A stretch of DNA of 64,000 bases from Tribonema minus (taxonomy: Eukaryota > Sar > Xanthophyceae > Tribonematales > Tribonemataceae), in contig JAFCMP010000013.1 of the NCBI GenBank assembly GCA_017506865.1, positions 1,364,001 through 1,428,000 on the forward strand, written 5' to 3'. Positions within the stretch are counted from its first letter, which is position 1. Each line of letters opens with the position of its first letter. Positions 1 to 64,000 of this stretch are shown here, piece after piece. The position numbers and the translations under genes were made by a program. The notes under the pieces are model-generated. The model made no database searches and was not told the origin of the DNA. It worked only from the letters and a program-made list of their open reading frames with translations.

Positions 1-89
1 ACACCGACTACACAGGTCTACTGAGACCTGTGCCAACCTGTGAGGTGTAACTGCCTGTAACTGTCTGAATACACCCCCAAGCCGTATCA
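1..89 (-). repeat. 3' LTR, U3-side 89 bp (truncated by window edge)
   Basis: Identical over 89 bp to 11644-11732. On the minus strand it begins TGATACGG directly after the purine tract at 90-109. It contains a perfect 8-bp stem with a 4-nt loop at 12-31 (ACAGGTCT, loop actg, AGACCTGT). The LTR continues leftward beyond the window, so its full length is unknown. Confidence 0.9.
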
Positions 90-109
90 GATCCCCCTTC
101 TTTGCTGAG
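90..109 (-). other. Polypurine tract for plus-strand priming
   Basis: On the minus strand this reads as the purine run AAAGAAGGGGGATC and ends exactly where the LTR starts with TG. The position and composition are those of a retroelement polypurine tract. A similar run, GCAAAGAAGGGGGAGAGGAG, occurs on the minus strand around 10590-10612 in the leader. Confidence 0.75.
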
Positions 110-331
110 CATCGCCCTCGATGCGGACTTGAACTCGAAGCAGCAGATCGCGGTCCCTAGTGTAGTTGCAGCATGCTCGCACTAAGTGCACTACTAAGCA
201 TGGAGGCCAATATAGAACTGGTTGGAAACCCCATTAAAAACCTGGGAGGCAAACCTGCTAGTCAGGGAAATCCTCTCTGCAGGAAAAGGGAGTCGCCGGC
301 CTCAGCTTTGACTCAACTTGAGTCCCCACAA

Positions 332-1660
332 CTACTTCGCACTCTCCTCTGAGGATATACTGCGAGCGGCGAGCACGTTCCATGATGAGTATGGGCTGTC
401 TTTTGGCGTGCGGTAGTCACCCGGACGTAAGCGCATACGCCTGACAGTCTTCTCACCGTCGAATAGTACATCAAACGTGAACTGCGACCTGGCGGGGTAA
501 AACTCACCCAGGACGCCGCGGCTCCAGCCTGTTGGAAAGTGATACCAGATCACTTCACCCTCAAAGTCTGATCCGAAATCAGATGGCAGTTTGGGCAGCC
601 TTACCAGCGAGATCTGCGGCCGAGCAGAATCTTGGGCTGAGCTTGCCTCAGAAGTAGTTTGGGAAGATGGCAGACCTCGCGTGACCTGAGAGTTGGGACT
701 TGCACTACTCACGCTGTCCGGCGCGCTTTGCGCCTGCAACTTCTTGGCTTTGTCACGCACTGCCTCTGCCAACTGTATGGCAGACTTGACCTGTGTACGG
801 GTCATCTGTTCCCACTCACCATCCTCATATCTGATCCTCCAGTATGGTGACACAAAGTTCTTAACGGCCCCCCACACGTAAGTGATCGGGCCGCCCACTA
901 CCGTTCTGTGCTCCCTGACCAGCGCCGTGCCGATGGGATAGAGTTGCAGCGCGCTCTCTCGGCGCATGCCAGCATCCTCCTTAGGTGTGGGCCTGATGGC
1001 ATATGCCGGCAACCTTCCTTCGTTGCGCAGCTCATAGAGCGCGTGAAAAGCGTCTAAGGTCCATGGCGTCACTTCTTGCAGCATGTCATCCTCTGACACC
1101 CACGCATGTGACTTGCCATCTATGGACTGCCATTTGTACTGCCACGAGCCATTGAGGCCCGCTTGGCGGTCCAGAACTCTGTATAACTTCTCACCATCTG
1201 CTAGCTCCTCCACTTGTCGGGGGCTCAGCATGGCGTGCACACCTGGCTCCAACATGGCACTAGGCCTCATGTGGAAGGGCTTCATGTTCTCAACATGAGC
1301 TGTGGTGTGTCTAACTCTTCTGCCCATCATCCTGCAGATGAATGAGAGGCCTGATTCGCCTGTGCGAGCCTCGATCTGCCAAGGCCCCACATACCTGGCA
1401 TCAAGAGCAGCCGACCTGTCTCTTTGCCTGGGTAGCCGTATCATGACATAGTCACCGACGGCGAACTTCACCGCGCGCTTAATAGCTTCATTGCGCTTGG
1501 TGATCTTCTGGGCGCGCACTTGCAGCGCCTTTGACACCACTTTGTCTGCAAGCTCAAGCATATCTAACTTGTGCTCAATCTCTTCGTGTAGGTCCAATCC
1601 TGCTGCCATCCTCGTGCATAAATGCATCATGTGGCAGTGAAGCTTCCCGACCGTACACAC
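332..1660 (-). CDS. Integrase C-terminal extension with GPY/F, chromo-like and Tudor-like segments
   Basis: The ORF overlaps the 3' end of pol by 86 nt in the +1 frame and continues the integrase. The real join is probably at the pol UGA, so the first ~28 residues of this ORF are unlikely to be translated in this frame. Residues about 68-100 (VGDYVMIRLP ... YVGPWQIEARTG) match the GPY/F region after the retroviral-type integrase core. Residues about 157-193 (LYRVLDRQAG ... WQYKWQSIDG ... HAWVSEDDM) resemble a chromodomain. Residues 244-290 (YWRIRYEDGEWEQM) and 366-414 (FDVLFDGEKTVRRMRL) look like Tudor/Agenet-type barrels. Such modules bind histone marks in chromoviruses and could guide integration; that role is inferred. 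The frame ends at a TAG. Confidence 0.75.
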   Translation of the reverse strand: MCTVGKLHCHMMHLCTRMAAGLDLHEEIEHKLDMLELADKVVSKALQVRAQKITKRNEAIKRAVKFAVGDYVMIRLPRQRDRSAALDARYVGPWQIEARTGESGLSFICRMMGRRVRHTTAHVENMKPFHMRPSAMLEPGVHAMLSPRQVEELADGEKLYRVLDRQAGLNGSWQYKWQSIDGKSHAWVSEDDMLQEVTPWTLDAFHALYELRNEGRLPAYAIRPTPKEDAGMRRESALQLYPIGTALVREHRTVVGGPITYVWGAVKNFVSPYWRIRYEDGEWEQMTRTQVKSAIQLAEAVRDKAKKLQAQSAPDSVSSASPNSQVTRGLPSSQTTSEASSAQDSARPQISLVRLPKLPSDFGSDFEGEVIWYHFPTGWSRGVLGEFYPARSQFTFDVLFDGEKTVRRMRLRPGDYRTPKDSPYSSWNVLAARSISSEESAK

Positions 1661-4600
1661 AGAAAAAGGGTGTTAAACCTGTTTCACCTCTGGGCGTTGT
1701 CCTCAGCACGAACTGCACAAGCTCTAAGCCCTCGTGCCAGTTGGTCTGTTGAGCGCTGACCCAGGATGCTAGTGCCTTCTTGGCACGACCATTTGCGTGC
1801 TCCGCCACACCATTGGTCTGGGGGTGGTAGGCACTGGTTTCTATGCGTTTCACTTTGAACGCTTTGCAAAGGTCTGTGACCACATTGCCTAGGAAGACCT
1901 TGCCCTTGTCAGAGCACAGCTCCTCCACTAGCGCGCCAATCTCAAGGAACACTGTCATGAGGTGCGGGGTAACATCGCGCGTTCCCTGGCCGTGCATGGC
2001 CGAGAGCCACACGAAGCCGGACCTTGCTTCCACTATGGTCAGGACATATCTGTGCCCTGCCGTGGACTGTATACCAGGCTCTGTGATATCTATGTTGAGC
2101 CGCTGCCACATACGCACGGGCTCAGCTAACCACTGTCTGTACTGAGTGGAGCTGGCGCGTTTGCGCTCGAGGCATGTCATGCAGCTCTGCACGTACGTTC
2201 GTATGTCCGCGCCCATACCAGGCCAGAAATACCTCTCGAATATACGCGTGTGCGTAGCGCCTATGCCGCAATGCATAGCGCTTGCGTCATCATGCCCTAG
2301 ACGCATGACTAGGGTTCGTAGCACCACTGGCACGACCCACTGCAACAACACCATACCTCTTTTGGGGTGGCTCGTTGAACTGTGCACTAAGAGGCCATCT
2401 TCCTCGATGGTATACTGCTCTCTCTGTGCTAAGACGTGAGCGGCTAGCTCCGCGCCTTCGGGTATGTCACCCTCAATGAGCATCTTGCTCACTGCTTGAC
2501 AGAAACCGTCCGCTTTCTGAACTTCAAGAAATGCGGCTCTGCTGAGCATTGCTGGCGTGGCAGGCGAGTCTCCCTCGGCCACCCGTTTCAGCAACTGCAC
2601 TACTTCTGGCCTTGGCAGCGTCTTCTTGCGCTTGCCTAAAACAGCTTCGCCATCCGGTGGCTCGTCTGCCTCATCTGCATCAGCAGCAGCTTCTACCTCT
2701 GGAATCTCTCCTTCTTCCAATGAGTCTGCCGCCGGCTGAGCCGTGGTGACGCTGCACTTGGCCCTCTTTGAGCTGATGCTGCGTCGCCTGTCGCATGCGA
2801 TCTGCCTTAAGAGTCGCTGCGCTTGGGAATGCTCCCACGAGCCGGTGTACTTATTGACTGGCTCTGCGTACGCTGTGTTGATCTCAACTTCATCAACCTC
2901 AGCTTCCTCCACCGTGGAGTCATCTAGCCTTCTGTCCAACAACTGTGCCAGCTCCACAGCTGTCAGAGCGGCTAACCTAGCGGCCACCGCGCCTGATATG
3001 GCGACGGCCTCGTTGAACTTGAACGCTGGCCCGTAACGTGCGTCCGCCGTGTACCCACGACAGCTGTTCACGTCGGCCACTTTGTGCGTTCTCGTGGCCT
3101 CGTCCGCAAAGCGCACACCTGACGGCGGTGCGTCCATGCTCGGGACTGCGTCTGGCCACTGTTCGTCTGCTGGCTCCGTAGAGCGCTCAGCATCTAACTC
3201 TGCCTGCTGTGGCAGCCTGGATGGGGCATCAGCATTGGCATTCCTTTTGCCAGGCCTGTGCTGAATGGTAACGTCATACTCCTGTATGCGCATGGCCCAT
3301 CTTAGTAGCTTGCCGTTGTAGTCTTGTAACGTCAACAGCCACCTGAGCGCAGCGGCATCTGTGACCACTGTAACGGGGTTACCCCAAATGTAAGGCCTGA
3401 AGTGGTTGAGCGCCAGCACTACTGCCAGACACTCTACTGCCGTCGCTCCTAACTTCGCGTCGGGTTCAGAGTTCAGCTTGCTGAAGTAGCCAACGACTAC
3501 TTCTCTGACCTCCTCGCCTTCAGCTATGCGGCGCCTGCCCGTGTGAGCATATGGCTGTCCCGCTGTTGCCCTTTCGACCTCACTCACAGGTCTGAACTGT
3601 GTAAGCACACCTGCCGTCGCCGTCTTGGAGGCGTCGGTGTACAATACGAAAGGCAAACTGAAATCTGGGTGCATCACTATGCGACTGTCGCACATGGCAC
3701 TCTTCAGCCGCTTGAAAGCCCGCTCTTGCGCAGACCCCCAAACCATGACTGCTTTGTTCTTGGTCAGGGCTACTATACTAGTAGGCTCTGATATCGCCCC
3801 AAAGTCGGGTACATATCGCCTGTAATAGTTAAACACTCCCATAACCACTTGTACCAACTGCTTGTCGGGTACCCCGCCTTTCAGTGGGGGGCTCATGTCA
3901 AGCATGGCCTTGACCTTGTCAGGGTCTGGTCTTGTTCCAGCGGCGCCAACTATATGGCCTAGGAACTTGACTTCAGCTTGAAATAGCTGACACTTTGGGC
4001 GAGATACACTCATGCCCGCCGCCCCTATGCGGCCAAGAACATCATCTAACTGCTCGATGTGCTCCTCGATGTCCGTGCCATACACCAACACGTCATCTAT
4101 GTACACTAGCGCGTGGGAGCCTAAGGCATATCCCAGCACTTGGTGCATCAATCTCGTGAACTGCGCTGGCAAGTTCACTAGCCCGAATGGCGCCACCTTG
4201 TAGTGCCACAACGAGCCGTCTGGGGCTCTGAAGGCCGTCTTGGCCTTAGCCGTCTTGGCCAGCGGGATCTGATGGTAACCCGCTGCCAGATCTAACGAAG
4301 ATAAAATCCTCGCACCTTGCACAGCCCGCATCATGTCATCCATGTTGCCTAAGCCATGACTATCACGCTTCGTGACCGCATTCAACTTCCTGAAGTCTAT
4401 GCAGAAGCGGATCTTGTCGCCTTGAACCACTAGTACTGGGTTGCTTGCCCACGCACTAGCTGATGGCTCAATCTGATGGCGCTTTGCCATCATCTGAATC
4501 TGTTTCATGATGTACTCGGCTTCTTTGAAAGCCCAATGGCGTGCCTTGTCCGCCACCGGCTCGGCCGTCTGAGTGTCAACATCAATCTCAAAATGCTGAG

Positions 4601-7490
4601 TGACTCGAGGGTTTTTAGGGTCCTTAGCAAAGACATTCCTGTGCTTTTTTAGCATGTCAAGTGCTTTTGTTTTTAAAAGTACCCCATCTTTCCCCCTTCC
4701 TTGCAAATGAGGCGCAAGCCTGCCATCTTCCACAAGGATTTCCTCCAGCTCTGCATCCGTGCAGTTTTCTAGCTGGTCATTGTGGCGCTGGCTAAGGTCT
4801 GCCAGCCGTTGCACTTCTTGTGCAACCTCTTTGGCAGTCTTGCCTATGCTAGCAGCTAATTCTGCCACTAACTTAGCATTTTCAGAGTGCCTTTTGGCCG
4901 CTATTACTAGCAGTTTGGCTTCTAGAGCCTGCTGAGTAGCTGTCTGCACTTCTAGCAGATCATCAGCCTTAATTGGAGTCACTTTTCCCCAATACGTGTT
5001 GCGGCGCACGTAAATCGGGTACATTGAAGTGTTGCTCAATGTAGCGTATATCGTGCCGCTGGCATTTACAGTGAGAGCGGTGATATTTGCCTTAACACCT
5101 TTGCCTCTCATCATTTCTGTAGTTACTGTTTCTTGTGGCATGAGCAATGCCTCATAGGGCTGCACGCGCTTTGGCTTTGGTAGCAGCGTGAGTTCCACAA
5201 TCGTCTCCGACGATGGTGCCAGTACAGTGTTATATGCCATCCTAGCTGAGCACTGCTGAGGCTTGTCTGGTGCCTCAGTGCTCTCAGCGCTGCCATTGCC
5301 CTTGCAACTGGCTAGTGCTGCCGCATGCGCGTTCGCGTTGTCTGCGCGATTCTTGTCGTGCATGGGGCGTATGGCCACACCTTTTAGTCCCCCTGGGAAG
5401 AAGGCTGGGCTACCGCCGTGATACGAGATGACTGAGCCATGCGGGGCAAAGAAATCCGTACCTAAGAGTACGTCCATGGGTGCGTTTACCACATAGAACT
5501 TGTGCAAGAACATCTTGTTCTTAAACCGCAGCCATGCATTGACCACACCACTGATCTGCAGCGACGTCTTGCCGTCTGCCAAGAGGATCTCAGTGTAGTC
5601 ACCTTGCTGAGGTGTACATACATAGCTGTTGGGGAGCTTGTCTGCAATGCGCTTGCCCATGATGGTTACGGTTGCACCGCAGTCTACCATGGCGCGCACA
5701 TAGAGTTCTTTGGGCGTCTGAGAGTTGCTTTGTACGCGTAACGACGCGGACACAAACATCTGCCCTGGAGGTACAACACCGGCTACTGGGCGTATGTACT
5801 CCACTGGAGCCTCCGACTTGGAGCGCTCTACCGAGCTAGGCTCAGGGGACCCTACTGCAAGGCCTACATGAGGTAACTTGACTGGTTCCCTCTGTTTTGT
5901 GATCTCTTCTGTGAGATTCTTAATTGTCTCTGCCACACTCACTGGTGGGGCTGTGTCTAACTTGCTGACACCTGGCACATGGTCTAATATGCCTAGAGAC
6001 TGAGCATCAAGGCCAGCGCGCCTGAGCGCTGCCTTCAACTCACCTGGGGCAAGGCGCGGGTCTGTACCGCCGCCGAGCTTCTTGCGTGCCGCTGCGGCCG
6101 CAATGGGTGGAGCACTGATTTCTGTGTCAATGTCCATGTCGTCTGCGCTACTGCAAACGCTCATAACTGACTGTGAGTCCCACTCAGAGTCAGACCCTGA
6201 GTCAGAGTCATCGACTTCCACGATGTCAGCCATGCCGGGCTGCACCACAGCCAAGTCTACCTCTGGCTCTTCCCATGCACTGCGCATCGGAATTATGGGT
6301 ACCTCTGCATACCCTGCATCATGCGCCTTTGCATGTATGCTACGCGCCTCTGCTGCTGAGCAGTGTGCACTTGACGTGGGCGCTGCGTGTACCGCGGTAG
6401 CGGCCTGCACCAGCGAACCACTCTGACCAGCCAACCAAGATGGGGGCGGGCAGTCAACTGAATGCCTCAACGTAGAGTCTGACCTACGCGGCAAACGTAC
6501 CTGTTGTTCTGGCAGTGTGCACAGGCCTGAGGCCTCAATTGCCACGAACAAGTGAAATGCCATCTCTGGGATGAACAAGTCTGCAATGTAACGCCGTACA
6601 TCACTACTGCATGTACTCGCTGGTAATTCATGATAATACGTCATGAGCACCGCCATTTCCGCAAGCGACAGCAAGCGGGCAGATGCCACTGGGCCAGCGT
6701 CCTTTGCATGTGCAACATAACTCGCAGTGGGCCTACCAGGCAGTCTGCGCACTGGGCTAGGCAACAAGCCATCAGCATCCAAAACACCAGGGTGCTGAGC
6801 ACTGCGTGGTTGCAAGAAGAATGTGCGTTCGGGGCAGCGCAAGCGAGAGCGAACAGATGTGGGTCTGCTGTGTAAACGCTTGGTATTCATTACCGCACCG
6901 AACCTCTGGAGCGCCTCACGTGAGGCCACCCCTGCTGGTACTATGACAATGTACACCCTCTGCCTCCTGCAAGGTACTTCAAACTCAGAAGCCTTTAACT
7001 TGGCAATGTACAGCATGTAACCAGCCGACTTGAGAATGCGTACTGCGCGTGCAAATGCGCGTGACACTAGCACTCCTGGCACATTCTCATACAACACCAC
7101 CCGAAGCTTGGCCCGCACGATGAGCCGTGCGGCATGGACCGTGCACTCGGCAGCTTCGCCCTCGACCTTCTTGCCCTCTGCCGAAAAATCTGTGCAGGGC
7201 GGGGAGATGGTGGTGATGTCAGGTTTCTCGTCAAGAAGACGTGCAACAACCTTCGCATCAGTCATGCATGCAGTCATTGTGGGCACTTCTGGATGAACTT
7301 CATGCAGAGCCTCAATTGCCTTGACATTCTTGTCAACTGCAAGCACTGTGCGTGTTACAAAACCTGCTCTAGAGGTCAACTTACCCCCAGCTATGGCGCC
7401 TCCTAGCGCCCCACAGCAGATAGACGCGTGTTTGATAACTCTGGGTGGTGGCTCTGGCCCACCCTCAATTGCCGCCATCTGTGCGCGCAA
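1575..7490 (-). CDS. Pol polyprotein: C5-cytosine DNA methyltransferase, protease, RT, RNase H, integrase
   Basis: 1971 codons; numbering starts at a TTG at 7490, and the first ATG is codon 5 (7478). Residues 20-320 form a C5-methyltransferase: motif I (ASICCGALGG, 22-31), motif II (VDKN), motif IV with catalytic Cys99 (SPPCTDFS), motif VI (YENVPG), motif VIII (CRRQRVYIVIV) and motif IX/X-like sequence at 272-318. An acidic linker (426-440) follows. The protease site is D603-C-G-A and also has LLGTDFF. RT has SLDLAAGYHQI and YIDD at 1130-1133. RNase H has D1286, E1353, D1378 and D1421. Integrase has a zinc site H1733, H1740, C1770, C1773 and a DD35E triad D1801, D1861, E1897. The frame ends GAU-UGA; the integrase tail lies in the +1 frame. 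Expression is probably by +1 frameshifting from gag (CAC-UGA-C) or by reinitiation. Confidence 0.93.
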   Translation of the reverse strand: MRAQMAAIEGGPEPPPRVIKHASICCGALGGAIAGGKLTSRAGFVTRTVLAVDKNVKAIEALHEVHPEVPTMTACMTDAKVVARLLDEKPDITTISPPCTDFSAEGKKVEGEAAECTVHAARLIVRAKLRVVLYENVPGVLVSRAFARAVRILKSAGYMLYIAKLKASEFEVPCRRQRVYIVIVPAGVASREALQRFGAVMNTKRLHSRPTSVRSRLRCPERTFFLQPRSAQHPGVLDADGLLPSPVRRLPGRPTASYVAHAKDAGPVASARLLSLAEMAVLMTYYHELPASTCSSDVRRYIADLFIPEMAFHLFVAIEASGLCTLPEQQVRLPRRSDSTLRHSVDCPPPSWLAGQSGSLVQAATAVHAAPTSSAHCSAAEARSIHAKAHDAGYAEVPIIPMRSAWEEPEVDLAVVQPGMADIVEVDDSDSGSDSEWDSQSVMSVCSSADDMDIDTEISAPPIAAAAARKKLGGGTDPRLAPGELKAALRRAGLDAQSLGILDHVPGVSKLDTAPPVSVAETIKNLTEEITKQREPVKLPHVGLAVGSPEPSSVERSKSEAPVEYIRPVAGVVPPGQMFVSASLRVQSNSQTPKELYVRAMVDCGATVTIMGKRIADKLPNSYVCTPQQGDYTEILLADGKTSLQISGVVNAWLRFKNKMFLHKFYVVNAPMDVLLGTDFFAPHGSVISYHGGSPAFFPGGLKGVAIRPMHDKNRADNANAHAAALASCKGNGSAESTEAPDKPQQCSARMAYNTVLAPSSETIVELTLLPKPKRVQPYEALLMPQETVTTEMMRGKGVKANITALTVNASGTIYATLSNTSMYPIYVRRNTYWGKVTPIKADDLLEVQTATQQALEAKLLVIAAKRHSENAKLVAELAASIGKTAKEVAQEVQRLADLSQRHNDQLENCTDAELEEILVEDGRLAPHLQGRGKDGVLLKTKALDMLKKHRNVFAKDPKNPRVTQHFEIDVDTQTAEPVADKARHWAFKEAEYIMKQIQMMAKRHQIEPSASAWASNPVLVVQGDKIRFCIDFRKLNAVTKRDSHGLGNMDDMMRAVQGARILSSLDLAAGYHQIPLAKTAKAKTAFRAPDGSLWHYKVAPFGLVNLPAQFTRLMHQVLGYALGSHALVYIDDVLVYGTDIEEHIEQLDDVLGRIGAAGMSVSRPKCQLFQAEVKFLGHIVGAAGTRPDPDKVKAMLDMSPPLKGGVPDKQLVQVVMGVFNYYRRYVPDFGAISEPTSIVALTKNKAVMVWGSAQERAFKRLKSAMCDSRIVMHPDFSLPFVLYTDASKTATAGVLTQFRPVSEVERATAGQPYAHTGRRRIAEGEEVREVVVGYFSKLNSEPDAKLGATAVECLAVVLALNHFRPYIWGNPVTVVTDAAALRWLLTLQDYNGKLLRWAMRIQEYDVTIQHRPGKRNANADAPSRLPQQAELDAERSTEPADEQWPDAVPSMDAPPSGVRFADEATRTHKVADVNSCRGYTADARYGPAFKFNEAVAISGAVAARLAALTAVELAQLLDRRLDDSTVEEAEVDEVEINTAYAEPVNKYTGSWEHSQAQRLLRQIACDRRRSISSKRAKCSVTTAQPAADSLEEGEIPEVEAAADADEADEPPDGEAVLGKRKKTLPRPEVVQLLKRVAEGDSPATPAMLSRAAFLEVQKADGFCQAVSKMLIEGDIPEGAELAAHVLAQREQYTIEEDGLLVHSSTSHPKRGMVLLQWVVPVVLRTLVMRLGHDDASAMHCGIGATHTRIFERYFWPGMGADIRTYVQSCMTCLERKRASSTQYRQWLAEPVRMWQRLNIDITEPGIQSTAGHRYVLTIVEARSGFVWLSAMHGQGTRDVTPHLMTVFLEIGALVEELCSDKGKVFLGNVVTDLCKAFKVKRIETSAYHPQTNGVAEHANGRAKKALASWVSAQQTNWHEGLELVQFVLRTTPRGETGLTPFFCVYGREASLPHDAFMHEDGSRIGPTRRD

Positions 7491-7504
7491 AGAGACATCG
7501 TAAA

Positions 7505-7528
7505 CAGCGTCAGTGCTCAGCTACCTGT
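7505..7528 (-). other. Putative +1 frameshift site at gag-pol junction
   Basis: Gag ends ...GAG CAC UGA C. Skipping the U gives GAC GCU GUU UAC and enters the pol frame, which is open from just after a TAG at about 7525-7527. The arrangement (slow UGA stop, +1 continuation) resembles antizyme and bacterial prfB frameshift sites. No test of function is possible from sequence. Confidence 0.45.
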
Positions 7529-9093
7529 GCCGAACATGCATCTGCTCTAACTACACCAGGCAATTCACTGATTGCTGATGCTGAACTTGCAGCAGGCAAG
7601 TCACTTCCTACCAAGGCAGCAGACAACTGCAAGTGTGATTCACCTTGGCGGTGCTTTTCTGCCATCCTCTTTCGGTGAGCAATGCACTGAGGGCAGGTAG
7701 TCTTGTGCCGCATAAGTGTGTCCCAGTCTCCCTGGTTCACTCTGCAGCCAAGACACTTGAAGTTGCTCTGGGGCTTGGCTCCGCCGCCGCCATTATCGCC
7801 TGCGGAGCTAGCCTTGCCCTGCGGCGCGCGGTCGCTGACTCCAAGCTGGCGACGCTCGTTAGCGCTCAGCCCCGCCAACACAGCGCGAACAGCCGAAAGC
7901 TTATTCTTCTTTTTATAGCGATGGTCGTTACTGACCACGCTCCACCCATCCTTGGCAGGGCGCTTGCCTGTGTCAGAGTAGGGGGGGGTTGAGATGTGTG
8001 CCGCGGCCATTGCAGACACAACATTTCGAGTCTCGCGCTCGTCAATAGGCGCTGCCTGCCACTTTTGCTGGGCAGTTGCCACGACCTTGGGAAAAGCGGT
8101 GTTCTTTAGATCCCAGGTCTCATACATGCCGTTTACTTCTTGACGGCAGCATAATGGCAGTTCATGAACGAACTTCATACGAACAATTTGCTGGTTGTCC
8201 GCGCAGCCGGCGTCGTGCGCGGCTGCAACTACCTCCCTGCCCCACACTTCGGGGCTGGTACCGGAGGTACGCGTGAGTTCATGATACTTTTGAAGTGCTA
8301 TTTGCCTGGCAGATGTGCTATCGTACGCTGCCGTAAGGCATTGCACCATCTGCTCATAAGACAAATCACTAAACGCACGAGTTTCTAGCATTCCCGTGCG
8401 CTCATTGGTGACTGCGCTGGTCAGATCAGCGTACTGACTCTTGGTCAGACTCTGCAACAGCGCTTCTGAGTAGGCCGACTTGGGCACGCCACGCGTGTCG
8501 CAGCTACGCTCAAAAGCTCTAATGGAAGCTTCAAGCCTGCCTACTTGCGTTACAATGACGACGCCAGTGCCGCCGAAACCCCTCAAGTCAACTTTGGGTT
8601 TCCGCGCCGTCATGGCAACTGAGGAGTACGAGGGTTCTACTGCCCCCGCAGTCCTAAGGCTCTCACCTAGAGCCGATGCGCTGGTGGCTACGCCGGCCAC
8701 TGCGCCATCTTCACGCGGACTCGCAGCTGCGCCGGCTGCGTCGTCGTCCGACGTGTCGGAGTGCCCGTCAGTGTTGAGGAACGGGTGCGTCACCAAGCTG
8801 CGCGGGTAAGTGTCCGCAGCTAGGCGCGCCTCCTCGGTGACCAGAGGCGTGTTCTCGAACTCCCTTAGCATGCGCCAGAGTTCCGCCTCCTCACCGTCGC
8901 CTGTGCCGAAGGCGAAGCGATGCCAACTATTGGACCGCTTACGGTGTTTACCTATGGTCAGCAGCTCGCCGAACTGGCTAGCTTTGAAGTCATGACCACG
9001 TTTTTCCAGAAGTGCAACATTATGCTTGCGCACCTCTTCGGCCTGCTCCGCAGCGAACGTCCGCGCCATCGGCAGCAGTGAGTTCTTCACCAT
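7510..9093 (-). CDS. Gag (capsid/nucleocapsid) protein
   Basis: 527 codons from ATG 9093. Residues about 185-345 have the helical pattern of retrotransposon Gag capsids (LSYEQMVQCLTAAYDSTSA, then FVHELPLCCRQEV). Residues 385-415 are Lys/Arg-rich. A Cys/His cluster, C447-x2-C450, H463, C467-x2-C470, sits where a nucleocapsid zinc knuckle is expected but is not a CCHC knuckle. The frame upstream of this ATG is open for 52 more codons back to a single TGA at 9250-9252, so ORF1 and gag are in the same frame. The 3' end (CAC TGA C) overlaps the pol frame; skipping the U of UGA continues directly into pol. Capsid assignment rests on position and helix pattern, not on a strong motif. Confidence 0.75.
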   Translation of the reverse strand: MVKNSLLPMARTFAAEQAEEVRKHNVALLEKRGHDFKASQFGELLTIGKHRKRSNSWHRFAFGTGDGEEAELWRMLREFENTPLVTEEARLAADTYPRSLVTHPFLNTDGHSDTSDDDAAGAAASPREDGAVAGVATSASALGESLRTAGAVEPSYSSVAMTARKPKVDLRGFGGTGVVIVTQVGRLEASIRAFERSCDTRGVPKSAYSEALLQSLTKSQYADLTSAVTNERTGMLETRAFSDLSYEQMVQCLTAAYDSTSARQIALQKYHELTRTSGTSPEVWGREVVAAAHDAGCADNQQIVRMKFVHELPLCCRQEVNGMYETWDLKNTAFPKVVATAQQKWQAAPIDERETRNVVSAMAAAHISTPPYSDTGKRPAKDGWSVVSNDHRYKKKNKLSAVRAVLAGLSANERRQLGVSDRAPQGKASSAGDNGGGGAKPQSNFKCLGCRVNQGDWDTLMRHKTTCPQCIAHRKRMAEKHRQGESHLQLSAALVGSDLPAASSASAISELPGVVRADACSAQVAEH

Positions 9094-9249
9094 GTTCTTG
9101 CTCTCACTGGGAGCTCTGGTGACGCGAAGCTGGAGCTCGCCAAGGCGTTCGTAAAGGGCACGCTCGTGAATTTCGGCGAACGTTGCAGCCGTTTTGGCGG
9201 CCTTGGCAGCTCGCTTATGTGCCTCGACGCGAGCTTCGATGCCCTCACG

Positions 9250-9252
9250 TCA
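9250..9252 (-). other. In-frame UGA between ORF1 and gag
   Basis: Codon context CAG-UGA-CGU. The reading frame is open on both sides: 360 codons before it and 52 open codons plus the 527-codon gag after it. This is the only interruption in about 940 codons. It is either a readthrough site or a point nonsense mutation. The downstream base is C, as in several readthrough contexts, but the rest of a strong readthrough context is not present. Confidence 0.6.
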
Positions 9253-10332
9253 CTGGTCATAAGCCTCATCTGTGCCCTCAGGATCAAAGGGCACACCACC
9301 CTCATCACCAGATGACTCAGAAGACTCGAGCAGTTGCCTAACTGCCCTCCGTCGCTCTGCCGCTTGTTGCTCAACTGGCTTTCGCGGTATGACGGGCGCG
9401 CTACGTGGCACAACTGGCGAACTTTGCACGACTGGCACGCTACGTGGCACAACTGGCACACGCCGCGCCTTACCACTTGCACCCCGACGCGGCTGCGTCA
9501 CAGGCGATTTATCTGAGGCTTCAGGGGCCCTCGCTGGTGCAGTATAGTATGTGGGAGCCACTAGCCTAGCTGATGGCTTGGAGCTCTGAGGCGTCGGAGC
9601 CGCCGGTGCTACTTCAGGCGCCGCAACTGGGACCCGTGCACCGCGCGTAACCGACGTCTTGGCCGGCTGACTGCGCGCGACCTTAGGTGGGGCCACCGCG
9701 GGCGCAACCAGTGCTGCAACTGGCACTGTGGACTTTGCAGGTGCTGGCGCCGCAGACTTCGCGGGCGCTGCCGGCACAGCTGGCGCGGCTACCGGCACAA
9801 CTGGCGCGGTTGTTGCAGCTGCACGCGGTGTCTTGCGTGGGCTTTTCGTTGGTGCGAGTTTTTTCTCAACAGCTGCACGTGCAAAAGCTTCTTCGCCTTC
9901 TGCTACCTGGGCTTCGCTAAGCATAATGCCCATTGCTGCAAGCTGTTCTCTTTTCTGCCTCAAACGTAACTGCCTTGCCACTATGGCTTCGGCTTCTGAG
10001 CCGCCACCGCCGGGCTCGTCGCTGGACTCAGCGAAATTACGTATAAAAGGAGGTGCGGCACCAGTGACTACTGATTCTGTGGACCGTACCGAGGCAGACG
10101 TGTCGGGCGCGCTGGCACCGACCTGGCTGGGTTGTGCGGACGCTGCCGCGGGCCGGGGAGGGGGGCGTGACGGCTTGTCACCCGAGCTTGGTGCGGGGCG
10201 CGTAGCGGAGCGCTGACCGCCCTTGTTGCTCTTAGCAGCAGTGCTGCCAGCAGGCCTAGCACCGCCACTAACACCTCCGCTGCGGCTTGACCCACTCGTT
10301 GGCTTCTTGGAGCCATGGTCAGTCTTGACCAT
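9250..10332 (-). CDS. ORF1: Pro/Ala/Ser-rich N-terminal part of the gag region
   Basis: 360 codons from ATG 10332. It is low-complexity, basic and rich in Pro, Ala, Ser and Val, with short internal repeats of the VPVVPRS/SPVVPRSAP type near residues 290-315 and an acidic end (ESSESSGDEGG). It stops at TGA 9250-9252, and the same frame is then open through to the gag ORF. It may therefore be the N-terminal domain of a longer Gag made by UGA readthrough, or a gag broken by one nonsense change. I recognise no domain; disorder and nucleic-acid binding are plausible but unproven. Confidence 0.6.
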   Translation of the reverse strand: MVKTDHGSKKPTSGSSRSGGVSGGARPAGSTAAKSNKGGQRSATRPAPSSGDKPSRPPPRPAAASAQPSQVGASAPDTSASVRSTESVVTGAAPPFIRNFAESSDEPGGGGSEAEAIVARQLRLRQKREQLAAMGIMLSEAQVAEGEEAFARAAVEKKLAPTKSPRKTPRAAATTAPVVPVAAPAVPAAPAKSAAPAPAKSTVPVAALVAPAVAPPKVARSQPAKTSVTRGARVPVAAPEVAPAAPTPQSSKPSARLVAPTYYTAPARAPEASDKSPVTQPRRGASGKARRVPVVPRSVPVVQSSPVVPRSAPVIPRKPVEQQAAERRRAVRQLLESSESSGDEGGVPFDPEGTDEAYDQ

Positions 10333-11643
10333 TTATGGTGTATCCTGCACACGATTCACGCGCATGAAGCTGAGTGCGACGACAAAACCATGATTTTAAA
10401 TTGTCAGCGCACGAGCCGTCTATGCCCCGCACGCCTCTGCACGAGGTCTGATGCTACTAGGGCACTCTGAACTGCAAGCCAGCCAGTTTGACATAGCAGT
10501 TGTACAGATCGACCGCGTTGTCAATTCTGCAACACAATTGCGGCCGTACAATCATGAAGCAAAATTGCATCGCTTTGCTCTTAAGCTAGACTCCTCTCCC
10601 CCTTCTTTGCAAAAAGCTAGTCATATCAGCTTTAGAGCAAATTACTAAGGAAGAGCATGCGGTAGGGTTTTTATTCTAGTCATAGGCAACCGTTACAGCC
10701 AGAAAAGTGGCAGCGCATGCCCCTTTGTGCGTTTATTCTCGAGACTTCTCGAGTGCAACCACTTAACACTGTCTATGACAAGTCACTACCGTTTCTGTGA
10801 CTTCTGATACACAAGCTATCACGTGTCCCCCCTAAAGGATCTCCGCGCGTTCTCCCGGGAGACTCTGGTGCGTTCGTGACGTGATAGTGTACGGCGCGCA
10901 AGCTGGTGTACACAGCGCGCTACCGCACGGGTCTACCCTCGATGCCCTATATGGGTCCACGTGACCACGTTCATCAACCACAGATGAGCCGCAGAATAAG
11001 GCCAGCTAAATGAAGTTGCATGTTCATTGCTGCTCAGACCCGTGCAGCACGCACTGCGTCGTTGACATCAAGGGGGCGGGTCACGACGTAGCGGTGCACC
11101 ACTACGCCGCCCCGTCATAAGCATTCTAGTGCAGGAACCTAGCGTGATTAACGTTTAACTCGCTTCCCACGGCTGTTCTTTACGTATCGCTTTACGTAAT
11201 CTGGGTCCTCGAAAGGCTTTGACACGATTCGAGCAGTGATACATTGAACAGCGATCACCACGCTGCTGCCCTTGCGGGCGGGGTTAGCACGAGGTAAGGA
11301 CTGTCTTCGGGAGCCAAATTGAAGCGGCTTACCTTGTGATGCTGTCATGAATGCAAACAAGCAAGCTGGAAGAGCAAAACAAGTAGACACGCTTCAGAGA
11401 ACTCAAATGAAATGTTATGCGAAAGGAAACGCGATGCGCTTACCGGATATCTTATTCTGTTGCTGAGAGACGGAAGGCTTGGGGCTGGACGATGGCTGGC
11501 ACAGCAAGGTTCGGGCTTGCTGCTTGCAGGGGGGGTTCTGATGCTGTGCATGCTACTTTGATGTGCCCTTTGGCATGTGACCCAACTAGTTGCACCTGCC
11601 TTCAACTAAGGTCAGGCCAGCTCTCAATCACATGTCAAGGTCT
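10333..11643 (-). other. Retrotransposon 5' leader and unresolved remainder of right LTR
   Basis: This 1.3-kb stretch lies between the shared LTR segment and ORF1. On the minus strand it holds two AATAAA-type signals near 10670-10740, a polypurine run near 10590-10612 like the one beside the left LTR, and a donor-like CAAG/GTAAGC near 11330. A 66-codon basic ORF begins at ATG 11348 (MTASQGKPLQFG) and ends RGKRVKR at 11148. Where the LTR ends and where the primer binding site lies could not be decided. Confidence 0.4.
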
Positions 11644-11732
11644 ACACCGACTACACAGGTCTACTGAGACCTGTGCCAACCTGTGAGGTGTAACTGCCTG
11701 TAACTGTCTGAATACACCCCCAAGCCGTATCA
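11644..11732 (-). repeat. 5' LTR, U3-side 89 bp
   Basis: Perfect copy of positions 1-89, including the 8-bp hairpin (here at 11655-11674). On the minus strand the LTR starts TGATACGG at 11732, which fixes the outer right border of the element. The host flank begins CTTCC at 11733. Confidence 0.9.
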
Positions 11733-13115
11733 CTTCCTATACGCGACCAAGGTGCATGCTGCACAAATTGCAAGCGACCTGCTGGCGTGCCAAGCACTCA
11801 CTCTTTGCTGGTCCACTTCATGTTGTGACTGAGCTTGATGCGCCACCATAAGTGTAGCACGTAATGGCTTTTGCTGTTCGCGGAACCTTCACATCATGAC
11901 CATCACCGATGCAGTCACTTCGACACACCCGGACGTACATAATGCTGCTGGCAACTGTGGCCATGACCATTGCGCTCAGCTGCTTTGTAAAGCAAAGTAA
12001 TAGTTCACAAGTACTACGCCATACACAAACAGTAATGGCGCATGTAGTCTGAGAGGCGTCATTCTAAGTCACGGCAAGAGCGCCAGGCACTACTTGGCAG
12101 GCATGTAGACTTGCTGTGCGCATGACATGATTCGCATTTCGCAGTGATCTCTGCATGGCAACAACCCCCCGCTGGTGCAATGGGGCTGCAACAATCAGTC
12201 TGCTGACAGCACTCTAAGAGCACGGCGCGAGCGCAATCCAAAAAGATGAATGTGCTGATGGTGCTTCCACATCAGACGCTCGATCACGCGTGCACAAATG
12301 CTGCATGCATGGTCTCTTACCTGCTGTCCAATACCATACAGCTTTTGACGCTGCATGCGCAAAGTAGCACCTGCACATGCAAGCCGTACGCACCCGTATG
12401 CGCAACACCAACGACTCTGGCGCAGTATGCTCACAAGCGGTGCACAACAACTACATGCGCTGAACACGCAGGGTGACATCGCATATTGCACCGTTGTGCA
12501 AGCCAGTGCATGCATGCCGTACGCGCACAACTACTGACTCTGGTGCAGTGTAGAAGTACACAAAGCAATGCACAACGTCTACCGCGCGGGGAACACGCAA
12601 GGCGGGTGCAACTAGCGAGTGCGCTGGTCAACTCGAACATACACATCAATGCATGCGCAGCAAGCACTGCAGCCGTAGCAAGCGGGCAGAGCAGCGCAAG
12701 TAGAGGCCGACACCCGTGCGCGCGCGCGTTGCATGCAGAAATAAAAACAACAGTCAGAGTCGCCATTCCTCATTTTCCGCGGGGCACAGCAATCTCTCTC
12801 TTGCTCTCTCTCTCTCTCGGCGCACATGATAATCACACAGCAATGACATATACCACCCGATGCGCACGCGGGCGCAGGATCGCGCTCGCCGCGGCCGGGC
12901 CGCGTACGCGCCAACAACGCCTACGCACGCAAGCACAAATATACGTACCCTCTTGCCTCAGCCGCAGGCCGTGGCGGACGGCCGCTACCCCTCCTTACAT
13001 GCCCCGCCCCCCCCCCAATGGCGGCGGGTCCCTGGCCGGGGGGGGGGCGGGGGGGGGGAGGAGGGGGGGGGGCAGCTGTGCGGTTGAAGCGCTGACGCGG
13101 CGCGCGCGCGGGGGC
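11733..13115. other. Intergenic DNA between retrotransposon and EGF-like gene
   Basis: No gene supported. The region has a diverged tandem duplication (about 12378-12430 and 12505-12550, sharing GCCGTACGC and GACTCTGG), a CT dinucleotide tract at about 12792-12820, and long G/C homopolymer runs at about 13005-13073 just beyond the stop of the minus-strand EGF-like gene. The plus-strand open frame here has alternating low-complexity composition and is read as chance. Confidence 0.5.
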
Positions 13116-14402
13116 TCATACGAGCGCCGTCTGCTCGCCGCAGGCCAGGCCGACGAAGCCGTCGAAGCACTGGCACTCCCCCGAGGTGTAGTCGCACTTG
13201 CCGCGCCCGCCGCAGGTGTACGCAGTGTTGACGTGCGTGGCAGTGCTACTGAGATACTTGGTGTCAATGACTCTGGCGTAGCCGTAGCTGCCAGTGGTGC
13301 GGGCATTTGTGAGCGCGAGCGCACTCTCCTGTATGCCTGCGAGTCGGGGCGTGCAGCCCTCGAGGCACTCCTTCCACTCCACCTCGAGCAGGTTCTGCTT
13401 CCCCTGGACGTTCTTGCCGCTGAACTTGACATAGATGCCAACACCAGCATTAAGATCGGTGACGGTAGGAGCGAGAGGAGAGCCGCTGAGAGTCCAGTAA
13501 GTATTGGCATTCCAAGTCGGCATGCCAAGAGTGGCGACTACGTCCACTGTGTCGATGACGCCGCCGGGCAGCGCCTCTAAGGCTGTCTTGACGTCAGTTG
13601 CGAGAGTGGTCGCGGCAGCGCCCAAGTCAATGGTGATGGGGCCAGTCGTGAGCCGCTCGCCGGTCAGAGTGGTGAAGGTGAGCGCAAACTCCGCATCACT
13701 TACACCGTCCGCTGCCAGAAAGTTTGCAGTGGCTGAGCCGGGGTCGGCGATGAGCAAAATACTTTGCACTTGATCGCCATTGGTGTCCATGACGTCGTCG
13801 CCCTTTGGGCAGCTGCGCTTGCCGCAGTCGACTCCTTCCCACTCCGCATCGCAGACGCAGAGCCGGGTCCTCTCGTTGTCCCAGTTGTAGTAGGTGAAGG
13901 TCTCCGCGTCGTTGCCGTTGCTGTCGCCAAGGAAGGTGTCCAACAGTTGGGTTGCAGAGCCTACGTTGACGCCGTATGGTACGTCGTTGGCGAATAAGCA
14001 ACGGCCGTGCCCGGAGCAGTCGTTGCCGTCCTTGTCCATCGGGCAGGACATACGCCCGCAGGCCTTGCCCTCGTACCCCGCGAAGCAGTTGCACTCGCCG
14101 CTGGTGCGGTCGCAGATGCCCTTGTTGGCGCACTCTGCGTACTGATGGTGCTCGCCTCCGCTGCCTGGCGCATCTGCCCAAGCAATCTCGTAGGGGCACG
14201 TCCGCTCCGCGCAGTCTCCTGCCTCGCCTGCCATCTCACCACTTTGCCAGTTAGGATAGCAGTAGCACGCGGCTGACGCCCCTGCGCTGCAGCTGCCGTG
14301 GCCCGAGCAGGCATTAGGACAGCACCCTCCCGCTGCAAGCACTACGGTGTTGATTCCCAAGATGGCCGCGGCCAGTGCAACCGCTGCTGCCCTCCTCGAC
14401 AT
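13116..14402 (-). CDS. Secreted EGF-like repeat protein A
   Basis: 428 residues, one exon, ending in TGA. A signal peptide is evident: basic MSRR then a hydrophobic stretch up to LAAGG. Cys-rich EGF-like modules follow: CCPNACSGHGSC, the CAERTCPYEIAWAD motif, CANKGICDRTSGECNCFAGYEG, CSGHGRC, and CVCDAEWEGVDCGKRSCPKGDD. A cysteine-poor, Thr/Ala-rich middle (about residues 210-370) is probably beta-structured. A final EGF-like module (CGGRGKCDYTSGECQCFDG) ends LACGEQTALV. Proteins with this CSGHG plus CPxGxAWxD architecture are common in stramenopile algae; their roles are mostly unknown, presumably cell surface or extracellular. It is a paralog of the divergent gene at 14786-17053. Confidence 0.88.
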   Translation of the reverse strand: MSRRAAAVALAAAILGINTVVLAAGGCCPNACSGHGSCSAGASAACYCYPNWQSGEMAGEAGDCAERTCPYEIAWADAPGSGGEHHQYAECANKGICDRTSGECNCFAGYEGKACGRMSCPMDKDGNDCSGHGRCLFANDVPYGVNVGSATQLLDTFLGDSNGNDAETFTYYNWDNERTRLCVCDAEWEGVDCGKRSCPKGDDVMDTNGDQVQSILLIADPGSATANFLAADGVSDAEFALTFTTLTGERLTTGPITIDLGAAATTLATDVKTALEALPGGVIDTVDVVATLGMPTWNANTYWTLSGSPLAPTVTDLNAGVGIYVKFSGKNVQGKQNLLEVEWKECLEGCTPRLAGIQESALALTNARTTGSYGYARVIDTKYLSSTATHVNTAYTCGGRGKCDYTSGECQCFDGFVGLACGEQTALV

Positions 14403-14735
14403 TGCTGTTGTGAATTGCTGTGTATGCCAACTCGCTCTATGTACGTGTAGCTAGCTACCCAGCAGCAACAAGCAGCACCTGCCTCGCCCGCCTTGCTCAG
14501 TTGCCCCTGTCTACTGCGCCTTGCTGCTCTGTTCGTGCAAACGGTGCTTTGGTGTAGGCTGTCTCTGTGTGTCTGAGCCGTTATCTTGCAAATCGGTTTG
14601 GCAGTTTTTTCACCCGCCGGCCGTTACCGCTGTTTTGAGAGCCGTTGCACTCGAGTGAACACACAGAGCAGTAGGCAAGCAGGCTGCTGGTAGTTGGCGA
14701 GCAGGCGAGGGTGATAGTGAGTAGTTGGTGGTGGA

Positions 14736-14780
<45 letters not shown>

Positions 14781-14785
14781 CAACC
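14403..14785. promoter_or_regulatory. Shared divergent promoter of the two EGF-like genes
   Basis: 383 bp separate the two ATGs, so both genes must be driven from here. The right end, in the 5' leader of the plus-strand gene, contains an AGC/CAG trinucleotide run at about 14741-14779 immediately before GCAACC-ATG-ATG. No clear TATA element was identified. Confidence 0.6.
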
Positions 14786-17053
14786 ATGATGACCCGGCGA
14801 AAGTCTTTAGTGTTCAAAGCTCTGGCAGTGTTGGCGGTGCTAGCAACGGTGGCAGCGGAGTGCCCCAATGCTTGCTCAGGGCACGGCACCTGCAACACTC
14901 ATGACGAGTGTGATTGCTACACGGGCTACATGGCCAACGATTGCTCTCAGCGCATCTGCCCGTTCGGCAACGCACATGTAGATGGCGGCAAGGGCGACCT
15001 AGACGGCGACAACGTCTTCGACGGCACAACCTTAGTGATCAAAACCTCGCAGATGTACCCCGCGGGCACGGTCGAGGGCATAGCAGCGGTCGACTACGAC
15101 GCGGCACATTTTTACATGGAGTGCTCAAACAAAGGGCTGTGCGACCGCAGCTCGGGCACTTGCAAGTGCTTCCCAGCATACGAGGGGCATGCCTGCCAGC
15201 GGGCCTCTTGCCCGGTGGTGGGGGGGAAGGCTTGCGGGGGGCACGGCGTCTGCAGGACGGTGCGGGAGCTGGTCGAGGACGACTACAGCAACGACTACGA
15301 GCTTTGGGACGCGGATGTGGGCATGGGCTGTGCCTGCGACGCCGGCTACTCCGGCTACGACTGCTCCCAGCGGCACTGCCCCATCGGCGTCGACCCCCTC
15401 TACGCGGACGAGCCAGAGATTAACCCACGCTACCCCATGTGGAACTTCCGCTTCTCCGGCGGAAGCCCTTTTGACCACACATCTGGCAGCTTCCGCGTCA
15501 AGTTCTACGACGCCTACGGAGAGGACTGGGTCACTTCGCCCATCACATTTGGAGATGACCCTGTTCTCACTGGAACGGCGTTGGCGACCGCGCTCCAAGC
15601 GCTCAGCAATGATGTAACCGATTCCCACACCACCTGCGACGGTTCATATCCCAGCAACGATGCGCTGTTCAAGTGCTCCTTCAAGCACAACTTCGGCTCC
15701 CACAGGGTTCCAGAGCTCATCACCATGGACGACGACGGCCACTCCACGGTCGCCACAGGCATCACCACGTACGTGTACGACACGGGCATCATAGGCGGGT
15801 CCGCGGACCAGTTCGGCCAGCTCTGCGACGGCGTCACCGCTACGGTGATTCCGGCTGTGTCGCAAATCACCCTCACACTCACCAACGCTGCCGCCGGCAG
15901 CTTCACCCTCACTCTCGGCCAGACGACGGTCACCATCGAAGCGGCTGATACTACTGCGACTGTGGACACAAAACTGACGACCGCTAGTGTGGGTCATGGG
16001 ACCACGGGCGGCTCAGCTGGCGCTTGGATCATCCCATTGACCCCCAGCTTGGGAGTACTACCGACCTACGACATCAGCGGCGTGACCGCCACGGCCAACA
16101 CCGTCGCAACGATGGCCATGACCCTCGCGTACAAGACGAGCGTGCTGGAGACCGACGCCAGCCTGTACCTCCACGCCGGCAGCGCGGCGCAGACGGTGCT
16201 GCTGCAGAAGTGCCTCGGCGACGCGGACGGCAACCCCGACAACGACGTCGACGCGCAGCTCTGGGACTACGGCACCAACATGGCCGGCAGCGACCCCGCC
16301 GACATTGCGCTCGCGCACCCGCACCTCATCAAGCTCATCAGCCGGGGCGTCCCAACCAACCCGTACACGACCGCCATCCTCTACTGGGACAACACGCTGA
16401 AGGTCTTCAAGGTGCTCACGGCCGTCGGCGCGGCCGACGGCACGCTGTACGACTGGACGGCCGCTGCCTTGACCACCGCGCCGCCCACGTTCTACGTCGG
16501 CGCCACGAACGGCGTCGTGACGCGCGTGTTCAAGGACGCCGCGTCGTGGGACAGCACCAACCACCTCTGGACGTACGCGGCCACCACCAACGCCGCGGTC
16601 TCCATCGCCACGGCAGCTCAGTACACCAGCGTCGTGACGACGTCCGTCGACGCGAGCTGCGCCGCGGACGCGCTCGCGGACAACCACTACAGCCTGCTCC
16701 CCACCCTCGACGACCACGCGTGCCTCAGCAAGGGCGACCTCGTCATCGTGCCCGCCGCGCAAGCCGCGACCGCCGCCCTCACCACCCCCGCCGCCGTCGC
16801 CAACACCGCGGAGCTGCGGCGCGTCGTCAAGGTGGACGGCACGCGCGTCACGCTCGACCGGCCGATCCACTTCGCCGCCGCGGGGAGCACTTACCTCTTC
16901 AAGTTCACGCCGGACCCGCAGGGCGACTTCGTGTACAACTACGCCGTCGAGTGCGCGGGGCGCGGCCTCTGCGACGCGACCGCGGGCCTGTGCCAGTGCT
17001 TCCGCGGCTACACGGGGCCGGCGTGCGACATCCAGAGCGCGCTCGTCGTATAG
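14786..17053 (+). CDS. Secreted EGF-like repeat protein B
   Basis: 755 residues from ATG 14786 to TAG. I chose this start over the upstream in-frame ATG at 14711 because that one would add a poly-Ser run encoded by the CAG repeat in front of the signal peptide (MMTRRKS followed by a hydrophobic stretch to VAA). EGF-like modules: CPNACSGHGTCNTHDECDCYTG, CSQRICPFGNAHVD, CSNKGLCDRSSGTCKCFP, CGGHGVC, CACDAGYSGYDCSQRHCPIG. A 500-residue cysteine-poor, Thr/Ala/Asp-rich middle follows, then a terminal module (CAGRGLCDATAGLCQCFRG) ending IQSALVV. This mirrors protein A, whose end is EQTALV. Likely extracellular or wall-associated; function unknown. Confidence 0.88.
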   Translation: MMTRRKSLVFKALAVLAVLATVAAECPNACSGHGTCNTHDECDCYTGYMANDCSQRICPFGNAHVDGGKGDLDGDNVFDGTTLVIKTSQMYPAGTVEGIAAVDYDAAHFYMECSNKGLCDRSSGTCKCFPAYEGHACQRASCPVVGGKACGGHGVCRTVRELVEDDYSNDYELWDADVGMGCACDAGYSGYDCSQRHCPIGVDPLYADEPEINPRYPMWNFRFSGGSPFDHTSGSFRVKFYDAYGEDWVTSPITFGDDPVLTGTALATALQALSNDVTDSHTTCDGSYPSNDALFKCSFKHNFGSHRVPELITMDDDGHSTVATGITTYVYDTGIIGGSADQFGQLCDGVTATVIPAVSQITLTLTNAAAGSFTLTLGQTTVTIEAADTTATVDTKLTTASVGHGTTGGSAGAWIIPLTPSLGVLPTYDISGVTATANTVATMAMTLAYKTSVLETDASLYLHAGSAAQTVLLQKCLGDADGNPDNDVDAQLWDYGTNMAGSDPADIALAHPHLIKLISRGVPTNPYTTAILYWDNTLKVFKVLTAVGAADGTLYDWTAAALTTAPPTFYVGATNGVVTRVFKDAASWDSTNHLWTYAATTNAAVSIATAAQYTSVVTTSVDASCAADALADNHYSLLPTLDDHACLSKGDLVIVPAAQAATAALTTPAAVANTAELRRVVKVDGTRVTLDRPIHFAAAGSTYLFKFTPDPQGDFVYNYAVECAGRGLCDATAGLCQCFRGYTGPACDIQSALVV

Positions 17054-19544
17054 CGCGCGGCGTCAGCTTCAACTTGAAGTTGCCCCTCCAGCTCTCCCGC
17101 GCGCGCGCGCGCGCGCGGCGGCACCGCTGCCTCGGCGGCGGCGATGCGGCGGCGACGACGGCGGCGCGCGCCGCCGCTGCCGCCGCCGCCGCTGCCGCCG
17201 CCGCTGCCGCCGCCGCTGCCGCTGCCGCCGCCGCGGCGGCGAGACCGCTGCCGCAGCAGCGACAACGGCGGCGGTGGCGGCGACGGCGGCGGGCGCCGCG
17301 GCGACGGCGGCGGGCGCCGCCGCGACGGCGGCGGCGCACGCCGCCGTCGCCGCCGCCGCCGCCGCCGCTGATGCCGCTGCGCTGCCTAGTGCAGCTGCGC
17401 GCCGGAGCGGGGGGGCGGGGGGGAGGGGGGCGCGGCCGTCGCTAGAGGGCTGCGCCCAGTGTACGTATGGGCGCGCGCGCGCGCGGCGCGCATTGTGGCT
17501 CTTCCCAGCCGTGCGCGCCGCGCGCCGCTGCCGCCGGATGTCGTTGCTGCTTGTCTTTTGTGTTAGCTGTGGGGGAAATAAATGTGTGCCTGTGAGCGTC
17601 TTTTCCTTTACGAGCGAACGTGCGAGGCGGCGGTGCGTCTGCGTCTACCTGTGTGCCCTGTGTCTGAGATGCGCGTATGCTGTATGTTTGTACATTGCAG
17701 CACTGGTGCACTTGTGCGCATCGCCTGTACGTGCGGTAGACTGTTCATGCTGCATCTTGTTAGTTCATGAGTAGTATGTAGTCAGAGGGGCGCGCTTGTT
17801 GCAGCTTCATCACTTGTGCGCTTGTGGGCATCTGCATCTTGCTAGTCATTAGTAGCATGTAGTCTGAGCGGCGCGCTCGCCGCAATATGCTTTGCCGCAG
17901 TATGCTTTGCCGCAAAAGATTGCAGCGTTTTGCGCAGCGCCGTGCACGCATGCATATTGTTCGCACATGTTCAAGCTGAGCATGCGCTATGTGTAGATGC
18001 ATTCGCCGCGGCGTGCTAGTCGCATGTGTGCACTGTTCGTAGTGGCTTTGACAGCCGTGCATACATTTGCAGCTGTAGCCTGGCAGCATTGCTTGTGCAT
18101 GAAAGGTGAGCCGGTAGGCTATGCATGTGCACTGCTCTGCATCAGTCCTCAATGTTGCACAAAGACAAAGTTGAAGTGTTTGGCGTGTCCATTGCATTGC
18201 GTGTACCTGAGCTGAAGCATGACATCCAGGTACTATGCCAAAGCTTGAGCTTGCATGCAGTTCTTGAGTTTAAATGGGGCATCAATACGCCCAAGCAACA
18301 TGCATGCGTACTTGTGCATTACCAGAGTAGTGGCGCGCGTACACTGGTTCTGCATGCATTGTGAACTTGTGTGTACATCAGCACCATCACTTCTCGACAA
18401 TGCTCTTGAGCATTCACAAATTTTCAAGGTTTGATTTCTTGTTCAATATTGAGAACATGAGTTTGATAAGGAAGCCTATGAGGTATGTGTGTACATCCTG
18501 CTGCTGACGCGCTGCTGATTCAAGCAGCTGGAAAAGGTTTAGCGAGAAGTGGTTGCTGCTGCAGGTTCCGCGTGCAACAGGTGAAGTGCTCCATGGTGCT
18601 GTCTCACAGTCTCTTGCGTTGAACATCAACATTCCCATCTTGTGTACATGGCATGCAGTGCTGCTCATTTACGCACGCTCTGCAAATGTTACCAATGCGT
18701 GCAAGTTTAGATTGTACAGGCACCAAAGCCAACTTTGGCAGTTGTCATGGCGTCATTGTGTGCTGACTGCCAGCACAGTGCATGTTTTGCCGCGCCTTGC
18801 AGTGACAAGCGCGAGGAGCTGGCAAATGCAACTTAGTGCTGCCTAAGCCACTGTCAATAAGTCGAACATTGTCTCGGGCTAACTTGACAATGCTATGTGA
18901 CACACATACTACGGTGGGCCGCAGATGCATAGGTGGCACAATTCGCAGAAACACGTTGTATGAAACACAAGGTGCTTGTACTGCGAGCACATGAGGTTGC
19001 TGTCTTCTTCAAGCGGTTTAGTAGCACAAACATCCAGCTGCAAAGCGGATCATGACATTTGCATGAAAGCAGCAGTGCTCGGTCGTGTAGCGCAGCCCAT
19101 GTCCGTCGCGTGGGGCACAGTGCAGCTGTAGTGACTTTGTGCATTCGCCTGCCTTTAGGCGGCGCCAGTGGCACTTTCAATATATGTTTGTAAGCTGCTG
19201 GTTTTGAGACAGCGCATAGGCGGAGTGCTGAGCACTGTTGATGACAGAGACAATTGTGTATACAACCTGGCGTGTGAGGCTTGCTTGCCCCCACTGCAAA
19301 AGAACGCAGCAGCTCATGTTGCGGCACGTGAGATGCCAATGCCCTGCTCATGTACATGTCACACATGTGCTTTCGCCAGGCAGTTCCAAAAAAACAAATC
19401 TGCAAGTTTCTCACGGCGCGCGTTTTTTGGCAGTTTCACATGAAGTTGAAGAAGAGAGACAGAGCTTGGGAAAGCTCGCATTATCGCAGGCTGGAGTCGA
19501 GTTCGTCGCAGCAGGGGTGGTAGTCGGCAAGGCTGGTGTGCCAG
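17054..19544. other. Intergenic DNA between EGF-like gene B and the kinesin gene
   Basis: The first 400 bp are extremely GC-rich: an alternating GC run at about 17099-17118 (potential Z-DNA) and long GCC/GGC trinucleotide tracts to about 17370. A possible polyadenylation signal AATAAA sits at 17577-17582. A short diverged tandem repeat is at about 17760-17880 (GTAGTC-GAG-GGCGCGCT twice). The rest is AT-richer with no supported gene. Confidence 0.5.
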
Positions 19545-21567
19545 ATGCCTCAGCAAGATGCTGCAGCAGATGCTGCAGCACCTTCTGCGGCTGCATCAGG
19601 CGCCGTTCCCGATCGTGCCTCGCACAAGGGACCTCAGGTTCGTACGCTCGCTGCGTTGCCACAAGTGCTGTGTTTGTGTCGTACCACCAAAACGATGCTT
19701 GCAATTTGTCAACGCGCCAACACTGCACCTGGACAGGAGTTTGCGGACGAGAGAAATGCTACTTGGTGCAGTCGACGAGTTGGAAAGGCTTCCTTGATGT
19801 GCTGCTGTAGTCGTCATGAGCTTGAAGTAATGCACCCGTTAACCAATGTTTCTGAAATGATATGATATTGCCAGCGCCTTGCTCCATCATTCAGAGATCA
19901 CTTGCTTTCATCATCAAGTGCTTCAAGTCCTCAGTCTCATCGCCAAAAACCCAACACAAAGCTCACTTCACACTTCTGATGGTGTTGGCGTGTTGGCGTC
20001 CACAGGAGCGGCGCTTTCTGCTGGTCAGCGTACAGCGTGGAAGGGGACTGCCTGCCATGGACCACGGTGACACGGTGGACAGCTTCGTGCTGGTCACATG
20101 CGGCGAGGAGCAGCAGGTGCGCACGCATGCACATCGAAGCTCTCTATATAAGTGCTTTCGGCACGTGCGCTTGCTCGGCGCGTTTGGTGTGGGTTTGAGT
20201 GTGTGCAGGCCATGCCTTGATTGTGTGGTCCACACTCTTGTGTTAAAGTCCACACCAGACATGGCAAATACATGCACCGCGCACATGCACGTTGCACCTC
20301 TGAGCTGCACGTAGGCATGGCCTCCATGCCGCAGCCTCAGCAACCGTCTTTGCGTAAAACACACGTGCATCTGCTTGCAATGTCAGTCACAATTCAGCGC
20401 CCGTGGCAGCGCGCACGACAGCCTAGAGACTGAGCACTGAGGCACTGCAGACGATGTACATCATTAGGCGCCGTGACAAGATGAGCAGGGCGCCTGTGAC
20501 GCTCCGAGGAGCGCTGCTGCACCAGGTCATCACAGCGTATTGCGCGCACTGCGCGCACGTCGCTGCACCGGAAAGCGCGCTCCCAGCGCAGCTCATGCGC
20601 CGCCACCGCTCTGCTCAGGGGCCATTGCCTGATGCTGTCTGTGACACTCCGAGGAGCGCTGCTGCACTAATCTAATGCTCCAAACGCTGCGCGCGCACCG
20701 CAACGCAGGCAACGCATGTCGTGCGGCGCAGCCAGGAGCCGGTGTGGGACTGGAACTACGCGTTTAGCTGCCCGGCGCGCAGCGGCGTGGTGCAGCTGCA
20801 GGGGGAGGTCTACGCCAAGGGGTACGGCATCGTGCAGGACGAGTTCATCGGGCAGGTACGTATGGGGTTGGTTGAACTGGGTAGTCTGATCTTTACTTAA
20901 CTTAACCTGATGCTACTCTAGATTGAGCGGGCAAACACATCAAGAGGGGGCCTCGCTGAGTGGTTGAGTAGCGGTGTGTGCATGCACTGGTGAGGCCGTA
21001 AGTTCTGCGCACCAATGTATGCGGTGGACTGAGCTGGGTACATTGTTCAACTTTTGTTCAGCTCGACACGACCACGTGATGACACTGCAATGGAGTCTCG
21101 CGGAATGAGTGAGTGAGTGGGTTGCAGTGAAAGTATGTTGCTTGAGATGCGGTGACTTCTGTTCACAGTCTCAGGAGACGCTGCGCGCACCCTACATAAC
21201 CGGCCGCGCTTCTGCTCGGGTGCACCACCCCTAGTGCATCTTCAACATTGCAGAGAGGCATTCAACCTGGAACCCCCCCCCCTGACTAAATCAGACATTC
21301 ATCGTCCACTGCTTCATCACATCCTGTGCCAACGCTCAACTTCGTGACCCGCGCCCCCCCCCCCCCCCCCCATTCCAGGTGAATCTGCAGCTGGAGCTGG
21401 GGGAGGACGGCCACGCACGCGCCATCACCAACCGCTGGTTTGCGATACAGGAGGGGGAGGCCAGCAAGCGGCGCGGCGCGGGGGGCGGGGGGCAGGCCCT
21501 GGGGCGCTGGTTCCGCAAGCGCACGGCCGCCACGCTGGTCACCGATATAAATATTGGATTAGGAGAG
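19545..21567 (+). CDS. Kinesin gene exons 1-4: N-terminus and C2 domain
   Basis: Exon 1 starts ATGCCTCAG and encodes an Ala/Gln-rich leader ([19 protein letters not shown]). Exons 2-4 encode a C2-type beta sandwich, about residues 33-150: [61 protein letters not shown], and the closing strand NRWFAIQEG. The SxEPVWxWxYxF and DxFIG motifs are classic C2. C2 domains usually bind membranes or partner proteins, sometimes with Ca2+. Here only some of the usual Ca2+-binding aspartates are visible, so Ca2+ binding is uncertain. All three introns are GT-AG, phase 0. Confidence 0.75.
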
Positions 21568-24500
21568 GTGAGCGGGTGTGGCAAACGCGGTGAGTTGGCA
21601 GAGGGGGGGGGGGGCATTTCTGGTGGAACTGCGTGATTGCATCTTGTGCACTGGGGCGCTGCTTCCGCAAGCGCACCGCCGCAACTTTGGCCACGACATT
21701 GCGACTGCGTGGTATTGATTTAGGAGAGGTGAGTGCGCATGGCAAGCGCGGCCGGTCGCAAGGGGGGAAGAGGGGGGGGCGCAGGGGGGGGGGAGTGTGT
21801 TCGTGAACGCGAAGCGCAGGGGCTCGCATGTGCTGTGCAGCGCTACAGTGTGTGATTATGTTCATGGTCGCAAGCGGTGGTTCGCTCATCTGCTGGCTGG
21901 AGCGCAAGCTTGCGGCGGCGCAGTCGGCAGCGCAGTCATTCTGCTTGCAGTTGTGAGGACGTTAGCCTGGCACAAGAGGCGATCGGGCTAGGGTTTGAAT
22001 GTTGCTAAGTTTGAAGTTGTGCACGGGCAGGGGAGATGGCAGGCTATTGCTAGAATGAATTGGGGCAGGCATTTCTCAACCGCAAGCTGTGACGCTCCTA
22101 GAGGTGTTGACTAGCAGGACGGTTACAACGCATGATGTTTCATGCCGATAACAGTTGCAATAAGATCTGCGGCTCCAATCACCAATTAAAGAATGGTGAC
22201 AGTAGCCATCAACAGCGTCGTGGGACAAGCATGAATGGTGCTGCTTGTGTAGCACATCGTGCCCCTGTGATTACCCTCATGGCAGTCTGATGTGGCCCAT
22301 AGCTAACCCTAACCCTAACCCTAAAACCAAGGTGCCCTATCTGTTCAAAAGTGTTGACTCTCAACGTCGCGATAATGACATAATAATAATGTACGCTGAC
22401 TCTCAGCATCTTGATGATGACATAATCATGATGCGTTTGTGCAGCTGATGTAGATCATGGCGCCATGCATCCAACAGGTGGAGGTGTCGGCGCTGGTGGT
22501 CGATCTGGGGAGGCTCAACAAGGACCTCAAGAGCCGCAGCAGCACCATATCCCAGATGGAACAGGCAAGACTGCGCACTGCTCAGAAGACCAAGTACCAT
22601 ACCTTATGTGCAGCTGTGCCAGGGCATGCCAAGTCATCTGCCTAAACTACTGTTCAGTCTTCGGAACACAAGCTGCCAGGCACAGGTCTAGATGCTGTTG
22701 GAAACTACTGCAGATCTTACGCCCATCATGCCCTGTGCGTCGTACATAAAAATCCGTTGTGTAGCCGCTTGGCGCGACGCAAACTGCTCCGTGCCACTGT
22801 TTCATGCCTGGAAGCACAGACAGCGCTCATTTTGTGAACGCGTGACGCGCGGCGAACTGTGCCGTGGCGCGGCGGCGCGTGCGCGCTGGCACAGCCGCGG
22901 CAACAGCGAGCGCGCGCAGCTGCAGGCGGCGTCTGCCTCGTGAAGCATGCTCTCAACGCGTGAACGCATGCGCGGGATACCGCCGCTTCACTTCACGCAT
23001 CAGACACTGAATAGAGCTCATTGCATAGATGCGTGGCAACCGGCTGCGCCGCCGTGCAAACGCGCGTGCAGTCCAGGCTGTTGTACATTGCGCAGCAAAC
23101 ACCCGAGAGAGCTCAAAGAATCAAATGCATAATCCGATGACACTCATGACCATCGCCGGTGCTGCCACCGCCTCGGGCGCAGGCGCTCGCGCAGTCGCGT
23201 GCGCGCTCACGCAGTCCGAGCTGCATGAGCGCTACAATACATGTACACTTTGCGCAGCAAAGACCGGACAGAGCTCTGAGTGAACAAGTCACCTGATGAC
23301 GAATGTCACAATCACTGCTGCCGCCGCGTGCGCGCAGGCGTCTGCGCTGCGCAAGAGCGCTGCTGTACGTCGCGCAGCAAAGACCAGAAAGAGCTCGTCG
23401 AATCAAAAACGAGACCTGACGAGAATCATAACCGCTGCTGCTGCTGCCGCGTTGCGCGCGCAGGCGCTGGCGCAGTCACAGGCGGCAGCAGAGGCGGCGC
23501 GCGCGTCCGCGGCGGCGGAGGCGGAGGCGCTGCGCGCGCGCGCCGCGGCGGACCTCGACGCGCTGCGTGCCAGGGCGGCGCTGGACGCCGAGCAGCATGC
23601 CGCGCGCGCCGCCGCGCAGCTGCAGCAGCTGCGCGCCCAGAGCGCCGCTGCCGCCGCGGCGGTGGCAGCGGCGGCGGAGCGTGACGCGGCGGCGGCGGCG
23701 CAGGAGGCGGCGGCTCAAACTGCGGCGGCGGTGGCGGCGGCGGCGGCGCTCGATGAATTGAAGTTGAAGTGCGAGGCGGACGTCGCGGCGGCGCGCGCGG
23801 AGTGCGCCGCCGCGCTCGAGCGTGCCGTGCTGCAGGCCGGCAGCGACGCGGCGCAGCTGCGTGCGGAGGCAGCGGCAGAAGTGGCGCAGGCGCGGGCGGC
23901 GGCGGCTGCGGAGGTAGAGGAGCTTAGAGCAGTGCTGAGTGCTGAGACGGATGAGCTGCGGGCGGAGCTGGAGGCGGAGGCAGCGGCGGCGGCGGCGGCG
24001 GCGGCGGCGGAGGTGGCGGCGCTGAGGGCGGCGCTGAGCGCTGCGGAGCGGTGCGCGGAGCGCGAGAAGGTGAGATCGGCGGGGGAGGGGCGGCGGGGGG
24101 GGAAGGGGGTGCGGCTGATGTGTGGCTGATGTGGGTGTGTTTGAGTCTGGGTGCGTGCGCCCGCGTGGGTGGGTGGGTGGGGAGAGTGGTTGTGCGCGTG
24201 CGTGATTCCGCAGCCCACGTCTTAGTAGATTTCGGGCAATGCTACTCTTCGCGGGTGCTTGGTGCTTGTGCAGGGTACTATAGAGGGGCGGTCTACTGGA
24301 CCGTCGCTCAGAGTGTACGCTTTGTCCTGTCGACCCATCTTAAGAACACTTGAGTATGCTTGACGATACGCATCACAACAACACTCTCCCCTCCAACTGA
24401 ACATTCTTGAATGTCGCTTAGCCATTTCTGCTGCCTGCTCGAGTGCCGGCTACTGTTCATGCTCAACACATACCAGCAAAACCAGCATATCGAATTGCCT

Positions 24501-27500
24501 GTCAGCGCGGTTCATTGCTGAGCTTTCTCCACTACCATTATTTGTGTGCGCGCTGTCACAGGCTGATGCAGAGCGGAGGCTCGCTGAACAGGCAGATGAG
24601 GTGAGCATCGGTCACTTCAAGTTCAACTTGCAGATGCAGCTGGCGCTCGACAGCCACTAAACTTTAACTTGAGTCCTGTTGTGTGCACCCCCATGCTCAT
24701 TATCGTTATTTATCTGGAAAGCTCATGGCGCATCTTGAATGCTGCCAATGAACAGAGTGCCAGCCTTAAGCTTGCATCACCTGTTGTCAGGTTGCAAATG
24801 GTTCACCGAACATGCATATCGCACACTCCTTGTGTTGGCAAAGTCGGTGCCTTGGTGTCCTTCGGTGCCCTGCGGTCAATGCACAACCATCATTGCACAG
24901 CATCGCAGTCGGCAGCTGACAGCACTTGATACTTGATACCCCTTGCGCCCCTGCTGCGCCAGATGCAACGCGCCGCGGCAGCGCGCGCGGCAGCTCTGCG
25001 CATACTCTACGCCCTGCGGGCGCAGCACGCGCGCGCCAGGGCCGGCGCGCTCGGCGACGCGTGGCACGCGTGGAGCGCTGCCACCGCCGCCGCTGCCGCC
25101 GCTGCAGCAGCAGCGAGCAAAAGCGCAGCAGCGGCGGCGGCAGCAGCGGCGGCGGCGGATGCTCCGCGCAGCTTACGCGCCTCCTCGCAGCTCTCCGTCG
25201 ACGTCAGCGACGCGGACGACGACAGCATATTCGGCAGCAGCAGCGGCGGCGGCGGCGCCGGCGCTGGCGGCAGAGACGAAGACTCCGGCGGCGGCGCCGC
25301 CGCCGCCGCGGGGCGCAGCGGCCTGGCGAGCACCATGCCCGCAGGCGGCTACTGCGGCGGCGGCGGCGGCGGCAGCGGCGGCAGCGGCAGCGCGCGGCGC
25401 GGAGCGAGCGGGCTGCCGCCGCCGCGCAAGTCGCTGGGCGCGCCGCCGAGTCCGGTGAGCGCGCCAGCGTCGCCGCGCAAGGGGTCGTGCTTCAACACGC
25501 GCGCGCGGCAGAGCGTGGGGGGCGCGGGGGCGCCGGCGTCGCCGCGCGCGTACGCCCTCGCTGGTGAGTACTTTGGAGTACTTGATATAGTATGAGCATC
25601 AGTGCTTCATCTGTCGTGTTTGACATTCCCCAGCAGCAGCACAGTGTAATACATTTGCGTCATCGCGCATCAGCTCTTGTGTTTGAGCTCACCCCGCAGC
25701 GGCATCACGCATCAGTTTTTTTGTTTGAGATCACCCTGCAGCGGCATAGTAGTGTGGCAGGCAAGGGGCTGCGGAGCGCTGCCGCGCATTGTGTCGCCGT
25801 GCACTGTGTCATCGCGCATGGCCATGCCAGTACTGTCTGCCTGCGCAGAAACTGCTTTCGGGTCCTGCAACGTTGACGCTGTCCGCGCGTGCGTAGCCAC
25901 GTGCACGTGTTGGCTCAGCTCATCACAAGCAGACCGCCCCACCCTCAATCGACGACTTGAAATAAGGCGAGTCCATGATCAGTGTCAACCCAACCACCAC
26001 TCTTACCTGCCAGCAATCCACCGTCCCCTACTAACTCAGCAGCAGCGGCAGCAGCTGCGGCGGCGGCGGCAGCGGCGGCAACGAGCGCCCCCCCCCGCGC
26101 CTCGCCACGTGGCACGAGCGCCGGCCCAGGCGACTCGCGTGCGCGCAAGTCCTTTGGCGGCGGCGGCGTTCTCGGCGGCACTGCAGCAAGTCACAGCAGG
26201 TCCCGGTCTCTGGGACCCACGTCGAGGGCAGCGCCGCCGGCGGCAGATGGCAGCAGCGGCGGCAGCAGCGGCGGCGGCGGCAGCCGCGGCGGCTCGTACG
26301 GCGCGCACCGGGACTCGGCGTCGACGATGGACTCCGCGGAGGGCGGCGGCGGTGGCGATGGCGGCGGTGTCGGCGGCAGCGCAGCGGCGGCGGCGGCGGA
26401 AGCGGATCTGTCGGCGGGGCGCGAGGTGAGGCTCAACGTGAAAGGCAGCAGTAGCATGGAGATTGTAGAGATGCTAAGGTCTTTAGTGAAGACCATTGAA
26501 CACAATCATGGCGATACTAGTGCTGCAAGGTCCGGATCAAGGCTAGGGAGAGTACTCCTCAACTAGTCAACAGCACACACCTGGTGGCAATGCACGGCAC
26601 CTGCTTTGCATGTCCGTCCGTTTGCACAGTGCTGCCCAGCGACGCAGCAGAGCTCAACCTGACCTCCATCGTCCATGTATGAGAGTTTGTACACCAGCTT
26701 TTCGCCTCCACATCAGCACAACCAGCTCCAAACATTGACAGAAGAAGCCTCACATATCGACTCACCCCCCCCTCCCCCCCCCCCGGCCCTCACCCGCCCC
26801 CCCCCCCCCTCTTCCCTTCCAGGCGTGCTGGGAGCGGCTCAAGCCCTTCTGCCTCTCCAACACCCCAGGCGCCGCCGCCGCCGACGCCACCGGCGGCGAG
26901 TCCATGTCCATCGTCGTCACCGTGCGCGTTCGCCCGCCAGCGGGCGCAGCGGCCGCGGCCCTCTCAGATGCCGCTGCTGCGGAGGCAGAGCCGTCGATCG
27001 TGCAGCTCGAGAGCGGCAGCCAGGTTACCATCGCGCGACCGGTGTTCGCGCCGCGCGGCACGACGTCAGCGGCCGCGGCGGCGGCGGCCGCGGCCATGGC
27101 GGAGCGGCACACGTACGCGTTCGACGGTGAGACAGCGGCGTGCGTGAAGGACGTAGGCGGGGATACTGGAGCGTATGCTGTATGAACCCTGGGCGTCCAC
27201 TCCTGACATGGATGCTAGTTAGTCATGCACACGCGCAGGCCATCGGCCTGCCCGCAACGCAAGCAGGGTTAGGGTTAGGTTAGCCCCAACCCCACACCAC
27301 TAAGATCTCAGCTTCACCCCACTGTATTGCTCTGCCGTACCACATCGTGTAGCTGCCTGTTGTGCAGCGTGCTTCGGCACGCAGGCGGTGCATGCGGAGG
27401 TGTCTGCAATCTATTTCGCCATCATTTGTCTGTGATCAATTCCACTGGTGCTGACGAGCGTGCTACCCGTACCTACACGCACATGGACACAAGGTTGACC

Positions 27501-30500
27501 TCACCCCATCGCACCCTCTGTGGCTGTGCGCGTTGTCGTGCAAAGTGCCTTGACCCGCCTGCAACACGAGCAGAGATAATAGCGTCACGCCAATGTACTT
27601 CTCTGCGGCTGCACGCGACCCAAGCAAAGATCTCAGCTTCACCCCACTCTTTTCCTCTACAATGCCGCATCGTGTCGCCGCTGTTGTGCAGCGTGCTTCG
27701 GCCCGCAGGCGATGCAGGCGGAGGTCTTTGCGGGCCTCGGCGTGCCAATACTGGCCAACGCGTGGCGCGGGTACAACGTGTGCCTCTTTGCGTACGGACA
27801 GACGGGCAGCGGCAAGTCGCACTCCATGATGTGAGTGTGTAGGTTGAGCACTGGTCACCGTTGTTGAACGCAGTCTATGGCTCTTGCGCGGTTGCGCGTT
27901 GCTGAGCATCGCGCATGATGTAGACTATGCTTCCAACGTAGCGGCACGTCGCACTCCATGATGTGAGTGCGTAAATTTAGCGATTATCACCGTGTGCGAG
28001 GTGTTTTAATGAAGTATGATGACGTGTAGATTCTGTTCTATCAGCCTTTGATATCAATTATCTGGGCTTTTTCGCGCCCTGAGTGAGGATTGATTTATGG
28101 AAACGAATCAAAAGATTGCAGAATAGGCAACAAGTACCAGGTGCGGTTTTGTGCAGTTACTGAGCGCACTCGCACACATTCGTGATCTACCAAGTGCACA
28201 GGTAACGATCTCCACCTTGTACTGCGCTCTGAAACGGGCATGCATACTTTTACGCTCCTGACCCAGGCGCTGTCTCAGAACTGCAGTGTGTGTTGTTGTA
28301 AAGCTGCTGAACACACTTGATCTGTGCGTTTGTAATGTACAGATGATGCCGCGTGGGTTGAGCACTGGCCACCGGTGTTGAACGCAGTCTGTGGTTGCGC
28401 GTTGCTGAGCGTTGCGTGTGGCGTGTGCTGCCAACGTAGTGGTGATGGTCTGCTCTGTGTGCGGCTGCTCGTCGCTCCCTATGGCGTACTTGCTGTGCAG
28501 CTCTCGCCGTGTGCATGCAATGGCCTGTACCTCCTTGTTTGGACGTCGCAGGCAGAGCTGACTCACCCCAATCCTAACCCTAACCCTAGCCCTGTTGCGC
28601 TCGCGAGTGGGCTTCAAACAAGTTTGGCCAGGACTCTGTGAGGCGCTTGTCTCTCTCTCTCTCCGGCTGTGATGCATGAGCTGCGCACCCCCTTGCGCCA
28701 CACAGTTGTTGCAACACTTCTGAACTCCGTGCAGTAGGCCACATAAACAGCACAGCCGCCAAACCTTGCGTTTTCCTGTGCAAATGATTTGCTGCAGGGG
28801 AACGGATGCTGCGCCGGGGCTCATACCGCGCTTCGCGGACTCGCTCTTTGCGTCGGCGCAGCGGTGCGCTGATGCGGGCAAGGGCACCTACAGCGTCGAG
28901 GTCAGTCCGCATACATTGTGGAAGTATGTTTTTGGTATCCCAGACCTATGATTCTCTATCTGTAAGTGTATGTATGAATGATTGGAAGTACACTTCAGAC
29001 ATTACAGCGTTGAGGTCAGTGCGCATACTTCTACATACATATGCAACACACACATGATTACATACATACACACGCGTACAGCGCTGAAGTCAGCGTTAAG
29101 TCAGCATACCTACTGTACATTGTATATACCACAACCTTCTCTAAGCATGTATGCGCAAATACAAACGCACAGCATTTGTGTGTGTGCATACCTACCTGCG
29201 TACATCTACAGCATACAAAGCTACACATTTGTATACTTCATACTCCATACATTATAGTACATATGCATGGCATTGATGTAAGCGAGTGAGCATTCGTCAC
29301 GCCTCCGCTCCAGATCCCCTCTACTGAGGCCTGCAACAGCAAGTGCAAGAGTTCAGAGGGACACGAGGCGGGACAGCTGGTCTGTTCCGCTGTCTATCAA
29401 ACGCTTGCTCAGCCACCTACTTTGAAGTTACAGCAGCTCTGAGAACGTGCAGAGCCCCTAACCCCCCCCCCCCCCCCCCCCCCCCGCCTTTGTCTCTGTG
29501 TTATGCGCCCCAACCGTCCTGCTACGACATCTGCTGCGAGCATACACAATGTGCGACGCACACCCTCTGAATCCCCATCTTACCCCCCCCACACGCCCTC
29601 GCCCTTTCTCCCCGCCATAGGTGTCCTGCTACGAGATCTACAACGAGCACGTGCGCGACCTCATTGGCGGCGGCGCGGCGGGCGCGGGCGGCAGCGGCGG
29701 CGCCGCGCTGCGCGTGCGCGAGAGCCCCAGCGAGGGCGTGTTTGTAGAGGGCCTGCAGCGCCTCGTCGTCACAGACATGTGGGAGATGGCGGCAATCATC
29801 ACCAGCGCCATCGAGAGCAGGTGAGGTTGAAGTTTTGGTTTTCTAAAGGGGGTAGGTGAAATTGAAGTATTGTGGAAGGCTTGCAGCGCCTCGTCGTCAC
29901 GGACATGTGGGAGATGGCAGCGATCATCACCAGCGCCATCGAGAGCAGATGAAGTTGAAGTTTTGGTTCTCTTGAGGGCAGGTGAACTTGATGTTGAAGG
30001 GCAGGGGTGCACGCGGCACGCGCGCAGTGATGCGTTTTGGGTCCATCGCCAGTGCCATCGCGAGCAGGTAAAGTTGAAGTTTGTGAGTGGGTGACGCGCG
30101 GCGCGCATGCAGCAGTGCGTTTCGGGTCATCGCCAGCGCCATATGGCGAGCAGTTGAAGTTGAAGTTTCTGACTCGGGTAATGCTGCGCGCGTAGTGCGC
30201 CTTGGGTCGTGACGGACATGTGAGAGGTGGCAGCGATCATTGCCGGCGCCATTGAGATCAGGTACCTTTGTACAGGATAGTCGTGAACACTGACAACTGC
30301 GGGCGCATGTGCTGCGCACATTGCGCCTTTGCGTGGCGGCAAGGGGGCATCTTGCGGGCGCGAGCGCCTGTGAACGCAACGGCCGCCTCGCAAGCTGCGC
30401 AACAGACGCAGGCAGCACATGTGCTGCGTGCATACACTCATCCTTACCTCAACCCTCGACCTTTCACCGCAGGGGTGTGGTAATGTACCTAACGCTAGCC

Positions 30501-33500
30501 GTAACCCCGACCAACCCTTACTCTAACCCTAACCCTAATCCTGCCCCTAACCCCCAACCCCAACCTTATCCCTAACCCTAACTTTAACCTGTGTCCCCGC
30601 AGGGCCGTGGGTGCGACGGCGCTCAACGCGGTCAGCTCGCGCAGCCACTGCATCTTCACCATCGTCTTCACGCAGAGCATCCCGCGCGCGGGCGGCGGCG
30701 GCGGGGAAGGTGAGACAGCGCCGAGTGTTCACTCGTTCCATGGACGTTGCAGTGTGTAAGCCATTTGCAATGGCACACTAGCCGATTGGTGCACGCGCGC
30801 CTGTTTTCCTGCAAGTCTTCCCCTTTTCCTGTGCTTGTATCGTTTTGCAGCATTGTCACGTGATGCGCCAAGTGGTGTCCTGGTAGGTTTTCATCACCTT
30901 TTAAGCCGTGTCACCAGTAGAAGTGTGTACCTCCAGCTACAACGATGCTTCCGTAGGAATGTCCAAGGCCACAACGAGGCCGCTTTTGGCTGTGTTACTT
31001 GCTGAGCCTCACTGTGCTCTGACTGCTGTCAAAACGCCTCTACTCTACGTTGTCTGCCAGCGCTTGCGTTGCTGCTCTTGATCCATCAAGCCCTAGCTCT
31101 GCCCGCTGCTGCTCGATTACGCGCTTGCTTGCCCTAACTCTAATTCAAACCCTAACTGTAACCCTAAACCACCCTGTGAGACAGGCGGTGGCACCAGCAG
31201 CGCCGTAAGGCTCCAGTCCAGAGCAAGGTCAACCTCATGGACCGTTGGGTTGGGTTTGGGGTTAGACTGGGTTAGGGTTAGAGTTAGGATTAGGCTGCTT
31301 CACCAAATGATGTGCATCCTCATCAACGTCAAGCGCTCGCGCTGCTGCTCTCAATTCGGGTTAGGGTTACGATTAGGTTTAGGGTTAGGGTCAGGGCCCT
31401 CACTCTGCTCGCCGCTACTCTGCTGCGCGCGTGCACGCGACAGGCGGCGGCACCGTGGAGCGCCAGAGCAAGGTCAACCTCATCGACCTCGCAGGCAGCG
31501 AGCGCGCGCAGACGGCGGGGACCAAGGGCAAGGCGCTCGCAGAGGTAGGCACGTACGCATTCCACACGCTTGGTAGAGTCAACTTCAACATTTGTTGCCT
31601 GCACTGCCGTGTGCTGTGTGTAGGCACGTACGCATTCATTTACTTACTACACCGCTGTGTGTAGAACAAGGGCAAGGCGCTTACCGAGGTATGCACATAC
31701 GCATTCACACGCGTGAGAGAGTAAACTTCAACGAGTCGTCGCGTGCGCCGCGCCGTCTGTCTTCGTGGACCCCACTGGTGTCTGTGTGCTACGAATTGCT
31801 GCGTGGAGCAGCTTGCGATGTACTGTTGGTGTGCTGTGTGGCCAGCGCAGCCCCATGCATGACCTACTTTGAAGAAATCGCACGGTCGTGTAACGGCGTT
31901 GTGCTGCCGCGCTGCGGCGGTTCCTGCCGCGTCTGCTGCAGACTGAGCCAGACCGCTCACACTGATACCCGTCCCCATCATGGCTGGCCGGCGCAGCTCG
32001 CAGTGTACAAGCTTCACACGAATCCACCACAGTGACGCACATGCGCACTCAACATAATTGAAGCATATTCACATCTATCTGCATTGGGCGCCTGCAGGGG
32101 TCCAACATCAACAAGTCGCTCACGACACTCGGCCGCGTCATTGCGGCGCTGGCCAAAGAAGGCGGCGGCGATGGGCCCGCGGCGGCAGGTGGCGGCAGCA
32201 GCGGCGGCAGCGTAGGTGAGACAAACGTGACTGCAACGCTCAATACTCGTTCGCGCAAGGCTCAGAAGACGACGCGCCTTAAAAGCGCAAACTCTAAGGC
32301 ACAGTGGTGATGAGCGTGGCAGCTGCCGCCGCTGACCTGCTCTGGGTGACGATTGGCCAACGCGAGCATCATAGGAAGCTCCATTTGTGCTGCAGTATTC
32401 TTGGTTCTGGCATTGAGACAGTGTGTGTGTGCACCAGTTTTCTGTCCCTGTATCCTAGAAGTGCACGTGTGATTGCTGCCCGTGAACTGCTGGTGCGTAC
32501 ACAATCTCACACCACCAGTTTGCTGCAGCATGCTTGCCGTTAGTTGCCCACTTCCTCGTGCTGCCAACGCCCCTGTGCGTGGAGGCAGATGTCTACGACG
32601 TCTGCAGTGCTGACGTGCTGCTGTGCTGCTGACAACATCAACTGAACGTGCTGCAATGTTCAACTCACCGTGCCAATCTGCATTTGACGGCCAGCTACAG
32701 CGGCCACATTCTCGTGCTGACAGCGCCCTGCGCCCAAAGGAACCAATACGAAACGATTGTGCCGCTGACACAAATTGAACTCATGTGCTGGCAAGTTCAC
32801 CTCACTGTGCTGTTGATGCTCAACGCGCCGTGCCATCTGCCCTCAACAGCCAGCTACGGCTTGCCATAAGCTGGCCAGTTCCTCATGCTGCCAATTGTCC
32901 CGTGCGTGGAGGCAGATAACCATGACGCATGCGCTGCTAGGCTGAACTGATGCTTCTGTGCCGCTGACAACTTCAAGTGAATGTGCTGCTCAACTTGCTG
33001 CGCCATCCGCAACAGCCAGCTACGGCGGCGGCCACCACGTGCCGTACCGCGACTCGGTGCTGACGTGGCTGCTCAAAGAGTCACTCAGCGGCAACAGCAG
33101 GACGGCTATGCTCGCGGCGCTGTCGCCGTCTCCCGGCAACTACGAGGAAACACTCAGGTGCTGAACTTCAACTTTTACTACAAGTGTGTTGCTGGCGCGG
33201 TCCTGCCCTGGTGTGAGCTTGCAAGCACGGTTAGGGTCGATGCAGTACTAAAGCAGGGCTAGAGCTGGGATTGCACTTAGAGTTGGGATTAGAGATACTG
33301 TTGTAAGTCGAACCATTGCACAACACTCAGCTCCCTCCATGCTGCGCTGCGCCGCCGCCGCCCGCAGCACGCTGCGCTACGCCAACTCCGCCAAGCGCAT
33401 CAATCAGTTTTAGGGTCCACGTTAGGACCAGAAGTAAGTAGGGTTAGACATAGGGTTGTTCCAAGAGTTACGATTAGAGGCAGCACTGGAAGTCGAGCCG

Positions 33501-36500
33501 TTGCACAGCGCTCACCTCCGTCGCCCCCGTGCTGCGTTGCCGCCGCTGCTGTCACCGCCCGCAGCACGCTGCGCTATGCAAACTCGGCCAAGCGCATCCA
33601 GACGTGCGCCGTCGTCAACGAGGACCCAACCGTCAAGCTCATCACGGACCTCCAGGCTGAGGTGAGACGTGATTGAAGTTGAAGAGTGATAATAGACAAG
33701 CGTCAACTGCACCCGTTTTCGATGCACGTGTGTGTCGAGAGGTCGGTGAATTGCACTGGTGGAGTGATTGGGTTGGCTCAAGATATGGTGCACTGGGTGA
33801 CGTTTGGTCGTGAACTGTTTCATTAGAGCTCACGCTACGTTGACATGCGCCTAGGCCTGATCGGCGACGTTCTTGCTGCTGCCTGCGCAGACTGCAAAAC
33901 CTCTGCAAATGGCATCGCATCCACTTTTTGAAGCATGGAACAATGTGATCCGCAACCGCAGCGTTTCAGCTCACGTGCAGTGGCAAAACGCGCTTGCATT
34001 GACACGCTGTTTCTCAGTTTGTCGCAGGTGAGAGATGCGCGTGGCGCTACATTCATACCTACCTACCCACAAATATGCACAAGATTGTCATTCTTCCATG
34101 CTGCAGAGTTCGCAACATTGAATTTATGACTTTGCATTTGATTCACAGCTCGTACAATCATTCGTTCATGCTTCAGCGTTCATAACTTTGAATTCACAAC
34201 TTTCAACACAGGTGGAGCGGCTGCGCGCGGCCCTGGCGGCGAGCGCGGCGGCCCCCGTGCCGCCGTCCCCTTCTGCCATGCCTGAAAATGGCAGGTGAGG
34301 CCGCAAGTGAAGTTGAACATTGGGAAGATGTAGTTGAAGTTGAAGTGCCTCGCGTAGCTGTGCTCTGCAGAATGGCTGGCCATGCAGCCGTTTTCCCGAT
34401 GCGCTCACAACTGGTTGCTTATATTGTGTGCTTGCAAGCGTGCGCTGACGACGTGGGAACAACTGTTGGTCGAGCAATTGGAGCGGACATTGCACCACCC
34501 AGGGTTTGAGTGAGTTGCGTTCTAAGGTATAGCCGTCCTCGCCGCGAATGCTGCGCATGCAAGCCTTTAGAAATCAGTGCATCAGCACTCGTACCGCCAC
34601 GCCTGCGTAGCGCCGTGCGTGTGCCTCTGTGCTTTACAAAGTACATCGACTTGTCACCGATCACTCTGCAATAGATATTAAAAAGCAGTGCCGTTGCATG
34701 CGGCGCTGACCACTTGCTGATATTCGACTTGAAGCCGCACAGCATACACAGTGGTGCTCGCCCATGCATCGATGACTGAATGACAACTCCCCCTACTGAG
34801 CTTTAACTCTGATGCTGTTGCAACTTGCACGTGCGCAGCGCTGGCACTGGCGCCGCGGCAGCGGCGGCGGCGGCGGCAGCGGCGGCAGCAGCACAGCCGC
34901 AGCAGCAGCTGGCGGCGGCGGAGGCGCGCATCCTGGAGGCGCAGCGCAGCTACGAGCGGCGCACGAGCTGCCTCGTTGCGCCGTCCACCGCGGGGCAGCG
35001 CGCGCGCTACACCGCTAGCATCATACTGGGTCTGCCACAGGTACTTGCACACCTTTAAGTTGAAGTTGAAGTTGAAGTTGGCATCCTGGCTGTCAATGTG
35101 CCATCCGCGCGCTACACTGCCAGCATCGATTGGGCCTGCCGCAGGTGCGAGTCCGAGTTCAAGTTCAAGTTCAAGTTGGCATCTGGCTGTTTGACTGTGC
35201 TGGGCACAGTGTTGCTGCGCGCGCGTTACGCCGCCAGCATCACACACTGGGCCGCCTCAGGCTCGTGCGTGCGCCTGAAGTTCAAGTTAGTTCAAGTTAG
35301 GCAACTGCCCATGCAAGATCACGCACTTGAAGTTTAACGGCGGTGTAAAGTCATGTGCAGCCTCGCCGAGTAAGTGCGGCAGCTGTTTGCCATGCAGCCC
35401 TTCTGTAGCGCCAGGGTTAAGGTCATGCCACACGGCCAGTGTGGCATAGGGCTCACGGCGCTGAGGGTTGGGTTTAGTGTTAGGGTTAGGGTCAGTACAT
35501 GGCAGCGACCTTTCTTGTGTGCCTCATTACGGTTCGCGCCAGCGGCGGTACAAGTCCTGTCGCGTCGCGCGGCGTTCAAAGGCGCGCGCGCACCGTCGCC
35601 CCTAGCTGCTGCCTACTAGACTGAGAGCAGTAGCGTCGAGGCCAGGATCAGACTTGAGGTTGAGCATGAAAGTGCACACGGCGCAGCGTACCAGTTCAAG
35701 CGCCGCCTCTCAGCACCGCCTCGTCGGCCGCGGCTACCTTGAGAGGCGCCGTCATACGCAGACACTCGCGGCACACACAAGGTGCTGAGCACTGATGGCA
35801 ACTGTCTGCGCTTCGCCGCATTGCAGGGGCACGAGGGCGGCGGCGGCGGCAGCGGCGCCGGCGCCGGCGAGGGCGACCCCTTCCTGCTGCTCATGCATGA
35901 GGACCCTCAGATGAGCGGGAGGCTGAGGTGCGTGATGCGCGCGCATGCTCTCCGCTTGCATACAGTGCTGATGCCAAAAAATTTACACGACCCTTCGCAG
36001 ATACCGTCATGTGCCAAATTAGGCCCGTCAGTAAAAAATCAGGAGCGTACCGTGCACCGATCCTAGTTAGGCCTGGGTGTTTTGAAGGGCAATCCTTTTT
36101 AGGCCTGGTAGCACTTTTTGTGGCCACCCTATTATGGCATGCACATCATGTGTTACTGGTAAGGCACACGAAGCACAGCATGCAAGCAGCTGACAGGTGC
36201 CATTGCACTGATGCACGCCTTCATTGCACCCTGGTCTGACTTGGTTCTCTGGCTGCAGCCTGCTTGGCTTCATCAGCCTTTTGTTTATGACCTATTGGGC
36301 AGTGCGAGAAGTGGTTGCCTTTTTACAGGCAACCTCAAGAAGTCTGGGTTTCCTCTCGCTTCAACAAAGGAGACAGGAGCAGTCACATGACTGCATGTCA
36401 CACTGATGGTCCCCCGCCCCTCCCGCGCCCTCTCTCCCCCCCCCCCCCCTTCAATACTCACTGTCACCGCCATCAGGTACCCGCTGCCTCTGGGCGTGAC

Positions 36501-39500
36501 GACACTGGGCCGGCGCCTTGACGCGCGCGTGCGCGGTGCGCTGGCGGCGGTGGCCTCGGGCGCGGGCTGCGGCGGCGCCGCCGCCGCCGCTGGCGCCGCG
36601 GAGCGCGACGACGCGTGCGACTCGGGCAAGTGTCCTCGCAGCAGCGCTCATCTGCCACGACAGCACGTGTGACTCTCCTCACTCCTGATATGCGCACAGC
36701 TGCGGCCGCTGATGCTGCGCGCACGGGATGGGACCAACGCAGGCTGCCATGTGCGGCTCAGCCCATGAGTGAAATCGTGGCGCGGATTGCACGCAGCAGC
36801 TTCAGGCTTAGGGTTAGGGCACTGTGAGCCTGGCCCGTGCACTGGTCAAGTTGTACACCTGCAATGTCACACAGATGCGCTGCTGCTGCCGCCGCCGCTG
36901 CCGCCGCCATGCGCTATGCCGCTGCGCTTGGTGACTTGGTGCACCGACTGAAACCTGCCTACTGTACCCCTGCTGATGTTGCCCCCCCTCCCCCCCCCGC
37001 CCCCCCCCCCCCCCCCCCCCCCCTCCCAGGTGCATCAGCTGCAGATGATGAGACCCCCAACGGCGCCCGCATAGACTTTGAGGCCGCAGGGCTACGGCTG
37101 AGCCACTGCGTGTTCCGGCGCCGCGCGCCGGCTGCAACGGCGGCGGCAGCGGCGGCAGCGGCGGCGCCGCGGCGGCCGCGCTCATCCGCCGCAGCCGCGT
37201 TTGGCACGCCACGCGCGCAGGTAGGCCAGCAAGGGATGTGGGGCCGATTGGAGGGGGTACAACGGCATGTTGCGTGCGTGAGTGCATTCGCCTCTGCAGA
37301 GCGTTGTTTCAAGGTGCAGGATGCGGGTGGGCCGGCGGCAGTCCTGTTGTCAGCGCTATAGGCGCAAGGACCGCGCGCCACAGGCGCGCACACTTGAGTG
37401 GCAGACGCGAGACTGCCGCCGCGGCGCGCAAGAACGTGTCATGTGTTGCCGAAACGCGCGCAGTTATGCGGCTGAACTGGCGATTTGGGCCGCGCCGTGC
37501 GTGCTCTTTGGCCATGCCAGGGCCCTTGAGGCGCCCTGAAAATCATTCGCACCCCTCACATGCCCTGAGCATCAAACTCCGGCGCGCTGTGCGTGTCGCC
37601 GGACCCCGGCGAAATGCAGCATCAGTGGCAGTACGAAATACGCGGCAGCGATAATCCACTGCACTTGTCTGCCATACCATGGCCAACAACAAACGTGTCC
37701 CACACCGTCTGGCGCCAGGACACGAAACGTCTCACCCACAAACATGGGTGTCGTGTATGCCACTCGCAGGCCCCAGATAGCGCAGCAGCCGCAGCGGCGG
37801 CGGCGGCGGCAGCAGCAGCGGCGGCGGCGGCGGGGACGCCCGGCATGGCGGCGCCGGCAGCAGCGCTGACCGTGGAGCCTGCTCATGAGTCTGCCCTGGT
37901 CTACGTTGATGGTGTCGCCATTAAGGGGCCCACTGAGCTGAAGCACGGGTCACGGCTGGTGCGTGCGTGCTCTGGCTGCATTCGGCTGTGCGCAGCATTG
38001 CGCCACCGCATCATTGCGTTCAAAAATGGTTGAAAGCCTACGGCGTCTCGTTTCAGAGAACGCGCTTTCCGGACATTCACAAACTCTGACTCCCCCGTTC
38101 AAATCGCGTCATTTGAAATCGTTATTCAAGGGGCACACCGAGCTGAAGCACAGACCATGGCTGGTACACATGCGCGCGTGTGCATGCTGGGCACATGCAG
38201 CAACGAGCAACGTGTCACGTTGGTGTCGTTGCAGTGTGTTTGTGTTAATCACATGCGCTATCACAGAGTTGCGAGGAAGTGTGGTGCAGCGATGCAGGCT
38301 AGGGGCATGCTTGCACTTAAACTCTGTCGCGACGAGCACTGTCAACGGCGTGTCTCACCTCACCTCTCCTGCGACTTCAACTTCACGATCAGGTGCTTGG
38401 ACGGTGCGCCCTGCTCTTCAACCTGGTGGACCCGCTCTCGACAACAGCTCCCGCGGGAGCAGAGGACCGCTTCAGGGACACCAAGGTCAGAGTTCAACTT
38501 TGAAGTCTGCCGTGTGCGTGCTGAGGTGCCCTGCGGTGGCAGTCCTGTACTGCGACCCCATCAGACGGCCCGCTGCCTGTATCTCACGCCTGCAGAAGAA
38601 CGCGCGAGCCCTGACACGCTGCATCTTTGGCCACAGAGCGTTCATGTTCGTGGGCGAGGAATGCGGCGCAGTCATGTGTTTCTGCAGCAAAGTGTTCGCG
38701 CACGCAAGTGCACATGCCGTTGCATCAGCAAGTTCACATGGGGGCCGCTCGTGCCATGCGACCCGCGTGCCGCCTAATGTCTGCAATCACAGCATGAGGC
38801 CGGCCGCTAGTTTTTCAACCCTGACCCTGACCCTTATTCTAACCCTAACCCTAATGCTAAACCCTCACCCTAACCCTAACCTCAACCTTACCCTAAACTC
38901 CAACACGCGGAGGTGCTCAGCCACGGCCAGATCACCCATGCGCAAGCTACCCTGATTCTAACCCTAACCCTAACCCGACCCTCACCCTGATTCTAACCTT
39001 TACACTAACCCTGGCTCTAACCCTACCCTCACTCTCACCCTAACCCTACACACCTAACCCTAAGCAGGTGTTCAGCCACGGCCAGATCATGCGCGAGCTG
39101 GCGCGCGGCGGCGCGCTGCAGAGCTCCGACGGCGCGGACGCCGAGGCCGCGCGCAGCGTGCTGCGGCGCATGGGCCTCGCCAAGCGCCTGCGTGCCATGG
39201 AGGAGCAGGCGCTGACCATGAGGTGCGCAGCGTCATCATCGCTCAGCAATGCAGCGCTGAGCGCTGCTGCTGGTGAAGCGCACGTGCAGCGCGGCCTTCC
39301 GTGCGCTTGTCTCACCGTTAGTAAACAGCACTGTGACGGGGGGGGGAGAGTCGCTGTGTGACACTCCTGAGACCGTGAGGTACACGGGGGGGGGGGGGGG
39401 GGGGGGGGTCACACGAATTGACAGTCCTGAGACCATGAGGCACACGACATGACCGCTCAGCAATGCAGTGCGGGCGCTGCTGCGGGCACCACGCCTCCTG

Positions 39501-42500
39501 TGACACATATCTGCTGCGCGGCGCGGCGCATGTGCGGGTTACGCACGCCTCGCTGGCGAGTTGTGCTGTCGCGACGGCTTGTGCAGGTAAGGTCGCTGAT
39601 GACCGACCTCGAGACCACAAGTAGCGAGGTGCGCGTCAGCACCAGCGATCAGCAGGCACCGCTGAGCGCTGCTGCATGATATGCTAGATGAGCAGTAAGG
39701 CGATGTGGTCTTTTGGGGTCCTGGCGCTCCATACACCATTCTCAATACGTACCTGCTGCGTGTCTTGCTGGTGAGGTGACCGTCGCGACAACGTGCTCTT
39801 TGACGGCCTCGAGACTGTGAGCAGCGAGGAGCTCTGCATCAACGCCTCAGCAGGCACTGCTGAACGCTGCTGCTGACACCGCGCGTCTGCTGCGCGCCAC
39901 TGATTGCACCGGTTGCATTGTGTGCTTGTGAGTAAACAGTCATAGCAGCTCTAGGGAGAGGCGACCTTAGCGAAGCCCTGAGACCGCGGGGCTGACAGGG
40001 CTTACGTAGTAGCAAGAGCTGATGAGCATAACTGTAACAACATCGCTCAGCGCCTGCTGCAACACGTCATGCGCATGTGTCACCGTGCCATTCACGTTGC
40101 GGTCATGGAACTTGTATTCACAATTGTCAGTTCACGTGGCACACTCCGAATCTGTGCGTCGTCATAACTCTTGACTTTGCTGATGGTTTTGCCATGCCCT
40201 TCTGCCATTCACAGGCTGCTTTCAGCAGAAGCCTCAGACACGGCGAGGGAGCTAGAGCAGGTAACTAAACTGCTGCAACATTGGCCAAACGTGCAGGGGA
40301 GATGACGTGTAGGCAGATGGTGTGGTGCGCTGATGCCAGTGAACGTAGGGTTAGGGTTGGGGTTTCGCACCTTTTGTGCAGATGCACAAGTGTGCAGGAA
40401 CAGACGATGCGTGTGCAAATGTAGGAGTGAAAGAGGCGAGAGTCAGCATGCGTATGCAAGAGCCACGGGCCCTGTTCTGCTGTGTAGGAAATACTTTGTG
40501 TGCACATGGCGCAAAGCGGTGTGTGCAAGCACGCCCGGCGTGACAACGCTCCGCGCCGAACATGTATGCCCCGCGTGGTATGCCGCTCCGCTTGTGCGCC
40601 ATGCGTGGTGATGCTCCGCGGATTCAAGCTCTAGCAGACTACGTGCTTCGACATACATGCCCCAAACGGTGTGACACTCCATTTGTGCCCCCATGCATGT
40701 TGATGCTCCGCTGATTGTCAAAGCGCTAGCAAACAACACATACATGCCTTACTTGATGTGACGCTCTGCTGATGCGCCTGCCCCCGCCTGTCCGCAGGAC
40801 ATTGCGTTTGAGTGCCAGGTGGTGGTGCCGCTGAGCGCCAGCGGCGGCGAGTGCACGCTGCAGGTGAGAAAACAATTACTTCGTAGCATATACTTCTACA
40901 TTGATACTGTTGCTTTCTGAAGGAAATCGCGACAGAAAGGGAACCGCCTGTGTGCCAATGCGCGGTGCTGAGCCACTTAAGTTTGCATTATGCAAAGCCA
41001 CATTTGTGAGGCTGCATCTCGAAGCACGCTTTCGGTTGGCATGCGCGGTTTGCCTGGATTTCAGTAGGCAGGCATTTCTTAATATGCACAGGGCTTGTTG
41101 CGTTTGTTCAGACGCTTTCAGCTGGCGCTCATCAATGCACGCCTGCCACTGTCTGTTTCGTTGCCCGCAGTCTCTCGTAGAGCGCGAGCAACTGCGCGTC
41201 GTGGTCGCGGGCCTCGTGCTGGCGCCCGAAGGTATGTATGCATGACGCGTGCTCCGCCTGAGCGTTGCCACCATGCAATTACTTAGGGTTAGGGTCAGGC
41301 TAGGGTTAGAGTCTCCCCGCGCTCGCGACGCTTGCGCAGCGCGCCGTGCACATGCTGCACGTGCCTTCTGACTCTTACTGCAAGTAGACGTCGCAGGACT
41401 ATCCACCATCGGCTTTGTGAGAGCATCGCATTGATAGCCAGGTGACGTGGGTGTGCCATGCACTGACCGCGGCTGTCGCAGGTCTGAAGTTCGCGTACTG
41501 GCACAGGTGTGCACCCGCAATTAGTTGCAGTTTCTGCGTCAGAAGGCCATGCACGTACACCTGAACAAGGGAGTGCGGCTGCCTGACCTATAGTTAGGGG
41601 GTTGGGGGGTAGGGGTAGGCTTGGCGCTGCGTGGGCCAGCAGACGGCACCCGCTGCACTGCACCCTGGTGAAACACTCAAATCCTTTGCGCACGTCTGGT
41701 GATGCTCATGCCTCGGCGCACCCAGAGGGCTGGTTGAGTTGGCCAACTTCAACGCATCAACTTCATTTCTTACGCCGCAAGTCGGCCCGCAGCCCCGCGC
41801 CGCAACCCCTGATCCCCTGTGCGGCACCTTACAGCGATCGTCACCTTGCAAGAGCGGTGCATCGGCTGACGCATACCTGCCCCCGGGCGTAGTGCTATCG
41901 CAACCTCTGTGGAGCGCTGCAAACCCTGCGGAGCGTCGCTCTCGCTGCCTCTCGCTTGCGCACGCCGACTGTGCTGCTCGTGTGCTGTCCCTCGCCTGAA
42001 GAGATGCGTTGCATACCCATGCCTGCCCCCTAGCACAGCAACTAACCCCTGCCCTTCTGAACTCCTATACCTGCCCCCGAGCGCAGTCCTATCGCAACTA
42101 CCGTCGAGCTTCGCAATCTCTATGGAGCACCGTACCTTGCTCACTCCGCTCGTGACTGTGCTGCTTCTTGTGTTATCTGCGCAGGTAGCGCAGCGGATGC
42201 GCGTGCGAGCGTGTCCAAGAGGGCCAGCCTCATCTGCCCCTCCTCGGCCGTGCAGGATCCCGCTTTCGTACTGACCGTCGACGAGTTCTCAGAGGTGCGT
42301 TGCAACGCTCAGTGCGCTACACAGCCAACGCAGTGCAAGCGTTAGGTTTAGGGTTAGATTAGGGTTTGGGTTAGGGATAGGGTTCGGGTTCAGGTTAAGT
42401 TGGGGTTAGGGTCAGGGTTAGCAAGTAGGGATGTGCACAGCGACAGCGACACCAGATCGACGTCACGACTGTGCACGGATATGCTCCCTTTCTGTCGTGC

Positions 42501-45500
42501 CACAGTTCACTGCGGCGTTGCCGTGAAAGCAACTCTGACCAGGCAGCAGCATGCTGACAGTGCTGTAACGTGGCGATGAGCGTACATGTGCGCTGGCGCT
42601 TTACGCAGATGTCGTCAAGACCCTGCTTGCTCGCCAGCAAGTGCACGTAGTAGTGCCAGACCAAGCTACCAGGTCCCCGCCAGTACAGTCAGTGTACTGT
42701 GTGCTGCGCTCACTGTACCGCCACACGTACTGCTGTACTGCTGAGCGCTGCCGCCAGGTGGCGCGGCGCCCGCACTGCGTGTCCAATGCTTTGTGTATTG
42801 CACCCAGTGCAATGCTCAAAGCAGCCGCGCCCCGAACGATGCCAGCTCACCCACCACAACCCTCAGCGCACTCCTGCACTGCACTTAGTGTACTGCCGCT
42901 GTACTGCCGAGCGCTGCTGCGCGGCGCCTGAGCGATGCGCGCGACGGCAACAGTCATCGCACCCGTCTCCCGCTTGCAGCCGCTGCACCCCAAACGATTG
43001 CCAGCTCATCTGCCAGTACACTCAGCGTACTCCTGCACTGCACTCAGTGTACTGCTGCTGTACTGCCGAGCGCTGCTGCCAGGTGGCGCGGCGCCTGAGC
43101 GACGCGCGCGACGGCCTGCGGGGCCTCCTCAGGGGCAAGGAGACCGCGCGCATCGGCGCCCTCCTGCCCGATCTCTATGCCGCGGCGGTGGCAGGCGCTG
43201 GCGCCCCCCCCCCGAGTCCCCCCTGCAAGGGGCGCATGGGCCCGCCGCAGCTGCAGGGAGCGCTGCTCAGCTGCGGCGCGCAGCCGTCGGCGCAGGAGGT
43301 GAGGCACGCAGCTCTGCTGCTGCTGTGCATACGCTACTACAGCGTATTGTTGGGCACATTATGCATACTTCAAAGCATATATGTATGACGTGAGGCGCTG
43401 CTTGGCTGCGGCGCGCAGCCGTCGGCGCAGGAGGTGAGACGCGCAGCGCTGCTGCCGCTGTGCGCATACGCGCTGCCAAACTGCTCTGTTTGGCGCTTTA
43501 TGTATATATTTATTATAAGTATGTGTGCTGTGAGGCGCTGGTCATAAGCGTTTCCTGCACGTGTGGCCGTGCGCGCTGAGGGAGGGGTGAGGCCCTGTGC
43601 TCTGCTGCTGTGCTCATACGCGCTGCCGCAGTAACCAATAGGCACATGATGTATATATATATGTGCTGTGAGGCACTGATCATCACCGTGTTCTACTCCC
43701 ATGGTGGCGCACAGAGCCTTGAGGCGCGCGTTTGCCACCACTTTGTTACGTGGTGCACATCAGCAGCTCACTCGGTGTCTGGCGGCTTTTGCAAATGGTC
43801 TCAGGGTTATGGTTAGAATTAGGGTAAGCGTGAGCTTAGAGTTAGGGTTGGTTCCGGGAGAGCGCCGCGCGCCACTGCGAATGCGCATATTTCAAGCCTG
43901 AGTTGCCTGTTCTATACACATGCATGTAACACTTCAAGCATAAACTTGGCAGTGACTGTGTTCATGGTGGATCTAGGCGAGGTTAGGCTGGCTGCAACAC
44001 GCGCGCCCGCAGTAGCTCTAGATGATCCATGCTCGTGGAGTCACCTGCTGCATCTGACAGAGCGCCCATGCAATTTCAATGTCCAATGCAACCTCCATCG
44101 CCGCAGGTGCAGGACGCTTTCAGCCGCTTCGATGTTGCCGGCAAGGGCTACCTGCAGGTGCGTGACCCCGAGCTGTCAGGTGCGGCCGCGCTGTGTTGCT
44201 CATGACGCGTGGCCGCTGCGGGACGCGCACAACAACGCGTGCGCATGCAGGGGCCATAAGTTGTCAGCCACTGTGCATGCAACACAGTGCAGCAGACTAA
44301 AGTCTGCACGAGGATGCTCCTCAACACTCATGTCAGAAACGGCCTGCATGTCTGCACTACCGCACGTTGCAGAAATCGGTCTATGCACTAACGCATCATC
44401 AACACCCATGCCTGAAATGCAGCCATTGCCTTTGCCGTGGTATGCAGGTGGTTGAGTTCAAGCACTACATGCTGATTCATCAATAGTGATCAATACCTCG
44501 CTTGAAGCGAAAACGTTGCGTGCCCTTCACCGTGGTGTGCAGGTGGACAGATTCGCGCAAGTAGTGGCCACCTGAGACACTCTCACAGTGGCCCTTGGCT
44601 GGTTCGTGGTTTCTAGCTTTAGCCAACTGTCTGAAATCTTCGAAGCTTCCCGTGCCTGACAATGCAACTGTTGTCTTCATTACAATGCAGGTGTACTGGT
44701 TCACGCGCTGCGGTGTTTGTAGTACCATTTATAGTCAACCATACCTCATTTGATGCCATTGCATTACTTGCATTCACCGTGGTGAACAGGTGGATGAATT
44801 TACGCGCTTCATGCTGCAACGCCTCAGCCTCGCATTCGAGGGCTGCTTGCCCCCCCAGGCGCGGACGCAGCTCGCGTCGCTGCGCGGCAGGCTGGTGAGG
44901 CTCGGCTGCAACTTCAACTGTTATTTGTAGTTTGAAGGGCAGTCCATACTGCACTAAAGCAGGCACAAGTATATACTTCAGCAGTGTGAAGCGTACACAT
45001 CTGCTGGATGCTTGAACGTGGTACCAGTACTTCTGCTGGCGGCATGTGCCTCTGTCAATGTCTGGAGATTTCTGCTGCATGATGCGCGGTTGGGGTTAGG
45101 ATACGAGCTGCAAGTGATGGTGCATCTCGGGCCAGCAGGTCAGTTGCCGACCAGAGTTTTGTGAAGCTTTAAACTCTCGTTCAAATATATGATATGTTGC
45201 GCGCCCAATCAATTACTGTTGCTTGCGCTCCCCTCATCTACGTAGAGGTATGCAAAGCAGCACCTCCTTTTGCTTTCGACATGTCTGTGTCTTCCCGATG
45301 ACAAGGCCTGCTGCTACACACTGCTGCGCACTGGGTGACAGCACCATTTCATCAACCTACCAGTCCATCCACCATGAGTGCTACATGCCCCTCAAGCCCT
45401 GCGGTTACGCTGTGAACGCGCAGTGACGCTCCCAATATGAAAGTTGAAGTGCAATAATTCAAGTTGGACTGCGGTCCCTTGTTGTCTTCGGTGCAAACCG

Positions 45501-46760
45501 CAGGTGCCATTCGACGCGTTACTTGCCCTGGACAAAAGCGCCCCATCGAGTACTGCAGACGAACCTTGGGGACTCAGCACGCCGCCAGTGTCCCCCCCAG
45601 CGTCGCCCAAGTGAGTGGCAGCTGCGCGCTGCGCCATTGTCTTGGGCTGTCTGATGCGGACGTCAGTGGGCCCGGTGGCTGACGCGCCCCCATAATAGAA
45701 CAAAGCTTTACAACAACAGACACTGGCAGCATGTGTTCAAGGTCCCTGTGGAACGAGTGCATGTGAAGGCAATTTGCAACGATGGCTGCTGCGCTGCGTA
45801 CCCACCATGAACAACGACAACATCAGAGACGCCTAGACTATCTGTTGACTCACCGTGCTGCGCGTATCGTGGCGTGCAGATCGCTCGCACTGCACATGCA
45901 CATAACATCTTGTGCGTGAGTCATATGTTTGTACATATATATGGATGTATATGTTACTACTGCAGCCCTTCAACTCATGGCGCCGTTGCCGTGCCGCTTG
46001 TACCATTGCTTGCAGATCGCATCCACTGAATGCGGACGGGGGCGACGGCTGCACCAGCGACGCGTATGCGCGGCGCCCTTCGCACCTTCCGCACCGCGCA
46101 GTCCACAGAGGTAAAGAAACGATTTGATGCACCGTTGTGTTTAAAATACGTCTACGTGCGAATTTTGTTGAATAAATGACTGTGTGCACTGTTCGGCAAG
46201 TGATGCATCGCGAGAGCGTCATCCAGTATGTAATCGAGTGCACCTTCTGGCCACCATTGCTGAGGGCGCAACACAGCCTAAATGAAATTGTGTGCACGTG
46301 TGTTTGGAAAGCTTTGGCCGCTTGTAAGCTTGACACGCTGGGCGGAAAGTGACAGCAATACAAGATCCTACCGTCACCTCAAATTTCACAATCAAGTGAG
46401 CGCTATATGTGAGAGTTCCGCAAGCCCGTGCGTCCCAGCCTGCTGAGCAAGCTGCTGCGTTGTGCACTGATGGTAGGCTCAGACCGAGTAAAGCTTGCAG
46501 GCGCAGTTTTGAATCACATTAGGGTGAGGATTAGGTTAGGATTAGGGTTAGGTTACCTGGCAGTTGAGCGCTGCGCTTCTTTGTCAACATCAGCAGTACT
46601 CGAGGTATGGTGCGCCGCTCTTGGCCTGAATCGACAGAGATGCGAGTGCCATCAAATTCAAATTCGTTGCGCTCTGCCGCGCGATTCACGAGACAACACC
46701 CCCCAACTGGCACACGAAACCACAGGTGCAGCCTCTGCCTTGCGTCCTCTGCCTCAGTGA
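19545..46760 (+). CDS. Kinesin-3-like motor with C2, coiled-coil, FHA and EF-hand domains; 36 exons
   Basis: Exons by splice consensus and phase: 19545-19637, 20006-20116, 20709-20855, 21379-21567, 22478-22564, 23464-24069, 24562-24600, 24963-25563, 26040-26425, 26823-27126, 27692-27830, 28798-28900, 29621-29820, 30603-30709, 31444-31544, 32098-32215, 33016-33157, 33565-33661, 34212-34294, 34839-35040, 35827-35927, 36477-36625, 37030-37220, 37770-37958, 38393-38485, 39068-39222, 40215-40260, 40798-40863, 41171-41231, 42185-42294, 43083-43298, 44107-44157, 44790-44894, 45504-45610, 46016-46110, 46726-46760. These sum to 5625 nt in one frame, 1874 residues plus TGA. The motor is an ATP-driven microtubule motor; FHA after the motor is the kinesin-3 hallmark. 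The N-terminal C2 part could be a separate upstream gene, but the phase is continuous across the join. Confidence 0.8.
21652..21755 (+). repeat. Degenerate copy of exon 4 end plus splice donor
   Basis: Diverged copy of 21499-21590, offset about 161 bp. It keeps TTCCGCAAGCGCAC, TTAGGAGAGGTGAG and GGCAAGCGCGG but would shift the frame. It lies in the intron after exon 4. Confidence 0.75.
22478..26425 (+). CDS. Kinesin gene exons 5-9: Ala-rich coiled coil and Gly/Ser linker
   Basis: Exon 5 ([19 protein letters not shown]) is followed by a donor that reads CAG/GCAAGA, a likely GC-AG intron. Exon 6 (202 residues) is one long Ala/Glu/Arg heptad coil ([20 protein letters not shown]). Exon 7 is a 39-nt microexon ([13 protein letters not shown]) that keeps the coil in phase. 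Exon 8 starts [19 protein letters not shown] and runs into poly-Ala and Gly/Ser-rich sequence with SPR motifs. Exon 9 is poly-Ala, then Ser/Gly-rich. The coil should mediate dimerisation or cargo attachment. Exon 8's ATG directly follows its splice acceptor and could serve as an alternative start. Confidence 0.65.
23083..23475 (+). repeat. Three tandem copies of the exon 6 acceptor region
   Basis: GCGCAGCAAA-ACC-GA-AGAGCTC recurs at about 23093, 23251 and 23379. The second copy carries a decoy acceptor (CGCGCAG at 23331-23337) resembling the true one ending at 23463. Confidence 0.75.
26823..33661 (+). CDS. Kinesin gene exons 10-18: motor domain
   Basis: About 410 residues in nine exons, starting [13 protein letters not shown]. 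Kinesin signatures appear in order: [15 protein letters not shown] (P-loop, exon 11, about residues 888-902), [32 protein letters not shown] (switch I, exon 14), DLAGSER (switch II, exon 15), [38 protein letters not shown], and [15 protein letters not shown] (exons 17-18). All nucleotide-binding and switch residues are present, so it should be an active microtubule ATPase. Glycine- or Ala-rich insertions lie in surface loops (exons 10, 13, 14, 16). Exon 11 is taken from 27692, not the inner CAG at 27707, because that keeps phase and gives the [15 protein letters not shown] strand. Confidence 0.93.
27302..27410 (+). repeat. Degenerate copy of exon 11 acceptor and exon start
   Basis: Matches 27627-27736 (AAGATCTCAGCTTCACCCCAC, then TTGTGCAGCGTGCTTCGGC and the ATGCGGAGGT-like exon start). 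It retains the acceptor and the first ~40 exon bases. Confidence 0.8.
27936..27978 (+). repeat. Degenerate copy of exon 11 end plus donor
   Basis: GTCGCACTCCATGATGTGAGTG at the end of exon 11 (27817-27838) recurs at about 27949-27970. A second potential donor therefore sits about 130 bp downstream. Confidence 0.8.
29003..29120 (+). repeat. Two copies of exon 12 end plus donor
   Basis: The true junction TACAGCGTCGAG/GTCAGT (28889-28906) is echoed at 29004-29020 (TACAGCGTTGAGGTCAGTG) and again, weaker, at 29078-29112 (ACAGCGCTGAAGTCAGCG). Confidence 0.7.
29516..29560 (+). repeat. Degenerate copy of exon 13 start
   Basis: GTCCTGCTACGACATCTGC and GCGAGCAT-CACAATGTGCGAC mirror the true exon 13 start at 29622 (GTCCTGCTACGAGATCTAC, ACGAGCACGTGCGCGAC). 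Confidence 0.7.
29871..30265 (+). repeat. Four degenerate tandem copies of exon 13 end plus donor
   Basis: The first copy, 29871-29965, is about 90% identical to 29745-29840 (CTCGTCGTCAC, GACATGTGGGAGATGGC, GCCATCGAGAGCAG, then TGAAGTTGAAG). Weaker copies lie at about 30040-30080, 30122-30170 and 30205-30262. The exonic GTGAGG donor becomes ATGAAG in copy 1, so some copies have lost the splice site. Confidence 0.85.
30483..30602 (+). repeat. Telomere-like CCCTAA array abutting exon 14 acceptor
   Basis: Degenerate CCCTAA/CCCCAA units run up to the acceptor GTGTCCCCGCAG. The array supplies both the pyrimidine tract and multiple CTAAC branchpoint-like motifs. Confidence 0.8.
31240..31400 (-). 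repeat. Degenerate TTAGGG tracts before exon 15
   Basis: GGGTTAGGGTTAGAGTTAGG at about 31270 and GGGTTAGGGTTACGATTAGG at about 31359-31400; the orientation is opposite to the array at 30483. Confidence 0.7.
31610..31735 (+). repeat. Copies of exon 15 end plus donor
   Basis: AAGGGCAAGGCGCTTACCGAGGTATGCACATACGCATTC at 31669-31707 echoes the true junction at about 31524-31562. A partial copy (GTAGGCACGTACGCATTC) lies at 31620-31637. Confidence 0.8.
32685..32870 (+). repeat. Two copies of exon 17 acceptor and exon start
   Basis: GCCAGCTACAGCGGCCAC (about 32688) and CAACAGCCAGCTACGGC (about 32845) echo the true start at 33010-33030. Flanking CCTCGTGCTGCCAA and GTGCGTGGAGGCAGAT are duplicated too. 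Confidence 0.7.
33288..33413 (+). repeat. Duplicate of exon 18 acceptor and first 40 bases, ending in TAG
   Basis: Tandem duplicate of about 33477-33600. It carries the acceptor CCCGCAG and exon bases encoding [11 protein letters not shown] in the correct phase, then NQF and TAG at 33411-33413. If spliced in, it would terminate the protein inside the motor domain. Confidence 0.8.
34212..38485 (+). CDS. Kinesin gene exons 19-25: neck linker region and FHA domain
   Basis: Exons 19-20 encode a coil ([26 protein letters not shown]). Exons 21-25 give a forkhead-associated domain with insertions: [68 protein letters not shown], and [14 protein letters not shown]. This is the same order and spacing logic as the FHA after the motor in KIF1/Unc-104 kinesins, where it recognises phosphothreonine or packs on the motor. 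Exon 22 ends TCGG/GCAAGT: only this GC donor keeps the frame into exon 23, giving a second GC-AG intron. Ala-rich inserts enlarge the FHA loops. Confidence 0.8.
35098..35300 (+). repeat. Two tandem copies of exon 20 end plus donor and TTGAAG tract
   Basis: GCGCGCTACAC-GC-AGCATC followed by the GGxCTGCCxCAGGT donor and an AAGTT hexamer array occurs at 35005-35080 (true), 35107-35185 and 35220-35300, period about 105 bp. Confidence 0.8.
38818..39067 (+). repeat. Telomere-like CCCTAA arrays before exon 26
   Basis: Two arrays of CCCTAACCCTAA-type units (38818-38895 and 38948-39062). The second runs directly into the acceptor, CCTAAGCAG. Between them lies GCTCAGCCACGGCCAGATCA, an echo of the exon 26 start. 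Confidence 0.8.
39068..46760 (+). CDS. Kinesin gene exons 26-36: C-terminal tail with EF-hand
   Basis: Exon 26 ([15 protein letters not shown] ... [15 protein letters not shown]) and exon 27 are helical. Exons 28-31 encode short beta-like and helical segments ([55 protein letters not shown]). Exons 32-33 form an EF-hand, [24 protein letters not shown], with D1, G6 and E12 of the loop present but non-standard residues at 3 and 5. The tail is Pro/Ser-rich ([12 protein letters not shown]). Terminal exon 36 is 35 nt and ends LRPLPQ-TGA. The EF-hand suggests Ca2+ or scaffold regulation, an inference. Small 3' exons (27, 29, 32, 36) are the least certain. Confidence 0.6.
39360..39880 (+). repeat. 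Degenerate copies of the exon 26 donor region
   Basis: Motifs GAGACC-TGAGGT followed by CGCTCAGCAATGCAG-GC-CTGCTGC recur at about 39369, 39428-39485, 39610-39680 and 39810-39870, echoing the true junction region at 39212-39280. Confidence 0.65.
40560..40797 (+). repeat. Three tandem ~90-bp copies before exon 28
   Basis: Each unit has ACATACATGCC-(T)GTG-ACGCTC and GATGCTCCGC-GAT. The last copy ends in the true acceptor CTGTCCGCAG. Confidence 0.6.
42338..42425 (-). repeat. Degenerate TTAGGG tract in intron after exon 30
   Basis: About a dozen GGTTAGGG/GGGTTT variants in a row. Shorter tracts of the same kind occur at 22303-22327, 27265-27284, 28568-28592, 35461-35492, 40347-40362, 41283-41312, 43800-43852 and 46518-46556. 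Confidence 0.7.
42660..43110 (+). repeat. Three copies of the exon 31 acceptor region
   Basis: TGTACTGC-GAGCGCTGC-GC, with or without CAGGTGGCGCGGCGCC, occurs at about 42733-42770, 42899-42930 and 43059-43095; the last is the true exon start. The first copy also has a complete CCAGGTGGCGCGGCGCC. Confidence 0.75.
43390..43632 (+). repeat. Two copies of exon 31 end plus donor
   Basis: GCGGCGCGCAGCCGTCGGCG followed by CAGGAGGTGAG at 43405-43440 is identical to the true exon 31 end (43273-43303), including the donor. A third, weaker copy is at about 43564-43632. Use of the second donor would read through 43299-43430. Confidence 0.8.
44446..44789 (+). repeat. Three degenerate copies of the exon 33 acceptor and start
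   Basis: GCAGGTGG-TGAGTTCAAGC-CTACATGCTG (about 44446), GCAGGTGGACAGATTCGCGC (about 44540) and GCAGGTGTACTGGTTCACGC (about 44688) echo the true ACAG/GTGGATGAATTTACGC at 44786. Confidence 0.7.
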
Positions 46761-48682
46761 TGCCCTTCAAGCTGCGCAGTCGCTGCGGCATCATTGCGCT
46801 CGCTCACACCATGAGTTACGGCCGTCATACGCGGCGCGACCAAGCACCGACACTGTCGTATACCGCCTGCTTTGCCCTCTTTGCGCGCGCTCACACTGTG
46901 CGGCACAGCGAAGAAGCGACACTGACATATACCGCCTGCTTCGCTCTCTTTGCGTGCGTTTGCTGCCACCAGGCAGCTGGCTGGCGCACTGCCCGGCCAC
47001 GGCCCAGGACTGAGAGCGCGCGGGCGCCGAGAGGGAAACCAAATTTGTTGAGCGTTGCTTCATGTGTTGAAGTTGTGTGGCGACGACAGAGCGCTATGAG
47101 AGGGGCGGTGTGTGGGTAGTAGAGGAAGACGCGTGCCCTGAGTCAAGCCTCCTGCAGCGGTGACGGGGACTGGAGAGAGATCCACGTGCCAGCACCACAT
47201 GCGCATGTAGAGTATGACGGCGGCGGATGTAAGTAGAGCATAGACGCCTGTGTGTGCTGGGTGGGTGATTGCGATCCTTGGGTTCTAGGTAACGTGCACT
47301 TGTAGGATAATGGAACAGGGGGCAAGTCACGCTGCTCGCTGGTGTGTAGCGAGGGCGCTACTGGCGGTGCCGCTGCAAGGGTGATGTTGTCCCACGAGCG
47401 CCGAGAGAGGCAGACGCAGCTTGCAGGGGTGTTGAAGATGAGGTGTTGAGGACGCGACTTGGAGGCAGCAGCAGCTTGGGCTCCATGAAGAATTATGCAC
47501 ACTGATCGTAGATCTCTCTTCAGTGCACGATTGTCAGTGTGCTGCCGTTGCGTGATGCCGGTGCAACACCGAACGTCGCATTGGCGACTCAATCTGAAAC
47601 TGTGGCCTGCACTGCGGCAATGATGCATGTCTGGCCTGTGGTGTATGATACCGTAGATCACCATGTACCCCCCCGCCCCCCGTCCCCCCCTGTTGAACAT
47701 CCCTCCAGTGTCCGTAGACACAATTTGAGGTATACAAAATATCGCCATGTGTGTATGCACAATCCCCCGTAGCTGAACAGGCAGTGTCAGCGCGATTCCT
47801 CTAGCATGTATGGTGCTGCGAGCGAGGACAGCAATGGCGGCGCGACACACCTGCGCCGTCGTCTGACGTGATGCCACCAGCGGCTGCATGGCCCGCCACC
47901 TGGCCTCTGTCAGCGCCGTCATTACTGCTGCTGCTGCGCCACGCCATGCACCTAGCTAGCCAGCTGAGGCGCCCCCGCAAGAGACTGCGAGAAACGGACT
48001 GAATGCGCGGCAACGGCGCCACCTCATGCCGTTGGCCATGACTTCTATTATGGCGCTGCACTGAAGATGTGGCAAGGTGCTGTACTGCTCCATCAGGCGC
48101 TGCACTGCTTGCCCTTATATCTTCTGAAGTTGAAAGCATGATGACAGAGTTCACCATTTTCAAAGCTCGCCATGCCATATGCCACTGCCCATGGAACGCA
48201 TCAAAACATGACCGGAATTGTATGCTGTGGAGTGCCGCCACGTTTCCGGTGTTGCACTGACATTACGTGGACTGCCGGTATCACTTTGATGCAAGTGAGC
48301 TCACCGCATGCACCATTGTGGATGCACTGTGTGCCACCTCTTAACTGCAATGCCACGGGAGCTGACAAGCAATTCCAGACAAATGTAGCCAAAAGTCCTC
48401 TGCCACGCATTCATGTGCATGTAGAAGTACAATACTGCAACATCGCTACCGCACAGCTTCACTCAGTACAGCAGCATCAGCAGCAACGGCAGAAGCACCA
48501 GCAGCACGCACGACACAAACTAAAATCCGCATCGGATGAGCTGCATGCGCCGACGCGAATCCATTGACTGCAAACAACTAGCAAGCACGCCCGCGCCAGT
48601 CGATGCAGGCGCGCGCACACAGAGGCGCACGATATGCACACTGGACCTGCAACAGCACCTGCAACTGCCGCTCACCTAACAC
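46761..48682. other. Intergenic DNA between kinesin gene and ankyrin cluster
   Basis: No gene supported. A 259-codon minus-strand open frame at 47143-47922 has no recognisable domain and ordinary intergenic composition. A duplicated motif (GACACTG-C-TATACCGCCTGCTT) occurs at about 46850-46870 and 46918-46940. From about 48330 the sequence is homologous to about 53540-53750, downstream of the third ankyrin gene, and contains CAG/CAA-rich repeats. Confidence 0.45.
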
Positions 48683-50200
48683 CTAGACGTCCGAGTCCGA
48701 GAAAGGGAGGCCCTGCTCAGCAACACTTACTTCATTGTCGCTGGAGGAGTCGTCATCGGGCGCCTCGGGCTCCGGGCACCCGTTTGCGCGCGCCCAGTCC
48801 GCCACATGCCGGTGCCCCCACAGTTCCGCATACCGTATGGTCCCGCCGTCCCAGGGACACCCGGTCGCCCGCGCCCACCGCAGCACGTCGAGATGGCCGG
48901 TGCTCGCAGCGCACGCGCACGTCTGTTCATTCCAGGGGCACCCGTTGGCCCGCGCCCACTGCAGCACGTCGAGATGCCCCCCCCGCGCAGCGTGGCAGCA
49001 CATGGCGTTGTCCACTGGGCATCCGTTGGCGCGCGCCCACTGCAGCACCTCGAGGCGCCCGCGGGCGGCGGCATCGCTGCAAACCGTAGCATCCCAGGGG
49101 CACCCATTGGCACGGGCCCACTGCAGCACATGCAGGGCCCCCTTCCGCGCAGCACACGCGCAGGTGAACGCATCCCAGGGGCACCCATTGGCACGGGCCC
49201 ACTGCAGTATGTGCAGGACCCCCTTGCGCGCAGCGCACGCGCACGTCTTCTCGTCCCAGGGGCAGCCGTTGGCGCGCGCCCACTGCAGCACCCCCAGGTG
49301 CCCCCCCCCAGCAGCATGGCAGCATGTGTCGCTATTCCATGGGCACCCGTTGGCGCGCGCCCACTGCAGCACCGCCAAGTGGCCGTAGTACGCGGCGAGC
49401 TGGCACGTGTCGGTGCCCCAGGGGCAGTGGTTGGCTCGCAGCCACTGCAGTATGTCGAGACGGCCGCTGCCTGCAGCGTCTCTGCATGCGCACGAGTCCC
49501 ATGGGCACCCGTTGGCGCGCGCCCACTGCAGCACGTCGAGGTGCCCATTCTTGGCGGCATATCTGCACGTCTCCTCGGTCCACGGGCAGCCGTGTGCACG
49601 AGCCCACTGCAGCACCTCGAGGTGCCCGCCCTCCGCCGCGCGTGAGCATACATATTCGTTCCACGGGCAGCCGTTGGCGTGCACCCATTGCAGCACCGCC
49701 AGGTGCCCGCCTGCCGCGGCAGCGATGGGCGTGAGGCAACCCCAGTCGCAGCCGACCTGGCGCAGCCACTGCAGCACCTCCAGCTGACCGCCCCCTGCAG
49801 CGCATTTGCACATCGACATGCCCTCTTCACCATCGCCAAAACGCCGAGGGTGGTGCTGACGCAGCCACTGCACCAGCTGCAGATGACCCCTCTCGATGGC
49901 CATGAACGCATGCCGCGGTTGCAGCTCTGTCGCGTGTGTGCTGCGGAGAGGCAGCAATGCTTCCATATCGCCCCTGCGGATGCATGAGTCCTGCGCCATA
50001 GCGGCGTCCATGCCGCTCTGCACCGCCCAGGTGATCAGGCTGGTGCCGACAGCATCCGCCGCCACGGTCTGGTGCCTCCTCGGGGCTGGAGCAAGCTCCA
50101 ACACATCGCGAAAGGCGTAACAGGTGCTCCTGGTCATCAGCGATGGAGGCAAGAATGCCAGGACATGGGGCGCGGCGCTCAGGATGGGGTGGTCTGCCAT
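48683..50200 (-). CDS. Ankyrin-repeat protein 1 (intact)
   Basis: 505 residues, one exon, ATG 50200 to TAG. The N-terminus MADHPILSAAPHVLAFLPPS, followed by RSTCYAFRDVLEL, is shared by all three paralogs and has an F-box-like helical feel, but I cannot confirm that. About 12 repeats of ~27-34 residues follow with the core GHLxVLQWARANGCPWD and TCxxAAxxG, a degenerate ankyrin repeat seen in large algal families. The C-terminus is acidic and Ser-rich (EPEAPDDDSSSDNE). Probably a protein-interaction scaffold; the partner is unknown. It is the only one of the three copies here without a lesion. Confidence 0.85.
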   Translation of the reverse strand: MADHPILSAAPHVLAFLPPSLMTRSTCYAFRDVLELAPAPRRHQTVAADAVGTSLITWAVQSGMDAAMAQDSCIRRGDMEALLPLRSTHATELQPRHAFMAIERGHLQLVQWLRQHHPRRFGDGEEGMSMCKCAAGGGQLEVLQWLRQVGCDWGCLTPIAAAAGGHLAVLQWVHANGCPWNEYVCSRAAEGGHLEVLQWARAHGCPWTEETCRYAAKNGHLDVLQWARANGCPWDSCACRDAAGSGRLDILQWLRANHCPWGTDTCQLAAYYGHLAVLQWARANGCPWNSDTCCHAAGGGHLGVLQWARANGCPWDEKTCACAARKGVLHILQWARANGCPWDAFTCACAARKGALHVLQWARANGCPWDATVCSDAAARGRLEVLQWARANGCPVDNAMCCHAARGGHLDVLQWARANGCPWNEQTCACAASTGHLDVLRWARATGCPWDGGTIRYAELWGHRHVADWARANGCPEPEAPDDDSSSDNEVSVAEQGLPFSDSDV

Positions 50201-50455
50201 GATTGGGGGGGGTGTTCAAGATAGAGTTCTGCTTCTTCAACTCTACGTTGAAGTTCGTGGACGAAGTTCGAAGTTTGAGTGAGTGATTGAGCCAGGTTGC
50301 CGCACGCCGTTATTTTGGCCACCCCGCCGCGCTATCCTTCGCTGCCATCTCGCTTCTGCTCGGCGAATTCGGCTTTAGTCAAGGCCGGGCCCCACCGCAG
50401 CCAATCTCAGGAAAGATCCATCACTCACCCCTTCGAAAGGAACAAGGAGTGCGAC
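50201..50455. promoter_or_regulatory. Shared divergent promoter of ankyrin genes 1 and 2
   Basis: 255 bp between the two ATGs. It contains an imperfect palindrome TTCAAC-tctac-GTTGAA at about 50236-50252 within a 25-bp block (50232-50256). The same block occurs at 55402-55426, 40 bp upstream of ankyrin gene 3. Confidence 0.55.
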
Positions 50456-51418
50456 ATGGCAGACCACCCCATCCTTAGTGCCGCTGCCCATGTTCTGGCG
50501 TTCTTGCCTCCGTCGCTGATGACCAGGAGCACCTGCCGCGCCTTTCACGACGTGCTGGAGCTCGTTCCAGCCCCAAGGAGGCACCAGGCCGTGGCGGCGG
50601 ATGCTGTCGGCAGCACCAGCCTGATCACGTGGGCGGTGCAGAACGGCATGGAAGCCGCCGTGGCGCAGGACGCATGCATCCGCAGGGGCGATAGAAAAGC
50701 ATTGGTTCTGCTCCGCGGTACACACGAGGCAGAACTGCAACCGCGGCACGCGTTCATCGCCATCCAGGGGGGACACCTGCAGCTGTTGAAGTGGCTGAGT
50801 CGCCATCGGCGGAGTTTTGGCGACGGCGATGAAGGAATGTCGATGTGCAGATGCGCTGCAGAGTTCGGGCAGCTGGAGGTCCTGCAGTGGCTGCGCCAGG
50901 TCGGCTTCTACTGGGACGTCCTCACGCCCATTGCTGCCGCGGCAGGCGGGCACCTGGCGGTGCTGCAGTGGGTTCGAGCACACGGCTGCCGGTGGAACGC
51001 ATACGTATGCTCACGTGCGGCGGCAGGCGGGCACCTCGCAGTACTGCAGTGGGCTCGTGCACACGGCTGCCCGTGGACCGAGGAGACGTGCAGATATGCC
51101 GCCAAGAATGGGCACCTGGACGTGCTGCAGTGGGCGCGCGCCAACGGGTGCCCCTGGGATGAGGCGACCTGCAGCTCCGCCGCAAGCAGCGGCCATCTCG
51201 ATATACTGCAGTGGGCACGAGCCAACGAGTGTCCTTGGGACAGCGAGACCATATGGTGAGCCGCGATTTGGGGGCACCAGCACGTGGCGGATTGGGCGCG
51301 CGCCAACGGGTGCCCTGAGCCCGAGGAGATTGATGCCGACTCTAGCAGCGATGATCAGGACTCTGACGATGACGAAGTGAGCGACGAGGGCTTCTATACC
51401 TCCGACTCGGATGGCTAG
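50456..51418 (+). pseudogene. Ankyrin-repeat protein 2, premature UGA near the 3' end
   Basis: From ATG 50456 the frame runs 267 codons to TGA at 51257-51259, then stays open for 52 more codons to TAG 51416-51418. Those downstream codons encode the family C-terminus (HVADWARANGCPEPEE, acidic Ser/Asp stretch, YTSDSDG). Where gene 3 has TCA at the aligned codon, this copy has TGA, a single-base change. The N-terminus MADHPILSAAAHVLAFLPPS matches the paralogs. Only 5-6 repeats are present against about 12 in gene 1, so repeats were lost or never gained. The truncated protein may still function, so 'pseudogene' is provisional. Confidence 0.75.
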
Positions 51419-53870
51419 GGGCTGGTGAGTGACAATTGCAAGCCCAGGTGCTATTGCAGGTCAGGTGAAGTGGCGATTCGCCTTTGTTCACGCGCATTTG
51501 TGTCCACCAGGGCGTGCACGCACCACTCTAGCAGCAGGCGAGTGGTGCAAAGCCTTTGCGGATTGACTCTGTAACTTGAACTATGCTCAGCTCGCTCGCT
51601 CAGCTTGAAGTCAGTGAATGGCCATCGGCGCTTGCAGCTCATTCAACCCGGCATCTTGTCTGTGTCGTGCTGCTTGCTGCTGCTGCTTCTGGTGTTAGCA
51701 ATTGCTGCTGCTGCTGATGCTGTCGTGCCGGGCAAAGCTATGCTGCGGCAGTCACTGTAGTGAAGCAGCGGAGCATGCAGATGGCAGAGGACATTTGCCA
51801 ATCAGCATTTTGTTGCATGTGATACTGCTTGTGAAGCCGCACTGTGCTGCAACTACAACGCACAAGATGCTATATCCGCATTGCTGCATGCCCTGATCTG
51901 CCTGTGTTAAGGGAGAGTGGTATCCAAACGTTGCACTTGCGACAACACACAACTGCCACCATGTTTCCAACTGAAAAGAGTGCTCCATCCCCCTACATTG
52001 TGAAAGATGCAATTTCTACTTTACCCGTGTAGCGGTCCATGGTCACTGGCCCTACGGCTGTCATCGTAACATGATACGGCTGAGAATGCGCACCGCAGCA
52101 ACCAGTGAGCAATGCGGCTCGCCTACTGTTTTTCAAATTGTGGCGAGGGAGTTGAGGGTGGGGTGAGAATGCTGGTGAGATATCGTTTCGCTGGTGTCCC
52201 AGAGAAGACAGCCGAGCACACGCATGCAGAGAGCGCTAATTGTCAGCATTTGGTTACTCCTGGCATTGCTCGTGAAGTCGCGTTGTGCTGCAATTACGAC
52301 GCACAAAACAATATAGGTATCTGCTTCGCTACATGTCCTGAGCTGCTTGTGTTGAGGGAGAGTGGTAGTCGACTTTTTGTACGCGCGTCAACACACAAAT
52401 GCCATATTTCTAGCAAAACAGGAATGCTCCATATTCAGACATTCCAGAAATGACACCATTCGCTTTACTCGTGGAGCGGTCTATGGCCACTGGCACAGGT
52501 GGCCCTAGGTCTGTCATCATGTGATGCGCCCGACGGGGCGCACCGCAGCGCCCGATGAGCTATGTATATGTATATATCACCTTCAAGTCTATCACGTTTA
52601 AATCACTATAGTGCAACGCCCTGATGGAAGCTCTGGAGAGAGGGTTAAGAATGGGATGGCAAAGCTGACATGTATCATCTGTTTGGGGTCATCAGAGACT
52701 TACACAGAAGTAGTACATGCATGCAGAGTGCGCTGATAACATCAAGCCTTTTCCTGACGGCTACGGCAAACCCTACCCACAGGTGCACAAACATGTGGTC
52801 TGTATATTACGACAGCATACGCTGCGCGCGGATTGTGGGCATCGAAAATTGCGAGACATGCAAGTGTGCGACCCCAGCTGTTTTTGCGCAATTCGCCTGC
52901 GGGTGCAGCGCGCCACTTCCGGTCTCTAGCGCAAGTGTAAGCGAGCATGTTGACGTGTATGGCGGAGTGCAGCAGTGGCGGCTGCTGCGATGATAACACT
53001 GGCAGTGTGACGCTGGGTGCAGCGGCGATGGCGGCAGCAGCGGCGGCAGCGGCTGACTCAGGCCTGATGATGGGCCGCACAGCTGGCGGCGCCGTTGCGT
53101 CAAACCTCGAACACATGTGAACGCACGTGCATCACCAAGAGTCCCTGTCCTTCTGACAGCTTCACACATGTCGTTGCATTGCCGGTGCATCAATCGACAG
53201 CAGGCACGGCATACCTGCCTTGCCAGCACCACGGCTACAGAGCTCTGATACGCCACAATGAGCTTCCCGCACTTGTGCAGCAGGCACTGGTGCAGTCAGA
53301 GCTCACTTTCGAATTGGAGGTTGGCGTACTCACATGAGTACACAACACCTTGATCAAATGTATGCTCTTGAGCGTGGCTGTAGCGTGACTTACATGGCAC
53401 AAGTGTTGAAAATGGCGCAAAAGATCAGAACTTCAACTTCAACCTCATCATCCAAACCAGTATTGCACTGCACTACAGTACCTTAACTGCCGGTCTCAAT
53501 TCAACACAAGCGAGCGCAACTTGAACGCATGCACACTGTGCTGCAGTGTGTCACCTCGTAACTGCGACGCAATGCGAGCTGACAAGCAGTACCAAACCTA
53601 GCCAAATGCCGTCGGCCACGCATTCATCTATATGTACAATGATCCAACACCGCTTCCGCACAGCTTCGCCCCAGTAAAGCAACATCAGCAGTACCAGCAG
53701 CAGCAGCAGCAACTGTCACAGCAGAAGCACCAGCAGCAGCAGCACGACGCAAAAAAAAGCCGTAGTGGACAAGCTGCAAGCGTCGATGTGTATTCACTGC
53801 CTGCAAGCGGGCGAGCATGCACGCCATGGTGGACGCAAGCGTGTGTGTACAAAGCCAAAGCGACACTACA
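51419..53870. other. Spacer between ankyrin genes 2 and 3
   Basis: A diverged tandem duplication of about 440 bp is visible: 51765-52100 and 52200-52560. Shared pieces include GAAG(C)CGC-TGTGCTGCAA, CTGTGTT(A/G)AGGGAGAGTGGTA, CGTG(T/G)AGCGGTC(C/T)ATGG and GGCGCACCGCAGC. A GC-rich island at 52947-53120 is listed separately. Sequence from about 53540 matches the downstream side of ankyrin gene 1. Confidence 0.5.
52947..53120 (+). CDS. Possible small ORF or terminal exon, 57 residues
   Basis: A GC-rich island in AT-richer DNA with an open frame from ATG 52947 to TGA 53118-53120. It starts MLTCMAECSSGGCC, then has an Ala run and ends GGAVASNLEHM. The composition is like coding exons elsewhere in the window. 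It could equally be the last exon of an unrecognised gene. There is no homology I recognise. Confidence 0.3.
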   Translation: MLTCMAECSSGGCCDDNTGSVTLGAAAMAAAAAAAADSGLMMGRTAGGAVASNLEHM

Positions 53871-55362
53871 TCATAACCTGTGGCAGCACTCGCGCTTGTG
53901 ACCGCACTCACCAGCACCCTGGCCATCCGAGTCCGAGGTATAGAAGCCCTGGTCGCTGATGTCGGCATTGTCGTCAAAATCCTGATCATCGCTGGAAGAG
54001 TCGTCATCGGGCTCAGGGCACCCATTGGCGAGCGCCCAGTCCGCCACGTACCCGTGCCCTTGCCTCTCGGATGACCGTATGGTGTCGCTGTCCCAGGGAC
54101 ACCCGTTGGCTCGTGCCCACTGCAGCACGTCGAGATGGCCGCTGCTAGCAGCGCATTTGCAGGTCTGCTCGTCCCAGGGGCACCCGTTGGCGCGCGCCCA
54201 CTGCAGCACTTCGAGGTGCCCGCGGTCGGCGGCACCGCTGCACGCCGTAGCGTCCCATGCGCACCCGTTGGCACGGGCCCACTGCAGTATATGCAGGGCG
54301 CCCTTTCGCGCAGCGCGTGCGCACGTGAGCTCGCTCCAGGGGCAGCCGTTGGCGCGCGCCCACTGGAGCACCTCGAGGTGCCCGCCAAATGCACTAGCGT
54401 AGCACGTGTCCTCCTTGAACGCGCACCCATTTGCCTGCACCCACTGCAGTACTTCCAGGTGCCCGCCTAGCGCAGCATAGACGCACGTCTGCCCATCCCA
54501 TTCGCACCCGTTGGCGCGCGCCCACCGCAGCACCGCGAGATGGCCGTGGTGCGCGGCGTGCATGCACGCGTCGGTGTCCCAGGGGCAGCCGTTGGCGCGC
54601 GCCCATTGCAGTTTGTCGAGACGGCCGCTGCCTGCAGCATCTCTGCACGTGCGCGAGTCCCAGGGGCAGCCGTTGGCTCGCAGCCACTGCAGCACGTCGA
54701 GATGCCCGCCTGACGACGTCTCTGCAGGTTCTTGCGTCCCACGGGCACCCACTAGCGCGCGCCCACTGCAGGACGTCAAGGTGCGCGTTCTTGGCAGCGA
54801 TTCTGCACGTCTCCTCAGTCCACGGGCAGCCGTGTGCTCGAGCCCACTGCAGCACAGCCAGGTGCCCGCCTGCCGCAGCAGCGACGGTCGTTTGGGCGTC
54901 CCAGTCGCAGCCGACCTGGCGCAGCCACTGCAGCACCTCCAGCTGACCTCCCGCTGCAGCGGATTGGCACATCCACATGCCCTCGCCGCCGTCGCCAAAA
55001 CGCCGACCGTGACGCTGACGCAGCCACTGCACCAGCTGCAAATGTCCCCTCTCGATGGCGATGAACGCGTGCCGAGGTAACAGCTCTGTCGCGTGCGTGC
55101 TGCGGAGCAGTAGCAATGCTTTCATATCGCCGTTGGCGATGCACGAGTCCTGCGCCATGGCGGCGTTCATGCCGTTCTGCACCGCCCATCTGATCAAGCT
55201 GGTGCTGCCGACAGCATCCGCCGCCACGGTCTGGTGCCTCCTTGGGGCTGGAACGAGCTCCAACACATCGTGAAAGACATGGCAGGTGCTCCTGGTCATC
55301 AGCGAGGGAGGCAAGAATGCCAGGACATGGGGCGCGGCACTCAAGATGGGGTGGTCTGCCAT
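53871..55362 (-). pseudogene. Ankyrin-repeat protein 3, frameshifted
   Basis: ATG 55362 opens a frame with the family N-terminus and four ankyrin-type repeats. At about 54712-54722, after CPWDARTCRD, the repeat pattern jumps to the adjacent frame (SGGHLDVLQW) and continues through about nine more repeats to the acidic tail (EPDDDSSSDDQD ... YTSDSDG) and a short extra end (CGHKRECCHRL). One extra base (or two missing) in the GTCGTCAGG stretch explains it. It may be a real lesion or a sequencing/assembly error. The gene and its downstream flank are a segmental duplicate of gene 1. Confidence 0.78.
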
Positions 55363-55401
55363 GTTCGAGCGGGAGTCGTGAGGGATCTAGTTCAACGTTG
55401 A

Positions 55402-55426
55402 CTTCTTCAACTCTACGTTGAAGTTC
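55402..55426 (-). promoter_or_regulatory. Palindromic upstream element shared with ankyrin gene 1
   Basis: 25 bp identical to 50232-50256; core TTCAAC, 5-nt spacer, GTTGAA. It lies 40 bp upstream of the gene 3 ATG and 32 bp upstream of the gene 1 ATG. Confidence 0.45.
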
Positions 55427-57410
55427 TGTGACGTTGAAGTTCGCGAAGAAGTTGAGGTTCGGGCCGGTTCTTCCTTCAGTTCTTCAAAGATTGTCTATGG
55501 AAGCCACAATCTTGAAGAGCTCACGTGCACATGACATGTCGTTGTCCATGGAAGCCCACATTTCGTGGGGCCTCAGTTGTGTCCACGTTTGCAGGCAGCG
55601 CTACCTCACAGATGTTTCATTGCAAAATTTCTGATTACATCTGCTTGCACCCTGAGGATGACCCCTCGCAACTCTCAAGGCTGCTGGTGAGTCCTACTTG
55701 TGAGTTGAAGTCGCACGTGACCGCCGCCCTGACTCTTTCCTCCGAGACCATTCACTCACTCCTACATGAATCAGCCCCTCACATGATCAGCATGCGTGCT
55801 GTGTGACATACAGCACCATCCTACTTGTTCTCTCCGTTGCTGCGTGCCAGCTTGGTAAGCGTGAGACCGGGAAGTCAGGAAGGCAATACGCTTGACAAAT
55901 ATGGTCAATGCCAAGCTGCTTCACAACACACAAAGGCAAACGCAACACCACACGCGCCCGCGCGCGCGCAAAGGAGCTGATCAGATTGATGGTGCTCATT
56001 GTTGCATGCAGTCCACTGGAAACAATGTTGCAGAGTCCAATCATGCGCATAGGCGTAGCCCGCACCGTGTTTGTAGGCACATATATCAGTTCGCTGGCAC
56101 AACATTGGTCGTGAGTGCTGACTGTTCCCTATTGCAGAGGCATTGTACGCCGCATTACCGCTTGCGGCATCTTTCCCCGTTGGTAAATTGATTGGACATG
56201 GTGACCCACCCTCTCATTCATCAGAGAAAGTTTCTTGATGAATGAGGCGCAGGTTGCGGCAAGGGCAAACCACTGGCCGCAGATCCCCCCCATAGCCTTT
56301 TTGTTCCTCTTGTGATGCCACTGTAACTCCTTTCTGACTGGTGCCTTGAAGTTGGTGGTGATACCACCCTTGCCCAGACTTATCCCCCCCCCCTCTTGTC
56401 CATCTTACATAGACACAGACACTCATGCTCTGCACGATCAGCGGGGTCACGGCCGCTTGTGCTCGTACGCCTTTCTGTACCCCCCCCCCCCCCCCACCCC
56501 CCGAAATGATGAACCCTGTTGCTACTATAGTATGGTTGTTCACTCGCCCGCGGCGCAGTCTTGAGCGCTGCTGACTTCGCTGCTGCCGCGGTAGTGTTCC
56601 AAGTCCCAACGGGAGCACTGCGAACCAGCTGCTCCCGCCGAGTCGGTGTTGACTCGAGACGGTTGCGCAGGCCCAACAGGCGGTGTCGAGGGTGGAAACT
56701 CGACGCACTAGCAGTGCTCAGCGCCAGTTGTCACGGCACGGCAGCGCTCAACTTTGCTCCGAAGGCGAGGTGGGCTGGTATCGGCATCGCCTAAGCGCTT
56801 CCGCCATCCTGCATGCGGTGGTGGTAGCGGCGGCGGTATGTGATGAACATGCGTACGGACCACAGCAGGATTACACAGCCGTGATGTGGTTGTTGAGGCT
56901 GGCGCAACAGGCGGTGATCTGACTGCGCTCACATGAACCTGCAAAGTGCCAACAATTCGTCATTCAAGGTGCTTTTTTGACTGCCATGTCAGGTGTGATA
57001 CCCCATGCAAATGCACAAAACCTGCAGCTCTTGTGCTCGTGTCAAGCGTGTGCTCACACGCAGTTGTGAACCCGGACGCTGTTTTCACAATGACTGAACG
57101 CTAACTGACCGCCAGGACAACTACATTCAAGGTACCAGTTCAGATAGTTTGAAGAGGCCCCAATCTGTTGCGTGTAGCTTCGTGCCCAATGAGTCTGCGT
57201 CTACCTGAAGAAGACCTTAAATTGTGCACAGAAACCAAATCTGAGAGTTGACATGGCAGCATCAGTCCAACCTGCGGACGCGTAGCTGACGCTGCATCTA
57301 AACAGGCGCGCAAAAGTGGGGCATAACCGCCCATGCGCACCATAATGCAAAAGCTACCGTGTAGCTTGTTGCGGTGCAGCCACGGCCCCAACTCTGTCAA
57401 GTATACATAC
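55427..57410. other. Intergenic DNA
   Basis: No gene supported. Notable items: further GTTGAAGTT units at 55430-55460; an alternating GC stretch at about 55949-55968; a near-perfect hairpin at 56213-56246 (CTCATTCATCA ... TGATGAATGAG with an inner AGAAA/TTTCT stem); a C homopolymer at about 56480-56495; and a GC-rich island at 56545-56790 with no convincing frame. Confidence 0.45.
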
Positions 57411-58165
57411 CCATGACAGACAACGCCGTCCACCTGCCCTGCAAGCGGGGGGTCTGCCCGCACACCTGACTGCCGCCTCTGCGCGCAAACGATGCCGACG
57501 CGAGTCTCGTGTCAACTTATCGCTCCCGCAGCAGTGCTCCGCTCAGCACAGCGCACTCACCGTCTCCTCGTCCGAGTCCGCAAGCTCCTGCACAATGATG
57601 CGCGCGTCGCCATCCTGCAGCGGCTGCTCGACCTGCTGCTGCTGCTGCTGCTGTGCGGCCGCCGCCGCTGCGCCCCGCCGCTCGCGCTCCTCCCGCAGCG
57701 CCCTCCTGCGCTTCGCGTCGTGCGCGTCGGCCCTCCGCAGCATGCGCGCCTCCTCGTCGCCCACCATCTGCAGCAGCCTGCGCGGCACGAGGCCCCTGAG
57801 CTCCACGCCGCAGTCCTTGCCGACAGCGCAGCAGTCGCGCCACTCCGCGCTCTGCCGCTGCCGCAGCGCCGCGGCCCCCGCGCTCATCTGCGTGAGGCAG
57901 TCCTGCTGCGCGTGCTCGACCTGCGCCAGGTGGCGTCTCTCCTCCGCCGCGGCGCCGAGACCCAGCCGGCGGCACTGCAGCAGCGTCTGCTGCGCCGTCC
58001 ACCGCACGCACTTCAGCGCGTGCCACTCGAGCTCGTGCCGCTGCACGAGCGCCACGGCGGCCTGCTCCGCCAGGTGCCGCCGCTGCTGCCGCACGCGCGA
58101 GAGCTCGACGCGCCCCCGCAGCGCCCCCTCAAGCGCACGGAGCGTTGCATCTAGCTGTGCGGTGC

Positions 58166-58197
<32 letters not shown>

Positions 58198-60993
58198 TGC
58201 TGCATCTCAGGGGCATGGGGCGCCTGGTGAGCAGCTGCATCGCCTCTCACCCCCATCTCGAGTCTCGCTGGTGCTGCTGTCGGCGGCGCTGCGAGTGCAG
58301 CGGCGGGCATGGGCGTATCGGCAGCGGCGCGCAGCGAGTGCTGCGGCAGCTGCAAGACGAGCAGCGCCGCCGGTGCCACGGCAGCACGGTTCGCGGGTGC
58401 CACTGCGACATCCGGTCCCAGCTCCGCCTGCTGCACGGCAGCGGTGCCGCGCTCGTGCGGAGGCAGAGGCGCCCGCGCGGGCCGCACCGCAGGCTCAGCA
58501 GCAGCACTGTGCAGGCGCTTTTCAGCGGCAGCAGAGAGCTGGGCTTCGGCTTCCTCTCGGGTGCGCCGGCGGCAGCGTCTGCAGGTCCCCACGCCGCTGC
58601 AGCCGCCGGCGACTCATGCGCAGCCGCCGCCGCCGCAGCAGCAGCAGCAGCAGGACCAGCAGTGCGTCCGTCGTACGAGGCCAGAGCGTTCAGGGGCTGC
58701 GCCGTGGGTGCCGTGGTAGCTCCACGGGCAGGCGCCGCCGCGGCCGCTGGCGGCGGCAGCTGCGGCGGCGGCCCCGCTGCTGCAGCGTCGAGCTCATGAA
58801 CACCCAGCGCAAGAGCCGGCGGTGCTGCCAGAGGCGCAGCAACGCCAGCGTTTGCGCGCGACACATCGGCCGGCGCCAGATCCGCGGCGGCAGCGCGCCG
58901 ATCAGGCGGCGTCGCGGCGCGCACCGGCGGCGCCGCCGCGAGCGCAGCGGCGGCAGCGCGCGCAGGCGCCGTGTCTGTAGCTGAAGCCGGCACTGGCGCG
59001 TCGACAGCTGCGCGGTGGCTGGGAGTCAGTAGGACACCTGCCGGCAGCATGACGTGCGCAGCAGCAGCAGCGGCCTGGGCAGGCGCGATCGACTCCGGTG
59101 TCGGCGGCTTCGGCGGCGTCGGCGGCGTCGGCGGCAGCGCAGCCGCAGCCGCAGCTGCGTGCTGATCGGGCGGCAGCAGAAGGCCGGCGCGCGGTGCCAG
59201 CTCCAGTGCGACAGAGCCGCGCATGGGCCTCAACGCCGATGCAAGGGGCACGTCCAGCCGCAGCCGCGGCAGCAGCGATGGCGCGGTCGGTGCCTCCAGC
59301 AGCTTCACGCGGGCGGCCGCTTCGTCTTTCTGCTTCTGCATGTGCCGGAGCATGTCGGCGTGCAGCTGCGCGGCGGACGGCGCGACGACGGTGGCGGCCG
59401 CTATGGCAGCGGCAGCCGCCGCTATGGCAGCGGCAGCGCTCGCAGGCTTTGAGCCAGGCCGGGCGTTCGGCGGCAGCGCGGCGGCGGCAGAGCGCGCCGG
59501 TTCTTGTGCACGGAGGGGGCTGTACGGAGCGGCGCTGGTCAGCGGCACAGCGCCCATGGCCGCAGCCGCAACGCGCGGTGCTGATGCATAGGCCTGTTGC
59601 GCGCGCGAGTGTATGGGGAACAGGTGCAGTTGGCTTATTGTTAACATGCAAGCACATTGCCGCCACTACACAATCAAAGCGTCTGGGCGTCCTCATGCCT
59701 GAATTTCAACGTGAAGTTCAACTCGGCAAGAGGTGAGCAAGCGCAGCTCAGTGCGGCAAGGGTTTCAGCTGCAGGTTTGTGAATTTTGTCTGAGCAGTGA
59801 GCACAGTGGGTGGGGGGGGGGGTATGCCGACGCCGTTGCATAGCAGCAATCATTTATGGGGAGTGGTACGAAGCGCATCATGGCTTTGATGGTGCTGCGC
59901 ATCCAGACCATATCCGCAGCCATGATCTACTGCGACAGCGCGAGACCTCGAACCTGGCACAGCACGAAAACACAGGTCTGGACTGGCATGCATTTGCCAC
60001 TAGCATCTGCATGTACTCAAATGCTAAGTGTGGCGCGCTTGTAGTGATGTACCTCGGATGAACCAGAAGACATGTTTGCCAAGCCCGCAGCTACGCTCTG
60101 GGACCGGTGCCTCTTGAAGTTCTGCTGCGCCTCGGGCTGACGAGATCCGCTGCTGGCCTTGCGGCGTGTGCCTGCCATCCTTGACATGTTCTGGCACTCA
60201 GAGCAACAATGATGGGAGGATGGAACGCATCAGATGTCACGCATCGATGTTCGCTGCTTGCTTGGGAGCCTTGATGTGATCACTTCGCTTGTTGGCAGCA
60301 CCCAACACATTCGAGGTTTGTGAGCTTGCAATGTTGAGCACTGCAATATTGCATGCCAAACAGGAGCCAACAGTCTCTAGACCTGCAGAAGGCGTGAAAA
60401 GTGCTTGTGGGCAGTCGATGCGTTGCGTATATGGTGCCAACAGCGCAATGCAGCAGTCGCAGACCAGACTATGAACATACATAAGGTGCTCCATGTGTAT
60501 ATACACTAATGCTGACCTGTTGATCAGATGGCTCTGCCGGGAGTTCTTCATCTCCAACTTGATCATCAGCCCCAGCCGGTCCAGTCCCGCCAGATGGTCT
60601 GGTATTCATTGCATGGATGACGTTGCAGATTTCGCCTAGCCCGCACAAAAACTGCTTGACGCCGTCCTCTGACAGCACCGTATACTGATCGAAGTCTGCA
60701 TCATCCGACCATCCACCACGTTGACACGCAGAAACCAGGACAGACGTTAGTTCTGCCTTGCGCTGCGGAATGATCTGCGTGCCGGCAAGGGTGTCGATTA
60801 TGCTCCTGGCGGTCCAAATGCGCTCCCGCAAGCTGGATGGCAGCGTGTTTGAGTTGGCCCAGGAGATGCCGCGAAGCCACACTGCTCGAGGGATTCGAAA
60901 ACGTAGGCACACTGCGGCCGCTTCCTGTGCTACGTCAAGCTGACCTTGGCTGCGGCTTCCGTGTGCATCGGCTAGGCGCTGATCATGTGCCAT
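57411..60993 (-). CDS. Multi-exon gene of unknown function, Ala/Pro- and Gln-rich with coiled coil
   Basis: Exon 1 runs from ATG 60993 to 60517 (159 residues, phase 0) with donor CAG/GTCAGC. It contains CLRFRIPRAVWLRGISWANS and GVKQFLCGLGEICNVIHAMN; I recognise no domain. A later exon begins at 59593 after acceptor GCGCAACAG, also phase 0, with an Ala/Pro-rich region and a helix (ADMLRHMQKQKDEAAARVKL). Near 58560-58600 coding potential switches frame. The second frame has coils (REEAEAQLSAAAEKRLHS), a 12-Gln run encoded by CAG repeats at about 58169-58206, RRADAHDAKRRRALREERER, another Gln run, and ADSDEET ending at donor ACG/GTGAGT (57561). A further small exon at 57438-57411 is possible. 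The frame switch is either an intron or an indel. Confidence 0.5.
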
Positions 60994-63761
60994 ATCGGAT
61001 CTTCCAGTCGAACCCTGTAAATCAGCACCTAAGCCCCACCTAGGCCTGCTTCCACTGCGTTTTGGATCAGACAACTGTTACGAGCTCAGGGTTTTAAGGC
61101 AAGGTGAGGGTTAGGGTTAGGGTCAGGATTTGGGTTAGGGTGAGCGCAACCATCGATCAGTCAATCAACAGTAAAGGCCCTCCCTTACATCTTATGAGGT
61201 CGGGCGAGGGACCCTACTGCATGTGGCCGGGCACGCCGCCCTGTTCCACAGCGCGGCAATCATCGAGACAATCACGAACATCGCAGTTCCGCAAGCAATG
61301 ATGTACCTCAGGCACAGTTGAAGTTGACGCTGTCCTGAGCACCGTGACGCCCGCGCCGCCGCAGGCTTTCTCCCACCCTTGTCCCCCTGCACCCCTGGTG
61401 GTAGGAAGTTCACGCATGTCATTGTCTGCCCGCTCTCGACGTCATGATGAAAGTGTAGAGGCTCAACGACAGCCGGCTCACTACCGCGGAGTTCGGGCGC
61501 CGCGCCGCCGCTGTGCTGGGCGCTCACATGCTGCTGCTGCAGAAGGGCACACTACATGGCATTGTCTTGCCGCGGTACCATCGCATACAGATGTCAGAGA
61601 TTGACAAGGGAGAGGCACGGTGCTGGTTGTGCTGCTTGCATTCGCTCTTCCTACACTGGTGCCCTGCCCTTGCTGTGGTTTGCTTCCACTCCATGAACTT
61701 TGCAGAGAGCTGCGGCGCGTTTCATCATTACATGCCACCACACAATGATTCACATTGTGTAGGCCAATACGTACCACCAGCAACCAGCGGGCGCCTCATC
61801 ACAGTATGGCGCCATGGCAACAGAGAAATCACTTGTGTATCTTCAAGTTCACCGCAGGGCTGTCTGACTATGTGTATCGCGCTAAAGATGTGTCCGCATT
61901 TTGTACTGCGTTGCACGCATAACCCTAGCCGTGACCCTAGGTAGCGGCAGGTGCCCCAAACCCTATACCTTACCCTAGCCCTAACCCTAACCCTACTACC
62001 AATGCTAGCCCACGCACGGGCTCACAAACAAGCAATTTCTGCTGCTGCAGATGCGCCCATACAAGTACGCTGAGGGTGTCCATGCCATGCTTGGTGCGAT
62101 GCATCATACCAGGAAAGTGAAGGGCACTGACACAGTATGCGCCCAGGTGCCGACAACACATGGACACAACAACAGACACACAAGCAGCACCAGACATGCA
62201 AGAATGCAGTAACGCAGCATCGCCATGCGGCATCGTGGCGGCAAATAAAGCACGTCGATATTAAGTTGCCCACATCTTCCGCCTGCCTTCCAGCCATTGA
62301 CGACCCGCGGAACGAGTTCTTTGCCTCTCTGGTACATGGCCACCTTCTGCCTTAGACGCGCATGCGTGCTCCTGGGGTGGGGCCAGTGCTGGCGGCATTG
62401 CGCTAGCAGTCAAGACTCGCAGCACGCGTTGCGAAAGCCTGAATGACGTCAGCAGCTGCGCTGCGCTGCTCTCACCACACATAACTTGCTTTGCTGGCTA
62501 CCACCTGCAGTGTTTGGGTTGGCGTCTATTTGAGGCAGGGGGCAGGGTTAGGGGTGAGGGTTAAATTTGTGCTGTGCCATATTATATGGCCCATATATAT
62601 CTGACATGCATAATTCGCATAAAGATGTAAATGTGGGCCGTACACCGTGCAAAGTCTGCAACGCTTGCGACGAATAGCCTCCATTGTGCAATACAGCGTA
62701 TGCCTGCATTGTGTGATGCAGATGAACTTTGCCAATATGACTACTGCGCTGCAGTAACAGCATCACTCAGTGACTATAGTTTGTTTGTGGTGGCAATCGA
62801 GTCCGGTTATTCGTTTCTGCGTCAAGCAGGCACCACCGCCGTCTGCAGCAAGAACAATGTTGCAGTCGTGTTTGAGGCAGAGGTCAGTGGTGTTGGATCA
62901 GTTTGAGACAACTGCAAGTGAAGTAGCAGGTGCCGCTCCAGCTGCTCACATCCACCTCACAAGATGTGCAGCAATGTTAGTCGTTGAATGAAACTCAGTT
63001 GAGCTTACTGCAGTGGTCGTGGCGCTCATTCACCTTTGACCTGAACTGCAACATGTGAAACAAAATGCATTACAACACCTATCAAGTACGAATTATGTGC
63101 AATTGAAGCACCACTAACAAGCGATATACTATCTATTTCCTGGTGCTCTGCGCTTTTCAGTGTAATTGTGGCTACTCGCGCTTTTGTACTGCCATGTACT
63201 TCGAAGTGTAATTGAGTAAATGAACGAGTCTGTCTTGGTTGGGCGACCTCAGCGCCCAAGGCCCCCACACCGTGGCAAGGTGCAGACCGTTAGCAGGGGA
63301 AACTACACCTACAGACTGGTGCTACTTCAAAAACAAGTACATGCTTTCACAGAGCTTTGCTTTTGCTACTGATCATGTTTTTGAGAAGAGAGTTGATACA
63401 TTGAAGCACTGTAAATAGTAATTCAAAATTTTTCTTTAACAAGAGGCTGGTACCTTTACAAATCATATTAACATAATTTGAATACTTGGAAGTGTATTGA
63501 TGACATGCCTACAACTTTCAGTGCAGTGACATAAGTTTTGAAAAAGCTGACAGCGAGTAGATTTGTGGAAGTCAAGTAGACTTGTGAAAATGTGCAAAAG
63601 CTATACTTCTCAGTGGAACAAGGGATCAGGGCATGTACTGTTTGGAGATTTGAGGATAATTGTTTTGTAAAGATGTACGTTGAGAGCGCTAAAAAACAAT
63701 GAGCACAAAACAGTATTTGGAGTCTATAGGTGAAAAGCATATCAGCGGTATCAGCAACGTG
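60994..63761. other. Region with no supported gene
   Basis: TTAGGG/CCCTAA tracts occur at 61103-61142, 61918-61998 and 62536-62565. A possible minus-strand exon around 61400-61530 reads HVSAQHSGGAAPELRG and EPLHFHHDVESGQTMTCVNF after an acceptor-like CAGCAG, but I could not place it in a gene. The last kilobase is AT-richer than the rest of the window. A motif in 62837-62885 (VCSKNNVAVVFEAE followed by GTCAGT) could be an exon end, unproven. Confidence 0.4.
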
Positions 63762-63937
63762 TGCGCCCAGGTGTGGTCGATACAACGCATCTCGGTACCT
63801 GTACGACAGTGTTGTCGATACAACGCATCTCAGTTCCTGTACGACAGTGTCGTACAGTGTCGTACAGATACCGAGATGCATTGTATACAGTGTCGTACAG
63901 GGACCGAGGTGCGTTGTATCGACAACACCTGGGCGCA
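63762..63937. repeat. Large imperfect inverted repeat (foldback) with internal tandem units
   Basis: Left arm from TGCGCCCAGGTGT and right arm ending ACACCTGGGCGCA are reverse complements with few mismatches over about 87 bp each; the centre is near 63850. Each arm carries repeated units of the CGATACAACGCATCTC type followed by a CTGTACGACAGTGT-type unit. As RNA it would form a long hairpin; as DNA it resembles a foldback or MITE-like element. Confidence 0.75.
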
Positions 63938-64000
63938 AAACGTGAAGAAACACATAGTGGGTAGGGGGCATTTGGACATGGCGGGTGGCCCTGGGGGGGC

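Follow-up and report, generated by a model that had tools for sequence, protein, structure and literature searches.

Among the closest described systems is KnitGypsy-Dnmt3 of Klebsormidium nitens, in which a DNA methyltransferase (DNMT) forms part of Pol in an LTR Gypsy element and shows Ka/Ks < 0.2 (de Mendoza et al. 2018, PMC5890265). A DNMT inside a Gypsy Pol and purifying selection on it are found in the present case as well, whereas the KnitGypsy enzyme is a DNMT3 and its repeats are arranged in a DIRS-like manner (PMC5890265); from the elements described here no DNMT3 chain was retrieved, their LTRs are ordinary and the DNMT occupies three polyprotein positions. SymbioDIRS-Dnmt3 and SymbioLINE-Dnmt of Symbiodinium are comparable in that many retrotransposon DNMTs occur in one algal genome, and the DIRS elements come in two differing domain orders (PMC5890265). 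Those are DIRS and LINE elements, whereas the elements here are of the Gypsy type with an rve integrase, joined by a chromodomain in group II. The first-pass annotation had named precedents in both Symbiodinium and Klebsormidium, and both are indeed in print.

More distant parallels exist. DIRS elements with a Dam-like adenine methylase (cited in PMC5890265) also bear a DNA methylase, but it is a structurally unrelated N6-adenine enzyme and the elements use a tyrosine recombinase rather than an rve integrase. Orchid Ty3/Gypsy elements have likewise gained a nucleic acid-modifying domain, but this m6A RNA demethylase erases an RNA mark, lies in an additional reading frame and occurs in plants (PMC9289625). 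PMC12344493 assigns the streptophyte and dinoflagellate cases to Copia and DIRS, whereas the original paper gives Gypsy for Klebsormidium (PMC5890265). Among the papers listed in searches of an open-access library, none could be seen to describe a cytosine methyltransferase outside DNMT3 in Gypsy elements, and term look-ups in PMC6875170 and PMC5348765 turned up no methyltransferase. Gypsy elements with a DNMT are thus already known; what is suggested to be new here is a non-DNMT3, phage-like DNMT at several positions.

The window, that is, the whole stretch of 64,000 nucleotides of Tribonema minus DNA that was analysed, contains a full-length young Ty3/Gypsy element of 12,056 bp on the minus strand, which runs past the window's left edge (Table 1). 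Its assignment to Ty3/Gypsy follows from the order PR-RT-RNaseH-integrase with a DDE (rve) integrase, and from identical TG...CA LTRs with a short target duplication. The rve and protease matches fall below the Pfam cut-offs, yet both regions can be aligned to the corresponding domains of group I relatives. A DIRS-like repeat arrangement is absent, the element having one pair of ordinary direct LTRs.

Table 1. Features of the window element. Positions count from the first letter of the window; residues are those of the Pol open frame.
Feature	Position	Strand	Basis or remark
3' LTR	1..89 in window; 413 bp in total, 324 bases further left to position -323	-	matches 11320-11732 over all 413 bp, TG...CA
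Purine-rich tract AAAGAAGGGGGATC preceding 3' LTR	90..103	-	sequence
Open frame of 446 aa that overlaps the Pol frame's end (region past integrase core)	332..1672	-	without Pfam match of its own; Pol frame of window copy ends here
Pol open frame of window copy, 1981 aa, DNMT-PR-RT-RH-IN	1578..7520	-	ORF and Pfam
Integrase: H2C2 zinc domain (1730-1788) and rve core (1806-1900)	1821..2333	-	PF17921 1.2e-16; PF00665 2.6e-6, below cut-off
RNase H, residues 1286-1415	3276..3665	-	PF17917 3.4e-22
Reverse transcriptase, residues 1035-1191	3948..4418	-	PF00078 4e-26
Aspartyl protease-like domain, residues 608-691	5448..5699	-	PF13975 1.3e-4, below cut-off; aligned in five other group I families
Cytosine-5 DNA methyltransferase (DNMT) domain, residues 26-345	6486..7445	-	PF00145 7.7e-17
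Codon of predicted catalytic Cys109 (motif IV SPPC)	7194..7196	-	invariant in six-row group I alignment; motif table
Gag second part, 579 aa	7510..9249	-	out of frame with DNMT in window copy
Gag first part, 360 aa	9250..10332	-	ended in window copy by in-frame stop at 9250-9252
5' LTR, 413 bp	11320..11732	-	100% identity with 3' LTR
Target-site duplication, 4 bp, GAAG on element strand	11733..11736	.	sequence

The first-pass annotation had described a Pol that begins with the DNMT. This had to be revised, as the apparent start is due to a frame break in the window copy: Gag and DNMT share one frame in 15 of the 16 other window-family copies examined (18 were fetched; L035 and L036 were left out), and the intact order is Gag-DNMT-protease-RT-RNaseH-integrase. 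The fusion itself was borne out, with a PF00145 match (62.1 bits against a cut-off of 22) inside the Ty3/Gypsy Pol. A chance motif match was rejected on the grounds of this match together with a fold match covering residues 25-342, of which the stretch 219-314 is of low confidence. The window domain has the motif IV Cys, the motif VI ENV and the motif VIII RxR; across the motif table, the catalytic Cys is kept in 17 of 18 DNMT rows, and EN and RxR in all 18.

Profile searches of solved structures with both DNMT groups placed DNMT2 chains at the top (7.9e-13 and 3.9e-14), and the same profiles also matched M.HhaI, M.HaeIII and DNMT1 chains. By fold, a prophage methyltransferase and M.HhaI ranked above DNMT2 among 50 rows. 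DNMT3 chains were found neither among these 50 rows nor among the 52 matches at E<=10 to either profile, in a search run without a DNMT3 positive control and alongside a tree without a DNMT3 row. Membership of the domain in DNMT3 is, on these comparisons, not supported.

The 158-Mb genome encodes light-harvesting proteins and so belongs to a photosynthetic alga; its 18S looks stramenopile, and of the FISH probes compared with two partial 18S loci none fitted perfectly, the non-chlorophyte probe coming closest with one mismatch. Within this genome, 42 of 50 close RT copies have a DNMT upstream and eight have no upstream DNMT match in the lists used. A joining by misassembly, which the first-pass annotation had named as a concern, was rejected on this count. 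Gypsy-type elements of this genome carry 16 DNMT lineages, no two of them more than 68% identical, and the domain lies at three polyprotein positions (Gag|PR, PR|RT and RNaseH|IN). All 49 RNaseH matches whose open frames reach 2000 aa or more, out of 150 listed, have a DNMT match on the same strand within 2.6 kb; as a Gypsy Pol without DNMT would be shorter, this filter favours DNMT elements and does not imply universality in Gypsy elements. Many Gypsy families here carry a DNMT, beyond the single element first noticed. One subfamily is without the entire motif IV loop and was found at 27 exact and two near places (29 in all); at four of these places it lies in an open frame 3452-3455 aa long.

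Relatives outside the genome were sought at several levels. Among 7980 candidates scored, no Pol-length protein with a DNMT domain was found elsewhere at E<=0.001. Shorter queries led to P0002-P0005 from environmental contigs; in P0004, the DNMT continues into the same linker as in the window element (51% over 497 residues), so the arrangement is present in another assembly. No relative came from viral-contig scans with P0001 or the group I profile, and the scan with the group II profile gave 61 loci, of which 20 entered the quick tree. A tblastn search against phage records yielded six records, one of which was used. Phage C5 methyltransferases (PHROG 116 and 363) are the nearest sampled relatives by tree and strong profile matches, but they are without a retrotransposon fusion and only about 27-29% identical to the window domain.

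The 16 retrotransposon DNMT rows form one clade (91/81) adjoining phage-type enzymes. In the careful tree, which includes bacterial and host DNMTs and is of small sampling, this clade is sister to two phage/viral rows (96/92). A grouping that unites the retrotransposon rows with P0006-P0009, four bacterial-like proteins, and excludes phages, chosen after the tree was seen, was rejected (p-AU 0.0035). The careful tree omits seven of the 44 rows of the quick tree, namely L013 (DNMT2-like and short), vL073 and vL083 (long branches), and vL056, vL059, vL060 and vL078 (thinned viral rows); L130-L132 were added later and are in neither. Group I monophyly is weak in the DNMT tree (68/41 careful, 96 quick). 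In the RT tree, which holds RTs of this genome only, without outside Gypsy, and in which the L128 branch is very long, group III joins group II (82/84). In the DNMT tree, group III is placed with groups I and IV (97/91). Neither conflict reaches significance (p-AU is 0.095 for II+III when tested in the DNMT tree and 0.279 for I+III in the RT tree).

These trees are compatible both with a single capture followed by relocation and with a transfer between elements as the history of the domain. We would give even chances to an account in which a phage-type DNMT was taken up a single time, in the distant past, by the Gypsy elements of this algal lineage, became a near-standard polyprotein part, moved among at least three positions and diversified into at least 16 lineages, with one subfamily losing catalysis yet multiplying. 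The independent capture proposed by the first-pass annotation is favoured, because the enzymes of the published DIRS and Gypsy cases belong to DNMT3, no DNMT3 chain was retrieved here, and the domain sits beside phage-type enzymes; it is not proven by a tree without the published retrotransposon DNMTs.

Where measured, the DNMT is under purifying selection, with dN/dS of about 0.14-0.2. Mean dN/dS is 0.20 among 14 copies (91 pairs) and 0.14-0.16 when they are compared with four sister-subfamily copies, similar to Gag (0.20) and below the linker (0.32). As a separate observation, mean dS is 0.23 among the Gag copies and 0.05 for the DNMT.

We consider it somewhat probable that the element is a recent insertion of a Ty3/Gypsy LTR retrotransposon, and that the DNMT in its Gag-Pol, of phage-like ancestry, methylates the element's own cDNA; such methylation is the likeliest predicted role. 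The DNMT would be made as part of the polyprotein, packaged along with RT in the virus-like particle, and would methylate the double-stranded cDNA of the element no later than at integration; the mark may then alter how the new copy is treated by host DNA surveillance or silencing. Consistent with this, the DNMT lies upstream of most close RT copies and is under purifying selection, identity to the window domain drops to 18-50% across families and the motifs are nonetheless kept, and SymbioDIRS-Dnmt3 domains methylate CG in yeast, for which cDNA methylation was proposed by the authors (PMC5890265). Several observations count against it. Published assays showed activity for the DIRS enzymes alone and were inconclusive for SymbioLINE and KnitGypsy (PMC5890265). 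Motif IV varies in several families (STRC, GSNC, TSSC, TAPC, STPC), and motif X reads IADLFIP in the window and LANAVPP in group II, group I departing from GNAVP. The decayed copy L127 has a dN/dS of 0.54, and one near-identical pair has 1.0 from very few changes. CpG observed/expected is only mildly low in the element (0.82 vs 0.95 in the remaining window), so there is no strong CG-methylation footprint; the loop-less subfamily multiplied without motif IV, so catalysis in cis is dispensable there.

That last subfamily, with its four long open frames, is also what speaks for a mainly non-catalytic domain (DNA or AdoMet binding, or capsid/polyprotein architecture) or for activity supplied in trans by intact copies. 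We regard this as rather doubtful, since the Cys, EN and RxR are kept in nearly all rows of the motif table and the window-family domain is under purifying selection. An action on RNA, either genomic RNA or primer tRNA in the particle, rather than on DNA, is unlikely: DNMT2, a tRNA enzyme, heads the profile matches of both DNMT groups, and RNA methylation was suggested for SymbioLINE by de Mendoza et al. (PMC5890265), but DNA enzymes match as well, prophage methyltransferase and M.HhaI outrank DNMT2 by fold, and the careful tree, from which the short DNMT2-like row was left out, sets the domain beside phage enzymes. The large copy number, and the anti-viral use suggested for transposon methylases (PMC6338049), would fit a DNMT that modifies host chromatin (other transposons, genes of the host, or DNA viruses that infect it) and thereby benefits either the host or the element; the fusion inside Gag-Pol points instead to the particle, which makes this quite improbable. 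A neutral passenger or an assembly artefact could be read from the frame breaks in the window copy and the eight RT matches lacking an upstream DNMT, and is hardly credible, being already contradicted by the low dN/dS, the 42 copies with a DNMT and the conservation across families.

Cytosine methylation is a main eukaryotic route for silencing transposons, and the transposons here carry a methylation writer themselves. Published retrotransposon DNMT cases are few and mostly DNMT3. The presence of many large-frame Gypsy elements with a phage-like DNMT at several positions suggests that keeping the enzyme pays. As Cys-bearing and loop-less subfamilies occur side by side, it can be tested whether methylation or another property of the domain is selected, and if the single-capture reading is true, this genome would offer a natural experiment on the function of DNMTs in retrotransposons.

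A cytosine-5 DNA methyltransferase (DNMT) domain with its conserved motifs is fused to Ty3/Gypsy polyproteins and widely spread in the Tribonema minus genome. The element in the window spans 12,056 bp in all and, with the bases left of the window added, has matching LTRs with TG...CA ends and a 4-bp target-site duplication (GAAG), which indicate a recent insertion. The CpG observed/expected ratio is low in the LTR at 11320-11732 (0.455), compared with 0.82 in the body of the element and 0.95 in the remainder of the window. Despite its young age, the copy is broken, with an in-frame stop in Gag and a frame break that separates Gag from the DNMT. Eighteen other copies of the family were fetched and 16 examined for this frame; the Gag tail and the DNMT share one frame in 15 of them, while in the sixteenth (L039) the frame difference sits further upstream. 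DNMT-bearing open frames reach 3376 aa in other copies. The normal order of the family is thus Gag-DNMT-protease-RT-RNase H-integrase, and a Pol that begins with the DNMT, as described in the first-pass annotation, is peculiar to the broken window copy. Adjoining the retrotransposon are two divergent open frames, at 13116-14450 (-) and 14675-17053 (+), whose EGF-like cysteine repeats, read by eye, suggest that they likely encode secreted proteins.

The DNMT of the window family is under purifying selection, with a mean dN/dS of 0.20 among 14 copies (91 pairs), 0.18 against L039 and 0.14-0.16 in comparison with a sister subfamily (four copies, about 86-88% identical). By region, dN/dS was 0.20 in Gag, 0.19 in the DNMT and 0.32 in the linker (14-copy set with one copy swapped). 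Values were higher for L127, a decayed copy carrying two stops (0.54), and for the near-identical pair L123/L124, where very few changes underlie a value of 1.0; the comparison of L049 with L050 gave 0.19, near saturation. Mean dS of the family's Gag (L002-L039) exceeded that of the DNMT in the same copies roughly fivefold (0.23 versus 0.05), possibly owing to recombination or to one odd copy (L039).

In the 158 Mb searched (554 contigs), at least 117 matches to the DNMT domain were found. Thirty-three were near full-length at ≥93% identity, 32 of them without a stop. Among 50 RT matches at ≥90% identity, 42 have a DNMT match upstream on the same strand and the other eight have none in the list used; 34 of 44 DNMT-RT spacings measure 1938-1948 bp. 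Loci L120, L121, L130, L131 and L132 were picked by RT or RNaseH evidence; all have a large open frame, and none had a DNMT hit in the lists then used. L132 was chosen also because it is likely related to L128. A DNMT-like domain is present in every one of the five, matching PF00145 in four; in L121 it was recognised by BLAST alone. Among 150 RNaseH hits listed, all 49 with frames of ≥2000 aa had a same-strand DNMT hit nearby (46 upstream, 3 downstream), a filter that favours DNMT-bearing elements, so this count does not establish a DNMT in all Gypsy elements.

PF00145 occurs with Gypsy domains in long frames at L049, L050, L051, L052, L053, L054, L120, L130, L131 and L132, and over more than one frame at L122 and L128. 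Group I comprises the window family, L049, L050, L052, L054, L120 and L122, with RTs 59-71% identical to that of the window, and its DNMT precedes the protease in the six families with an aligned protease. In group II (L051, L053) the protease comes first and the DNMT follows, and a chromodomain lies close to the end; L016 and L027, with RNaseH hits downstream (C550:119441, C212:56916), were assigned here by their DNMT. In group III (L121, L130, L131) the DNMT lies far upstream of RT; a protease-like stretch ahead of it was read by eye in L121 only. The order in group IV (L128, L132) is RT-RNaseH-DNMT-integrase, in a single open frame in L132. A further DNMT occurs in L023 and L026; a relative, L025, has a downstream RNaseH hit (C212:359879). 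Pairwise identity among the 16 DNMT lineages is at most 68%, leaving out L026 (87% to L023) and L132 (98% to L128). In a table of 18 rows representing 16 lineages, the motif IV cysteine is present in 17, and EN and RxR in all 18. A 654-aa environmental protein (P0004) on a 43.5-kb contig aligns with both the DNMT and the linker of the window Pol at 51% over 497 residues, which points to the same DNMT-linker arrangement in another assembly.

Features of the window element (window positions, minus strand) and of the group IV loci
Feature	Location	Detail
LTRs of window element	-323..89 and 11320..11732	413 bp each, 100% identical
In-frame stop in Gag of window copy	9250-9252	
Pol frame end in window copy	1575-1577	another frame runs on to 332
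L128	G000:C509	DNMT between RNase H and integrase; motif IV GSNC
L132	G000:C224	DNMT between RNase H and integrase; motif IV GSNC
L132 RNaseH	residues 706-822	
L132 DNMT	residues 879-1041	
L132 H2C2	residues 1460-1519	
L132 rve	residues 1536-1633	

One DNMT-like domain, that of L121 (G000:C292:5500-14500), entirely lacks the motif IV loop bearing the catalytic cysteine; its relatives L130 and L131 retain the cysteine, with motif IV as STRC. The loop-less junction was found at 29 places (27 exact, 2 with one or two mismatches), four of them inside frames of 3452-3455 aa (C33, C214, C292, C511), and a reversed-junction control gave zero matches in the same search. A Gypsy subfamily lacking the DNMT nucleophile has therefore amplified.

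Group I and II profiles match each other with a probability of 99.8 over 306 columns. A careful tree built from 37 rows unites all 16 retrotransposon rows, of which P0004 is environmental, in a single clade (91/81, not starred). Two phage/viral rows are its sister (96/92), and L010 and L011, free-standing DNMT-like genes from this genome, lie apart from it. A quick tree of all 44 rows concurs (supports 88 and 93). The careful tree holds few bacterial and viral rows and no DNMT1, 3, 5 or published retrotransposon DNMTs; it has several long branches and a weak group I clade (68/41). Grouping the retrotransposon rows with four bacterial-like proteins without the phages, as defined post hoc from the tree, was rejected (p-AU 0.0035). 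The phage families PHROG 116 and 363 match 6/6 group I and 4/4 group II domains. Against solved structures, the two profiles hit DNMT2, HhaI, HaeIII, DNMT1 and related chains, and no DNMT3 chain is among the 52 hits of either list. The free-standing L010-L012 (G000:C223, C181; 367-390 aa; Pfam run on L010 and L011) have a motif X-like GNSVVP stretch soon after motif VIII, as if their C-terminal half were rearranged. A fragment, L013 (G000:C523), carries SPPCQPYTRIG, a motif we take to be DNMT2-like, and probably represents a host-gene exon.

Retrotransposon DNMTs in Symbiodinium and Klebsormidium, mentioned in the first-pass annotation, are borne out by the accessible text of PMC5890265, which describes many in Symbiodinium and a Gypsy element with a DNMT3 inside Pol in Klebsormidium. 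According to the accessible part of PMC9998398, most stramenopiles lack DNMT3, diatoms excepted. In contrast to the Klebsormidium element, the DNMT here is not recognisably DNMT3 and, among the enzymes sampled, is nearest to those of phages. As far as the open-access literature searched goes, such a Gypsy DNMT appears new, as do the amplification of a loop-less subfamily and the presence of the DNMT at three polyprotein positions within one genome.

By analogy with SymbioDIRS-Dnmt3, for which the accessible text of PMC5890265 gives assays and the authors' proposal of cDNA methylation, the DNMT would be packaged together with RT and could then methylate the element cDNA. The chief evidence against the DNMT being simply catalytic in all elements comes from the loop-less subfamily and from several families with an altered motif IV; these elements may be helped in trans.
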